DNA of 64,000 nucleotides from Fistulifera solaris (Eukaryota; Bacillariophyta; Bacillariophyceae; Naviculales; Stauroneidaceae): contig AP026136.1 of assembly GCA_030295235.1 (NCBI GenBank), forward strand, positions 1,116,001-1,180,000. The letters are read 5' to 3'. Every line of letters starts with the position of its first letter. The first letter of the stretch is position 1. Below the pieces are notes generated by a model. That model saw only the letters and a list, made by a program, of their open reading frames with translations, searched no databases and had not been told where the DNA came from. This document shows positions 1-64,000 of the stretch, piece by piece. Made by a program: the position numbers and the translations under genes.

Positions 1-1
1 A

Positions 2-1213
2 AAGAATGGCCCCAAACCCCCCAAAGTTGAAGTTTCGACAGAGGTGGTAAATGATAACCGTGACGAATTTGGAACGACGCTTGTTTCCCTCTACGACAAG
101 TACGACTTGGATTGGGCTACTCTTTCCGACGCTGAATCCCCTCAAAGCAAATCGCTACTTTCTGTGACTGGTGCAGCGACATACGAAGGTATGGCGACTG
201 CCAAGAAGGTTCAGCGTTACGCTCTGGGTGTTTTCTACTATTCGACATTCATGCGCGCACATGCCGAGTGGACCGACCCTACCGATTGGGTGTCTTCTCA
301 TGGGTGGTTGACTTCCGCAGATGAGTGCGAATGGGAGGGTATTGTTTGCGATAGTGCAACTGGAAAAGTCACCGGTATTCTACTGTCCAAACATGCGCTC
401 TCTGGTTATCTTCCTCTCGAGCTTGCTCTTTTGGACCAATTGCAGGAGCTCGATCTCGCAAGTAACTTTATTCATATGACTGAAAGTGAGCACCATGGAC
501 TCCGTGTCTTTGGCATGCTCCCGAAGCTTGTCAAACTTCAAATGGACGACAACTACGTAATGACGGAAGGAACTGGTCTCCCCTCTAGCTTTTCGAAATT
601 GACCAATCTGGAGCGCCTGTCTATGTCTTACAATCTTTTACAGGGAAACATCGATGGTGCTGTCGTGTCACAGATGCAAAAGTTGACTCATTTGGAGATT
701 GAATCAAACTATCTTTCGGGAGAAATCCCTGTCGAGCTTGGTCAGCTTCCGAATCTCTTCTACCTTTACTTGCGCCGCAACGCACTCACTATCGACCTGA
801 CTGAACTTTTTGTAAACCAGGTCGGTTCGTACAAGGAGATCTTCTCTCTCTGGCTTGATGACAACATCATTTCTGGCACTATTCCACCGGCCATCGGCCG
901 CTTGACCGGACTAGCGAGTTTGAGCATTACGAACACGACACTTGGCGGTTCTATCCCTTCCGAGATCGGGAACCTCTTTGACTTGCAAAGGCTCTGGCTT
1001 TATTCGAATGATCTCACAGGCAAGCTTCCGGATACACTTTCAAGCTTGGTGAACCTTCAAGTCCTCGAGATCTATAACAATGAAATAACGGGAAAAGTAC
1101 CAGAAGCAGTCTGTAATGCCGTTCAAACCGCCGATTACGATTTCCGTTCGATGATGGTGGATTGCAGTATGATCGAGTGCCCCGTGGGTACTTGCTGTAC
1201 AGAGTGTTACTAA
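2..1213 (+). CDS. leucine-rich repeat protein, 5' partial
   Basis: The frame is open from base 2, so the true start lies before the window; the first in-window ATG is internal. The protein has a plant-type LRR N-cap (W followed by CEWEGIVC) and then about eight LRRs of the LxxLxLxxNxLxGxIPxxL type. It ends in a cysteine-rich tail, CSMIECPVGTCCTECY. Family knowledge: diatoms have many secreted or membrane LRR proteins with this short Cys-rich tail; ligands are unknown. No kinase or TM segment is visible in the part seen. The stop TAA is at 1211-1213. It is convergent with the Nudix gene. The LRR call is secure; the role (adhesion, recognition) is only inferred. Confidence 0.85.
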   Translation, partial: KNGPKPPKVEVSTEVVNDNRDEFGTTLVSLYDKYDLDWATLSDAESPQSKSLLSVTGAATYEGMATAKKVQRYALGVFYYSTFMRAHAEWTDPTDWVSSHGWLTSADECEWEGIVCDSATGKVTGILLSKHALSGYLPLELALLDQLQELDLASNFIHMTESEHHGLRVFGMLPKLVKLQMDDNYVMTEGTGLPSSFSKLTNLERLSMSYNLLQGNIDGAVVSQMQKLTHLEIESNYLSGEIPVELGQLPNLFYLYLRRNALTIDLTELFVNQVGSYKEIFSLWLDDNIISGTIPPAIGRLTGLASLSITNTTLGGSIPSEIGNLFDLQRLWLYSNDLTGKLPDTLSSLVNLQVLEIYNNEITGKVPEAVCNAVQTADYDFRSMMVDCSMIECPVGTCCTECY

Positions 1214-1334
1214 ATCGGCTCTGTTTGAAAAGCATATCAAATTTTAGTTTTTCTTTATAAACAATAAACTAATTATCAGGAAACAGCTGCTTGCTTTTGT
1301 TAGCTAGCGTGGACAGCTATCTCTTTGTTGCGAG

Positions 1335-2705
1335 CTAGAAAATGTTGTGTGTTGGTGTATGCAAGAAACGTCTACAACCATGACGCATCTGGTACCGGTA
1401 CTTCCTCTGGTGGAATCTCTCCGCGCCGCTGACTCTGTCCTCCTTTTGACGCCGAACAATGGGATACAAAATGTCTTTTGCAAATCGCTGTAAAATATAC
1501 CCGGAAAGACCCCAAACGACATCCGGACCACCCGTAAATATAGGGGCAAATCCATCTCGGTGGATCCACAAAGATCGATCTAATAAATTTGAAAGAGGCA
1601 CTGTGAATACTTGCGCTACTTCCTCTGCATTTGGCAGTAAATGCTCGGGCAGCTCACCCCAATAGCATACCACCGGAGTGACCTGGAGGTACCATTAAAG
1701 TGTGAGAATCGCCTTTTCACACGTTGTTATCTTGTATGACGCACGATTAATACAGCAGTGAATACTCACCGCAATGTTCACAAGATGTTGTATATCGCCC
1801 CAGTTACACCGTAAAACACCCAATACATCGACAGGTTCATCCGGTAATCCATTGATTTCTTCTTTCATCTCACGTAGGCACGTACTCACAATACTCGGAT
1901 CTTGAACATCACACACCATTCCACCCGGCAGAGCAACTTCATCGGGATATGATCGTAAATGCGACGCCCGCTTCTCCAATAAAATACAAGGGACTCCATC
2001 AACCGTGCAAAGCGCAATAACCACACCCGCTCGTTTATCATGCGCTTGCGTTACAGTACGCGGCATTCGCATAAGCGCCTTCCGTATCAACTCCAAGTTG
2101 TTCCGATGCAGCGATTGTGTAAGATCGAGAATCGGCGGTGATGGTGCCCCTTTGGATGGCGTTTTCGGTCCATATCTTCGCTCTAACACATACCTGGGAT
2201 GATAAACTCGTAAAAAGTCACGCAAAGCATCCCACTTTTCTTCATCACACAGCATGGCGGCATATTGAAGAGCATCTTCTCTATCACGGAGCGCCGAAGC
2301 AATCGCCTTGACGGTATAGTTTTCACACATAATGAGCATATCGGTGGCGGGATCGGCATGTAGCACCCCCAATCGCTGTTGCGGCATACTTCCTTGCAAC
2401 TCCTGAGCCTCCATTCGCTTGAAAAGACGAGGCAGCTCATCGCCGTCCTTCTTGACATTATCAACAACTCGTTCTTTCCAAAATTCGTAATTTCTTTTGT
2501 CTGTAGAGAGATGGGCCAGTTGATCCGGCCACACACCTTTCCATAATCTTTGTGCGGTGGGTGTAGAGTTGGAAACTTCCGGAGGTTTGTCGAGAGAGTG
2601 CGGAGTGTAACTGGTCGAAGAAGAACACCGGACGAATCTTGTGACAATTCGTTCCGGCAAAGCAAGCCGCCACATCGCGTGCGAACGTCGCATGAAAGGC
2701 ATCAT
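1335..2705 (-). CDS. Nudix hydrolase, NUDT7/8 CoA-pyrophosphatase type
   Basis: Two exons, 2705-1770 and 1682-1335, flank an 87-bp GT-AG intron (1769-1683), giving about 427 aa. The N-terminus (MMPFMRRSHAMWRLALPER) is basic and lacks acids, like a mitochondrial presequence. Residues about 40-190 are a novel extension. The Nudix box lies near residue 265 (LPGG...REMKEEIN). Exon 2 carries the VTPVV, NAEEVAQVF and WGLSGYIL blocks typical of the CoA-diphosphatase subgroup that trims CoA and acyl-CoA. The GxU end of the box reads ING instead of IGL. Substrate is inferred from family. Confidence 0.8.
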
Positions 2706-3246
2706 GATGACTCAAACTATTTGATTGTGTTTCTTATCTTGTTCCTGACGATTGAGTGTCTATAAAATGTATTCGGTTGATCAACAACAACGCAGCACCA
2801 TGCAATCAGAAATAAAATAAAATTAGTGCGAGCGCATTATAAAGAAGCCGTTGTGAGTTGTGAGAAAAAGACATGTCTATGTCGTCATCAATCACAATGT
2901 ACAATGTCGACCCACTCATGACAGATTTATCTAGGAAGGTGCGGGAAAAAGTGTACATTCACGTAGGCCCACGAAGAGAAATGTACCAAGCAGAGGTGCG
3001 TTCCCGTGTCTCCCAGTCGTGGGTAAACACTGATCTTTGTTTGTGTTTTGGCTATTCTTCTACACTATTCAAGCTAGCGGTATCCACAAATTATGTGAGA
3101 AACGTGCTACTTGGTTCGTGACTCGACTCAAAGCGGAGCACGACCCTTTTCAATAAAAAAAAAAAGCACGAAACATTTTATAATTTGCTGCTTTGATTGC
3201 TCTTGTCGTTCAACATTTTTCAGCTTGACTGCGATAGATATACGCA
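2706..3246. other. intergenic, divergent promoter region
   Basis: This 541-bp space lies between the divergent Nudix and p24 genes and probably holds both promoters. A small open frame at 2873-3121 shows no recognisable domain. A run of ten A residues sits near 3160. Nothing else stands out. Confidence 0.5.
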
Positions 3247-4039
3247 ATGACTTTACCTTTCCTTCTTTTTTCTCTCGCATGGATAGCGCCAACGGCGTTG
3301 TCGACGTATATGCTGGAACTGACTCCCGGAACGCGAGAATGCTTTTACACCAAGTTACCCGGGAGAGCGACCATTGTTAGGTACGTAAAATGGTTCCCTT
3401 TCGCATCGCATCGACGCATAGAGACTCTTTTACTAGATAAAAAGATTGAGACGTGATATGTAATGACGTTCATCCTTACGTCTGCCTGTGTGATATTTTA
3501 TTACTTTTTTGCAGCGGTAATTACGATATCATCGATGACGACATACCGGGAGATTATTTGAGTGTCACATTGCAAAATACACTGGCCGAAGACGGCAAGC
3601 GATTGTGGCACAATGAACCGGGATCGACGGAGGGGATTTTTAGTTTAACGGTCGATCGTGGCCTTCGATTGGCCTTTTGTTTTGAATTTCGAGAAATCAG
3701 TGATGATGAAACAGAAACGATCGTCGAACAATTGTTGATTGGATGGAATATTCGAGTGCACGCAATACCAAGAGAGTTACCCGATGGGGAAAGTGGCCCT
3801 GATACTGAGCGGGCCCGGCGGTTGTTGGAGAAGGCAGTGAATATTGAAATGGATTGGTCCAACTTGATGGATCATTTTGCCTTTTGAGGAGTCGAGAAGC
3901 GGTGCACATGAAACTTACCTCCGACATATTAAATCGCATTATGGGATGGACACTCGTAGAAGCCTTTGTGGTGATGGCCATGGCTTTCTTGCAAGTCATG
4001 TACTGGAAAAAGTTCTTCGAGCAGAGGCGGTATCTTTAG
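3247..4039 (+). CDS. p24/TMED family cargo receptor (GOLD domain), frame break
   Basis: Exon 1 (3247-3380) encodes a signal peptide and the start of the GOLD domain. A 134-bp intron (3381-3514) follows, then exon 2 from 3515. The domain ends in a coiled stretch, the p24 hallmark LRSREAVHMKLTSD, one TM segment and the tail KKFFEQRRYL. That tail has the FF COPII signal and a basic pair at -4/-3. The frame breaks in the T-run 3882-3885; one more T restores ...HFAFLRSREA..., so this is likely an assembly error. Family role: ER-Golgi cargo sorting in COPI/COPII vesicles. Length about 215 aa is normal for the family. Confidence 0.87.
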
Positions 4040-4629
4040 ATAATGACTCCAAAGAGCAGAAGTATTATCAGTGTCAAACAGTTGGCCAATACAACTAGAA
4101 TTTATTCTAATGCGCTAATAACATTGTAAAAACTCCTGAATAGTCTCGCCTTCGAACAAAGGGTCGCGATGCACGATCTGCCCCGCGCACATTGGGCTCG
4201 AACTCTAGGGAACTCCTAGAGAGCCTTGCCTTGAGAAAGATTCGACACAAGTTAGCAAGGATAACGCCGCTTTTTTTTCAAATAATTTGTCTGTAATGGG
4301 TCACGACAATCGCTTATGCATAAAATCTACCTCGTGACTGAATCCAGTCTTGATAAAAAGCGGTCAACACTTTTGGACTATAGTCGAAATTGTAAAGTGC
4401 ACGAGCTCACGAAGAGGTTTCAGTGTCATTTCACAATTAACAAATGTGGATCTGCAGATTCATAACCAGATACTAATGAAAGGAAAAATCATTTCAGCAG
4501 CGAGAAAGACAACGTTAAAATTCTGGAGCAGGATGCTCATGACTCGCCGCTAATCCAGTCTGGAAAAGGTCGCTTACAGACAGAGGCTATAGTGAAAACT
4601 GAGGTGTTGCACGGAACATCGCATTATAT
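4040..4629. other. intergenic space before the transposon
   Basis: 590 bp with no credible gene. It holds one imperfect inverted repeat, CTCTAGG/CCTAGAG, at 4203-4221. It would have been the upstream region of COX20 before the transposon inserted, so it may contain displaced COX20 promoter sequence. Confidence 0.45.
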
Positions 4630-4638
4630 TACTACGTA
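4630..4638. repeat. target site duplication, left copy
   Basis: TACTACGTA directly abuts the left inverted repeat and recurs at 10492-10500 next to the right one. Nine bases is the standard duplication made by Mutator-superfamily transposases. Confidence 0.95.
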
Positions 4639-4768
4639 GGGAGACTTCCGTTAGGTCTCCAACCAGGGTGAACCTCTTCCGATAGCTCTCCCGTTAGGAG
4701 AGACGTTAACTGACTACATTCAACTTTACAGTAGAGTACGCGCCATTGGATGTGGTACTAATTACTTA
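4639..4768 (+). repeat. left terminal inverted repeat, 130 bp
   Basis: Exact reverse complement of 10362-10491. It contains two potential hairpins: GGAGAC/GTCTCC at 4640-4660 and CTCTCC/GGAGAG at 4686-4702. Both loops contain CGTTA. Confidence 0.95.
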
Positions 4769-4833
4769 AAGGCCTTCCATCCATCATTAGTTCTACTTAG
4801 GTCACGCACAATAACCGCACAATCGTTCGCGTT

Positions 4834-6846
4834 GTGCGTTTGTTCCGTTCCGACTGCCGACAAGATGATCAGAACGCTGCATTCCTTATTGTCATAGTTG
4901 CCCTTCCGTTCCTACTGTTGCTCTTTTACAACATTAACATGTCGATCATTGAAACGAAGGAGCGACGATCATTCGTCACGATTATGCAAAAATATGGGGC
5001 ACTTCCTCCAACCGGTCCGTATGATTTTGAAAAGTTTCTCTATGACAAACCGATCCCTGAGGATGATCACGAGGAGCTTCTCCGCAGCATCGCTTTTGTA
5101 ATGCGATCGAAAGCTCTTACGAGATGTCAGCAAGCACGGAGAAAGCCCTTGCTACGTGTGCACTTGCTGCAAAACGTTCTCACTTAAGTTCAAGGAAGAA
5201 AACGGCGAACTTCGATTGCTACACGACCATCCTAGTACTAACTTCAGGCACAGTTTGTTTTGCACTCCAACAAACGACCTCCCAAAGGACTGCCGCAGAA
5301 AATCAATGATAGTGCAGAACATTCCTGCTGTTCAAGACTTCTTCAAAACATGCTTCCAGGCACCAAACTTCGACAGTCATGCTACTCGCAAGAATCTCAA
5401 CGCCGTCCTCAGGAAAGAGGGTTTCGACATCGAAGTTGGCCCGACAATGCATTCAAATCTCAAGAAACACTTCCGTGAGGTCTACCCGAAAGGATTTGTT
5501 GATGTACAATGAGCTGTTGGCCCAGTATCTTCGGAAATATGTCGAGCTAAATCCAAATGCCTCCGTCAATTTAGAAACTGACCAGAACTCATGCTTTTTT
5601 CGGTCAACTGTGTTCATTGAGAATGCCGCGCACTTCTTTAGAAATGCCTGCATTCCTGCAATCTTTTAGACGGAACACACATCCGTATACCCCGAACACG
5701 ATGGAATTGGAGTCCCGATCATAGGGGTCGATGGAAATGGAAGTAACATTCCACTTGGTTTTGGGTTGATTCCCTCGGAAAACAAGCAAGGGATGATATA
5801 TATCCTTCTCATGATGTATCAAGCTGGGTTCAATTTCGAAGAGTTTCCAGTATTCACTGACCGAGGACACATTCTCGCCGCTGTCCGAGCGTTGGCAGAA
5901 CATTATGGACTGGTTGTTTCCGTGAAGTATTGCTTGATTCATATTCTTCAAACATTTACCATCTATTCAATATCAATCAACGATCGCTGAGAGGGCAGAG
6001 CGGTCGCTTGGTTTATGCGCGAGATGCAAAGCTCCAGATGTTAACGCCTTCTTGGATGCTGCGAAGAAGCTTGTCAAAGCGCTTCCACAAATTGAAGAAA
6101 ACGAAACTCTTAGTACCGGTGCGCGAATTGTTATCTATGTTCTTGGGACAATTCATCCTACTCATTGGACTGTGTTTGGAAATACACCGAGTCAACATGA
6201 ATCTATGTGGGAGCCCCTATATTTTACCTATCTAGCTGAAGTGAATGGCTTCACAGAGATAAGTGGAGACGTCGGCGAATGGAGGTGGTTGCTCAACGAT
6301 CACGTGCCAGTTGGAAACAAGTTCCCTTTATATGGTTTCTGTTCAACAAATCATGTCGAATCGGCCCAGCAGTGGCTTCTACATCATGAAGTGAGGACTA
6401 ATACCCCTCCACTAGCCATTTCTAACTTTTTGATGGCGGCTGCCGAATCTCTTCGACAATTTCGAGATGAAATAACAACCAAATCTGCTAGGTTCCTCAC
6501 CATATACTTTCGAAGCTTGCAAGATACAGGCAATGAAGATCTAGATTTTGTAATAGAGGATGCTGAAGGATGCCCCGATGGCAGTTTGAAATTCAAATTG
6601 TACGCTGAAAAGCACAAGAAGACGGAGTATGTTACTTATGAACCCACGAGCACTCCGTCCCTGTACTGCTCCTGCAGTAGAACAGCGATGCGGGAAATCT
6701 ACTGCGGCCACATCAACCTTGTTTCACGCATTACAAGATCCTCAACTTGGCCCTCAATCCCACCCTCTGTGTTTTCGCAATTCTACGAAGAGTTTGGAAA
6801 AGTTCCGACAAGTGGTGATCGCCGGCTTCCTTACAGAGTTTCTTAA
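4834..6846 (+). CDS. MULE transposase, fragmented
   Basis: Successive open segments occur near 4834-5187, 5120-5512, 5650-5960 and 6000-6846. They show a Cys-rich N-terminal finger (CYVCTCC near 5152), a DDE-like core with LLDGTHI (Asp codon 5669-5671) and FTDRGH (Asp codon 5859-5861), and the NHVESAQQW region typical of MULE transposases. A SWIM zinc finger CxC...CGH follows at 6667-6711. At least three frame changes separate the segments; one lies at the C-run 5690-5693, another near 5940. Role: binds the terminal repeats and cuts and rejoins DNA. The third catalytic acid could not be assigned with confidence. Confidence 0.8.
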
Positions 6847-7174
6847 CAACTATCCGCTGACTTGACGTCCCGGGATTTGGGGATATCAAGCTTGCTTATC
6901 AATCAGAAAACATTTATCCATCACCAACTTACACTGACAAGCTTAACTCGGGGAACAGAATAATCAGTAATGGTGAACCGGGACCACGTAAGTCAAAGAA
7001 AAAGAAGCAATCGGGCGCTGGAATCAGCACGAATGACAAAGGAGTATGAGCCAAGTTCAAAGAACAAGCTCAGTCGAAATAACGATGCAATAGCAGAAGC
7101 GATTGCCGCCGATGGTCTGTTTGATTTTGGGACCAAACCAAAGGCGGAACACATGCAACAGCTAGAATCAACTC

Positions 7175-7810
7175 TTGGACGAACGAGACGGCAAGCCCTT
7201 ACCTCGGCACTGCTTTCACTGCAGATCACCGAATCACACAATTCGACAGTGTCTGGACTACCTCAAAGATGATCGAAGGTACATGGATCCTGCATTACTT
7301 GAAACTGGCGCAATTCTGGTCAACCATTTCCCAACATGCGTCATTGACATGGATGCAGGAATTACTTCTGAAGATTTGGACAACGATGATACCTCCGGAG
7401 GACATGGCCTTCACAATATTGACAAGATTGGCTTAGTAGAAGACTCTGATGCAGCCAATGCCATTGTCCAGTCACGGATTTTAAAGCTTACTGGAGAAGA
7501 CGCTGCAGAAATTCACGCTGAAGACGACAACGAAAATAACTATCTTCTGGATATGGACCTTGCTCCGTCAGGTAGTAACCGAGATATTGTAGTAATTATT
7601 CGTGACAAGGATTACACGGAAAGAAGAAGTCACGAACAAGAATTGACCATGGTTGATGATGTCGAGGTAGGCATCCATGACGATTCCCGTCTGAACAGTG
7701 CACACTCGGGTCATCTGTCGACAATTCTAGAGGATGAAGATGTGGAACCAAGCACCGCACATAATGCTTTTGCCTCAAGTCCCGCGAACAACAGAATATT
7801 CAGTAAATGA
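7175..7810 (+). CDS. zinc-knuckle (CCHC) and acidic segment of the MULE
   Basis: The open frame has no ATG start and probably continues the transposase or a second element gene. A textbook CX2CX4HX4C knuckle (CFHCRSPNHTIRQC) lies at 7211-7252, a common C-terminal feature of MULE transposases. About 180 mostly acidic residues without a known domain follow. It ends in the first SPA repeat (AFASSPANN). Upstream, at about 6990-7010, a basic GPRKSKKKK stretch may be the linker to the SWIM region. Confidence 0.6.
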   Translation: MDERDGKPLPRHCFHCRSPNHTIRQCLDYLKDDRRYMDPALLETGAILVNHFPTCVIDMDAGITSEDLDNDDTSGGHGLHNIDKIGLVEDSDAANAIVQSRILKLTGEDAAEIHAEDDNENNYLLDMDLAPSGSNRDIVVIIRDKDYTERRSHEQELTMVDDVEVGIHDDSRLNSAHSGHLSTILEDEDVEPSTAHNAFASSPANNRIFSK

Positions 7811-9121
7811 AATGCCAACAACTAGAACAAAGAGGAGATCCAAACAAGTAACGAATTTAAAAGCGCAGAAGGCAAGTCCATCTACCGCAAAGTCATCGAT
7901 ATTGAAGACAGCGACCGCATCCAGACCGAATTTGAAACCACCGCCGACCACAACAGCTTGTGCTTCCAGTCCAGCAACAACAGATTTTTCATTAGTCAAA
8001 ATGGCAACGAGAAAGAGGAAAACGGCCGAAACAGCCACCAAATCAAAAAGCTGAAGGAACAAGTCCCGCCACAACTGATTCGTCAATCTTTGAGAGGCCG
8101 ACCATGAAGAGTCAAAATCTGAAGCCACCACCTGATATCAGAGCTCATGCCTTGACTATCGAGTCTTCAATGAATGAGAATACAACACAAAAAGGAAAAG
8201 ATCGAAACTGACAGCAAATTCCAGAGCCAAAGGCCCGACTCATGCCCGTGAAAAAGAAGTTGAAACCGCCACCGATTGCAGAAGCAAAAGCAGGAAGTCC
8301 CGCCACAGCAGTTTCTTCCATAGTTGAGATGCCAACTATGAAGAGGGGTAATCTGAGAGCACTGCCAAGATCTCATTCAAACAGTCCAACAACCGAAGTA
8401 TCACGATTCCTGAAGATATGATTATAAAGATACCGAAGACAGAACCCACTAATGCAAGTCCCGCCCACGTCTGCTAGTGACGATTCATCACATGTATTTA
8501 AAAGGCGATTAGACATCCAAAAGAAGAATGCAAGTCCCGCCAAATCCGGTAATCTCAGTGACGATTCGTCGCATTTCCTGAAAATGCCGCTAGATCTGCG
8601 AAGAAAGAACTTGGCACAAAATGAAGCGCTCTCAAGTTCATTTTCAGTGGGTATTCCGAAAACCAGAAGAACTCAGAGCTATAACAAGTCCCGCTACTGC
8701 CACTAGTGGGACCTCATCACAATTCTTGAGAACACCCTTCGACCTGAGACGTAAGATTGTAGATCCCAGAAATGAAAATCAATTTTCATTACGTCGACAA
8801 CAAGTAAGGCAAATTGGAGTAGCCCCTTTGCAACCCCCAGTCATTACTGATGAACCATCAAAGATCGTATCCTATTTTTACGACACAGCTTATCCATTTG
8901 TGGGAACCATTGAGCAATTAAATTGTTTGGTTCAAGAACACGAGTTTGATATTCCAGAATCATTTACGGAAACGGAAACAAATGATTTAACGATGAAAAG
9001 AAGGGCTTCAACCCGAAAACGCAAGGGCGCAAACCAGCGAGGACTTGTGAGTGAGAACAATATTGCAATCCACGCAGCGGAATACTCTTGCAGAGACAGC
9101 AAAAGGAAAGAAGTGGAATAG
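7777..9121 (+). CDS. repeat-rich MULE accessory coding region
   Basis: Open segments in more than one frame (notably 8452-8706 and 8621-9121) encode recurring units of about 25-40 residues. Each begins SPA(T/K) and ends around FLKxPLDLRRKN. At the DNA level the core AAGTCCCGC recurs exactly at 7777, 8061, 8295, 8456, 8532 and 8686, with degenerate copies between. A C-terminal part (8800-9120) has a basic KRRASTRKRKG cluster. No known domain was recognised. It may be the N-terminal part of the Ulp1-like protein that follows, or a separate DNA-binding helper. Confidence 0.55.
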
Positions 9122-9446
9122 AATCATTTATCACTGTAGGGACAAGAAAGAATGGAAACGATCTGATTTACAACAAAGAAGATGCCAGGGGATCTCTTCG
9201 GTCACTCCTTTTTGCAATCCAGTGCAAAGGGCGTTGATAAAGGTCGCTGAGTCGTCACGACCTGAAGAGGGAAAGAAGCATCATATCAAGGTGCTAGAGT
9301 GGTGCCACGGCATCCATAACCAGTGAATGCCTTGAAATTATGAACTCGCAATGTTATTTCAATGACGATTGTGAACAGTTTCCTTGAAAGCATAACAAGC
9401 AAGACCGTGAACGGATGAGGGAGTTATTGCACACCCGTCGTATGTC

Positions 9447-9994
9447 ATGAGTAATCTGTGGGATTCCGCCAACCAAAATATTAAGAGAGAGGGTAGACTG
9501 CAGCTTAGTTCAGCGTTTGTGGCATTGAATTCTATGACAAAATCGAACAATTTGGGCATTCATTTATTCCCTATGTGCAAGGAGAGGCACTGGTGGTTGA
9601 TGGTGGTTGATGCCGATAATCGAGTTATTTATTCGCTCGACTCCCTCGAAGATCCGGACGATCACTACTCTAATGCTGTCTGGCTTTCAGGTTTATTTAA
9701 ATTGCGTGCGGTGAGGCAGCAATTAGAATGCCGTCAACAAGCGAGCAGCAGGAATCAACATTACCCGATTTAGCTCCGTGGGAATACCAAGAAATGCGTC
9801 TTCCCAATAAACTATTGCAACATGATGGCCATAGTTGCGGACCATATGTATGTTTTTATGCGGCGACAATTCTGAAACATGGTCGACGTGCCCTCAATGA
9901 GAGGACATGGTTCCTTGACTCTATTTCGGAGATTGGAGTCGGAGATGATCTCCGACCTTTTGTATTTGATGTTATGTTTCAATTGGCTGAATGA
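9447..9994 (+). CDS. Ulp1/SENP-like cysteine peptidase (C48) of the MULE
   Basis: The C48 core is clear: His in KERHWWLMVV (codon 9588-9590), Asp in YSLDSLED (9639-9641), oxyanion Gln (9818-9820) in LLQHDGHSCGPY, and the nucleophile Cys (9836-9838). All four catalytic positions are present, which suggests recent selection. The frame changes once near 9690-9725; one extra T at the TT before 9700 would join the halves as FKFACGEAA. An N-terminal start is not evident; it may be fused to the preceding repeat region. Family role: removal of SUMO or other ubiquitin-like proteins. Its use to the transposon is unknown. Confidence 0.8.
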
Positions 9995-10113
9995 CACGTA
10001 TAGAGTAATGTGTGATATTAATCAACCAAGTCTAGTTTGAAACTGAAATTGTGTAGATTGGGTTTTGATTATTTACACGAAGTAGTTTTCGACGAAAGCC
10101 TTGATCGGTGGAA

Positions 10114-10254
10114 GGTCACGTAGGCTGGGTTTTTTCTTTATTGGAAGGTCGCGCTCGCTGCATCAGGGTCACGTAGGCTGGTTTTTCTTTATTGACAATT
10201 GAGAGCGGTCGCGCTCGCTGACTTTTTCTTTATCAAGAGCGGTCGCGCTCGCTG
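10114..10254. repeat. subterminal repeats near the right end of the MULE
   Basis: Two 15-mers GGTCACGTAGGCTGG (10114-10128, 10167-10181) interleave with three 14-mers GGTCGCGCTCGCTG (10147-10160, 10207-10220, 10241-10254), separated by TTTTTCTTTAT stretches. The left end has no matching array. Subterminal arrays are often transposase-binding sites; that role is inferred here. Confidence 0.75.
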
Positions 10255-10361
10255 ACTATTGTTTATTGAGGATTTGGTTATCTTAGAGGGGTGATTCATG
10301 AATCATCCGGGACTGTCATTCATAAGGCTTTGTTACTTTATCGAGCAACCTAAGTAGATTC

Positions 10362-10491
10362 TAAGTAATTAGTACCACATCCAATGGCGCGTACTCTACT
10401 GTAAAGTTGAATGTAGTCAGTTAACGTCTCTCCTAACGGGAGAGCTATCGGAAGAGGTTCACCCTGGTTGGAGACCTAACGGAAGTCTCCC
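10362..10491 (-). repeat. right terminal inverted repeat, 130 bp
   Basis: Exact reverse complement of 4639-4768; the match ends inward at the shared ACTAATTACTTA. Confidence 0.95.
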
Positions 10492-10500
10492 TACTACGTA
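10492..10500. repeat. target site duplication, right copy
   Basis: TACTACGTA, identical to 4630-4638. Confidence 0.95.
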
Positions 10501-10564
10501 TTTGATATGATTCGACGACAACAAAAAGAGCATTATATTATACTTGAAACAGACCATCGCACAA

Positions 10565-11047
10565 ATGGATGATTCGACAACCACCAACGAACCACAGTGG
10601 ATTCAGCATCTACCAGAAGCTCTGGGCATCCGCAAAGCCGTGCAACAGAGTAAATATCGATGGTGTGTACGAGAATCGGCCATGTGGGGGATTGCCACCG
10701 GTACGGCCATGTCGTTGCACCGACTTCGCATGCGATCGCCGTGGGCTATTAACGCCGGCTTTCTCAGTTTCTTTACCGTATATACTGGGTCGTATTATTT
10801 TTGTGTGAAACGACGCGACTATAAAGAACAAGTTATTGAAATGATGATGAAATTGAATTCGTTTCAAACTGCAGCGGATATGCCCGAGCCCGTGCCTGTC
10901 GATGAGAATCATCCGTTTGTTTCTCCCGAAGGTGATATCCCTGGAGAGCGACAATATGTCGCTAATTTACCGGAGCGAAAGGAATGGCAAAAGCAGCTTC
11001 CTACACAAGATGCGGCATCGATATTTGTAGAAGATAAAAGGAAATAG
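10565..11047 (+). CDS. COX20: COX20-like cytochrome c oxidase assembly protein
   Basis: 160 aa from the ATG at 10565; the frame opens slightly earlier but without an ATG. Two predicted TM helices (around AMWGIATGTAMSLHRLRM and AINAGFLSFFTVYTGSYYF) and the flanking CVRESAMWG and CVKRRDY match the COX20/FAM36A family, a mitochondrial inner-membrane chaperone for COX2 maturation. The C-terminal 60 residues are acidic and soluble. The transposon end lies only 73 bp upstream of the ATG, so the 5' leader or core promoter is likely transposon-adjacent. It is convergent with MLYCD. Confidence 0.75.
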   Translation: MDDSTTTNEPQWIQHLPEALGIRKAVQQSKYRWCVRESAMWGIATGTAMSLHRLRMRSPWAINAGFLSFFTVYTGSYYFCVKRRDYKEQVIEMMMKLNSFQTAADMPEPVPVDENHPFVSPEGDIPGERQYVANLPERKEWQKQLPTQDAASIFVEDKRK

Positions 11048-11132
11048 TCGTTAAATGTGAGCGTGCAATCAAAAGGACGCAACAAGGCGAAATCTATTGT
11101 ACATAAGCATAGTGCTATCCTTTCTTCTTCCA

Positions 11133-12496
11133 TCACCTTGTGTTGGCGACAGCCACATCGAAATCTCGAGCATTCTGTGCGTAGCGTGCTTTTCGTTCCA
11201 TCCGTCGGGACAAATCGTAACGATAATTGACCATGACACCGAAACTGTTTTGTTGTCCGCGTGTAGAAAGATCCGCTTGTGTCACAATACGAAGGACTTC
11301 CGCTCCATTGCTCAAATGAAACCGTGCAACTGGATCCAGTGGCTTGTAGCTTTCGTCTGGCGTCGTTTCGTCAACAATATACTGTGTGGCGAGTTGATGA
11401 AGTCGTGTCTCTCGTTCATTCACGATACTCTCTGTAGCTGTACTTTCCTCGTCGTCTATGCTTTGATCGAGCTGTATTGTCAATTCGTGTTCGAAGGCAG
11501 GATGCTTCGCCTTGAGCCACTTTCGAAAATGGGGCATGGGGGATAGCGTCACAAATTCTTGCAAGCAAGGAAACTCCCCTCGCAACAAATTGACCGTCTC
11601 TGATATTAGCACTTCTCCGAGTCCAATCCCCGCCAAACCGCGTTCCAAGTTGCTTATTGAATAAAAAGCCGCTACCGTGGGTTGCTCGGTGGGTGGTGCC
11701 TCATGAATTGCACGCATACTGTTGGGAATGTCGGTCGCTTGGAGCGAGACATGAATGACCACGAGCGGCCGATCGAGCAAAAAGGGATGCACAAGAGCAT
11801 ACACTCGTCGATGTGGACCAAAGCGGTTGTGTAAATCCTTCCAACCTTGTACCGGATGAACTGCTTCTTTTCGTACAATCCGTTCAATGACGGCGGCCGG
11901 TGTCTGATCGTAGCGAATGCGTTGCGCAAGCAAGACGGACGGAGAGAACCACATGTTCAGGACGCGTCGCCAGTGTTGATCGAGTCTCGTAATGCGCTCC
12001 TGGAGGGTATAGAAATCGCTGTCATTGTTCGACTGTGATCGTTTTAGAAATGCCAAGTACGTTTGCATATCAGCACGGGAAGCCAAAAGAAAGCGTAAGG
12101 CATCCGCCGTGGCCGTTTCCAAAAAGCGATCGATCAGATTGGAATAGGGAGGCGCGGAAATTTCACTTTCAAAACTTTCGTTTGCCAAAAATGAATAATC
12201 TCCCGTCGTTGACAAATATCATGTATTTGGGACAAGAGTGCCGGCAATTCTGTGTATTGTCGAGTTACGAATGTAATATTGTCCCGCTGATGATCCGAGG
12301 GTTTCGACGGATGGTAACGAGAGTCTTCAATTAGCTTCTGAAACGACCGCAAGAGTTGTGTTGACGATGATTCATTCGTCGCACTTTGCCAAGTTTTGTC
12401 GTCGTGAGAAGATATGAACCGGAAAAGAGGCTTCGTTCGAACGACTTTGTGGTTGCTACACCTTCGCAAAAGAAAACGTCTAAAACTGGAAATCAT
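11133..12496 (-). CDS. MLYCD: malonyl-CoA decarboxylase, frame break
   Basis: The C-terminal catalytic domain is clear: VAAFYSISNLERGLAGI, LLRGEFPCLQEFVTLSPMPHFRKWL, and a C-terminal region with YRYDLSRRMERKARY. The N-terminus (MISSFRRFLLRRCSNHK) is a typical mitochondrial presequence, followed by the helical domain. The reading frame shifts at the A-run 12187-12191 (T-run on the coding strand); one more base gives ...REIIHFLANESFES..., restoring about 454 aa, the family length. Role: malonyl-CoA to acetyl-CoA plus CO2, controlling fatty-acid synthesis and oxidation. Probably intact in the real genome. Confidence 0.85.
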
Positions 12497-12961
12497 TCTC
12501 TAGTATGAATCGATGCAATTTTCTATTTGAAAACATCTCAGCATTTTTAAGCCAACAAAGTTTGGCCTAGGTGAAATAATGTGAAATACCGGTAGCCTCG
12601 GAATTGTGCGTAATGGTCGCGTTCCAGAAATTCTGGAGATCGCCTCTTTGTTTCCAGAAATCTGGAAAAGGTTTTGTCATCGCACCGACACTGTACTCTA
12701 TCTAACTTACAGAAAATCTGGACAAAGTGCTTACATCGTACAGAAATGCTGTATAGTTTCCAAAAAATCTGCTGGAAACCGCGATTTCTTCCTGCAGAAA
12801 TTCTGTTCGAATGGTCCAGATATTCTGGACCAAATACTACGGAGTACATCATATAAAAAGGCGGGAACGCATGAAACATGAATGCAATAAAATAATTACA
12901 AACGCAAATACTCTCTTCGTTGTGAATCCTTTTATTTTATTGTTGGTTCATTCGCATCAGA
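12497..12961. promoter_or_regulatory. divergent promoter region with palindrome cluster
   Basis: 465 bp between divergent MLYCD and the DUF89 gene. At least seven imperfect palindromes around CCAGAAATTCTGG occur at 12622-12637, 12651-12667, 12709-12722, 12739-12753, 12757-12775, 12790-12806 and 12814-12831. They could be binding sites of a dimeric factor or a degenerate minisatellite. The core also recurs in the tandem array at 58470-58710. Confidence 0.6.
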
Positions 12962-14499
12962 ATGAAAATAAGTTACATCTTTCGTTTTTGCATATTCGTT
13001 TTTATTGCAGAAACCGCATCTGCTTGGCTTTCCCTGACCACGAGGCAGAAACGTCATTTTCTTGCCTCCTCCACGCCTTCTTCTTCTTCTTCTTCTTCTT
13101 CTTCAACTCCCATGTTCCCATCTATTACTAATAACAATAATCCGCTTCCCAATCTACCCATTCCACCGTCCATTTGTTCGACAGAACCAGGTACATGGGC
13201 GTATGATACCATGAGTCGTCGAGTCGACGCAGAAATTTTGCAACGGACCTGGGACGACAATCAACATCATTGGAGGCAATGGAGTACGGAGCATATCGAT
13301 GTCATAAAACGATTTGAGTTATTACGAAATGAGTTGCAGAATGCCGCGACGACTCCTTTACAGCATTTGGAAAAACCCGTAATTACTTCATCCCAACGAG
13401 AAAAGGAATATCAGGAATGGCAACAAATCTTGGAGCCCTACGTCTCCAACAAAGATACCTGGCTGACGGCACCGTGGATGGTGACGGAATTTTTGGTCTA
13501 TCGGAAACTCATGCAGGCCATCGGATACTGGGATCCCCAATCTCCAGGATATCAGCAGGATCCCTTTCGAGCACAGAAACAAGCTGGATTGCATTCGTCC
13601 ATTGCTTCGGCGGAATCCGTTTTGGCCAAATTGTTTTACCAAACACCGGAAGTGTTCCACGAGGAATCACTAGAAGCTGGTTTGGCACTCGCCACAAGTA
13701 TTGCTTTATGGGGTAACAAGATGGATTTGTCGTTATGGCCCGCTGACAAAGAACATCGCAACAGTGATATCTTTTCCAAGATACTCGACCAGGCCAGTCA
13801 GAATTTATTGCACGATGATACACAAGTCCTCCGTCATCATTGTCAGATGTTAAAGGAACGAGGAGGAGGACAAGTGGATATCATTGTTGACAATGCCGGA
13901 TTTGAATTGGTGACAGATTTAGCGCTCGCTCATTATTTGATCGAATCGGGAATTGCGACGACGGTTACTTTTCAACTCAAATCGCATCCGACATTTGTGT
14001 CGGATGCCTTGGAAAAAAGGATTTGCTGGAAACCCTGGCCTATTACGAACAGTTGGATGCCGCAGAATTTCCGGCTTGTCACGCGGCTGGTCAAAAATGG
14101 CGTCATTTTTTGAAAGAGGGACAATGGAAGTGTCACGAAGACAACTTTTGGGCGCAACCCTATGCCATGTGGGATATGACCGAACCGTTGCGATCGGATC
14201 TGGTCCAGCGGTGTGATTTAGCGTTTGTCAAGGGCGATGCCAATTATCGTCGTCTTCTGGGGGATCGGATCTGGGATTATACGGCGCCTTTCCAAGATGT
14301 AGTGGGCGCGTATTTTCCTTGTCCAGTGTGTGCCTTGCGAACACTCAAAGCCGAAATCGGATGCGGTATGGATGCGGAGCAAGTGAACCGGGCACAAGAA
14401 TTGGATGATCAGTGGATGGTGAATGGACGATTTGGTGTGGTGCACTTTGGTACGGGCACCCATGAAAGGGAAGAGCATTCTAAGGCGAGAAATAATTAA
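12962..14499 (+). CDS. ARMT1-like DUF89 damage-control phosphatase/methyltransferase, frame break
   Basis: A signal peptide ends in ETASA followed by WLSL, resembling the diatom plastid ASAF-type cleavage motif with Trp at +1. A serine tract encoded by a TCT microsatellite (about 13078-13106) follows. The DUF89 domain has DNAGFELVTDLALAHYL (metal-binding Asp/Asn), KSHPTFVSDALEK, CDLAFVKGDANYRRLLGD and a C-terminal CPVCALRTLK. The frame changes at the A-run 14013-14018; one more A reads DALEKKDLLETLAYY, giving about 512 aa. Family role: metal-dependent phosphatases clearing damaged sugar-phosphates; the human member was also described as a carboxyl methyltransferase. Plastid or secretory location is inferred. 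Confidence 0.8.
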
Positions 14500-14502
14500 C
14501 AG

Positions 14503-15456
14503 TTAATGAATTACTTTATTGCGATAATAACACAACCCCCAAGCACAGACAGACTTGCTCTTGAGTATAGCAGCAAACGCATCGATATCGATTTCATCGT
14601 CCTGATTACCCTTCCAATCCACAAGTTCCTTTGCCGCCGCACATTCGTATTGCTGCAAAGGATACTTTTGCGAGGGAACGGGTAAAATTTGACTATCGGG
14701 TACGAGCTGACATGTATCCTGCAAGTAATCGACGATTCGCGTCACATCCTGTAACGTCACGCGCTCGCGTCGTTCCTTGAGAGCTTGATAGAGTATTTGA
14801 ATACGTTCGGGAGTGGATGAATTCAAAGCAAGCGAAAGTGCCACCCACCAAAATTCAACCGGCATAGCATCCAGTGTAGTACGATTGTGTTTTTGTAAGG
14901 CAGCGACGATGACGCGATCGATGAGATGGCCCAGTTCTACGGTAAAAGAGGGTCCTTTCATGCTGGACAAGACACGACGTACGGCTTCGACAAAGGCTAA
15001 ATAGGTCATTTCTTCGTCGGCGACTTCGGTAATCAATTTCCGAAATACGTCTGGTGTCAATTGTGCATTCGCAAAGCGTAAATCGTCAATTTCTAGAGGA
15101 TCCAATGCGGCTTGTTTTTCTATTTCGTCACGGACCGCGTTGCGTTTGTTGGTGTTCATGTAAGATCGGACGAGATAGGCAATCAATAAACCGATCGAGG
15201 ACAAGAAAATAGCACCGAGATTATCGAGAAATACGTTGCTTTTGACGGGTGTTTTGTTGAGTGTCGTGGCTTTGGCTTCTTCGGCGGAACTTGTAGTTGA
15301 TGCGATGGGTGAAGAAGACGAGCAGCGCACGGCGGAGGCACTAAGAAAGGGTCGGGAGAACGAAAAATGAGGTGCGGCTGCTCTCTCCACCGACAAGCCT
15401 ACTCGTCTTAACAAATAAAGCTTTGTTTTTGTGAAAAGTAATGGACGAGATGTCAT
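14503..15456 (-). CDS. conserved hypothetical membrane-anchored protein, likely mitochondrial
   Basis: 317 aa. The first 30 residues are rich in Arg and hydroxyl residues and lack acids (MTSRPLLFTKTKLYLLRR), like a mitochondrial presequence. A TM helix lies near residues 78-97 (LGAIFLSSIGLLIAYLV). The remainder is helical and soluble, including a stretch with acidic and Phe residues (DVFRKLITEVADEEMTYLAF) that could be a degenerate EF-hand-like fold; I do not claim calcium binding. Its stop is 3 bp from the stop of the convergent DUF89 gene, so the two 3' UTRs must overlap. Function unknown. Confidence 0.65.
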   Translation of the reverse strand: MTSRPLLFTKTKLYLLRRVGLSVERAAAPHFSFSRPFLSASAVRCSSSSPIASTTSSAEEAKATTLNKTPVKSNVFLDNLGAIFLSSIGLLIAYLVRSYMNTNKRNAVRDEIEKQAALDPLEIDDLRFANAQLTPDVFRKLITEVADEEMTYLAFVEAVRRVLSSMKGPSFTVELGHLIDRVIVAALQKHNRTTLDAMPVEFWWVALSLALNSSTPERIQILYQALKERRERVTLQDVTRIVDYLQDTCQLVPDSQILPVPSQKYPLQQYECAAAKELVDWKGNQDDEIDIDAFAAILKSKSVCAWGLCYYRNKVIH

Positions 15457-16365
15457 CGTGAAAGTTATGGCTTATTACTAAAGCCCAGCACAATAACGTT
15501 CAAAGGCGGCTCGGAGGAAGTTTGACTTTGATTCATGACTGAAATGCAGTCGTGAAAAAGGTCGCCTTCAGTTAAGCCTATAGTTCATACGGAAAACGAC
15601 AATGTCGCGAGAATTTCTAACACAGAGAACACAAGCGTGCGTTGTAGATGCTACTACTAGTAAAAATCATTGAATAGTATCAATTTTACCAACCTACCTG
15701 GTACAAGTAGCACCGACAACAAACTCTTGCTCAAAAGAAGATTGATTCATGACTGAAATACAGTCGTGGATATTTTCGGACTACCCTTTGGGTTTATAGT
15801 TATTATTAAAACGATGGTTTCGTAAGGATCGCATTCGCAGAGATTTGAGGCGCGTATTGCAAATGCTGCTAGTAGTAACTTTATGGTTTACCAATCTAGC
15901 AGAACGCACTAACCTGTAATAGGAAACTGGCCCGGAAAGATCATAATTCATTCATTTAGGACTCTTGACTGATCGTACTTACTCTCAATTTTATTACTAT
16001 TACTGATCAGATCATTTCGGAAGAATAAGTGCTTATTTAGGATCCTGGATACATCACGCAACGCAAATAATAAAACACAATACAGCTTTCTAGGATTTGC
16101 GATATCACTGTTCAAGCATTACGTGACACTTGTCTCGAATAACTTGGCATCTCTATTCATTCTTTTGTTCTTTGTTGTGCATTACAATTTGAGACTTGTT
16201 GAGAATGATTTCGACACGAAATTTGCGTACTATTTGACATGATTGCGCTGGGTGTCCTCATTGTAGATATGAATTCAACATGTAGTAGAATATCTAATCA
16301 ATTAGTGACCTTATGATAATACTGACACAAATCAATAGCAATCTGGATTACGCAACATGATGACT
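15457..16365. other. intergenic region with paired repeat
   Basis: 909 bp without a gene. The first half holds two diverged units of a dispersed repeat (15531-15906). The remainder, AT-rich, shows no coding signal. Confidence 0.5.
15531..15906 (+). repeat. two tandem units of a dispersed intergenic repeat
   Basis: Each unit (period about 214 bp) starts with an imperfect palindrome ATGACTGAAATGCAGTCGTG (15534-15553 and, with one change, 15749-15768). Next comes a block like GCGCGTATTGCAAATGCT (15850-15867), then TTACCAATCTAGCAGAACGC (15888-15907); the first unit has weaker versions of both. An inverted, diverged pair lies at 33184-33490. Up to 25 bp (TTTGATTCATGACTG...) is identical between 15.5 kb and 33.2 kb. 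Confidence 0.65.
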
Positions 16366-17784
16366 TCAATCTTGCCGTGCCAAAGCATCACCAATCCGAG
16401 CGAAGGCCCATGAAGGCACCATCGACTCACTGGAGTCATCACCGTCGGGACACGCATCTTTCTTGCACGTAGGACACCCTGTCGTAAAGCAATCATCAAA
16501 GGAATGAGATCCGGAGAGCCATTGATCAATGCAACCCACATGGAAGCTGTGGCTGCATGGAAGGACTCTCAAGCGATCTCCATCCGCAAACTGCTCCAAG
16601 CAGATGACACATACATCGTCATCCTCTGTATAATCCGGCAACCCCTTTTGATAGGATGGGAAGTTACGTGACCGATGCCTCTTGTCCTTGTGCTGAATCT
16701 CTTTCGATCCATAACCTCCCTCTTGTACCAGCATCCAGCTCCATTCTTCAGGCTTTCCCGTCGAATCCGAGTGATCATCTTCGTCGTCACTGGACGTTTC
16801 CTCCGGAATACGTGTCGCGGTGAGCCGCGACTGGTACGTAATTGTGGGCAGTCGAAAAATACTTTCCACGTCGAGGTGCCGACTGGCACTGCGAGCCATT
16901 CGCACAATGTCCATTTGTGAAATATCGTAATCGAGACGCCCAAATCCGCTGGTATCCGACGGACCGGCGGATCGAGAACCCGCAACGGCGTTGTGGACGT
17001 AATAGGCTTCGGCTTGGCTACTAAGCATGGCGGAAGAGCCATACAGTGAAGAAGAGTGCCTTTGCATCTGAACGGAACAGGCATCGAATTCATCCACCGA
17101 GACCGCCATTGACGGAATGGAGGATGATGAAGAGGAAGAAGAACAAGACGCCGAATCATTTTGACTTGCCGATGCTTCGACAGTAGCGAGTTCTTGACCT
17201 TTCTTGTTATTTTTAGCCTCCAAAGTAGCCTCCCATATCTTGCTATGATGCAGCACAACGTCATCGTCCTGGAAAAGCCAGCACGCTAAGATATTCAAGA
17301 CGCTACCCGAAAACGACGGGCTCTCCTTGTTCTTCAGAAACAACTGAGGACTTCCACCATACAATTGACCCGAGCAGAGCAAGTCCTCGAGTCGATGAGT
17401 TCCCGAATGATGCTCTATCGAGCGAAGAATTGCCGGCAAGTCCTGTTGGAGATACTCAGCAAAATGACAGGGCGCCTTTTGGAGAAGAGTGAAATCCATT
17501 TTACAGCAAGTGGGCGGTGCGTGACGAAACCAGCCAACATACGGAGATGATTTATTTTGCGGTTCTTGCGGATATGAATGAGCGGTGTATCCGCTGTTCT
17601 GTGTACTTGAAGAATGATGGTGCGAAGTCAGCGGAGGTGAGTGACGAAACCAGCCGACGTAGGGATTTGACTTGAGAGAAAGATTAGAGCATTTCCGGTA
17701 AGTAACTTTCATCAGTGTCGGCCTAGCTCTGCTAGAAGGCAGAGAGTTGTGGCGACGTAAATTTGAATTGGGATTATCAAGCAT
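16366..17784 (-). CDS. RING-H2 finger protein, probable E3 ubiquitin ligase
   Basis: 472 aa, single exon, ATG at 17784. A C-terminal RING-H2 (residues about 390-440) has the order CVIC, CSHSFH, CIDQWL and CPTC, a canonical C3H2C3 ligand set with a short insertion before the last pair. Near the N-terminus a 12-residue motif is repeated: NPYVGWFRHSPP and SPYVGWFRHAPP, about 45 residues apart. A Ser-rich tract follows around residue 215. No TM is evident. Family role: transfer of ubiquitin from E2 to substrate; substrates unknown. Confidence 0.85.
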   Translation of the reverse strand: MLDNPNSNLRRHNSLPSSRARPTLMKVTYRKCSNLSLKSNPYVGWFRHSPPLTSHHHSSSTQNSGYTAHSYPQEPQNKSSPYVGWFRHAPPTCCKMDFTLLQKAPCHFAEYLQQDLPAILRSIEHHSGTHRLEDLLCSGQLYGGSPQLFLKNKESPSFSGSVLNILACWLFQDDDVVLHHSKIWEATLEAKNNKKGQELATVEASASQNDSASCSSSSSSSSIPSMAVSVDEFDACSVQMQRHSSSLYGSSAMLSSQAEAYYVHNAVAGSRSAGPSDTSGFGRLDYDISQMDIVRMARSASRHLDVESIFRLPTITYQSRLTATRIPEETSSDDEDDHSDSTGKPEEWSWMLVQEGGYGSKEIQHKDKRHRSRNFPSYQKGLPDYTEDDDVCVICLEQFADGDRLRVLPCSHSFHVGCIDQWLSGSHSFDDCFTTGCPTCKKDACPDGDDSSESMVPSWAFARIGDALARQD

Positions 17785-18703
17785 TTTCTTTCTCGCGACA
17801 ACGAGAATTTCGGCAAGGTATTCGCAAAGTAACGATAGTAGCTACTTCTTTAAGATAACAGATAGTTGCTCAACGAGGCAGCGTAATCAAGGATCTTCTT
17901 CTTCAAATGACTTTCTGGTGCAAATTCGAATTTCAGAAGTCAATTGTTGTATGCGGCAGATCCTTGCTGCACAACAGTGACACCTCGTCGTTTCAGATCA
18001 AAGAACAACTTGCGTCGAATTCGTCCTTTTGCATGCGATCATTCGTCACGTTCTCTCATCTCGGGAATGTCTTTTGCATTTGCAATAAAGCCAAATGGTA
18101 CTCGCGAACGGTTATTTACTTATTGTGCGGACGCGAGCTCACGGTTTGTATTTATTAACCAGTGTCATAGAAATCGTACAAATATATTGTGTTCTTGTAG
18201 AGAGTCCGCAAAAGTAGCGCGTTCGGAACGCACGCACTGCACCCAAACACGCACGGCAGACGTGAGTTCAAACTGCGGGAAGATTTTGACACGTGTCGCA
18301 TTCAACATTTAAAACGTGCGTACAGTACTCTTTTTGCGATCCACGTCGATTCGAATTTCGTGCCGAAATTCGTGCAATGGCTGACTCGTGACAACTCATG
18401 ACTTATAATAGTGACGGTAAGATCATCATACTGGAAGGTCTCCTTCGGCATCATCAGGTAAGAAGGAGCTAGGAGGGAAATCACTCAAAACGATTATCGG
18501 GGTACTATTACTATCAATGTCTATCAGATGTGGGAGTGGAGGAAGAAAAGCCAAGCTGCATCGCTTTTGTTCTTCGAATTGCTGGTTAAGCTTGAAGCGC
18601 TTCGTGTCTTACGGTGTCAAGTGCATCACTTCGACATTGTATCATAAGTTATGATTCGAACGAAATCATAAAGAAGGATTCCGAAATAAATCCGCGATGG
18701 GAA
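17785..18703. other. intergenic, upstream of RING gene
   Basis: 919 bp containing the RING-H2 gene promoter and the 3' flank of the next minus-strand gene. No domain-bearing frame or strong repeat was seen. Confidence 0.4.
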
Positions 18704-19306
18704 TTAACTCTGTTCGTCCAAATCCACCTCCAGGAGGATCAGGAGACGTTGGGTCACCGTTTGCGTCGTTCGGGTAGCACCACAACAGCAGTCGCCGTGA
18801 GAGTTTGTGAAGTGGCACAAAGCTTGTCTCTGTTTCATCTTTGAAAAGACAAGCGTTTCAGTTCGTTTGTCTTTGATAATGTGGAGTCGGTAGGTGATCA
18901 TCATATTGTCGGTGAACGCGTAATGAATATCTAACTCCTTCTTCTGTCGTTTCTTGTCTTCTTCCTCTAGACGTTGCAGTTCCAGAGCGGCTTCTTTACG
19001 ATTGAATCGCTTTCGTTTTTTGAGGATTTCGTTCTTCTCTGCTATTGGGATACCGCCGGGTCCCAAAGGCGGCGGTACTTTCTCATGGTTCAATTCAGCG
19101 CGTTTCTGCTCCAATTCATCGTCGAACATTCGCGGAATCACTTTTTCTTCCAGTAGTTTGAGTAGTTCATTAAATTTCGAGTTTCCTGGAGTTTTATCCT
19201 CATTGAACCACGAAATATCCGCTCGTCGGATGTGTAAAACAACATCGACGCACTGTTGTTGCCCCACTTTGATTTCCAGAAAAGTACGCGGGTGAGCTAT
19301 CTTCAT
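18704..19306 (-). CDS. conserved hypothetical charged coiled-coil protein
   Basis: 200 aa from the ATG at 19306, but the frame stays open about 70 bp further upstream (PSLVSGKAGPMKIAHP), so a 5' exon may be missing. A small N-terminal domain (PRTFLEIKVGQQQC) precedes a long charged helix (KKRKRFNRKEAALELQRLEEEDKK). The C-terminus contains a Cys-rich HGDCCCG and a leucine-rich end. I do not recognise the family. Nothing in the neighbourhood suggests a role. Confidence 0.6.
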   Translation of the reverse strand: MKIAHPRTFLEIKVGQQQCVDVVLHIRRADISWFNEDKTPGNSKFNELLKLLEEKVIPRMFDDELEQKRAELNHEKVPPPLGPGGIPIAEKNEILKKRKRFNRKEAALELQRLEEEDKKRQKKELDIHYAFTDNMMITYRLHIIKDKRTETLVFSKMKQRQALCHFTNSHGDCCCGATRTTQTVTQRLLILLEVDLDEQS

Positions 19307-19791
19307 GGGTCCCGCTTTTCCGCTGACTAGTGATGGAAAGTCGACTTGATGTCGTTCATGAAACGATTTAGTTTACTTCCTTTTGCTCGTTCTGAAGGTT
19401 GAGTTCGTTGGCATTTTGGGAGATGTCGAAAAAATTCTGTTGGCTTGTGGATCAATCCCGCAAACACGTGACTCAAAACATTATTACGAAGTCTAGGTTT
19501 AACTTCAACCTCTCATTGGGTTTAACTCCAATTCACACAGCCATAAAATATGCCGAAGTAGCTTAGCGCCACGTTGGTTGCTGAAAACTTTTATCCGTTA
19601 GTTGCCAGAAAAAGTACTCAGGTTAAGCTACAAAACCAGTGATGTAACTGGTGAATTTTAATATACAGTACAACTACTTAAAATTTAAACGACGATTACC
19701 ATTCTGAAGAGACATCTCCTTCAATCACACGTGGCTTACAAAAATGAGGTGAAGCAGATTCAATCTGAGCAAAATCTTTGCTTGTGGATTG
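19307..19791. other. intergenic, no clear content
   Basis: 485 bp. It may contain a missing 5' exon of the preceding minus-strand gene; an ATG near 19433 begins a short basic peptide that I could not connect by a good intron. Otherwise nothing. Confidence 0.35.
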
Positions 19792-20618
19792 CTACTCTGA
19801 TTGGGTGCCTGGAATTTCTTCGACAGCGCGCGTAGCAATAATGCAAGAGGCGGAGAGATCGGGCAGTTGAGGTAGTGCTTTGATTTCATTTCTTTGCAAT
19901 TGTTTGGCACTGTGATATGGATCCGTAAGCGAACGCGTCACTACAGAATTTGGGGATTTCCTTCCTCCAGGTGTTATGACAATGGGTCTACCATCGTAGT
20001 CATTCGCATATTTGAACCCAGCGGCCACAGCCAAAGGTTTGTTTCGTCTTTTACGCGATCTCTCAGATGAAGAAATCGGTTTAGTGCTTGCAATTGAGGC
20101 TACGTCGCCGTATGGATTGACGGAGGAAGATAGGCCCACCAAGTCGGCTCCACCAGGGAAGAAACCCTCCGTACTGCAGCAAGTCACCTAAAGATTCGGG
20201 TTGGTGTGAGTGCAATTTTGCAGAAGCGTAATTGCGATTCAAATATACGTACATTATTACACCCATCAGAAAAGGCTGCAAGAAAGAAGTCTCGATAGAT
20301 GGATACTTCCCCGAACAAGGAGCGAAATGAGTTCCTTGTTCGCTCAGATTCAGTGTATTTATTGTCATCAATTTTCGAATCTTCCATCCCGTCGTAGTCT
20401 TCATCATCCATTATCCGATGAATTTCAGCGACACCCCTGACATTGTTCGTTTCCTCGTCACAAAGAATGGACATTTGTTGCAATGCAATGTAGTTGCTCC
20501 TTTCACTTCTTGAGAAGTCTTGAGAAGATTTCAAAAAGTGCAAGACCCAAAAAGAAATTTCGCTGAATGCGTTTTGCGAATTGGGGGGAAGAGGGGAGCG
20601 ATGTCTGGGTTCTAACAT
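19792..20618 (-). CDS. hypothetical protein, two exons
   Basis: Exons 20618-20253 and 20187-19792 flank a 65-bp GT-AG intron (donor GTACGT), about 253 aa. The N-terminal third has an acidic stretch (EIHRIMDDEDYDGMEDSK). A hydrophobic segment near DFFLAAFSDG spans the junction, and the second half contains a basic KRRNKPLAV cluster and a Pro-rich DGRPIVITPGGRK. No known domain was recognised. The clean splice junction that keeps frame supports a real gene. Confidence 0.5.
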
Positions 20619-21262
20619 CACCAGGTATTATTGATAGGTATTTCTTATTTCAGTTTCCAACGTATAAAGATCACAGTACTAGCTAGTATCCGCGTAAAGA
20701 AAGGGGGAAGTGAGATTATTTTGCATTTAATTTTATGACCGTTAATTGGCGTTACACGAAATGGATTTCCTTTAAGTAGAAGCGTTGGCATTAGTTTTGG
20801 GGCGTGTCACGAGGATTATTATGACGTTCTACGCTTCTTGAAATCTTAATGCCACGCAGGATTGGAAGGATTTTTGCAAGGTGACCGTAACCTTTAGTTG
20901 TAGGAAGCAACAACTTAATTTCGTACAAAGAGAGATGCATCTTTTTAGTATTGCACGTCACACAATGCCAATAACATCAAAACGATGGTAAAGTGTATTT
21001 GTCTCAAGCAATCTATGAAAGCAACCATCACTGGTTCAGCAAGTGGAGTAATGAATCCTTCTGATAAAGACCGAGTCGTCCATTTTTTACAACGCCTCTT
21101 ACCTAGACAATAAAGAAAGAAGCAAGATTATCTTCTGGTTGAACCAATACTTTGTATGCTCATTGCTATAGGATCAGTGAGACTATTACATGACGCTACA
21201 GTTCTAGCAAGAGAATCGTAGAAGGAAGATCGAGTTCTCTCACATTCGACGATGTATCTCCA
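20619..21262. other. intergenic, no clear content
   Basis: 644 bp, no coding signal and no strong repeat. It includes the upstream region of the two-exon minus-strand gene and the 3' flank of the haemoglobin gene. Confidence 0.4.
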
Positions 21263-21793
21263 TTACCGCTTTCGTGTTGCCATATATCGCCACGTCAATA
21301 AAGAGATCACAGCGACTGCTGCGGCAACGTGAGCACCTTTTCTCCAGTTCTCTTCCTTCACGTTTGCAGCTTTGCCACCATGCTCGAAAAGACTTCGCAT
21401 AGGAGTCAACACTTGCTCCGCCTCTTGAATGAGGGCTTTATCAATATTAAGCTCTTCAAAGGTCCTTCTCAAGTGCTTCATCATCAAATCAAAGTGACTT
21501 TCGTTCAGCCCCATTTCGAATAATTTGGCGTGTTTGTTGAGAACAAGATGTTCGACATCCAAGTCTTTCGGCATGGTCGTAAAGGCAATCGACATGAAAT
21601 TAAACTGATGCCATTTGAGGACCGAAATGTTATTTCCGTGGAAAAAGCGATTTAGTTCCGGATCCTGCAGCAGCCGATCGTAGAATTGATCCACGGCCGC
21701 ATTCAGAACTTGTTTGCCTCCGAGTTTGGCCAAGAGTTCGTCCTTGCGGGCACTCTGGCTGCTGTGTAAGACTTCGGCACTCGCTAATGTCAT
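21263..21793 (-). CDS. truncated (2/2) haemoglobin, tail-anchored
   Basis: 176 aa, single exon, ATG at 21793. The globin core (residues about 18-135) follows group-1 truncated haemoglobins: LLAKLGGKQVLNAAVDQFYDRLL with Phe-Tyr at helix B, a CD/E region with WHQFNFMSIAF, and the likely proximal His in LNKHAKLF. After the core comes a C-terminal hydrophobic helix (VAAAVAVISLLTWRYM) ending in ATRKR. This is the layout of a tail-anchored membrane protein, unusual for this family. Role inferred: NO or O2 chemistry at a cytosol-facing membrane. It is divergent from the RDD gene, 348 bp away. Confidence 0.85.
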   Translation of the reverse strand: MTLASAEVLHSSQSARKDELLAKLGGKQVLNAAVDQFYDRLLQDPELNRFFHGNNISVLKWHQFNFMSIAFTTMPKDLDVEHLVLNKHAKLFEMGLNESHFDLMMKHLRRTFEELNIDKALIQEAEQVLTPMRSLFEHGGKAANVKEENWRKGAHVAAAVAVISLLTWRYMATRKR

Positions 21794-22141
21794 GGTGAAG
21801 AGTAAGAAAGGAAAAGAGAATGTGACGAGTAATGCAAGTCAACAAAGAAGGCGAAGAAAAAAGGATATTGCGGTTTTAATAAGAAGTGTCATTTCAATGT
21901 GACGCGTCGACGCGTCGGAGGAAAAAAAATTACGTGCAGAATTGTGCGCGAAGGGTTCAAACGCGAATTGTTCGCCGTAAAAAAAGCGAACCAGCGAAAT
22001 GTCGCACCGCGTTGTTGCGATGGAGAGACACACAGCGCAGAAAATTAAACAAAAGAGAGAAAATGAAATCTCTCTTTCTTTCATCTAATCTTCGAAGTAT
22101 GAAAGACCACTGCTAACACATCTTTACGGCTATCACTAATC
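21794..22141. promoter_or_regulatory. shared divergent promoter, haemoglobin and RDD genes
   Basis: 348 bp between two divergent start codons, so both core promoters must lie here. It contains the 12-bp palindrome-like GACGCGTCGACGCGTC near 21902-21917, overlapping GACGCGTC direct repeats that could be a regulatory site. Confidence 0.45.
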
Positions 22142-23143
22142 ATGAGCTGGTTGGTGGGAAGAGCAATCGGAGGCGTGGTGAATCCGGTCGTCAGCAATGT
22201 TGATTTCAATGACATTCTATTGCGCATCGACTTGAATGAGGTCATTGATCGCATTGATGTAGACAGAATTATGGAACGTGTTGATATAAATTTTTTGCTC
22301 GAAAGAATCAACTTTGATCGAGTCGTCGAACGTCTGCCGATTGAAGAAATTGTCGATCGATCCAACATTGGGGAGATTGTCGCTCGATCCTCTTCGGGTA
22401 TCTTTTCTCAACTTCTCGACGCTATACGAGCTCAAGCAGCCAAGTATGATTACATCTTTCAAGGAATGGGTCGATGTCGCTGCTACTGGAGAAAACGCTT
22501 TGTTGATTGGGAGCTTCCACCGAAGCCTGGAAAATACGATCGGGTTGCTGACGGAAAGATTCGATGTCCTCGAAATGCTGGAGGTCTAGCGTACGCCATG
22601 CAAGGACGGAATGCTGGAATCGTGTCGAGGACTTGCTCTTACTGGATCGATGAATTGTTCATCATTCTCTCATTTGCGGGCTGCATCGCCCTCGCTCGAC
22701 AAGCCTACGGCGTTGTCCAGAACGAAGCGCTCCACACTCCCGAATGGCTTTACGTGCTCATGTATATCTCTTACGGAGTTTCCTACGATTTTCTCTCTTA
22801 CTACTTGGTTGGAAGAACTCTTGGTATGGCTGTTATGGGTCTCAAACTAGTCAGTCAGAGAAACGGAAAATGGCTAGGCCCTATTCGTTGTTTTGTACGA
22901 GCGCTATTTGTGTCGATAAGACTACTGGCTTTACCTAGTCTGATCATCGGTTTGATTCGCAAGGACAGGAGGCATTTTCTGGACTTGGTGTGCGGATCAT
23001 GTGTCATATATTCCTGGGACGCCCGTCCCCCAAGAAAGTGTGACAGTCATGCGAAGAATTCCATCAGGGACAACGATCCGTACTTCAGACCGTTGGAAGA
23101 TGACGACGACGATCAAGAGCTTGAGTGCTTTCATGAGCCCTGA
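22142..23143 (+). CDS. RDD family membrane protein with N-terminal nonapeptide repeats
   Basis: 333 aa, single exon. Residues 20-82 are seven consecutive 9-residue repeats of the form (V/I)D(hydrophobic)(N/D)x(I/V)(hydrophobic)xR: VDFNDILLR, IDLNEVIDR, IDVDRIMER and so on. From residue about 150 comes an RDD domain: NAGIVSRTCSYWIDELF, two to three further TM segments, RTLGMAVMGLKLV, and RHFLDLVCGS. The tail is acidic. The same repeat-plus-RDD layout is familiar from actinobacterial proteins, suggesting ancient transfer; RDD function is poorly known (some act in ion transport). No introns, unlike several neighbours. Confidence 0.8.
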   Translation: MSWLVGRAIGGVVNPVVSNVDFNDILLRIDLNEVIDRIDVDRIMERVDINFLLERINFDRVVERLPIEEIVDRSNIGEIVARSSSGIFSQLLDAIRAQAAKYDYIFQGMGRCRCYWRKRFVDWELPPKPGKYDRVADGKIRCPRNAGGLAYAMQGRNAGIVSRTCSYWIDELFIILSFAGCIALARQAYGVVQNEALHTPEWLYVLMYISYGVSYDFLSYYLVGRTLGMAVMGLKLVSQRNGKWLGPIRCFVRALFVSIRLLALPSLIIGLIRKDRRHFLDLVCGSCVIYSWDARPPRKCDSHAKNSIRDNDPYFRPLEDDDDDQELECFHEP

Positions 23144-23515
23144 CTTGACTCTGAAAGTTGATTGGCAAAAAAAAAATTTTGCTAAAGTTTACTCCCAGCG
23201 TTTCATCTTTCAGTCACGAATACTTTGTAGTGAGATCGTAAATGACGAGAACAGTCATTTTGGCACCATGACCAATGTACACTTTGTTCGATAGAGTTTG
23301 ACCTCTACCCCTATGCGTCGTATTCGCGGGCAAAGGGCAGGCACAGCGACTATGGCCCAAAAGGTAGAATGGGACTATCCGATTCGCTAATTTTTGTTCG
23401 AGACGTTGCGACGATGATTATTACATTATTTGTTTCTCTTGTCGCGATCAATGAAAAGGAATTAGTTTAATCAAGACCGCGATACTCTAAGACCCACAAA
23501 CAGCAGAATAATCAA
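23144..23515. other. intergenic, promoter of acidic protein gene
   Basis: 372 bp without a gene; an A9 run near 23167 and nothing else remarkable. Confidence 0.4.
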
Positions 23516-24529
23516 ATGAAAGAAGACATGAGTGAGAATAGCTACAGTGAAAGCAGTGAAGAAAGTACGGCCGTGCTTAAGCTTGTTGACGATACACCAT
23601 CGGACGTTAAAGACGTTGAGACCACTCAAATGACTCATCCAGAGTCGGAAGAGGAGTCTAATCAAGGTTCGGAAGATGATTTAGAAGAGGAATCGGAGGG
23701 CGACGCTCAAGCGGCTCAAAAGAAGTACAGTGAGCCATCGGTCGAGTCGGACGACGAGTCCTCCGCCTCGGAGCAGCAGCCAGAGAAAGAAAGCGGAGAC
23801 GAACCGGCATCAGAGGCCGAATCCGAGAATGAGGCTGATGGCCACGAAGAACAAGTCACTTCTGACCTTTCTGCGACACCCGAAAATGAAGACAAGGAGG
23901 ATAAGAAGGAAGGTGTGGCGGTTACTGAAGACGATGTACCAGCTATTGTCTCCGAAAACGGCTTGGAACCAGAAGCCGAGGCAAAAGACGAAAAGCAAGT
24001 GGATAGTGCAACTGAGATTGACAAAGACGCAGAACCAAAATCCGAGGTAAAGAAAGAAAAGCCTGCAAATACCGCTGCCATTGAAGCGTCGTTTTCTCAG
24101 GGAAGCGCAGCGCCTTCCCAGAGTAACGCGAGTGCTGACAGATTCAGAGAGCCGGTACTGAAGGAAAAGATCAAAAATCCTGTTTTGCTAGAGAACGCGG
24201 GACAAAAGCACGGAGCGGGCATCGATAAGTTCCATGAACCTGTTCTCAAGACAAAGATCAAGAATCCTGTGTCGTTTAGCGGGCAGAAGCACTCGGCCGG
24301 AGCTGCCACTTTTGAAAGCAAGGTCGCCCTCGAGAAAGGTCTCCGAAACCCGACTTTCGGCTATCTCAAGTCCTCCTTTACAGGTATCTCTAAATTCACG
24401 GAACCTATTGCTGTTTCAAGCGGCAAAACTGACAGCCTGAAGCGTAGTGAGTGGGGAAAAGGCGGACCGAAGGGCAGCTTCAAATGGGTACAAGTCGGTG
24501 GCTCTTGGAAGAAGCAGTACGATGCATAG
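23516..24529 (+). CDS. acidic, repeat-containing hypothetical protein
   Basis: 337 aa, single exon. Residues 1-180 are highly acidic and probably disordered (Glu, Asp, Ser and Lys dominate). Residues about 207-290 contain three related units: FREPVLKEKIKNPV, FHEPVLKTKIKNPV and the weaker FESKVALEKGLRNPT, separated by GQKHxAG linkers. The C-terminus is aromatic and basic (WGKGGPKGSFKWVQVGGSWKK). No known domain was recognised. The composition suggests a scaffold or a chromatin/RNA-associated protein, but that is only a guess. Confidence 0.7.
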   Translation: MKEDMSENSYSESSEESTAVLKLVDDTPSDVKDVETTQMTHPESEEESNQGSEDDLEEESEGDAQAAQKKYSEPSVESDDESSASEQQPEKESGDEPASEAESENEADGHEEQVTSDLSATPENEDKEDKKEGVAVTEDDVPAIVSENGLEPEAEAKDEKQVDSATEIDKDAEPKSEVKKEKPANTAAIEASFSQGSAAPSQSNASADRFREPVLKEKIKNPVLLENAGQKHGAGIDKFHEPVLKTKIKNPVSFSGQKHSAGAATFESKVALEKGLRNPTFGYLKSSFTGISKFTEPIAVSSGKTDSLKRSEWGKGGPKGSFKWVQVGGSWKKQYDA

Positions 24530-24769
24530 ACATTAAAGGAAGCTTCACATTGAAGCGTTTGCTATCACTTCTGCATACAGATGCATACAATACATACACA
24601 CATTTCAAACGACGCAACAGTTTGAATAGAATAATAATAAAGAAAAATCTCTCGCATAAGAATGTCTTGGCTTCTCGATGAATAGGCGCATGATTAAACT
24701 GTAAACGCATAGAGACGACAGCTGCATTGCGTAGTAAAGAAAAAATTGTTAAAGTTGGGAAAATAAAAT

Positions 24770-26951
24770 CTATCTACGAATCGGTTGGCCTTTGCACCAT
24801 TCACCGTCATGTCTGATCGAACCGTCAGGCCGGATCTCCTTACCACTACCGTGCATTTCTCCATTCCACCATTCTCCCTCGTACCAACCGCCATCACTCC
24901 AACTCATCTTGCCGAGACCACAAAATTCGCCTTCACGGAACTCGCCTTCGTAAATAGAATCATCGGTGAATACGCATTTACCCCTTCCATGGCGCATTCC
25001 ATCGACCCAACTTCCGGAGTACGTAGAACCGTCTTGATAGGTCATTTTGCCTGCAATCATTTGGCCATTGATGTACTCTCCCTCAAACGTTCGACCGTCT
25101 GCAAACTTCATTATTCCGTGTCCATCTGTAAAAACGTTTGAGTCATACTGAAGGCGCAAATAATCATTTGCTGGCCACGATGGACTTACGTTTGTGGTCA
25201 TTCTTGAGCCCGCCTTCGTAGTAATCGCCATCACCGTTCGATAACCGGCCGTGTCCTGTCCACCGTCCATGCTTCCAATCACCCTCATACCATCTTCCTG
25301 CTCGGTCATATTCGAGACGGCCATAGCCATGGGGCATTCCTGTGCTGTTACTGATCGACCCTGTATAAGTTCCTTTTTCACCGTAAGGGTCAGTCACATC
25401 CATTGCTGCTACTTCATAGGTTCCACCTCCTGTTCCTGTCGACCTCGCCGATCGTGAGGATCGCTGTGAACTTTCTCCAATGCTCCCTCGACGCGACGGC
25501 TTCTTCGTGTTCATGTGGTCTTGCGGACCCACGTCCTGTCTCGACGAATTCCGCTTACTGCTGTGGTAACTTTGCTCGTCGTCGTGGCTCCTCCGGGAAG
25601 CCGTACCTCGCGAATGAATGGACATGGATCTGGATTGGCGACTGTGTGCTGCGCTTGCAAAACTGCGGTTGTCAAAAGCCTCTTCTTCAAGCGAGTCGTG
25701 ACTTTCGCTGTCATCTTCGTCTTCGTCTAGCTCCAGCTCACGGGGAAGCGTCTTGACTGACTTGCTGGCACTGACAATAGAAGCTGCTCCCATTGTAGCT
25801 TGCGTACCAGTGCTGTTGCGACGAGATGCCTTGTACGTAACTTGAAAAGTATTTGTCGTTTGTTCATCTTCATCTTCATACTCGTAATGATGCCGCAACT
25901 CTTGGCTTCCGTAACCTTCCGATGTTAAGTCTTCACCTTCTTCGCGCCACGTTTCGTGTTCGTCATTTACTGTGCGTCGGTCCGAGTCGTCATCAACGTG
26001 ATCATCATCATCATCATCGTCGCCAAGATTGATTTCACGTGGAACTCCAGACCGCCCTGAGCGTCCGCTACCTTGTTGTTGTCGATTGCTTGTGGAACGA
26101 CTTCGATAAGATCGCCCGGATCTCACACTTTGGTGATCACCCGCGACTGTTGTTCCCCCACCGCCCCCAAAGTGCTCCTCTTGCAGTTTACGAACCATAT
26201 CATGAAGAAATGTGAGTTGCGATTTCATCATTTCTAATTCATCTTTGAGTTTCTTATTTTCTTCTTCTTTCGTCTTGAGCTGTTGTCGTTGATGATATGA
26301 GCCACTACGAGTTGTTGAGACGGTCAAACTGTCTTTCTTGTCCCCGATAACTTGCTTGGGAGCATGTTGCGGAGAGTGTGTCACTGGGGCGTGGTGCCTG
26401 TTTTTGGGAGCAGGCGGCGGAGGCGGGGCCGGAGCGTCTTCTTCGACAGGTTCACCTCGTAACCTTTGATACTCTGCTTTCACAACCTCCTTTGGAACAT
26501 TCGGAGTTTGCAAGTAGAGAGGTTCTGCGTTTGGATCGGCATTTGGAAGCTGAAATGTCTCATTCGGATCAACAGAATATAAATACTTCTTTGCACCGTG
26601 CACAGAAAACGGCTTTAAAAACGAGAACCCCTTTTGATCCTGAAGGAATTTTTGAATATGTTTCTCCGTGTAATGATGACGCGCAATATAATATCGGATC
26701 ACGTATTGTCCCTCCTTTCTTCCCGGCTTCCAATCATCCGCCTTGTCTGGTGCCACTCGTAAGACTCTATCAATCGAGTCTTTGAGCGCCTGCGACGCAG
26801 GATGATCCTTTACAAACTTCAGTTTAATAACGCCGTCAAACACTGGATGATTCGAATCTCTGAATTGTTTTTGAAAAGTTCTACAATGTCTCCATGAACA
26901 AATACATTTCGGAACAGCATTAGTGCCGTGCTGTGAAGAACCGTTCATCAT
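24770..26951 (-). CDS. MORN-repeat protein with coiled coil
   Basis: Exons 26951-25190 and 25125-24770 around a 64-bp intron; about 705 aa. The frame opens 84 bp earlier without an ATG, so 26951 is chosen. Order: a conserved N-terminal domain (residues about 20-150, basic, with WRHCRTF and VIRYYIARHHYTEKHIQKFL), a Pro-rich linker, a coiled coil (about 230-265, EEENKKLKDELEMMKSQL), a long disordered Ser/Arg/Asp region, and seven or eight MORN repeats at the end (YEGEFREGEFCGLGKMSWSDG style). MORN repeats commonly bind phospholipids or scaffold membrane-cytoskeleton contacts. Function unknown; divergent from the L15 gene. Confidence 0.8.
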
Positions 26952-27763
26952 GGTTTCACGGTCATCAACGCTCGTTGAAGCTTTCGGAGGAATGATTGCG
27001 AGATTGAACTGCACTGAAGCAGGAGATTTATTCAATCGAGCACTAATTAGCTACAATAGACAAGTTGTTGAGTCTCCAACGATTGCGGCAATTCGCTGCA
27101 CCTCGATCAACCCCCGCAACTGCTTTTGCTTTCACCGTCCGGCGTCACGCAACCCCGCTCTGCAAACGGGAGTTTGGGACGAGCGAAAACAGCGGGCATT
27201 CGTAATTCGTACGAGACAACAAAGAAACCACAACTCTTTCTACTCTCTACTATAATGTCGACTTGGCTCGCTATAACTTTGTCCGACGGCATTCGAAAGA
27301 GTACACAGTACACAGCGATACCATCGTGCACAGTTTAGTTGAGAGAGCAATCCATGATCATTATTTATTCGTCGAAAATACTCCGTGTTCAATAAGAAAG
27401 CAGTACATTCGTCATTATAGTAAAACGCGATGACGATGACCGATAACTTGTGACCTTTTCCAGTTAAGCCCGATCATTTGGGTCATTCGTCATCTTCATT
27501 GTTTGGCGCATTAAAGGTAGGGATAGAGCTTTCTGCTTAACGTCTGTCCTTATGCCGATCACTTGATGGCGACGTACGTATGCCGATTTCCGTGTCACAG
27601 CAGGATTTGTGATTGGCAACCACGCAAACGCAAAACGGCAGATTGACGGCTGGGAGCGTTTACGTTCTTCGTCGTCAACTCAGCACGGCCCATCAACTCG
27701 AAAGCAAGGTGCCTTAACAGGACTTTTCCTTTCATCCTGGCCTTGTTATTGAAAAGTTTTATC
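26952..27763. other. divergent promoter space, MORN and L15 genes
   Basis: 812 bp between two divergent starts. No third gene is supported; short open frames on both strands lack domains. Both promoters presumably lie here. Confidence 0.4.
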
Positions 27764-28528
27764 ATGAAGTCGTTCATATCTGTCTTTGCTGCATTGCTTA
27801 GCTTTTCGGCTAGCTTGCACGTATCTGGTGAGTGATCGCGAGACTTCTTTGTCATAACTGAAAATAATCAACAAGTCGCCTCACTTGTGCTTCTTCTTGC
27901 AGACGCTTACGCGTTTGTTCATCGCTCCAATGGCCTTTCTAGCGTCCCTAAATCCTCTTCCTGCCTGAAAATGAAAATTTTCGACTGGAAGCGTAGAACA
28001 GCGGACGAATCGCTTTTGAACGATGTTGAAAAGACTGAGTTCACTCTCGACAATCTCAAGCCTGCCCCGGGCAGTCGCCACCGTAAAAGCCGCAAGGGTC
28101 GCGGTATCGCAGCTGGTCAAGGAGCATCTTGCGGTTTCGGTATGCGTGGTCAAAAGTCTCGTGCCGGTTCACCTACTCGTCCGGGTTTCGAGGGAGGACA
28201 GATTCCTCTCTACCGTCGACTCCCCAAATTCGTAGGCAAGCCAACTGGACCGGGACATGAGAAAACGATCTACAATGTTATTTCCACGGATGCTTTGGAG
28301 AAAGCCGCGGCCGGATCGACCGTTACCTTCGACTCTTTGTATGAGAGCAAGATTGTCACCAAGTCGAAATTCGATTTGCACAAGGTTGTGATGGGCAAGG
28401 GTACCCCTGCGTCGAACTTGACTGTTCAGGCTCATGCTTTCACCAAGTCCGCACGCCAAGCCATTGAGGCAGCTGGAGGAAAGTGCGAATTGTTGAGCCC
28501 CACAACGAACGCAGTCATTTCAGAATAA
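27764..28528 (+). CDS. RPL15: plastid 50S ribosomal protein L15
   Basis: Exon 1 (27764-27827) encodes a signal peptide ([21 protein letters not shown]). A 75-bp intron (27828-27902) follows, and exon 2 begins DAYAFVHRS. The AYA-F junction matches the diatom bipartite plastid-targeting motif with Phe at +1. The mature part is bacterial-type uL15: [20 protein letters not shown], then [20 protein letters not shown] and RRLPK. About 229 aa including the presequence, against about 144 for the bacterial protein. Role: assembly and structure of the large plastid ribosomal subunit. The first exon is easily missed because the second has an open frame with an upstream alternative start. Confidence 0.93.
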
Positions 28529-28794
28529 ATTAATTTATGTCTGCGATTTCCTCGTTATTTCTAGATGTTGGAGCGTGGTCGCTGAGTACAGCGACTATTC
28601 TATCTATTAGGATTTTTCTCGTTACATAAGCTTTCCCTGCTCTTTCGTAGCTAGAGTCTTTGTTTAGAAATAGAAAGCAAGATGGTCGGCGAATATGAAA
28701 CAAAATAATTGATGTAAAACTACGCTAGCATTAATATTTCACCACAAAATCATTGCAAGCCGTCAGGATTCATGGTAAAGGATCAGTATCGCTT

Positions 28795-29460
28795 TCATGC
28801 AGCGCGTGCTGACATGATTGTCTTATTTGAGATATTCATAGCATTGAATATTAGCTCATTCATCACCCCGCTGAGAATACATTCACAGTTCTCCCCGCAG
28901 GTATTGATAATTGGGACCATTTGGCGCAATTTAACGTAAGCACAGAAGAGGTCACCTAGCTCATAGTGGCAACTGGCCAGATTGTTCATTAACATGATCT
29001 GAACAGCGCACGTAGTCGTGTCCGAAAATTCTCGTAACAACACGGTGCAATTCTTATAAAGAAACAGAGCTTTGCGTATCTCTTTCGTTTGCCCCAAAAG
29101 ACCTTCGCTGTGATGGCATAATGCGATGTTGTAGAGTATGACTACACTGCTCAATGTAATTATGCGTTCACACAATGTATCAGTGTCGGATATATCGATG
29201 AGAAGCGGCAGAGGACAAATGAAGCAGTCGCTTTGCACATAGCTCGGAAGGGTGTTGGTCTCTTTGCTCTTATTGCACAGACGAATCACGTTAAGATTCG
29301 ATTGCGATGAATACTTTGCTCCAGATTGACTAGAGTTCAGTGTGTCTCTGATGAGACTGAGAGCCTGAACGAAGAAGGAGCGTGCCTCCTTGGGCTTGCC
29401 AGAGACGAGCTGGAACGCTCCGGCGCTATTGAGACACGATGCTTCCATGATACCGTTCAT
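28795..29460 (-). CDS. TPR-like hypothetical protein
   Basis: 221 aa, ATG at 29460. Helical repeats resemble TPRs: ILYNIALCHHSEGLLGQTKEIRKALFLYKNC and LMNNLASCHYELGDLFCAYVKLR. The first 35 residues (NSAGAFQLVSGKPKEARSFF) look like another repeat. Diatom genomes contain many short TPR-like proteins of this appearance; partners are unknown. Cys content is rather high (13). Single exon; no obvious localisation signal. Confidence 0.6.
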   Translation of the reverse strand: MNGIMEASCLNSAGAFQLVSGKPKEARSFFVQALSLIRDTLNSSQSGAKYSSQSNLNVIRLCNKSKETNTLPSYVQSDCFICPLPLLIDISDTDTLCERIITLSSVVILYNIALCHHSEGLLGQTKEIRKALFLYKNCTVLLREFSDTTTCAVQIMLMNNLASCHYELGDLFCAYVKLRQMVPIINTCGENCECILSGVMNELIFNAMNISNKTIMSARAA

Positions 29461-30266
29461 CGGAGGATGATAATTAGCGTAGACGCCTGCAAAAGGATGT
29501 TGTTTGTTGAAAGCTGCAGGCTCTCGCGCGTACGGTAGTAAGATGATTGAGAAAATGATTGATCGCTGAGCGTCGCTGATCAGAGCGGATCTTGATGGAT
29601 TTCAGATTTATGTTCGATGCAAAGGTTCGGGAAGCAAATTGAGAGGGTGCGTGTGAAATGCGAACCAAATTCTGAGTAGCCCGTGATCTGGGGTGCTTGA
29701 ATCACCAACAGCATTCTTAGAATTTTGTACTCAACTTCAGAAAGCAAAAAGAAGAGACAATTTACACTTATCGTCCCTGTGCATCATCGTCATCCGCAGC
29801 CATACATGTTACTCAGAAACAACAACGCTCAGCAGCATTCTACGCGTGATGCGTCATTCGTCAGTAATTACTACTGGAGCAATGAAGTACGTCATGCAAC
29901 ATGTGTTTTAGCTTATGATTTATTTTTGATCTAATTTCTACACTAATGTCTAATGTCACCTAAGCCTGAAACCTGGTTAAGCTAAGTCATTTGCCATTTG
30001 GCAGTTTGCAGTTTGGCAGTAACGAGTAACGAGGATGCGAAGTGCGAAGGTAGTGCGTTAGAGTCTTGGAGTCTCTAAAAAGGGTCTCTAAGGTCTAGGG
30101 TGGACAAATCACGAAACCGTACAAAAGCGAAGAACTTCAAGTAAATAGGGCCGTTGCGTCGTTGCAAGTCTTGGAGACACTAAAACAGTCTTTGCTGAGC
30201 AGATAGGAAGAAGAACAACGGTAGCAATAGAATGTGCTGTAGTGGCCAACTTTAGACTCTAGATCC
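29461..30266. other. intergenic with short internal repeats
   Basis: 806 bp without a supported gene. Around 30000-30100 there are nested short direct repeats (CATTTGGCAGTTTG.., AACGAGTAACGAGG, GGGTCTCTAAGG), typical of slippage. Confidence 0.4.
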
Positions 30267-32740
30267 TTATTCTCCGACTCTTTGATTGCTCCTCGTTTCG
30301 CCGTTTGAAGGACGCGATGTGCAAGCAGATTCTGGATCCCTCTTCCGGCTCCTTTTTGCAGTCTTATTTTCAAATGCTCTTGATCCATCAAGAGAATTTG
30401 TCGCTGGCATCAGCGGATCGCTTTCACTAAAAGGACTCCGGTCCTCAGACGACGCGCTTGTACTATCGCTGTAACGGCCTGTCACGTCGGTTTGCTTCAT
30501 TACAAAGTCATCGTCGTCGTCGATCTCCGCCGCCTCGTCTTGACTGAGATCGCCGAAAATCGATCTATTCAACAAAATGTAGTCGACAGGAGCCCGGCCT
30601 CGCTTTCCAACTATTATATTTGACTCGTCTAATTTTCCGATGTCTTCAACTTTGTGCCCAACCGTATTATCGTAGAGGCGCTTGCTCCGAAGTCGCATGC
30701 CATTTGCATTGCGCTCGGTGATATCTTTTTCAAAAAACTGATTTTCGTCGGCGCCGTCGGCCTCACCGTCGGAAAGGGCAGCCAGTTCATCTCGATGGAT
30801 CTCAAGTTCCACACTTGAAATCTCCTCTAGTGTAGCGGCACTACTAACCGTAATGTTTTCGTTCGAAGAATCATTATCTACCCGTTTCGCATTTTGTCGC
30901 TCCACTTTCTTTCGCCGTTCATAAGAATTTAGGTCAAACTTTTCATCGTCATCACTGCCGTCTTCATCTCCGCCCGACACTTCGCCGTTCGTGTCTTCCT
31001 CAAGGCCGAGAATACGGTTTACAAGTGCGATACTTGCTGCATTCTTTTTTCCTTTGCGAAGCATGATCGCTGCGGGGTAGTCAACTTCAGCATTCGGGAA
31101 AACGTCGTTTACATCCGCCCAAGACCGTAATGAAGTGGAATCGTCAATAACGTCAGACGTCTTCTTCTTGCTTTTCCCGGCATTCCTGCCTTCGGCCATA
31201 AGTTGACGCTGTATGCGCCTTTGTTCCCACTCGTCGCCCATATACTCGGACTGAACATGATGCAGCAGTTCTGCTTGTCCTGCACAAAGAGGACAAAACC
31301 AATCATCTTCTTCATGTTCAGTTAAACGGATAACCGGTTTCACGCAATGCTGGTGATATGCTCTAAAGCAGCCGTTTCCATCGCAGAGGACCAAATCGTT
31401 CTCGTCAGTAGCATAACCTTCCAAGCAAATACAACATACTAGCTCATCCAGCGTTATGCCACTATCGTCGTCAGTCTGCTTGTTATTGATTTTCCGTGTT
31501 TCTTTCGCTAATTGCACATTATCGTTTACGTCTCCTTTCGATAGCAATGCCTTCTCACTAATGTCGGCTTCATCGAGAATCGACCTTGGAGCTTCCTCTC
31601 CATGAAAGCGGTATTCGGGAGTCTTCGGCTCCATTCTCCGAGGGTTCATTCTTCCAAATGGAAACAAGACTCGTTTAACAAACTCAGTATGAAATTGTTC
31701 GTGTTTCTGTGTCCATTCCAGCAGAGTTCGCCACATCTTCTCGCCCGGCCATGTCGACCGGCAAGTTTCAATGGCCAACAACCAACCTCGAATTCGATAT
31801 TCCGCTCCGAACATTTTAATTAGAGTATCATGCAGTTCTTGTGAATTTTGAAAGAAATGAAAGTTGTGAGACGTACTGGTCCACGTTTGCAAACCAGCCT
31901 GAGCCAATCGATGGGTGGCGAGTTGCCCCGATATGGCGTTGCGCAGTTGTGAAAATGCGCCATGCCAAGTCGCCGCTTTGAGTAAACGGCTGGCCGCTTC
32001 CCATCGACGTTCCCAATCCACGACTTCCGGTATAGGTGGACTCACAAACAACAAGTCTCGATTCGAAGCAGGTTTTGAATTGTTGTTTTTGCTCGCAGTG
32101 GACGGTAGAGCAACGTCGGCCGCGTCTAGCTCCATGAAAAAGTCTGGCAACGGGTCCGCAATTCGCTTTTGGTTCCCAGTCACATCTAGGGACTTTTTTG
32201 AATTCTTTTTGGATTGAATATGCTTTTGCGAGATGCAGTAGAGGCAATGCCATGCACCTCGTGGGACCGAAAAGATGGGGACGAAATGGCATTTTTGATG
32301 AAACATCCGTTCGCAAGAATCGCAATACACCAGTGCATTGTTTGGGTCCCATAGACTTTCTGGTAAATAGGGATCGTTTTTGTTAAAGAAATAGGAAGAT
32401 TCCGATGATGCGTCTTCTTCTTTCTCCTCTTTGTAATCTTCCTCTCGATCGCTTTGGAAAAAAGCCGCGCGGTCGCTAAAGTCCAACGCGCAATGACATA
32501 GACTGCAAGCCCCAATATCTATCGATCCTTCTTCCGTTGCATCATCTTTAACTAACTGATTGTTGTGTCTCGTCGCTTTTTTCGAAACGGAAAGAACGGT
32601 AGCGTAAGAGAGAATTTTGCAAATGTCAGATTCCGAAACAAAGCTATATAAATATGCACAAGACAATCGAGGAGAGCATTACCTTCAGAAGATCCGACAG
32701 AGGCGCTTTTCTCCGGTGCAGCAGCTACCTTCTTGGCCAT
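30267..32740 (-). CDS. double PHD-finger chromatin protein
   Basis: Exon 1 (32740-32683, MAKKVAAAPEKSASVGSSE) and exon 2 (32551-30267) flank a 131-bp intron; about 780 aa. The longest frame runs through the intron to a TTG, so the ATG exon is easily missed. A first PHD-like finger lies at residues about 30-110 (CSLCHCAL... CDSCERMFHQKC... WHCLYC) with an acidic insert. A second PHD at about 390-445 reads CCICLEGY... LCDGNGCFRAYHQHC... WFCPLC. Between them is a helical region with Trp-rich segments. The C-terminal 300 residues are acidic and Ser-rich with a KKKTS cluster. Expected role: reading histone H3 tails in a chromatin complex. Confidence 0.85.
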
Positions 32741-33844
32741 GTTGACAAAAAAGCTACTGCTTCCTTCTGGTGAAGAGTGAAAATTAGTATGCAGCCAATC
32801 GGAACGACGACACAAAGTAATGCTTCCGAGAAGTACCACAAAGCAACCTCAGTTTCTCCTTTTCTACACTTCGATTCTTTCCTAACGGAAAAAGGGATGA
32901 TCAAGTTATGAAATTATGTATTGACCAAGAAAGGAAGACGGAAATAACTTCAACAATCCCTTTTGGGAGCGACGCAACGTGTTTTGTGACTTCATCGCCC
33001 ATTCTGTTTTCGTCGTCCGATGAAGGTGAGGAGAGAAGTTTTACCTGATTTCAAGTACAAGTACCCTTATACAAGTACCCTTGTATACGATAAAAGAGAA
33101 CGCTTGCCCAAAGTTCGTGGCGCGAAGACGATGCGCGATGTGACATCCGGGATAATTGTGAAAAATACAGTGGGCGACCTTTCTTGACTGCATTTCAGTC
33201 ATGAATCAAAATTCTCTCAAGCCCGACTGCGATTGAACCTGCGTTCTTTCTGCTAGCTTAATGAGATATATTTTGTCTTTGTTACAAAGGTATTATCTTT
33301 TTCAGCATGTGCAATGCGCGCCACGATTCGTCACGTCGAAAATTGTTTTGCCTGTTCACTATACACCAATGTGTTCCACGACTGCATTTCAGTCACGAAC
33401 ATGACATCTAACGACAATGCGAAGTCTTATTAACGTTCATTCTGCTAACTTGGTAAGCTGCATTTTTCTCTGGTAAAATGCAATATCGTCAGCGGTATTG
33501 GCATAGCACGCTTCGATTCTTTATAGCCTTGCGAAATGTTGTCTTCCTTACAAAGTATGTATATTGGACGTTATGGACCCGACGACTTTTCATCACGAAA
33601 CACCAACCATTCTTGTCTATAACGGTACCAGGTGAGGAATAAATTAAAAAATGTCCTATCCACGTTGTAGGGATTTATTCTCGTGACCTAAACCACTAGA
33701 AACTGTGTAAGGAATACATGTTCGAAACCTACCCAGTCTTTCTTTACCGATTGGCTGCTGAACTCATTAGTTGTCATCTGCGACAGATGTGCGATACGTA
33801 TTTCGACTCACATTCAATTATGATACTTGAGCATTAAAGTTCAG
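32741..33844. other. intergenic with inverted pair of the dispersed repeat
   Basis: 1,104 bp without a gene. The dispersed repeat pair at 33184-33490 occupies the middle; the rest is unremarkable apart from ACAAGTACCCTT direct repeats at about 33057-33082. Confidence 0.5.
33184..33490 (-). repeat. two tandem units of the dispersed repeat, inverted
   Basis: Palindromes TTGACTGCATTTCAGTCATG (33184-33203) and CACGACTGCATTTCAGTCACG (33377-33397) lie about 194 bp apart. Each is followed by GCGTTCTTTCTGCTAGCTTA-like (33241-33260; 33433-33457) and AGCATGTGCAATGCGCGCC-like (33304-33322; weaker after 33475) blocks. Order and orientation are the mirror of 15531-15906. Confidence 0.65.
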
Positions 33845-35206
33845 CTAAGATACTTGAGCATTTCCCATGCCATTAATTGCTTTCACGAGGCCGCCTGTTG
33901 CGCTACATAGAGCTCCTTTGAACACCACCTGCCCGTCACCGTTCGTCTTTAGATCAGGAGCCAGCGTCTCAAATATTTTTTTCTTGGCAATCTTGTTTTC
34001 GGGTTCAGGTTCCACGTCGGTTCGACCTGCAAATTTGACTCGCTCTCCCAGCGGCGCCTCGGCCGGAGGAATCACAAGTTCGACAGATCTCTTTTCTCCA
34101 TCATCTTTACTAGCACACAGAACCATCCCGTGGGAAGGGAAACCCACTAAGTTTCGTTTCTTGAGATTGCACAAAACCAGAACACGCGCATTCAGTAGAT
34201 CACTGTCTTGATAATACGGACGGAGGCCCGATGCGATTTGTCGTACTTCACCATTTCCTAAATCGATTTCTTCGCAGAAGAGCTTGTCGGCTTCCGGATG
34301 GTTCCACACTTTGACAATTTGGCCGACGCGAATATCCAGTGCCGTTATGTCAACCTCGCCTCCGTCTGACGATTCGGTCTGTTTTTCCTTGGCTGTCTTA
34401 GTCTCATCTTTCGGTGCCTTGGCGGGTTTCTCCTTGTTTGCATTTGCCTCTTTTGCGACTGTTTTCTTTTCATCTTGTTGTTGAGGTTTTCCTTTGGTAG
34501 CTTGTTTTGTCGTGGCTACTTCCTTTGCTGCTAAAATAGTTTCAATCGATTCAGTGCCATCAGCAAACCACCAACCTGACGGAGGAATGGATGCCGAGGC
34601 CAACCATGTCTGAAGGCTCGCAGGGACGGGGACTTCCACTTGCGCAGCTTGCTCAATCAAAATGGAAATACAAGCACGCATCCAGCGATCTACAGCCGTC
34701 GCTGAAACATCCGCCTTCTGTTCAATCAATGCCACCGCCAAGTCAAAGTCCGCCACGGACGGCACCGAACTCCCCGGCAACAAGAACGAATGTGTGATCA
34801 AATGCGACTGCAAAGAATCATCCATTGGTGTTCCCGCACGAATACTCGCCGCTACACTCATCCAGGCGGTCAAAGAGGCGCGTTGCAAAGCCGCCGGTGG
34901 ATTGGCTCCCGAAATGGTGGCGGCAAACATGCCTCCCGCCAAATAAAGAGGGGCGCGATCGAGGATTCCGTGCAATGCCGTAGTCACTAGCGCTCGTAAA
35001 ATAGCATTACGCTGCGTAATTGTAACAGCAGGTGTTGCATTTGTTGTTGAGAGTTGCATGACGTTGCTATTCTTCTTCTTGTCGACGGTAAATTTGCAGC
35101 AAGATCGCGATTTGAGTGCGGCGGTTTGAGCGATGAGATATAAAACAACATCTTTCTGGAGGATGCTTTCCGCAATAGTCAGCTCGCAAAGAGATGCTCC
35201 GGTCAT
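33845..35206 (-). CDS. tRNA-binding protein, EMAPII/AIMP1/Arc1p type
   Basis: 453 aa, single exon, ATG at 35206. Residues about 60-230 form a helical, GST-C-like domain. A Lys/Ala-rich linker (about 240-285) follows. The C-terminal EMAPII-like OB-fold domain starts at LDIRVGQIVKVWNHPEADKL and continues through EEIDLGNGEVRQIASGL, NLKKRNLVGFPSHGMVLCAS and FETLAPDLKTNGDG. Role from family: binds tRNA and helps deliver it to aminoacyl-tRNA synthetases (MetRS/GluRS in the Arc1p complex). No catalytic synthetase domain is present. Probably cytosolic. Confidence 0.88.
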   Translation of the reverse strand: MTGASLCELTIAESILQKDVVLYLIAQTAALKSRSCCKFTVDKKKNSNVMQLSTTNATPAVTITQRNAILRALVTTALHGILDRAPLYLAGGMFAATISGANPPAALQRASLTAWMSVAASIRAGTPMDDSLQSHLITHSFLLPGSSVPSVADFDLAVALIEQKADVSATAVDRWMRACISILIEQAAQVEVPVPASLQTWLASASIPPSGWWFADGTESIETILAAKEVATTKQATKGKPQQQDEKKTVAKEANANKEKPAKAPKDETKTAKEKQTESSDGGEVDITALDIRVGQIVKVWNHPEADKLFCEEIDLGNGEVRQIASGLRPYYQDSDLLNARVLVLCNLKKRNLVGFPSHGMVLCASKDDGEKRSVELVIPPAEAPLGERVKFAGRTDVEPEPENKIAKKKIFETLAPDLKTNGDGQVVFKGALCSATGGLVKAINGMGNAQVS

Positions 35207-35569
35207 TTATACTAGAGGAATATTCCAAAAGCTATGATAATCTGATAAGAGATACGGAGTATTGTTTATGCTTCAATGATGAGTGCAATACCAGGTACAA
35301 GTACTTGTAATGCAAAATGAATCCGCTCATCGTCGATCGTCGTATCAAAAAGCAAAACGAACGAACGGTGAAGAGCAATGCAAGTTTACTATAAATGCAA
35401 AATGTTGGCTGTTGGCTCCTTTTCTCACGACTCACCTGATCTTCAGTCCCGTCCAGCACGCATGTTTTTCACTTTATCCATTCGTCGTGTTTGAAGACGC
35501 AGAAAGCGACTATTTTCATTGACTCGTTATTATACGACTTTTTCCACCAACCCTTCAAATAAGAAGAAA
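35207..35569. other. divergent promoter space
   Basis: 363 bp between the divergent tRNA-binding and J-protein genes; no gene, no notable repeat. Confidence 0.4.
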
Positions 35570-36211
35570 ATGACGACACGAGCGGCGTCTGCTGCATTCA
35601 ATCTCCAAGCCAAACAGGAACTGGTGAAATTATTATTCGGAAAACAGTACTGTCGAAAAGGCCCCGTGGCCCATCGTATGCTCGATCATTCGATTTACTC
35701 GTACGAAGATTTGCGGTCGGCTTATTTGAAGCGTGTACAAGAAATTCATCCCGACAAGCACCATCACCACCACAATGAGAGTCAGAATCGTCTCGAACGG
35801 CAACAACAATTTATTCAGTTACAAGATGCTTGGAGTCGTTTTGAAGAATTGGCCAAAGTCATGAGAACAGTCCACCAACATCACCGGGAGAAAACACATC
35901 ACAATTTTACTCTATTCGGTGTAGGATGTTCTTTTGCCGATTCGGAACAGGAACGCAACCTGAGAAACCACTTTACCGATCAAGCCTGTCGGGGATGGTT
36001 TAGTGCGGGGGCACTGAGCCCCGACAATTCGATGGATGATTCGTTAAGAAATAATGACACTGTATCGACTTATGAACCTTTATTTGTGCAGGACGAAGAA
36101 GAAACTATAAGAGAAGAAGATATGGAAACTGGCCGGGATACTATCGGTACGGCCAATCACAATGAACAACCACAGGCTGCGATGGAATTTTTGCGTCGAT
36201 CTCAAAGATAG
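35570..36211 (+). CDS. DnaJ-domain (type III) protein
   Basis: 213 aa from the ATG at 35570; the frame opens at a TTG 51 bp earlier. The J domain (residues about 30-100) includes YEDLRSAYLKRVQEIHPDKHHHHH, with the HPD tripeptide that stimulates Hsp70 and a His tract after it, then QQFIQLQDAWSRFEELAK. The C-terminal part contains a conserved-looking FGVGCSFADSEQERNLR and ACRGWFSAGAL, then an acidic tail. The N-terminus lacks acids and is Ala/Arg-rich (MTTRAASAAFNLQAKQ), compatible with mitochondrial import. No Gly/Phe or zinc-finger region. Confidence 0.8.
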   Translation: MTTRAASAAFNLQAKQELVKLLFGKQYCRKGPVAHRMLDHSIYSYEDLRSAYLKRVQEIHPDKHHHHHNESQNRLERQQQFIQLQDAWSRFEELAKVMRTVHQHHREKTHHNFTLFGVGCSFADSEQERNLRNHFTDQACRGWFSAGALSPDNSMDDSLRNNDTVSTYEPLFVQDEEETIREEDMETGRDTIGTANHNEQPQAAMEFLRRSQR

Positions 36212-36703
36212 TATAATTCTTGACAAAACCATAGTTTTAAAGAGGTTAGAGTGACTTGCTTTTGTCGTGTACTGGTAAGGTTGTAAAAAAAATAAACTAG
36301 GTCTATGGGTCTGATTATTTTCTCTAGAAGAATCTAGAACGAAATCGTATTAGAGTTAAAGGTGCACATTCGTCGCGACGTGCATTTTCATCTAGTACTA
36401 CTGCATTTTCATTGAGGGTTAAGGTCAAAAGAAGTTGACGTTGGCTGGAGCTGGAGGTTCCTGACTCCTGACTTCTTGACGTCGCCAGTTTGAAACGAAT
36501 GGATTTTACACTATTACCGAGAGTAATTTAGTCGTAGTACTGGTGTCTGACGTGGGATGAACTTTCATGTGACGTTTTGAAGTCCAATCTGGGGTCGATC
36601 TTTCGTTTGGAACTGGAAACTTCGCTTTTCTCGATGACAAGAAAGAAAGAGGGCCGAGCAACTTCTTGTTCTCTTTTTTTTTACCTCAAGTGGTTTTAGC
36701 ACA
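36212..36703. other. upstream region of OTC
   Basis: 492 bp; holds the TGACGT cluster described separately and a poly-T tract just before the OTC start. No gene. Confidence 0.5.
36436..36575 (+). promoter_or_regulatory. cluster of four TGACGT elements upstream of OTC
   Basis: TGACGT occurs on the plus strand at 36436-36441, 36477-36482, 36548-36553 and 36570-36575, 130-270 bp before the OTC start. TGACGT is the core of bZIP sites and of the CO2/cAMP-responsive elements studied in diatom carbonic anhydrase promoters. Four in 140 bp is far above chance (about one per 4 kb per strand). Confidence 0.5.
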
Positions 36704-37962
36704 ATGGTAACGAGCGATCTTTCACACTCCTCTACTTCTTCTTTTCTCTCTCAGTATACAAGCATGTTGTTTCGATCCGTCACTTCCGCTGTATTCCGTA
36801 GCTCAACGATGACGGCGGGTCGCACGAAACTCTCGCAACATGTGCCGCGCGCCAGTTTCTCGGTCATGTCCGATGCCATTCAGTCGTTGAAGGGTGTGCA
36901 CTTTGTCTCAACGGATCAATTAAGGTGAGTCAAATCTGTTTATCTTCTTTAGGAGAGCTGAATGAGCTGAGGAGCTCGCCGCTAATAACCGACATTTTGC
37001 ATTCGAATGAACCGTCGCATGTCTGACACTTTTCTCGAATCTTGTCTTCTGATTCTCACAGCAAAGAAGAATTGCAAGGCTTGCTAGATCTTTCTAAATA
37101 TTACAAAGAAACGTACAAGGCCAAGGGAGGATTAAAACCGAAGCCACTCGAAGGCGATTCGATGGCCATGATCTTTCAAAAGCGTTCGACACGAACCCGT
37201 GTTTCGACCGAGACGGGCATCGCCATGATGGGCGGGCACGCTCTATTCTTGGGTCCTTCCGATATTCAGCTCGGAGTCAACGAAAGTATGCGCGATACTG
37301 CCTTGGTTCTCTCGCGATTCAACTCCATCATTCTGGCTCGTGTGTACAGTCACAATGATATCGCCGAATTAGCCAAATACGCGACCGTCCCCGTCATCAA
37401 CGCCCTATCGGATCTGCACCATCCGTTACAGTCGCTGGCCGATCTGATGACTCTACAAGAACACTTTGGAAAGGACTTGTCGGGAAAGACAGTCGCGTGG
37501 GTCGGTGACGGTAACAATGTATTGCACGACTTGGCACTCGGTTCGGCGATTCTGGGCATGAATGTCAATATTGCCACTCCGGCGGGCTTTGAATGCAACC
37601 CGACAATCTTGGCCAAGGTCAAAGAACTAGCTGCCAAGCACGGAGGAAAAGTCATGACGACTTCGGTGGCTGCCGATGCGGTGGCGAATGCGGATGTCGT
37701 AGTGACCGACACGTGGGTCAGCATGGGACAGGAAGCTGAATATGCGGCCCGCTTAAAAGCGTTCGATGGATACCAAGTCAACAAAGAGCTTATGAGCAAG
37801 GCCAACCCGAACGCTGTATTCTTGCACTGCCTTCCTCGTCATCCGGAGGAAGTGGCGGATGAAGTCTTTTACTCTCCTCAGTCCTTGGTCTTTGATGAAG
37901 CCGAAAACCGAATGTGGACCGTCATGGCGGTGGCGGCGGCTCAGTTGGGTAAAGTCGAATGA
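36704..37962 (+). CDS. OTC: ornithine carbamoyltransferase
   Basis: Exon 1 (36704-36924) and exon 2 (37062-37962) flank a 137-bp GT-AG intron; about 373 aa. The N-terminal 60 residues are Ser/Arg-rich and fit a mitochondrial presequence (MLFRSVTSAVFRSS is an alternative start). Signatures: carbamoyl-phosphate loop KRSTRTR, ARVYSHNDI, HPLQSLADL, the ornithine-side VTDTWVSMGQE and FLHCLPRHPEEV. Reaction: carbamoyl phosphate plus ornithine to citrulline, a step of the diatom urea cycle and of arginine synthesis. Possible regulation by the upstream TGACGT cluster. It is convergent with DLST. Confidence 0.95.
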
Positions 37963-38143
37963 AAAAGGAACGATTCTATTCTGTCGACGCCCTTGTAGCT
38001 TGTAGAACACTTGTTAGTCATTTCATTAGAACTATAACAACATAAAGGATTCCATATTCTACTTATTATAGTCTCAATAGTGGAATAAGGATTCGACGAG
38101 AGACACTCTTACTGCCATTAGGGACTTCTTACAATTAAGACTT

Positions 38144-39516
38144 TCAAATTTCCAACAAGAGCTTGGCAGGATCACTAATCTTCTCGGCAATGCTTTTCAA
38201 GAAAGTGACACCCTCTCGTCCGTCAATTAAACGATGATCGTACGTCAACGCCAGGTACATCATCGGTCTCGCAATAATTTCACCGGTTTTCGGGTCAACC
38301 ACGGGCCGCATTTTCGTGGCATGCATACCCAAAATGGCCGATTGTGGCGGATTGAGGATCGGCGTTCCCATGAGTGACCCAAAGACACCACCATTGCTGA
38401 TCGTAAAAGTACCACCCGCCATATCGTCCAAGCTCAATGTTCCGTTCTTGGCTTTTTCCGCGTACATGGCAATGTTGCGTTCAACGTCCGCGAATCCCAT
38501 GGTTTCAGTATTACGCAAGACGGGAACGACCAAGCCCGCTGGACTGGCAACCGCTACGCTGATATCGACATACTCACGGTAAACAATTTCCTTGTTTTCA
38601 TCGTCCATGTACGCATTGACAGCCGGCAATTCTTGCAAGGCGGCCGTCGCAGCCTTGACGAACGCACTCATAAAGCCGAGTTTGACATCATGCTTTTTGA
38701 AGAACTCATCTTTGTATTTGTTGCGCATTTCCATGAGATTTCCCATGTCACATTCTTGAAAGGTCGTCAACATGGCGGCGGTGTTTTGAGCGTCCTTCAA
38801 CCGAGCGGCGACACGCTGACGCATTCGACTCATCTTGGTGCGACGTTCCGTGCGCTGTCCCAAAAACAAAGTTTGTTCGGAAATGGGAGCTGCCGGAGGC
38901 GACGATTTCGCTGCCGAGGAAGTTTGCTTGGCGGGAGCGGGGGGAGCTGAAGAAGAAGAAGCAGCAGCCGGTGGAGGTTGAGGTGCGGCGGCTGGTGGTG
39001 CTGCCTTGGGCGCCGGTGGTGCTTCTTCAATGCTATGAGCAACCTCTTCCGGAACAGGTGGTTGAGAGCTGCTTTCCGGTGCGTCAGCATCTGTATCGAT
39101 ACGGAAGAGAGCGCTACCGACCTCTACGACATCATCTACTTCTCCCAAAACTTCGACCAGTGCACCGGCAACAGGAGCTCGGACATCTACCGAGACTTTA
39201 TCTGTCTCTAGAACCACAACTACGTCATCCACTTGCAAGAAATCTCCCGGTCCTACAGGGATATCGACAATTGTTCCTTCGGTAATCGAATCTCCCATAG
39301 TCGGAACCTGGTTGCATGTCAAACATGAGAAGAAGTTTATCACAGAGTCAATGCAACTATTCACACATTGTGACGTACCTCGATCGTTTTGACGGGCATA
39401 TTCCAAGCTGCTGTTGGTGATACGAAATGCCTTCGAATGACGGGAAGAACTGCCGTCGTTCGCTGCAGTATTGCTAGCCGATGATTCGACACGATAAATT
39501 TTGCTCGTCCCAACAT
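38144..39516 (-). CDS. DLST: dihydrolipoamide succinyltransferase, E2 of 2-oxoglutarate dehydrogenase
   Basis: Exon 1 (39516-39379) encodes the presequence MLGRAKFIVSNHRLAILQ through MPVKTIE. A 71-bp intron follows, then exon 2 (39307-38144) starting VPTMGDSITEGT. About 433 aa. The longest frame through this region reads the intron and a wrong frame of exon 1. The lipoyl domain has ETDKVSVDV. A Pro/Ala linker replaces the E3-binding domain, as in eukaryotic DLST. The catalytic domain ends with YDHRLIDGREGVTFLKS (HxxxDG). It transfers succinyl groups to CoA in the mitochondrial TCA cycle. Confidence 0.94.
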
Positions 39517-40602
39517 GATAGTGAATGAAATGCTGCGCCAATGTCTTTCAATGCCTCTTATGAACCTTCGCTTATCGATTTTTTGATGCTCGCCTTCTCA
39601 GCAGATGGTCCAAGGCTATGGTCAATCTGCAATGATGCTCAGCTAATGTTGAGTTGATGTTAAAAGATGTTACAATGGACGTGAAGGGTGAAAGAGGCGA
39701 AAGCGAGAGAAGGCGAACCTCTGCGATCCAAAAAAATCTTCTTCCGGTCTTTCCGTTCGAGTTCGGTAACATTCTACATCATACTAGAGACGATCGTAAG
39801 ATATCGTACAGTGTCTCAACTAGTGGCTCAGGACTGAAAATCTAGTCGTATACGAGTAAGATATACTCCGATGTTTCCTAAGAGCCGAAGTTAACGCACT
39901 CTATCCAGCCCTAATATACAAACTAGATTAAAAAAAGCTAGAGGGGACCCTATTCGATGTTGGGCTACTGGATTATAAACGCGTGTCGAAGAATAGAACA
40001 AGCCCGTCATAGAGGGTTATGTTGGTTGCAGGATTTTAATCATACCAAACAACGATCAAAGGATAATAACTTTTGCATCGATTGAACAGATAATGCAGCG
40101 GAAGACTTGGACCCTGAAAGTGTCTCAACTGCCATAGTTTTATCGGTTGTGCTTTTGTGAGGCGGTTCTGGCTGTCTGGTCCATGCTCGTCAAAAGATTC
40201 TTATCGCATGTTGTAACTGAATTCGGAAACGAGGAAGAGCAGCTATTTTGAAAAAATCTTCATCATCGTTTCGATCACATCCTATCAAATGAGAGCTTTA
40301 AGTCGTTTTATTTGTCTCACCGTGTACTACCTGGTACTGACTAATCCCAAATATTGTTGAATCATCACGGTCATTAAGAACGTTAACAAAAAACCTGCTC
40401 AACGATCAACGATGTCTCCCATACAAAGTACAGTGGAGTGCAGTGCAGTGGTAAGGTTACGAAATGTGCCAACTGTCCGTCCATCCGTCCTATTGCAGCA
40501 AAACGCGACGAAAACCGAACGCGCTGCTTTTTATTCATGTCGATAGTCTCTGTTGCTTTCCATAACGAACTGTTCTATTTGCTTGCAATCATTCCATCCA
40601 TT
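39517..40602. other. intergenic, no clear content
   Basis: 1,086 bp between divergent DLST and the COX7A-like gene. Contains both promoters; no other gene or strong repeat. Confidence 0.4.
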
Positions 40603-41000
40603 ATGCTTAATACTAGCAAAGCGTTTGCTCCCCTTGCGCGGGGATCTATGCAACAACGTCGGACATTTATCAATTGGATGACCAACTATCCCGACAAGGT
40701 GAGTTTGCTTTTTTAAAAGGACAAAACGCCGTTATCATCGAAATTGAAAACGTCGCATTTTAATTGAGATTTTCAATTATCTATGTAAATAAAACTGACG
40801 ATTTTCTTGTCTCTTCTGATGCGCAGATTGTGGAACTGAAGCGAGCACACCAAGTCGGTGGTCGATCGACCTTCACTTGGCTCAAGCAACCGCAAGACAA
40901 GATGGTCACGGCGGTAGGTGCGACTCTTATGACAATCGGATTTCTTCAGCTCATTCCGGGATATTACCGTTTGGCGTCTGGAAAAGGAAAGCTTGAGTAA
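40603..41000 (+). CDS. cytochrome c oxidase subunit VIIa-like
   Basis: Exons 40603-40698 and 40827-41000 around a 128-bp intron give 89 aa. The N-terminus (MLNTSKAFAPLARGSMQQRRTF) is a mitochondrial presequence. The second half, with VGGRSTFTWLKQPQDK, one TM helix (MVTAVGATLMTIGFLQLIPGYY) and RLASGKGKLE, follows the COX7A layout: a matrix segment with Leu-Lys, one TM helix, and a Gly-Lys end. Small respiratory subunits are poorly conserved, so a related complex III/IV small subunit is possible. Confidence 0.65.
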
Positions 41001-41286
41001 GAAGAGAAAGGAGCACCAGAATACTTTTGCCGAAATTGTAGTACAACAGTAGGATAGAGAGAGAGGGTAACGTGTTGCTCGAAAGAACTAACAGTAAACA
41101 TTTTCTTTTTCTTGGAGTTGAAGCTTTGTTATTTCTGATTATAATAATACCGTGAAATGAATCAAGTGCTGGGAAGTCTGTAAAAATGGAAAAAAATACG
41201 GTTACGGATAGAAGAAATCTTCTTATAGCATTCTTTACTCCTTTCGAGCTTCATTATCTCCTTCTCCGAATGTGCGGCTAGCGCGT

Positions 41287-42258
41287 TTATTCCTTGGGTT
41301 TACTGGCAATCTTCTTGTAATCCCACTGGACTCGAACCGGCGGAAACTGTCCTGATCGTATGGCCCGAATCGTTTCGGTGATTTCATCATGTGTATTCAA
41401 GACAATAGGACCATGCCAGGAAATAGGTTGACGCAACTTGCGACCAGCAAAGACCATGACATGTGCTCCTTTGGTACTTGCTTTCAATTCAATGTGTCGC
41501 TTGTCAGGCATCGACGCGTCCATGAGAATGACAGAACCCCGAGGGATTGCACTCGATTGTGAATGACTACCCGTTTGGTGATTCAAGTGAGTTAATTCTC
41601 CGTCATACACATACAAGATGGTTGTATCGAAATCGCCCCCAATGGGAAACGAGACTTCATCTGAGGGCTGTAATTCGAAATCCATCATTTGAACTGGTTG
41701 CACCGTATCAAACGGCCCTTTCGTTCCAAATGCTTCTCCTGCCAGTACACGGACCGTGCTCTTTCCTCCATTCAATGGCAAAGCGGGAAGATCAGGAGTC
41801 GGAACCGTGCCGTAGCGCGGATCCAATTGTTTTTTATTCGCCGGCACATTGATCCATATTTGAAAGCCTTCCACCTCTTGCCCTGCCGGTGTAGCCCCTC
41901 CTTCCGCATGCTCTACACCGGAACCCGTCGAGATCCACTGCATACCCGGCGCCTCAAAAGTTTCACGATTTCCCAGTGAATCCCCGTGGCGTCCGAAACC
42001 TTTCTTCAAATAGGAACAAATATCGAAACCCGAGTGGGGATGCCAGTTGATTGGGAAATCGTCCGGATGTTGAGCCACACCCGTGGAAGGTGAATCAAAG
42101 TAGTCACACATAAGAAACGGATCCGACTGCTCTGAAGGTATCGGGTTGGGAAAAGCTTGTTTGACCGTCCGTTTATCGCCAAATGGATGTGACACGCCTT
42201 GACGTGTGATGATCTGAATGGGCATGAGTGTTGCGAGTGCAGCTTGTGGGTCGGTCAT
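41287..42258 (-). CDS. pirin family protein
   Basis: 323 aa, single exon, ATG at 42258. The N-terminal cupin holds the metal ligands in NWHPHSGFD, followed by GRHGDSLG and QWISTGSGVEHAEGG, the pirin pattern of three His plus Glu. The C-terminal cupin includes LAGEAFGTKGPF and a conserved FAGRKLRQPISWHGPIVLNT. Family role: iron-binding protein, with quercetinase activity or transcriptional cofactor roles in different organisms. No targeting signal is obvious. Confidence 0.9.
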   Translation of the reverse strand: MTDPQAALATLMPIQIITRQGVSHPFGDKRTVKQAFPNPIPSEQSDPFLMCDYFDSPSTGVAQHPDDFPINWHPHSGFDICSYLKKGFGRHGDSLGNRETFEAPGMQWISTGSGVEHAEGGATPAGQEVEGFQIWINVPANKKQLDPRYGTVPTPDLPALPLNGGKSTVRVLAGEAFGTKGPFDTVQPVQMMDFELQPSDEVSFPIGGDFDTTILYVYDGELTHLNHQTGSHSQSSAIPRGSVILMDASMPDKRHIELKASTKGAHVMVFAGRKLRQPISWHGPIVLNTHDEITETIRAIRSGQFPPVRVQWDYKKIASKPKE

Positions 42259-42681
42259 GGTTTATTATGACTGCTCTTTCTAGTTACCAGGTACGGCGTT
42301 TTCACTAAAGGATGTATCAATGTTATGATGAAAAGAAACAGATAGTATTGTGACCATTCTTCAACATGATTTGAAAGAATAAAAGGAATGAAACGAATGA
42401 AAAAGCTGGTTGACCCGAAGATCGAAGAACTTCCGACGATCGCATCGCGTCACAAGTAAAAAGTCTATTCGTGTCGCACCGGTTTTATTATCATTGTCCG
42501 CGCCGCCATCAGAAAGAAGCGTCCGCCGCGAGAAACTGGAAAAACTGCAAAAATGATGCGAAAGTCAGCTCGTACCTTAGCAGGGTGCATTGTATCTCAT
42601 AATACTCTTTATCATTCAATTACCGCGATAGATTGTCTCATTACTTTCTAAGAACCCATCAGTTTGATAGGAGGACGCGGA
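42259..42681. other. divergent promoter space
   Basis: 423 bp between divergent pirin and TGT genes; no gene, no strong repeat. Confidence 0.4.
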
Positions 42682-44121
42682 ATGACGACTAAAACACAAC
42701 AACATATGGATGATGATTATTTATCAAATGCTTCCCCATCGAAGCGAACTCGCCTCGAACTGTCACCTCTCTACAATCCCGAATTACTTCCCGACGAACT
42801 CAAGAATGTTGACTTTACACAACGCATCACGTGGGGAAAATATGCTCCCTATACTGAAGAAGTCTTGCCGCTGAAAGCTCTGGATGCACCCGCGACTCCG
42901 CAGCACCGACTGGAATTGCATATACACAATTTGTCGAATCGAGCACGCGCGGGCACCATTCATTTACAGCGACCATCATCACGGCCTATTCCTACACCCA
43001 TGTTCATGCCGGTGGGTACGAAAGGATGTTTGAAAGGTGTCACTATTGATGAATTGATGCATTGTTTGGATTGTCCCATCATTTTAGGGAATACGTATCA
43101 TCTCGCCATTCAACCGGGGACAGAACTTATTCGTGAGCAAGGTCAATTGCGAAAGTTTCAAGGAAATGGGAACCACAATCTTCTCACGGATTCGGGAGGG
43201 TTTCAAATGGTATCGCTTTCGAAGTTATCGAATGTTACGGAAGAGGGTGTCACCTTTGAGAATCCATTCGCCAAAGGCGAAACGATGTTACTCAAACCAG
43301 AAGATTCCATCCGTCATCAGACCAACATTGGGGCAGATATTATTATGGCCCTGGATGATGTTGTCAGCAGTGTGATTGCCGATGATGATCGGTTTCGAGA
43401 GGCAACGTACCGTACTTTGCGATGGTACGATCGATGCTTACAGGCCAAGGACGAAGGTGATCCGGATCATCAACAAAATCTCTTTCCCATCGTTCAAGGT
43501 GGACTGGATACGGGGTTGGGTGGGTTACGAGAACAATGCCTTGCTGGATTCCGGAACCGCGATCAAGATATAGCTGGATTTGCCATTGGAGGATTGGCCG
43601 GAGGCGAGTCCAAGGATGACTTCTGGAGAGTCGTCAATCAGTGTTGCAAGTCACTGCCCGATGACCGACCACGCTATTTGATGGGAGTGGGTTATCCACT
43701 CGACTTGGTTGTTTGTACCGCACTCGGTGTTGACATGTACGATTGTGTTTATCCGACGCGCACGGCGCGCTTTGGTGTGGCTTTAATCAATGGTGGAACT
43801 TGTAAACTCAAAGCACAAGCGTGCGCGACGGATTTTCGAATCATTCAGGAGAACTGTAAATGTCAAGCCTGTCAACGAGGAATCACTCGATCGCGGTTGC
43901 ACTTCATGTACAAAACGGGGAATCCGGTTGCGGTGCAGTTGTTGACGCAACACAATCTGGCTTACATGATGCAACTGGTGGGTGATATGCGAAACGCTAT
44001 ACTGGAGAACCGATATCCGGAATATGCACGAGCATTTGTGAAAAACATGTTTGTCGAAGAAGCAATACCTGGTTGGGTGGTGGATGCATTGAATGAAGCT
44101 GGCGTTTCGATGCATGAGTGA
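42682..44121 (+). CDS. QTRT1: queuine tRNA-ribosyltransferase catalytic subunit
   Basis: 479 aa from the ATG at 42682; the frame opens 18 bp earlier at TTG. Signatures: TPMFMPVGTKGCLKG, LGNTYHL, the catalytic LLTDSGGFQMVSL, IIMALDDVV, FPIVQGGL, AGFAIGGLAGGE, YPTRTARFGVAL, and the zinc site CKCQACQRG...RLH. It exchanges guanine-34 for queuine in tRNAs with GUN anticodons. An N-terminal extension of about 80 residues is unusual for the family and carries no clear targeting signal. Single exon. Confidence 0.95.
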   Translation: MTTKTQQHMDDDYLSNASPSKRTRLELSPLYNPELLPDELKNVDFTQRITWGKYAPYTEEVLPLKALDAPATPQHRLELHIHNLSNRARAGTIHLQRPSSRPIPTPMFMPVGTKGCLKGVTIDELMHCLDCPIILGNTYHLAIQPGTELIREQGQLRKFQGNGNHNLLTDSGGFQMVSLSKLSNVTEEGVTFENPFAKGETMLLKPEDSIRHQTNIGADIIMALDDVVSSVIADDDRFREATYRTLRWYDRCLQAKDEGDPDHQQNLFPIVQGGLDTGLGGLREQCLAGFRNRDQDIAGFAIGGLAGGESKDDFWRVVNQCCKSLPDDRPRYLMGVGYPLDLVVCTALGVDMYDCVYPTRTARFGVALINGGTCKLKAQACATDFRIIQENCKCQACQRGITRSRLHFMYKTGNPVAVQLLTQHNLAYMMQLVGDMRNAILENRYPEYARAFVKNMFVEEAIPGWVVDALNEAGVSMHE

Positions 44122-44217
44122 ACGACTGATCGTCGACTTCTTTGTGGAATTACAGCGTTCACCGGATAAGAGCTCATTATAAAAACTAAATGTCTACTGA
44201 TAGGATTATAGATCAAT

Positions 44218-45447
44218 CTATTGACTTTCGGCTTCGACTGCCTTGTGCGGGCCATCGTATACTGAGAAATCAGTGTATCCTTTGGCTCCAGTTGGCGCAT
44301 ACCAGGTCTCGTAAGCGGCCTCGGGCTCCAAAGGCCAATTGTGCGTGAAACGCTCCACGAGGTCAGGGTTCGAAATGTACAAGCGACCAAACGCGCAGAG
44401 ATCCGCAGCACCCGAGCGGACCATTCCCTCGGCCGTGTCTTTGTTCAAACCGACGTTGCACATAATGGGGCCGTCGAATACTTTACGAAAGTCGGCGACA
44501 GTGACGACCTTGCATTTGTTGTGGAATCCAAAACCGAGTCCATCCATGACGTGCAAGTAGGCCGGCTTGTATTCGTTCATGACCTTGGCGAAATAGGGGA
44601 ACGCAACATCGTTGTCTTCACTGCCCATGTCTCCAAAGACACCATTGGGCGAAAAGCGGAAACCAATACGGTTGGCTGCGTACGCACCACTTTCCACAAT
44701 GGCCTCGAAGATTTCCTTCAAGATACGAATTCGGTTGTCAAGACTGCCTCCATAGTTGTCCGTGCGTTTGTTCGTGGAAGACTGAAGGAACGTATCAATA
44801 AGGTAACCATTGGCCGCATGAATCTCAATTCCGTCGAAACCGGCTTCTTTCGCGAGCTTGGCGGCATTGACGTAGTCGGCAATCGTCGCCTTGATCTCGT
44901 CGACGGTCAACTCCGAAGGGACTTCGGCTTCCGCATCTTCACCATTAATGGTTCGTACCTTGACACCAGACATGGCGATAGGCGAGGGAGCGAAAGTCTT
45001 GTTGGTAGACGGATGGTGAGAAGAATGTGACTGACGACCCATATGCCAAAATTGCATAAAGATGATTCCTTCCTTCGCATGAACGGCGTCAACTACCTTC
45101 TTCCATCCTTCCACATTCTCCGGAAAACGAATGTGGGGGCGTTGCGCCAGCCACAACCGGCCTCCGAAATGGCCGTAGCTTCGGTGATGAGCAAACCGCC
45201 CGAAGCCCGCTGGGTGTAGTATTCGACCATGAGATCATTGGGAGTAGTGCACACAACGTCAAAAGGATCCTCGGTAGGAGTGCATCTGCAAGATTCACAA
45301 GATCACGAGCGAGTTAGTTTGATGCAGGCTCCTTCACATAATGGAAACGACTATTCACTTGACCTACCGACCACGAGTCAAAGGAGCAAGAACAACACGG
45401 TTCTTGAGCTCAAGATCTCCGATAGTGAATTTGGATAGAAGCTGCAT
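44218..45447 (-). CDS. NADH:flavin oxidoreductase, old yellow enzyme family, frame break
   Basis: Exon 1 (45447-45368, MQLLSKFTIGDLELKNR...APLTRG) and exon 2 (from 45285) flank an 82-bp intron. The FMN TIM barrel shows VEYYTQRASGGLLITEA, FMQFWHMGRQSHSSHHP, the active-site HAANGYLIDTFLQ, STNKRTDNYGGSLDNR and CAFGRLYISNPDL. The frame changes at the G-run 45135-45139 (C-run on the coding strand); one more base reads GWRNAPHIRFPENVEGW and restores about 382 aa. Plant relatives act on oxophytodienoate and other enones; the substrate here is unknown. Probably intact in the genome. Confidence 0.88.
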
Positions 45448-46435
45448 GTCGCAAAGTTCTTTTATTAATATTAGAAAAGAAGAAACGAGAATTAATAGGC
45501 AATTGAGTGGTCGATAGAATTTATGTTTCGTGTGATGAGTGATGACGATGATGATGTGGCTGCGATCGGAATGACATACTTCGCCGATCGCCGCCACTCT
45601 GTTCTTTTTTCTTCGAATTTGTTCCGATTTTCCGTCGTAATTCGAAAACGTTCAATTTTGTTCATGGTGACGATGCTGTCGGAACGGTATACAAGATGAA
45701 GACTGAGTTCTTGTCACGTGTCATCAATGGTCGTTTGATTAATTTACATTGATCACGTTGTGTCTCTCGCATTCGCAGCTTTTTCATCCTAGCCTCTTAA
45801 TGCAGCAAAAATTACCAATGTTCTTTTGGAATGCGTTATCAATCATTTTCGTCGAAACTCTTCTTGTATTCTGCAATTCAGGACGCATTATAGAAGAAAT
45901 TTTTGGTTTTACGAAGTCACGACTGGTTCTAGCTACAAGTCATGGAAGATTTTCCATTTACGTAGAGGCTGCCGAGCTGAAGTTGTATTTTTAGCAAAGA
46001 TGTGCTTTATACATAACTCTCGGAAGGATTACATGATGTAACCACAATACACAGGTCCTCTGGTCTCAAAGTGTTGACGACCGATAGTATCATTAGTATG
46101 CAGACTTCAGTTTCTAGTGCTTATGAGTAGGTCTATTTATAACCTCAGTCTGATGGAAACAGTTGAAAGCTTCATGCGATTATGTTGTAATTTCACCGAA
46201 GACATGTTTTCAGAGTCAGCACTCACTTCTTCTCATGAAGTTAATCAGATCACGTCCTAATCGTGCTGGCACCTGTCGGAATTGTTTTATCTTGCTTATT
46301 CTAATTTCGACACATGTGGTCGAGTCTTTCCGGGGGGTCAATTCAAGTTACTTAGAGGTTCTTGCGTAACAAGTCCAGCTTTCCAGTTCTCACGCGTGTG
46401 CATTACTTTCACTAACATACTTTTCTGCATTGCAG
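45448..46435. other. intergenic, no clear content
   Basis: 988 bp without a supported gene or strong repeat; the OYE promoter lies at its left end. Confidence 0.4.
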
Positions 46436-46969
46436 CTAGAACCAGTTCGTGTATTCCATACTCCTCGCTGTCAGCACGGATGGGCTGACAGTCTCGGATC
46501 TCTTTTTTCTGGAAGTAGCGTTTGTCCTGCTGTTTAATTTCGTGCTCTTCATTGATAGTTGCCGAGAGTTTTGAATGCACAATACTTCCTCCTCAAAGTC
46601 TTCCAGGAACGACTTTGAGCGATTGTCACCCGTGATCGATGCTCTCTCCAAAGCGGAAAGTCGACGGACTTGCTTGTCCGCAGCGGTAAGCTTTTCGTAG
46701 GTGTCGATGTCGAAAGTCTGTGAATTATTTTTGTTCCAGTCCAACTGAAGAGGCAAGCCACCACTCACGGACGGGTTGTCACCGCAAATGAGATCGTGGT
46801 GATGAACCTTTACTGTGGAAAAAGATATGCGGGACGATCGAGTATTTCTTCGACTGGTGTTCGTTGTGCTGCTCGAGTCAGATGAGTTTCTACGCAACTG
46901 GATGGCGGATAGTGACGCCGTTAAAGGCTGAATTGACTCGCCGCTGTCAGTCATTTGATGGTAATTCAT
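46436..46969 (-). CDS. conserved hypothetical with GDNPSVSGG motif
   Basis: 177 aa from the ATG at 46969; the frame opens earlier only with GTG. A Ser/Arg-rich start is followed by ISFSTVKVHHHDLICGDNP and SVSGGLPLQLDW, then IDTYEKL. A motif of this shape (VxF...VxV...GDNPxVSxGxPxxLxW) recurs in many diatom and other stramenopile proteins to my knowledge, with no assigned function. The rest is charged and helical (SALERASITGDNRSKSFLED). Confidence 0.6.
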   Translation of the reverse strand: MNYHQMTDSGESIQPLTASLSAIQLRRNSSDSSSTTNTSRRNTRSSRISFSTVKVHHHDLICGDNPSVSGGLPLQLDWNKNNSQTFDIDTYEKLTAADKQVRRLSALERASITGDNRSKSFLEDFEEEVLCIQNSRQLSMKSTKLNSRTNATSRKKRSETVSPSVLTARSMEYTNWF

Positions 46970-47763
46970 CGCTGTTAAATTGTAAGAAAATGGTTTCACC
47001 TATTTGTGTTGACTGGGCTGCGATGTTTGTTTCGCCTTTCCTTTGACAATGACACAACGAGATACAAGACAAGATGTTTGGCTGGATTATTTTGTTTTTT
47101 CCATTTCTCTCCACTCTCCACTTATCGAAGTTCAACCAGAAAGAACACAACTGGTTCCATTATTTTGCATTTTCCATTTCTTTCCACTTAATCGAAGTTC
47201 AACCAAAAGAATACAACTGGAGAAGTTGTCTTGGGAAAGCCGCTTACATAGTGGATGATACTCAATCCTCAATTTTGGCATTGATACTGATGAACTGGTG
47301 AACTGGTGAACGACAGACCGGAGACCGGACATAAAATTGGCACTTGGCATGATTTTCAATATTACGTAGTAAATTGTGAGAAGTGAGAAGAGAGAAGACC
47401 ATGTTCTACTTATCCCAATAGACTTGCTCACTTCTCACCACTCCGCCGTAGGCACGGGTTCGGCGAATTTGTTCTCTCCGCACTGTTTCTCCGCCGACCA
47501 GTAGTGTACCGGAAACGTCCTTCAATGAAAATGACCATTCGGGATTCTGGATTTTGGATTCTGGACCAATCATTTGACAGTATTCCGCGCCCTTATTGTC
47601 CGTCCTCCATCCGTATGATTGTTCTACATGGGACTTCCATCAGTCACGCTTTTAAGATCACAAAAAAAGAGACACAATGCGACCATGGCGGCTCCAAGCG
47701 GCGGAGCAACGCTACACACACGACGTCAAGTGATCCTAAAAAGAAATAACCAAGAATGCAACA
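46970..47763. other. divergent promoter space with local duplication
   Basis: 794 bp. A stretch near 47093-47152 recurs diverged at 47163-47220 (shared TCGAAGTTCAACCA and ACACAACTGG-type ends), a simple tandem duplication. No gene. Confidence 0.45.
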
Positions 47764-49238
47764 ATGACCGAGCCGAATCCCAAGCGACCCAAAACAACGT
47801 CTCAGTCGTCACTATCGTCTTTCTTTACGATAAAATCAACCGTACAAAAGGAGACACAAGCAGACGACAATGACGTATCTTCGTTTCAAAAAATAGATAC
47901 ATCGTCCAATGAACCCATTATCCCACGGACTGTCCCTGCCTCGTTAAAGGCAACATGGAACGTTTATCAGAATTCTTGTATCTACCGAAAAGTGAGAGGA
48001 GAGGTGACTGAGAGAACCAAAGTAGCTGCGTTTGATTTAGATGGTACTCTGTTGACGTGGCGAATTGAAGGCTGGCCGAGTAAGTTCGAACACTACGAAC
48101 TTTGGAATGCTAATGTCATTGACAAGCTTCGTCGATTGTATGATGAAGAAGATTATCGGCTGGTTGTGTTCAGTAATCAAGGATTGATACGACAAGCTTT
48201 CACGGGTGTAAAAGCGACATTTGTCAAGTCGTTACTCGAGTGGTTCGCGAACCTGCTCGATCGTCCTCTCTCCGTGGTCTTGTCGACAAGCAAAAGAACG
48301 GATTCCATAAGCCTTCTCACAAGATGTGGAATGTTGCGGAACAGTGCTGTTTTGGTGGACGAACTATGGATGTTTCTTCCAGTTTCTTCGTCGGGGACAG
48401 TATTGGAGGCGACGATGATCCACAAGGAGGAGTGGACATCGGCTTTGCTCGTGCAGTCGGAGAACACAGAAATGCGAGCTTACGCTTCTACAGTCCGACT
48501 GAATTCTTCGGACCGAGTTCGAAGCATATACGCGACAAAGGGAAGGTTGCATTGACGTACGAGATGCCACCAGATGCAGTGCTTAAGGCGAGGGCTGCAC
48601 TTGTGAGTGGCTATCTAGAAGGGCCGATTATGCTTATTCTATGTGGAGCACAAGGCTCTGGCAAAAGTACATTTTGTGACAAGTTGCTTGGGAAGAATGA
48701 TGCATGGGTCCATCTATCACAAGACACCATCAACAATGGGAAACCGGGAAAACGAGAAATGGTAGAAGAAGAAGCCGAGAAAGGACTTCGTGAAGGACGT
48801 TGTGTTGTTGTGGATCGCATGCATCTGGATGAGGCACAGCGCTCGGTGTTCGTAAACATTGCGAAGCAAGTGGATGTACCGGTTCATGCTTTGGTCCTAT
48901 CAACTTCAACGAGGATCCTAGCGTCACGAATAAAACTCAGATCAAATCATCCTGCCGGTGTTGAGGGCGAAAAGGGAGTTAAAGTTGCGATGATATCAGC
49001 ATCCAAAATGGTTTTACCGACGTATGCGGAAGGCTTCGCATTGATTAGCATTACGGCGACAGAGCAAGGTGTAGATCGATTTGTTGACCAATACAGCAAA
49101 CTTTCATCGGCAAAACCGAATACCACTACAATACTGAAACAGATTGACCTTCAGCAAATGAATATCCCATCCGTTATTTTAGGAACGATGAAATTGGGTA
49201 AGAAAACGGCTGCGGACATTGTATCGAAGGCTAAGTAA
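47764..49238 (+). CDS. PNKP: polynucleotide kinase 3'-phosphatase, frame break
   Basis: The protein starts MTEPNPKRPKTT with a PCNA-like QSSLSSFF box. The phosphatase domain has FDLDGTLLTW (nucleophile Asp), FSNQGLIR and GDSIGGDDDPQGGVDIGFA. The kinase domain has the P-loop CGAQGSGKSTFC, VVVDRMHLDEAQR and the lid region. The frame changes at the A-run 48292-48295; one more A gives STSKKNGFHKPSHKMW, matching the PNKP KPxxGMW block. The C-terminus runs in frame into the start of an aldo-keto reductase (next entry) and stops at 49236-49238. Role: repairs 3'-phosphate and 5'-OH DNA ends in single- and double-strand break repair. Confidence 0.9.
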
Positions 49239-49984
49239 TAGGGATTCGCAGGCGTTGATACTGCGCCAACTTACAACAACGAGATAGAGGTTGGTCGAGG
49301 AATGGATGATGATATGTTTTGTGTGGTCAAAGTGCCTAAAAGCGCATTGACCGCTGAGGATGTGAAAAAGAGCTAACCACGAGTCTTTCAAACTTGGGGC
49401 GAAAGCAAGGCGACCTTCTTTTACTGCACTGGCCATCAAACCTTGAAACGTTAATATCTGTGTGGCAAGGCATGGAGCTTTGTGTCAAAGAAGGACTTGT
49501 CAAAACCCTTGGTGTCTGCAACTTCAGTGCTAGGGCGTTGGCAGGACTGCTACCTTTATGCTCGATTACTCCTTACGTCAACCAAGTAGAGCGCCATCCT
49601 TTACTTCCACAATGGGACCTTGTCGATTTTTGTGCACAGAACGACATTTTGCTGCAGGCTCACACACCCCTGGGTCAAGGTAAAAGTGAGCTCTGGGAAG
49701 AACCAAGTTTGCAACAAGTGGTGGCATCGACGGGTCTCTCGCCTGCAAAGGTTTTGCTTCTCTGGAATCTTCAACAAGGGGTAGCCGTGGTGCCAAAATG
49801 TAGCTCAGAAGAACATTTGGTTGATGTTATGGAACTTTTCAAATCAGCGGCGTTCAGCGAGGCTGTATTACTCGCTGACGATTTGATGGAGTTGAACGGC
49901 ATTACTCGTACTTGCAGGTTTGTTGCCCCGCCGTTTATGTTCGGTTCTGCGAGTTACTGCTGGGCGTCGAAAGCGAACAAGTAA
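49158..49984 (+). CDS. aldo-keto reductase domain, in frame with PNKP but interrupted
   Basis: It begins NIPSVILGTMKLG at the end of the PNKP frame. Two adjacent in-frame stops, TAA TAG (49236-49241), follow, and the same frame then continues GFAGVDTAPTYNNEIEVGRG. A shift at the A-run 49365-49369 (one more A gives VKKELTTSLSNLGR) leads into LLLLHWPSNLE, LGVCNFSARAL, NQVERHPLLPQ and AHTPLGQG. All four AKR catalytic residues are visible: Asp (DTAP), Tyr (TYNN), Lys (VVKVP) and His (LHWP). It is either a fused PNKP-AKR gene with sequence errors, a readthrough product, or a decaying domain. NAD(P)H-dependent carbonyl reduction is the family role. Confidence 0.72.
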
Positions 49985-51900
49985 TTGTCTTGTACGTACT
50001 CGCGTGGTTCACACAATGCTCTTTGACATGAACCTACTACTTTGATGTGGTGGGTTTCCCGAAATAATATAAGGTATCCAAAAACACAACCAATGGGAAT
50101 GAGGTTCGATTGATAAAAATTGGACTTTGTGCAGGCGTTGTGTGATAGCACCGAGGTATCTATGTTGATATGGAGTTTTCGAACGACGGATTGGCCGAAA
50201 CAGCGCGTTATGTCGCGGCAAAGCAAAATCCGGTCACAGCGCTTTAGTATATACATCGACAACGTTTGCAGCGAACTACTTTTTGTTTGAGACAGCTTCG
50301 GCGTTTATCGTCGGCAATTTCTACGTGTGGTTCAAATGGCTTTATTTCTGGAGTTAGTTATGGCGCAACACTTTGAATTTTTCCGAATTTAGATGACACA
50401 GAAAGCGAAGGATCTTTCATGACCTCAATGACACTCGGACGACGACATCCTGAACGCGTCGATACGATTCGAATAGTCTTGAGAGGTAGTGTGTCTGCTC
50501 TGCTGAAGACAAGACAAAGAAGCTTGCAACGTCCTTTACATGCAAAGAGTCATGCTGTTATGCTAACCGATTATCGAGTTACGCGCAAACCGTTTCACCA
50601 CGTTTTATTTCAACAAGGCAGCATCTCTGATATTTTAATTGAAAGCGAAGCAATTTTCGCAACAAGGAGGCATGTTCAAGCGACCCCTGGCCTAGAATGG
50701 ATCACAACGCCATGAACTGACGGTGCATTTTTGCAAGTGTATTGTTTTGAAAAAACTCTGCAGCAGTTGCAGTTTTACTTGGTTCCTGCTAGTCGGAGTG
50801 TGCGAGCCCTGGAGAGAGCAGTATCATTCAAGCTGTCTTTGATCAACACGCATTCAAACGATCCAACTAACAGTTAGTGGAGGACTGTATTAATCAACTG
50901 AACAACATCTTCCCTTCGTCACGCAAATTGATGTGCACTTGGAGCTCCGTCGTCAAACTTGAGAAAAGTTTGTACCGCGAAAAGCATGGTCATGACAAGT
51001 TCTGCCAAACAAGCCGTTCCTATCCCGATCTTTTTGCGTTATGGACTCCTATATTATCTTGATTGGGTGGAGGGCGCGACTAGCTCTGGACTCAATGATC
51101 ACCTGCGTGCTATTAAGCAGTATTCAACAGAATAACGAGTTGTCGCAGATGTTTGGGTAGATTTATTTATTTTATTATCCCCATGACAAGGAAAGATCGA
51201 CTTGGATCGAGTTCATGTTCCCATTCGGGAGAGCTTGAGACCTCTAGAGCCGACAGAAATGGGTAGTAGGATTGTGTAAAAAAACGAGATTAAGGTATTT
51301 GGGTGTGAACGAGTTCCAGGGTAACGTAACGGAGATTTTGTCACAATCGACTTGTAAGTCGAGGTCAGGGAAAGCAAAGTTGGGTCTGCTTTAAAGCCCA
51401 GGTGACAAAAGTCATTCAAGCTTCCCTATGGTCTGGATTGTCGCATGTACTTTTGCAGGTCTGCTAGATCAAAACAAAACACATCTTTTTCAACTAAATC
51501 AGGCAATTCGAGCAACGACGGCTAAACGGAAGAAAAGCGAGCAAAATTATGAGGTTCGCGCGCAGGTTATAGTCGTCCCAGATACTTGGTCCAAGCTGCT
51601 GCATTGGTTAATCAAAATCAATGTTGTTAACGGAAAACATCGCACAATTCACTACTTCGATCCGTAGACGCCGTGTTTGACACTGAAACCACGGTGTTGT
51701 GATTAACCAACCTATCGAATCGCCTTATTTTCAATGACGCGAAACGGGCTGTTGATTTGTTATAACCAATTGTTTCGGAAACGGATTATTTAGAATTATC
51801 AGGAAGAGTGTTGAAGCAATGCAATAAAAGAACAACCTTGAAGGCGAATGGAAACATAGTGTTTTATTGTAATGCTTTATGAAGTGCTGAAATATTTGCT
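49985..51900. other. long intergenic region, nothing recognised
   Basis: 1,916 bp, the longest gene-free stretch outside the transposon. Short open frames (for example 50419-50715) show no domain, and no repeat structure was found. Confidence 0.4.
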
Positions 51901-53515
51901 TTACGTGGCATATTCTTTGCAAAACGATTCGTAGTGCTCTTTAATTTTCTCTACGCACCGTTGCATTTCTTCTTCTGGTGGCAGGAAAGTTGTTCGGAAG
52001 CCAAAGCGTCCATCACGTTGACCAAATCCAGATGCCGGAACAACACAGATTCCTGTGGACTTCAATAAGGATACGCAATAAAGAGCATCCGGTGTTGTAC
52101 CCCTTTCCTTCGCAACTCGAATAGCTCCGGGAGGCATTTCCACACTTGGAAAGCAGTACATGCTACCTTTGCCGGTCGACACGAAAAACCAGGAATGGAA
52201 TCTAATCCTTGACTCACAATTGTGGAGCGACGCTTTAACGAATCATAAATAGCTTTCTTTTCTACCTCGTGGCTTTCGTAAGATACTTCTCCTGGCGAAG
52301 GACCTCGGACCATCAAACTCGTCATAATTTGTCCCGCGACGGTTGCACAGAGAGAAGCCGAGGCCATTTTGTAGAGTTCATCTTGGACCTTCTCATCGAT
52401 TCCTACCAACTCCATGTAACCACCGCGCCTTCCGCATTCTCCGAAAACGCCTTTCGAAACGGAATGGAACGAAATGAGTTCGATTTGATCCAATAGCCCG
52501 CATTCATATGCCGCTCGCTTAGCACTGACAAATTCTCCTTCGTAGACATTCTCTTGGTATACTTCGTCCGCCAACAAAACCAGATTGTGTTTGACACAAA
52601 AGCGAACAATATCGTGCAGGTTCTCTCGACTTAGTACTTGACCCGTGGGATTCCCCGGATTAATGAGAACGAACGAGTTTACCTCGATGCCCTCTTCCTG
52701 AGCTGTAGCTAAGGCACGCTCGAGTTCTTCCAGATTGAGCGCCCAATCCTTTTCTTCGTTCATATAATATCCCACCCGATGACCGTTCAGTAAATCAATT
52801 GTCGCCGAATAAATAGGATACTGAGGAGTCGGGATCATAACACCGGTACGTTCATTGGCAATTAATGCGGTCAAGACCATGTTGATGGCATTCGACGCGC
52901 CGTTGGACAAGAAAATAGCTTCCGGATCCGAAGGAATGCCTCCATCTCTCGCGGCAATGAAATCCGCCACATCCTGTCGAAACGCACGTACGCCCTTGGA
53001 ATGTGTGTAAGCTCCCGATCCGTGTCCCGACAAGGCGTGGTTTTTGATTTCACGTGCGCGATCCACCGCATCTTGCGGAAAGAGCTTGAGCACATCGGGA
53101 TGATCAATTCCGACTTCGTCCGGGAGGTCCACCAACGCCATGACCTGCCTGGGCCATTTGAGAGGCATCTGTCCGATGGATTGAGGATTGCCAATGTTTG
53201 TGTAAACAATGTGGTCAAACGGATATTGTTGAGGATTGGCGGCGAGTTGATCGGCGATCTTATCGGCTTCAATCACGACGGGTCCTCGCACGGCGTATTC
53301 CATTTGCGCAGTGACTGCGACATGCTATCTATTGTGAGACGTTTCTTGTGTTCATAAACTGCATAGAAATAGCACAAGTCAGAATGCATTCGCGAAAAAA
53401 GAACGCAACAAAATTGACGACGATGACCAAATGGGAACTTACAGGATGTTTCAGCAGCAATTGTTTGCGGTGTCGGGGCGACCGATGCGATACTACATCT
53501 CATCCTCATCGTCAT
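51901..53515 (-). CDS. alanine aminotransferase, two frame breaks
   Basis: Exon 1 (53515-53443, MTMRMRCSIASVAPTP) is followed by an 84-bp intron and exon 2 from 53358 (YEHKKRLTIDSMSQSLRK). Missing bases at the T-runs 53303-53305 and 52168-52170 break the frame; one more base at each gives RKMEYAVRGPVV and PAKGSMYCFPSVE. Total about 500 aa. Signatures: NIGNPQSIGQMP, FLSNGASNAI, INPGNPTGQ, LLADEVYQENVY, and the PLP lysine in SFHSVSKGVFGECGRRGGY. Reaction: alanine plus 2-oxoglutarate to pyruvate plus glutamate. The N-terminus may target mitochondria. Confidence 0.93.
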
Positions 53516-54215
53516 GATTGTAAAAAAGTAAGGCTGTGTAGCGGAATAGCATAATCTATTTTTGAAATGTAATTGATTCTCAAATGAAACGGCTCTCTCG
53601 ATCCGATGGCGATTTTTCAACGCACGTATGCGAGCTGTCCCACGAATGAATCAAACCGGGAGCAAGTGAGTATGATGAAAGACACGAGTCTTCTTCTAGC
53701 TGCTAGCAATTGCAACGACTTGATGAAGAAGCCGAACGGACAATAATAAGTTAATGAGTCGCAGTTCCTACTGGTACCAGGATGCCAGGGTATTATTTGA
53801 TCAAAAAGTCGCGATTGACCGATCGATCGGTCTTCGATGAGAGTTCGACACCTCACGTCTCACGTTCTTCAAGCAGGATCTCACAGTCATTAGTCATACG
53901 TCACAACGGCTATTTAAACGTACCAGTACCTGGGACTCCAACGGCCATTTCCACGTGTCACACAAAATTTGCGTCTGTCCGGATACCCGTGTCCGCATTG
54001 TTTCGGGGCGCAACAAATCACCGCAACGCGGCTGCATGTGAAGACAATGATGAAGCGAGAAAAAGAAGAGAGATTCATTCGTCTATTCCTTTCCTGTTGA
54101 CGCATTCATAAGTCCTTATCATCTGAACGAGAATCAGACGGAAAGTAAGGTGGAAGCAGTGACTGAATTGCCGTGATTTGCCTTGCTTTGTCACAAAAAT
54201 TATACTTTCTGCATC
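53516..54215. other. divergent promoter space with a 16-bp palindrome
   Basis: 700 bp between AlaAT and the SND3-like gene. GACCGATCGATCGGTC at 53817-53832 is a perfect palindrome. No gene. Confidence 0.45.
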
Positions 54216-55379
54216 ATGGTCGAATTCAACAAAATGTTCGTCATGCTTCCCGTCATGTTTCTGGCGCGGAAGCTTGACGCCGAAGATCCCAACATTGTCT
54301 TTTATTTACGCGTAGCGTACGCTTGTATGCAGTTTATCAGTATTCTCGTCGTCATGTATACGTATATTCAAGCATCGGCTGTCAAGGGCGATCAAATTGT
54401 CTATGTACCGGCGGCTGCGACGGTAAGAATCAGAATGGAGGAAGTTGAATACAACGAAATAGGCAGACAACAGTCGTGGAAGATCTCACGAATCGTATTT
54501 TCCTGCCCTCCATTTTCCTCTCTCTCTTAATTCGCTTCGCCCTTCCTCGTCATTCTCTCTCTCTCTGCTGTGTAGCCATTTGCCGACCCCGGCGCGAAAA
54601 AGAAATACACGGAAATTTCCTACGGCGCTCATGTCTATTCGACAGCACGATCGTTACTCGGTTCTACCTTGTTCGGTATTTGCATGACCGTCGGGTTGCA
54701 TTATTATCGTGGAATGGTCATGGGCCTTGCCATCCAAGCCGTTATGGCCCCTCTCAATTTGATCGAAAACCCGTTGATCAAGGCACTCTTCCTCGGTAAC
54801 GGATTGTCGGCGGAAGGGCGTATCTTTGGCGAAAAGACGGTTTCCGAGTTGACCGAGAATGATGAAATCGTCGATGAGCAAGGAAATGCGGTCGTGCGTC
54901 AGGCGGTGCAAACGGAAAGTGCTGCGACTGCCGCTGCTACGACGAAACGAAGCTTGGAAGATATTCTGTTGGATACATGGGACGCTGGCTCAAAAGCAGA
55001 TCTAGCACCACTCATGGCGGCACTCAACAAGAAGAACTGCAATTACCAGACCAGGGAAGATAGCTGGACACCGCTCATGATCTTGGCCGGGTTGGGAGCC
55101 AAGGGCACGGCGAGTGCTATTCGACAACTTTTGGACGGTCTAGGCGCTAATCCTGCCATTTGTGATAAAGAAGGATGGAATGCTTTACACTGGGCCGCCT
55201 TTCACGGAAGTATAGAAGGAGCCAAGGAACTTCGAAAGGAAGTCAAGTTGCTATCCGCCAAAGACAAGGAAGGTCTTACGCCACTGGAGATAGCACGAAA
55301 AGAAAACAATGATCTTGTAGCCGATATTTTCGAAGCGGCAGTAGCAACCACTTCTGGGGAAGGAAAGAAAACAAAATAA
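54216..55379 (+). CDS. SND3/Pho88-like ER protein fused to ankyrin repeats
   Basis: Exon 1 (54216-54422) and exon 2 (54576-55379) flank a 153-bp intron; 336 aa. Residues 1-160 match the Pho88/SND3 family: VMLPVMFLARKLDAEDPNIVF, then LRVAYACMQF, a TM segment, VPAAATPFADP, YTEISYGAHVYSTARSLLG, a second hydrophobic stretch, and LIENPLIKALFLG. Residues about 225-330 form two or three ankyrin repeats (SWTPLMILAGLG, GWNALHWAAFHGSIEGAKEL, GLTPLEIARKENNDLVADIF). The C-terminus GKKTK fits a KKxx ER-retrieval signal. Yeast SND3 helps target membrane proteins to the ER; the ankyrin fusion is unusual. Confidence 0.82.
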
Positions 55380-56636
55380 GGTGCTTTTTTTGTAAATCTT
55401 TTTCTCTATGTTCTTTGCCACTTTCGTGTCTGATAATTATGTTGCTTGCTACAATTTGTAAACATAGTTAGAGCCATTACTTTGATGTTTATTGAGACAG
55501 AATAACATTCAAAATATCTTTGTTTGGATGTAATGAAACTGTAATGCAACCGCTGACCACCACTATTTTGCGCGCAGTGCCTCATGTCGGTGAGGAGAGA
55601 ATTTTCGACACCAGCTTGTCATTCCAAATGACGATAATTTTCTTGCCCGTCGTTACATTTCACATTAGCTCTTGTTTGCTGTATTTGATTGCAGTGCCTC
55701 GTCCTTGTCAATCTCATTTCGTAACAGGCGAGAAACCCGCGCATCCGCGACATGTCGTTCCGTAAGAAATGCGACCGCCCCGGGAGAATGTTGCATGTAT
55801 ACCTTTCCTGTTTGCACACCAGAGTGCAGTTCTTGTTGAGAGACTCGTAATTCCGCTAAAGAGGGCATATTTGGTCAAAGTTTATGAGATTTATTCTTTC
55901 TCGGAGTAAATGAATGATAGGCGACATCGTTTGTGGCCATTGGCGGAAGATGATTCATCGCGATGTCACACGTCTCGGTGCGGTCTCGGAAGGCCGGAGG
56001 CCGAACGTCCAAGGAGTATATTATGTTGTCCAAAGGAGCATATACTCCGTTGGAACGTCCGATCACGGATGTGACATTCGAACACGGACTGGGTATAAGC
56101 ACAGGAGCAACAGTATCATTCCCATTCCGGCGCGCTTCCCTCTCCACGTGGCCTCCACTGCACCGTGGGTTTTGAACGTTGCCTGTGATTGAGTCGTGAG
56201 TCGTGATGTTCTCCGCTCTCCGAATAACGGCTGCTCTTTTACTTTATAGTCAAAAGGGACTGCATTACATTTTATTAGTCAGACTGGAATTAAAAACAAA
56301 GTACACTGGAAATGAGAGGACACGTACGACTGCTTGGGGGCGGCTAGCGGCGAAAGGTCTTCTCCAGTATGAGACTCGAAGCGATTTACACTGCCCGTTT
56401 GTGTACTCCGGCGATTCTGCCTTACCAACGAACAATCAAGTCAGTCATCACGCGAAGTTCGGGCGACCGGACGGGAATGCGATCGGAAAAAAAACGGCCG
56501 CGCAAAAAGTTTCGCAGCAAGTGAAATTCACAAAAATCGATCGCGTTCCAAATTGACCAGATAGCCTGTTGTTGTCGTATTCCACCAGCGGGCTTTTTTT
56601 GTAGATTGTTTACATATTTACATTATTTGTTTCATC
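55380..56636. other. mostly non-coding space
   Basis: 1,257 bp. One possible small minus-strand gene (55665-55868) is listed separately. Antisense-paired open frames around 55875-56192 have no domain. Nothing else recognised. Confidence 0.4.
55665..55868 (-). CDS. possible small protein, 67 aa
   Basis: ATG at 55868. The composition is protein-like (MPSLAELRVSQQELHSGVQ, then PGAVAFLTERHVADARVSRLLRNE) with balanced charge and a helical pattern, unlike the surrounding random frames. No family recognised; could be the first exon of a larger gene. Confidence 0.3.
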   Translation of the reverse strand: MPSLAELRVSQQELHSGVQTGKVYMQHSPGAVAFLTERHVADARVSRLLRNEIDKDEALQSNTANKS

Positions 56637-57424
56637 ATGAACGATCAATCGCAAACTGCAGCAAACACACCGTCAGAGCCTATTCTCTGCAAAATGGGTT
56701 GCGGATTCTTTGTAAGTAGGAGTTATTCGGTGTCGAAAGTACTGCGTGTCTGCGTTGTTGCGTGAAGTGACGGCGTTTGGCGTTGTTGAGGTAGAGAGTT
56801 GCTTTTGTTTGATTATTCCTTGTCCACACGCAACAAACGTCGCTGCAAGCGCAAACATTAACGGCGAAAGAAGAAGAAGGTTGACGAAGCAGCGGGCCGT
56901 CATGGTGCGAGACGTCATGCGGAACAGATTACTATGGTGTAGAATGTACTAGTTCTTGTTGGCTTGGTCGGAGAAAGTCGTTCTCCGAAAGTCAATTGCA
57001 TATCTGGCGTGTGTTGCAATCATAGCGACCGCTTTGAATGATTCATGTATCTAACAGCTAGGTTCAATTTGATTTTGAAATACAGGGTAATGGAGCGACA
57101 AATGGATGTTGCTCGAAGTGCTGGCGTGACATGCAGAAAAACCAGGCGCCTCCTTCACCATGCAAGCCAGTCGAGCCTGTTGTTGAAGAAGCCCAGCCAA
57201 TGGAAGTAGAAGTTTCAGCTCCATCACCCGTTACTGAGACTGCCTCAAGGGAGGACGCTGCTGCTGGAGCTACTCCTATTAAGAAGAAGAAAAAAGAAGA
57301 CGAGTTATAAGAACTTATTGGCTGACATGATGCATGGATCGACCACTCGTGACATTGAAAAGAGAAAGAGTCTCTTCGGAAAGTTACAGGCGGAGGTGTC
57401 TTTTCGAAGATCGATAAGATTTAA
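56637..57424 (+). CDS. A20-type zinc-finger protein, two frame breaks
   Basis: Exon 1 (56637-56711) ends LCKMGCGFF. A 374-bp intron, long for this region, follows; exon 2 (from 57086) starts GNGATNGCCSKCWRDMQ. Together they form an A20 finger (CxxxCGFFG...CCSKC). A Pro/Glu/Ala linker follows. Frame changes at the A-runs 57290-57295 (one A too many) and 57358-57361 (one too few) hide the conserved end TSYKNLLADMMHGSTTRDIEKEKE... through FSKIDKI. The AN1 finger that usually accompanies A20 in plant stress proteins is absent. A20 fingers bind ubiquitin; a stress-related role is inferred. Confidence 0.8.
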
Positions 57425-58889
57425 GCGCTTCGACATTTCCCGAGAAGATGCTTGCTGTATGCCCAGCTCGAAAGTAATCATTCCGGTGTTGTCCGCCGCT
57501 ACTGTACCATGATCTATAACTAAAAAGTTTTTCCATGAAACGTATAGTGATCTAGTTACTAAAGCATCTTTGCGTCCGCCCTCAAAATGAGCTTAGTTCA
57601 TTTCTTGCAACTGCTCTTTCATATTCAATTGCCAGGAATGATACGCCTAATACGCAACTGCCGAGTAGATGATAGCAATCTCTCTCGAAAGCAACAGTTG
57701 AACACTCTCTTCCACTTTCATTCCATTTTTGTAAAAACAGCGTGCTTGTCACTTTTAGTAGCTTTGCGATATCCAGTACAGTCCATAAAAAAATAGATAG
57801 TTTCCACCGTATTGGTAAGTTGTAACATCCAAGAGCTGTGCACTGCAGTCAGGTCACAGTCTGATTCTGCAGAATTAAGTTCGACCATCTCGCTCAACTA
57901 GCAACTGTTAATGTGTTTACGGGGATGTTGTCGGAATGAATTCATTTTTAGAAATTTGGTTTGAAACGTTTCCGACTCAACTGATTTTCAGTCACGATAT
58001 TTATCTATCGCGTTTAAAAATGGCTAGAATTTATTGAACTTTGTCCTTTCCCTACAAGAGAACCGAAACACTAAGACAAGTTAGCGAATCACAACCGATC
58101 CAGTGGACGAATATTCATTGAACCGAGTTGCCAGGTCACTGGTGAGCAAGGGGGATCCTGTCTGATTCAGACACGACCGGGGACCACCAATCGTCTCAAG
58201 ACTCTCTTCTACGGCGCTGAACGCCAAGAACGAACAACCGCCGTTTTCGACGCAAAAACTTCGGACAAAGTATTCAAACTATCAATTATTCGAATATATC
58301 GGAGGTTGGAAGAAATAATGTGGTGCTGCTATTGTTTTTGATTATATCGTTGGAGTAAATTGCGTCGGTTGCACGCTGAAAATACCAGGGTATCATCACT
58401 TTGAAAGTTTACTGTAGCGTCAAAAGAAGACTTGACAATTTCCGACTCCTCGACTGATTTATCAGCCCCGGGCGTTAGATATTTTGACGTGTCCATAAAA
58501 TCTGGGCGTTTTATATTTGGACGTGTCCATAAAATCTGGGCGAGTGATATTTTGACGTCTCCATAAAATCTGGGCGTTTGATATTTTTACACCTGCAGAA
58601 AATCGGGGCATTTGATATTTTGTCGTCTCCAGAAAATCTGGGCATCTGACATTTTAACTCTTCCAGAAATTCTGGGCGATTTACATTATTTGGACACGTC
58701 CATAAAATCTAGTCGATTGCGCACACAAATGCTTGCGAGCATTATTGATGAAGTGCTAAGTCAAACAAAGTAGGGAAAAGAACGCCGAGTTGATCATCGA
58801 TTTCTCTCTAACCTTGAAAATCACTTCGCTTTTGAAATAACTGGGCAGGTTGATTTTACGTGGGCAAGTAAAGATCCAAAGCTCTGCTG
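57425..58889. other. intergenic with 34-bp tandem array
   Basis: 1,465 bp without a supported gene. The tandem array 58470-58710 lies 180 bp before the FAD oxidoreductase start. A partial copy of the dispersed palindrome (CAACTGATTTTCAGTCACG) is at about 57978-57996. Confidence 0.5.
58470..58710. repeat. seven-unit tandem repeat, 34-bp period
   Basis: Six 34-bp units and one of 37 bp, each GGGCG(T)TTGATATTTTGAC followed by GTCTCCATAAAATCT. Later units have CCAGAAAATCT or CCAGAAATTCT in place of CCATAAAATCT. Units diverge by up to about 30 percent, so the array is not freshly amplified. Confidence 0.85.
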
Positions 58890-60307
58890 ATGCGACGATT
58901 TTTACTGCTTTATTCGATTCTGCACGTCTGCATGATCCGTCAAACAATGTCTCTAGCGGCGTCGAAATCACCCAAGAATATTGTTGTCATCGGAGGAGGT
59001 ATTCAAGGTACATCGGTGGCCTTTGCTCTAGCGGAACGAGACTTAAAAGTAACCGTTCTTGAAGCCGTCCGACCTGCCTCGGCAGCATCTGGCAAGGGAG
59101 GAGGATTTATGGCTCGATCGTGGGGCGACGGAGGACCTACTGAGGGATTACATCATGTGGCATTTGATTTGTACGAAACATTAGCTCCGAGTCTAGGCTG
59201 CACCTCCTATCGCAAGCTTCCTGTTCTGTCGGTCTCCCCGGGCAAATCTCCCTTAGATTCGGCCACAAAGAAACGCCACGGAAATATGTTACCATCATGG
59301 TTGGATGGAAACTTGGGTCGGGTATCCGTCATGGGCAGTGGCGATGATACGGCGCAGATTACACCCTCCGAGTTTGTCGAGAAAATGTTAGAAAAGCATG
59401 CCGACCGAATTCATGTTGTCAAAGGTACTTGCACGGGTGTAACTTGCACCGAGCAGAATCAAGTGAGCAGCGTCGAGTATAGCGATGAAAACAATAAAGC
59501 ATGTACACTGACTGCGGACACAGTCATCGTGAGTGCAGGGCCCTGGTCTTGTGCGGCGGAGGACTGGTTTGATGGTGCGCTGAAACTCCCGATGGAAGGC
59601 GTCAAGTCAACCAGTATCGTCTGGAAGAAGCCGGAGTCGATCGAAACTGTGGATGCGACGGCACTCTTCTGTGGCGAAGATAGACGATTTGGAACTCATT
59701 GTATGTATGCGTCAAATGTATTGAATATTATTCAAGCAATTTGATATGCTCACTCATTCCTTCATCATCTATTTCAGTGGAAGTGTATCCTCGACCGAAT
59801 GGGGAAATTTACATTTGTGGTATTGGAGGGTCTGACTACATTTCTACGGAAGAATTGAAACAGGGGGCGTTTCGAAACGAATGCAATGCCAAGAATGCGC
59901 GAGTCAAGGCTGCGGTAGCGAGTTTTCAAGAAATGTCTTCCACGTACAGACAAAATGGAGAGTTAGAAAGGCAACAAGCTTGTATGCGACCCTGTCCTCC
60001 CGACGCGATGCCCTATATGGGTGTAGTACCTGGATATTCGGGAGCCTACATTAATGCTGGTCATAATTGCTGGTAAGTCGTGCCATGACTACGTCGTGTG
60101 TTGCTACTGCCGGTAACTCAATTGGTTGACGGCAGGGGTATTGCCTGGGCACCAGCATGCGGACAAGCGATTGCAGAATTAATCCTTGATGGTGAGAGCA
60201 AATGCGTTGACCTTTCTCCTTTTGACCCTGCTAGATTTACACCTGCTGCGCAACGGGGTGAACGAGGACGAAAACGACAAGGGACAAGTGTTGGAGAGCA
60301 ATGGTAA
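58890..60307 (+). CDS. FAD-dependent oxidoreductase, DAO family
   Basis: Three exons (58890-59700, 59778-60072, 60136-60307) with 77- and 63-bp introns; 425 aa. An N-terminal hydrophobic leader (MRRFLLLYSILHVCM) may be a signal or mitochondrial sequence. The Rossmann motif VVIGGGIQGTSVAFALAERDL binds FAD. SGKGGGFMARSW, a C-terminal RPCPPDAMPYMGVVPG and the closing NAGHNCWGIAWAPACGQAIAELIL resemble the yeast TDA3/FOXRED-like branch of DAO proteins rather than classical D-amino-acid oxidase. Substrate unknown. The tandem array upstream may affect its promoter. Confidence 0.88.
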
Positions 60308-60414
60308 CTACTCGGCTCATGATTCTCTTTCTGATAGTCGCTCTAAACACCATTTCTGAAAGTAGTGAGCTAGTAAAAGTTGCAAAAACTGCTTTTTTTC
60401 GATGCATTCTTTTC

Positions 60415-61782
60415 TTAAACAATACCTCCACCATAGCCACGGTCAGGTGCATAGATATCTGGGTAATCGCGGGAACTGATAGGTCTTCGCTTAATCAAAG
60501 ACGGTCCTTCCTTTTTCAAGGCGGCTACAGTAGGCGTTCCCAGAAGACCCATCGCTCGATCCAGTTCCTTCTTTAAAATGTCATAAGCCTTGATGACACC
60601 TTCTGTGCCTCCTGCGGCAAGACCCCAAAGGTATGGCTTTCCGACACCCACCGAATCAGCGCCCAATGCGATAGCTTTGGCAATATCAGTACCACGCTGA
60701 ACACCACCGTCTAGAATGATTTCTACATCAGGTCCAACCGCTTCACGGATCGACGGCAATACATCGATGGTGGCAGGAGATGTCTCTAGCTGTCGTGCAC
60801 CGTGATTCGAAACCCAAATCGTGCTGAATCCGATCTCAATCGCCTTTTTAGCATCCTCCGGTCGTACGACACCCTTTGGAGCCGCCGGGCCATTCCATTC
60901 ACCCAAAAGCCATTCGGCGTCTTTCCAGCTGAATTCCGGCATAATCTGACTATTCACAAAGGCCGCAAGAGAGTCGGCAGGGACTTCTGTATTGATGCAG
61001 GCATACGTGTAGGGTTCGTGAGATAAAAAATCCCAAGTCCAGGCGGGCTTCTTTAAAGCCTCTATCGTCTGTTTCAAGTTGTACTTGGGAGGGATCGAAA
61101 AGTCGTTACGAATATCGCGTTCACGGTTTCCATACCAAGTGAAATCAACCGTTAAAGCTAGAGCGTTAAAACCTCCCTCTTTGGCTTTGGCCAACACTTC
61201 TTTGACGAGTTCACGATCTTTCCAGACATACAGCTGAAAAACTTTCGGACCATTGTGAATTTTTCCGATTTCTGTAATGCCCGTGGTCGCCAAACTACTC
61301 AATCCGTACATAGTACCGTGATGTTCGGCGGCTTTGGCCGCGGCCGTCTCTCCTTCCCAGTGAAACATGCGATTTCCGGCCGTCGGGCAACCGAAGAACG
61401 GGAGATTGACATCCTGGCCAAAGATTTTAGTGCGCAAGTCGAGAGGAGGTTTGATTCCAGCAAGAATCTTGTAATGCATCTCCAATTGTGAGTAGGCGTC
61501 CTTACCGCGTCGCAAACTGATCTCATCATCGGCACCGGAATCCAAATAATCAAAGACCATCTAAAAATGTGATGTATTGTGAGGCGATGGTGAATTCGAC
61601 AATTCATTCAAAGCTGCTCTTTCTTTACTTACCTTATGAGCTCGTGATTTGGCAATCAAACGAAGATCCGCAATGTTCACGGCCTTCTTCAGCCGGGCCT
61701 TGTAAGGCGCATCAAAGACAGCGCCCAAAGGGATCTTTTGAAGAAACTTGTGAACTCCGTACTTATGAGGATTGAAAATCAT
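60415..61782 (-). CDS. FMN-dependent 2-hydroxyacid oxidase (glycolate/lactate oxidase-like)
   Basis: Exons 61782-61633 and 61560-60415 around a 72-bp intron; 431 aa. FMN_dh signatures: FDYLDSGADDEISLRRG, FFGCPTAGNRMFHWEGE, LALTVDFTWYGNRE, the catalytic SNHGARQLET, ILDGGVQRGTDIAKAIALGA and VGKPYLWGLAAGG. A short N-terminal MIFNPHKYGVHKFLQKIP may aid mitochondrial import. Candidate reactions are glycolate to glyoxylate (photorespiration) or L-lactate oxidation; sequence alone does not decide. TGACGT/ACGTCA elements lie upstream. Confidence 0.92.
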
Positions 61783-62228
61783 CTTGGTAGCAGCAAAAGG
61801 TAATCAATGTGAATGTACAAACTGAATAGGAACGAAACAAAGAACTACGGAGTATTTTGTTCTCGTTTATCGTCAAAGACAAGTTGTTTGTGTCCATGCC
61901 GTTGGCTTGGCAAGGGGCGAAATTTCTTGATGGAGTGCTTTTGCGACGAGGAAATGCAATGTTTACGTCATCGTACTTTTTATGAGTATCTTCGGTCGCG
62001 TGGCTTGGCGATCTTCGTGTTCAATGACGTGGAAAAACGATGACATCAATGACGTCATCATCAGCACTTGTAACTCAAACGCTAGTGCGGCTACCGGTAC
62101 AGGTAATGTTGGTAAAGTTTGGCTTCTTTACAACATCATTGCAATGCCAAGCATGCCCATGGTTATAAATTACGAATATTATGAAAATTACACAAGTACA
62201 AAACACAAAACAAAATGAAGGATTGTCT
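61783..62228. other. upstream region of the 2-hydroxyacid oxidase
   Basis: 446 bp between the oxidase start and the end of the ankyrin gene. It holds the TGACGT/ACGTCA sites listed separately; no gene. Confidence 0.5.
61965..62057. promoter_or_regulatory. TGACGT/ACGTCA elements upstream of the oxidase
   Basis: ACGTCA at 61965-61970, TGACGT at 62025-62030 and the full palindrome TGACGTCA at 62050-62057, about 185-275 bp upstream of the start at 61782. The cores equal the CRE-like CO2/cAMP-responsive elements described in diatom carbonic anhydrase promoters. Control by CO2 would suit a photorespiratory enzyme; inferred only. Confidence 0.5.
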
Positions 62229-64000
62229 TTATCGCACGTAAACCGGCATGTCGGCCATTATCTCGGAATAATCTTCACTCTCGGAGTACTCGGAGTCGTA
62301 CTCGGAATCATCTTCACTGCCCGATGATGATTCATCCTCGTCACAGTTTTCGGTTGATGGATCGGTTACAGCAGTGCCCATGGAGGAGCGCTTGGATAGT
62401 TTTGAGACCAATGGCTGAGGAGACGTCTGGACAACGATGGGTTCCGATGGTGGAGGCTTGATTTGACGTTGAGGAGACAAGGGCGGCATCGTCGCTAAAC
62501 CAGCCAACAATTCGTTCATTTCGTCGGCATCCATGATATCATCATCGGAACTGTACTCCGAATCAGAGTCTTCGTCACTATCCGAGTCTTCTTCGGAGCT
62601 TTCGCTCAGAAGCTCGTGCATCCTGGTATGATTACTTTGGCTCATTTTCGCCATGGGTACTTCTTGAATCGGCTCGATTTCTAACTCATGCAGTGTTTCG
62701 AGCTCTGCCTTGGTGGGTCCTGCCAGTGTGGCCAAGATATCATCCATATCATTCATATCAAAGGAACGCTCGGTGAGATTCAGCATAGTGGCCGTAAACA
62801 CTCGTTCGGAGATTTCGCGCTCTGTCTCTTCAACGTCATCTAAGTTTTCGTGGCGCAGCAACAGAGCTTCTTCGGGCTCCATCGTGCCACACACTACCAG
62901 CTGGGCAAGTTCAGTTGTCAAAGCATGTTTTGGATTGGCGATTGGACAGGAATTAGCAGGGGATCGAAGAAGTGCCGACTGGGGTCGTACACTGTTCGGC
63001 GATCGTTGCGGCCAAAAGATGTCTTTCTTTTTTCGAAGAACTCGATCCATTCCTTCCAGTGCTCTTTGCGAGCACAAGCGAGCGGAGGGTTCTGCCGGCT
63101 GTCATTCATGAAAATCATGTCAATGTCTTCTCGCAACAATAGTTCGACGGTGTCAAACGCTGGCTGACTGGCCCAGAAAGCGTCGTGGAGTAAATTTCTC
63201 CCCAACATGTCAGCAACCTCAAAGCGGCAGCCATATTTCTTGAACAAGTTCAACATTTCCGTGTCTCCGCGTCTGGCAATCATGTGGATTAGTGATTCTC
63301 CTTCTTTGCTGCAAGGATTCGCGCTGATTCCTGCTTTGAGCATGGCTTCAATCTCGTTCAAACGGCGATTACGGACCAAGTTCACGAGATTAACATCGAA
63401 GCTGGCAATCTGAAAGGCGGTGGGTTTGTTGAAATACCCACAACTACTTGAATCGTGACGGTTTGTAGAGTATCCACGGGAAGTCAACAACCGATCAAGA
63501 TACGTCTGCGGCGACTCGGTCTCGAATATCTACGGGAATGAGTCTCGTGAGTTTCTTTTCGAGTATTGAGGGATGATGAGCTATCGAAAAGGCATTCTTA
63601 CCTGAACAGGAGGCGTCATTACCAGACTTTCTCTTTCGCTACTTTCTTCCTTCATTGCAGTTAAACGACCGATCCTTCGGGTTGCTTTCACTGCCCTGTC
63701 GAGCGATACTTGTTCAGTCTTTCCACCAGCCTGACGGTTCTTGAACCATTTGGTGAAAAAGTTTTTGTTGCTTCCTTTTCTCATTGATTCGTTCGAAGGA
63801 AGCATCAAAGCAGATTCCAGTGTCTCCGAAATCTCTGGCGGAAGAGTCTCAATAGTAAGCGGGTTCATTGCGGAAGCAAGGCTTGCGTTGCTGCTGCTTA
63901 TAGTTGCAAAGAATGGTGTTTTTGCGTCTGATTGAAAAGATAATGGCGAGGCAAACGACGATGATAGCCCGACGCTCGATGTCGAATGAATGTCAATGAT
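62229..64000 (-). CDS. ankyrin-repeat protein, possibly 5' partial, frame break
   Basis: Exon 1 (to 63602) contains an ATG at 63868, but the frame stays open to the window edge, so the start may lie outside. After a 72-bp intron, exon 2 starts at 63529 with IFETESPQTYLDRLL. Ankyrin-like repeats (about NLVRNRRLNEIEAMLKAGI to TVELLLRED) are followed by CARKEHWKEWIEFF. The frame changes at the T-run 63028-63033; one more base gives EFFEKKKDIFWPQRS. A long acidic, Ser-rich tail (SEEDSDSDEDSDSEYSSDDD) ends at 62229. This ankyrin-WxxW-acidic layout is common in diatoms; function unknown. Confidence 0.78.

Follow-up and report, generated by a model that had tools for sequence, protein, structure and literature searches.

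Mutator transposons (MULEs) have been reported from diatoms before, namely as group 37 of a Mutator survey published in 2019 (PMC6446971) and as an expansion in Nitzschia inconspicua (PMC8329260), whose genome was assembled from PacBio reads. MULEs equipped with an additional ULP (C48/Ulp1) domain are described for grapevine and melon, where the relevant passages also mention forms with terminal inverted repeats (TIRs) and a ULP in direct orientation (PMC2528002, PMC6117577). The preliminary description of the DNA studied here had assumed that complete Mutator elements are rarely described from diatoms. The two sources above show that diatom MULEs are already in print; diatom DNA transposons as a whole seem thinly described.

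The window analyzed in this study is a stretch of 64,000 nucleotides from Fistulifera solaris (contig AP026136.1). It contains a 5,853-bp element at positions 4639-10491, which with a probability of roughly 0.88 is an autonomous-type Mutator (MULE) transposon that has very recently multiplied to at least 24 copies in both subgenomes of an allodiploid-like diatom genome. The initial assignment as a MULE is in accordance with the long TIRs, the target-site duplications (TSDs) of about 9 bp, an aligned DDE core, a SWIM motif, a zinc knuckle and an Ulp1-like region. All coordinates are compiled in Table 1; the domains follow each other in the order DDE transposase, SWIM, zinc knuckle, repeat linker and C48/Ulp1 protease.

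Table 1. Features of the element and its target site (window coordinates).
Feature	Position	Strand	Basis
Left target-site duplication, TACTACGTA	4630..4638	.	Flank sequence; TSD comparison across copies
Left terminal inverted repeat, 130 bp	4639..4768	+	Identical in 24/24 copies
N-terminal transposase part, frame broken in assembly	4939..5512	+	Translation; similar to relative on C38
MULE DDE core, first two acidic residues (DGTH, FTDRGH), window frame broken	5640..5937	+	PF10551 in L016; alignment to L038
Transposase C-terminal half, third acidic residue (NHVES) and SWIM-type CxCx9CxH	5938..6843	+	Open 302-aa frame
Zinc knuckle, CFHCRSPNHTIRQC (CX2CX4HX4C)	7211..7252	+	Translation
Linker, about 7 degenerate SPAT/SPAK repeat units (counted by eye)	7787..8720	+	Direct repeats D1 and D2; natural ORFs of L029 and L013
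Ulp1/C48-like cysteine protease, His-Asp-Cys triad, window frame broken	9330..9994	+	PF02902; SENP2 alignment
Right terminal inverted repeat, 130 bp	10362..10491	-	Inverted-repeat comparison
Right target-site duplication, TACTACGTA	10492..10500	.	Flank sequence; TSD comparison across copies

The inverted arms at the window locus are 100% identical over 133 nt (4636-4768 and 10362-10494). Three of these bases (TAC...GTA) belong to the target duplication, leaving 130 bp as the element's own repeat, exactly as first described together with the perfect 9-bp duplication on both sides. Since the perfect 130-bp inverted pair recurs at 21 further places in the genome, each time next to a 9-bp duplication of different sequence, this arrangement is far beyond chance. 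A genome search with the 130-bp end, which had been proposed at the outset with the possibility in mind that no other copies exist, revealed a family of at least 24 nearly identical copies. All 47 ends found match each other fully over 130 bp, and both perfect inverted repeats are present in 23 of the 24 copies. Target duplications of 9 bp, every one of them distinct, flank 22 of the 24, including five copies that carry one additional G/C at an end. Copy L015 has no target duplication and in copy L017 the right end is lost or garbled; a reciprocal exchange between these two was ruled out, as their flanks do not match. Three of the 24 copies (L009, L022, and L031) are 3.2-kb derivatives that share the deletion 407-3059 and reside at three sites with three different TSDs. 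Independent counts of single stretches yielded 24 left ends, 21 transposase, 24 Ulp1, and 23 right subterminal regions. These numbers agree with each other, because they are the ones expected from 20 long two-ended copies, L017 without its right end and the three deleted copies.

In a homoeologous comparison, the site corresponding to the window insertion was found to be empty on the partner chromosome. This place was located via the gene in the right flank, since the left flank matched no C11 sequence; a search with the left flank yielded, apart from itself, only short matches of 43-71 bases and none on C11. In total, 21 copies were tested in this way. In 18 cases, among them the window copy, a partner place of the flank was located that has no known copy nearby; two copies gave no partner place and one a match of 70%. 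The preliminary description had suggested searching for empty sites in general; the empty homoeologous site, the 24 near-identical copies and the identical ends all support its view of a recent insertion. Furthermore, three contig pairs carry copies on both members, which implies that the burst probably took place later than the union of the two subgenomes. The genome also encodes silicon transporters (best PF03842 match at E 3.5e-222), which supports the initial assumption of a diatom host.

The perfect identity of the ends itself might in part be produced by short-read polishing, if only the approximately 200 bp beside unique flanking sequence were corrected. The chances of this appear about even. 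Coming from the left end, the first variable position is reached after about 200 bp, and coming from the right end after 243 bp. None of the 19 CpGs in these outer parts (11 on the left, 8 on the right) is accompanied by an adjacent variant, whereas between element positions 200 and 5613 a variant occurs within 4 bp of 136 of the 257 CpGs. However, unmethylated ends would give the same picture, and the interior is also near-identical far from CpGs, with 19 variable columns in 3,357 positions located at least 6 bp from a CpG. By our reading, nine of these 19 columns lie in single-base runs, in three an insertion creates a CpG and seven belong to neither type. The youth of the family is independent of the identity of its ends.

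With regard to the coding region, the start of the transposase, MSIIETKERRSFVTIMQKYG, resembles by eye the start of a single-copy relative on C38, and the search alignment with this relative begins at its residue 13. A Pfam profile search with the pieces of 4939..5512 yielded no match. For the DDE core, PF10551 was found in copy L016 with an E-value of 0.027 (15.3 bits, below the cut-off of 27.6) and in the relative L038 with an E-value of 2.2e-5 (25.3 bits, just below the cut-off, covering model positions 2-99 of 99). Between the core of L038 and copy L016, in turn, the alignment reaches E 1e-35. Three acidic motifs (DGTH, FTDRGH, and NHVES) are present, whose acidic residues are presumably the catalytic residues of a MULE transposase. 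The CxCx9CxH motif of the window has no Pfam match of its own; it aligns with the SWIM of the single-copy relatives L036 and L037, which are the only ones to pass the SWIM cut-off. The zf-CCHC profile reached E-values of 0.39 in L029 and 0.33 in L017, both below the cut-off. The SWIM/zinc-knuckle transposase proposed at first is supported by motif and alignment, with the element itself staying below the Pfam cut-offs, and the repeat-rich coding region corresponds to the SPAT/SPAK linker. A sequence search of the PDB with the transposase piece gave no match, and comparison of viral contigs with the window transposase piece gave 12 pattern matches, 0 of which were confirmed.

As assembled, every copy is frame-broken, the longest open stretch comprising 420 codons, so that the term "complete" used in the preliminary description holds for the structure of the element but not for its reading frames. 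The open stretches differ from copy to copy and jointly span almost the whole coding region. A CpG is found no more than 2 bp away from 83% of the 261 variable positions, as compared to 26% of all positions, and 475 indel events (333 of them of 1 bp) stand against 353 substituted cells. The tree signal among the copies is almost nil. The four-gamete conflict was 0.61 for substitutions (shuffled mean 0.66, range 0.63-0.68) and 0.548 for indels (shuffled 0.562, 0.551-0.576), that is, slightly below each of the 20 shuffles that served as baseline. Because of the clustering at CpGs, the excess of indels and the near-nil tree signal, the differences between the copies look mostly like base-calling errors at CpGs rather than decay, presumably in long reads and at methylated sites. 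RIP-like deamination was ruled out as their cause, as C>T and G>A do not dominate (A>G 83, G>A 56, C>T 43, T>C 34, others 137) and indels prevail. The small deficit in conflict may nevertheless indicate that a part of the variation is real. Together with the broken frames of all copies, such a trace of true shared history could suggest that the family, despite its recent burst, has recently died and consists of relics with real frameshifts, mobilized, if at all, by another element. This appears very improbable, since the CpG clustering, the prevalence of indels, conflict values close to the shuffled ones and the nearly complete joint coverage by different open stretches all argue against it.

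The Ulp1-like gene noticed initially is supported by PF02902, which in copy L030 lies above the cut-off of 20.7 (33.5 bits, E 4.9e-8); the window piece alone stays below it (E 0.0012). In the PDB, the Ulp1 piece weakly matches SENP2 (1tgz, E 0.017) with H, D, and C aligned, which we take to be the catalytic triad of the protease. The Ulp1 region and the transposase share one coding strand. Since gene capture is frequent among MULEs, and since the ULP pieces of grapevine were judged to be repeatedly acquired or else frequently lost (PMC2528002), the Ulp1 gene could have been picked up from the host by chance, as in Pack-MULEs, and play no role for the element. We regard this as unlikely, given that the His-Asp-Cys triad is preserved and that in two diverged MULEs with TIRs, on C2 and C46, the transposase is likewise accompanied by an Ulp1 relative of the same orientation. 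The element's Ulp1 as query retrieves these two and one orphan on C18, but at E 1e-3 none of the six other Ulp1 places on C21, C34, C35 (two), C40, and C41. As the two diverged MULEs carry Ulp1 too, this MULE lineage seems to keep the protease as a standing component.

From these features we infer the following steps, as well as a possible current activity of the family. The transposase would bind both 130-bp ends, excise the element by cut-and-paste and reinsert it by a 9-bp staggered cut, leaving a 9-bp target duplication. In this manner the family would have multiplied very recently in both subgenomes of the allodiploid-like genome. The short form, which lacks nearly all of the transposase, has spread too, most simply by being moved in trans. 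The protease most likely frees proteins of the host or the transposase of SUMO or a similar tag. It is conceivable, though doubtful, that the element represents a distinct diatom MULE lineage with a SUMO-type protease as a fixed working part, perhaps directed against SUMO-dependent silencing or used for processing the long transposase, of which one member multiplied in a burst across both subgenomes once two species had hybridized and was CpG-methylated by the host in its interior but not at its ends.

The 24 near-identical copies, the deleted derivative at three sites and the empty homoeologous site make this burst datable relative to the genome merger, and the family is a candidate for a natural mobilization system in an alga. 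On the practical side, broken genes within young repeats of this assembly are probably CpG base-calling errors and not pseudogenes.

Compared with known systems, the MULE-Diatoms group 37 (PMC6446971) is similar in its diatom host, its SWIM transposase and its TIRs of 123-124 bp (130 bp here). By its table description, the survey row indicates no TSD, one ORF and no extra feature, whereas the present element has its own 9-bp TSD, a zinc knuckle and an Ulp1. The MULE expansion in N. inconspicua (PMC8329260) resembles it by the abundance of MULEs in another diatom. The ULP-containing plant MULEs (KI-MULE, that is Kaonashi, of Arabidopsis and the ULP-MULEs of melon, rice, and grapevine) share the C48/Ulp1 domain, as far as their descriptions go. 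KI-MULEs are described there as having no TIRs and a reversed ULP; neither trait is found here, where 130-bp TIRs enclose a ULP on the strand of the transposase. A paper on Ginger DNA transposons (PMC2836005) mentions Ulp1 as well (21 occurrences); their transposase is integrase-like, in contrast to the MULE transposase of this element. The element is a good and fresh example of an already known kind rather than a new kind.

The arms returned by the repeat finder for the window's Mutator-like element (MULE) are 133 nt long and 100% identical (4636-4768 and 10362-10494), and since their outer three bases are part of the target-site duplication (TSD) TACTACGTA, the terminal inverted repeat (TIR) measures 130 bp. 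A COX20-like gene has its ATG (10565) 64 bp downstream of the element, and its profile match (PF12597, E 2.5e-5, 24.5 bits) is just below the cut-off of 25. For the search for further copies proposed in the preliminary description, the leftmost 162 bases of the element served as query against the genome (51.7 Mb). Of 48 candidates, 40 were scored: 24 were left ends matching at 162/162 positions, and 16 were right ends matching at 130/130. In addition to the window copy, 23 copies (L009-L031) were fetched, and addition of their right ends gave 47 ends overall. Since one of the 48 end candidates remains unassigned, the genome contains at least 24 copies, including that of the window.

Twenty copies with both ends measure 5.85-5.87 kb, three measure 3.2 kb, and the remaining one, L017, ends in about 280 bp without match to the element. 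The left and right repeats were identical over 130 bp in all 23 copies having a right end, and a 9-bp TSD was present in 22 of 24 (17 directly, five with tolerance for a single additional terminal G or C). These five copies (L010, L012, L024, L025, L031) carry the extra G or C at one or both ends (GGGG vs GGG) before the TSD; for L025, a 10-bp TSD is an alternative reading. L015 (contig C18) has perfect ends and no TSD, and its partner place on C17 is about 17 kb from another copy. L017 (C16) gives no readable TSD: at about 6602-7040 its right end is scrambled and, on visual inspection, combines host sequence with the element's end, which may reflect assembly of an element-bearing and an empty allele into one. 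Searches with inner stretches (21 transposase, 24 Ulp1 and 23 right subterminal places) agree with the end-based count. The right subterminal search also gave two weaker places on C15 and C21 (82% and 84%). An element-like stretch on C15 (L041, 1769-7315) has 191-nt inverted repeats at 92%, and no transposase or Ulp1 query matched it; its middle matches the right subterminal region of the window element at 82%.

The short copies (L009, L022, L031) lack element bases 407-3059, nearly the whole transposase, with an identical junction in all three and TSDs that differ from one another. Most simply, a single deletion event would have been followed by spread of the short form with transposase supplied in trans; alternatively, the deletion could have been copied into resident elements through gene conversion.

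Matches to the silicon transporter profile PF03842 (23, best E 3.5e-222) identify the genome as that of a diatom, and its contigs fall into syntenic pairs, with the right flank of the window insertion matching contig C11 at 91%. Pairing and size fit the allopolyploid Fistulifera solaris, for which 42 chromosome pairs (PMC5935921) and, in a table, 49.7 Mb (PMC8329260) are reported. The empty site sought in the preliminary description was found on C11, where alignment with the joined window flanks runs through the insertion point without any element (573/709 columns, 81%). Partner places were searched for 21 copies (the window copy, L009-L017 with L017 in part, and L021-L031; L018-L020 were left out), and 18 of them had one at 79-94% identity. 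L009 gave only a weak place (70%), and none was found for L012 and L016. No known copy lies near any partner place, the closest being 17 kb away (C17); the window's place alone was fetched and aligned through, and the other 17 are called empty from the copy list. Both members of the pairs C1/C2, C7/C8 and C17/C18 carry copies. With partner flanks differing by 6-21% and copies almost identical, a burst after the two genomes had met is the simplest reading.

An alignment of 20 copies, without the short ones and L017, contained 261 variable positions in 5,856, of which 83% lie at most 2 bp from a CpG, compared to 26% of all positions. Indel events numbered 475 (333 of 1 bp) vs 353 substituted cells. 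Shared variants conflict nearly as often as shuffled ones, both for substitutions (0.61; shuffled, mean 0.66 and range 0.63-0.68) and for indels (0.548; shuffled, mean 0.562 and range 0.551-0.576); both values fall slightly short of the minimum of 20 shuffles, so that the copies may retain a slight signal of true relationship. Methylated motifs are known sites of clustered consensus errors in nanopore data, as shown for bacterial Dcm sites (PMC6591954), and methylation in the diatom Cyclotella is mainly CpG and located on repeats (PMC5124317). We infer that most variation between copies reflects miscalled bases in a methylated repeat beyond the reach of short-read polishing. At least 6 bp from any CpG, 19 columns among 3,357 positions vary; in our reading nine are in single-base runs, three are where an insertion creates a CpG, and seven are neither. 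The first variants occur about 200 bp from the left and 243 bp from the right end, and none of the 19 CpGs closer to the ends had a variant in this alignment; among interior CpGs, 136/257 have one within 4 bp. Either anchored polishing or unmethylated ends would explain the clean ends.

No copy is open throughout the coding region, the longest open stretch being 420 codons. Natural ORFs from different copies overlap or abut and together span nearly the whole interior, with a short gap at element 4481-4524; Ulp1 may have a gene of its own or form the last part of the first gene. Profile matches were weak for the MULE core (E 0.027) and the zinc knuckle (E 0.39) and firm for Ulp1 (E 4.9e-8), and the element can be aligned with single-copy relatives whose SWIM exceeds the cut-off. 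The linker comprises seven SPAT/SPAK units (counted by eye), with DNA repeats D1 and D2.

Coordinates of the element, its open reading frames (element coordinates) and its relatives
Feature	Location	Coordinates	Strand	Remark
Element	window	4639-10491		window copy
TSD TACTACGTA	window	4630-4638 and 10492-10500		flanks element on both sides
ORF	L017	163-1098
ORF	L016	1001-1942
ORF	window copy	1300-2205
ORF	L029	2205-3464
ORF	L013	3235-4356
ORF	window copy	3956-4480
ORF	L023	4525-5133
ORF	L030	4784-5365
Diverged MULE	L038 (C2)	2113-6501		transposase and Ulp1 relative, same strand
Diverged MULE	L039 (C46)	1796-6035		transposase and Ulp1 relative, same strand
Candidate domesticated MULE transposase	L036 (C38)	2607-5288	+
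Candidate domesticated MULE transposase	L037 (C39)	2372-4606	+

The transposase query also matched C2, C46 and a single-copy pair on C38/C39, and the Ulp1 query matched the same C2 and C46 places. The inverted repeats of the MULEs on C2 and C46 (243 nt; 120 and 98 nt) are perfect or nearly so; no TSD was seen for either MULE. Since the Ulp1 query finds these two and none of six other Ulp1 places (C21, C34, two on C35, C40, C41), sequence comparison favours a protease retained by the MULE lineage rather than freshly captured. The pair L036/L037, at syntenic places on partner contigs, is a candidate for a domesticated MULE transposase: inverted repeats of at least 30 nt are absent from the 9 kb fetched, and SWIM is over the cut-off. 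Both genes have S in place of the second acidic residue, and L037 additionally has A in place of the third and a frame shift near codon 718. Their dN of 0.035 and dS of 0.23 (ratio 0.15, 715 codons) correspond to the same ratio as in one neighbour gene (0.045 and 0.31, 440 codons).

A Mutator survey describes a diatom group with SWIM and TIRs of 123-124 bp, and its main text does not contain the words Ulp1, C48, peptidase, ULP or protease (PMC6446971). Titles and abstract openings of the top-ranked matches on diatom or Ulp1 MULEs and F. solaris transposons, covering few subscription journals, mention no diatom MULE with Ulp1. The biological value of the element lies in the timing of its burst and in its protease. 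ULP-bearing MULEs are reported from Arabidopsis, melon, rice and grapevine (PMC2528002, PMC6117577); a MULE with Ulp1 is already known as a kind, and the present element is a further example.
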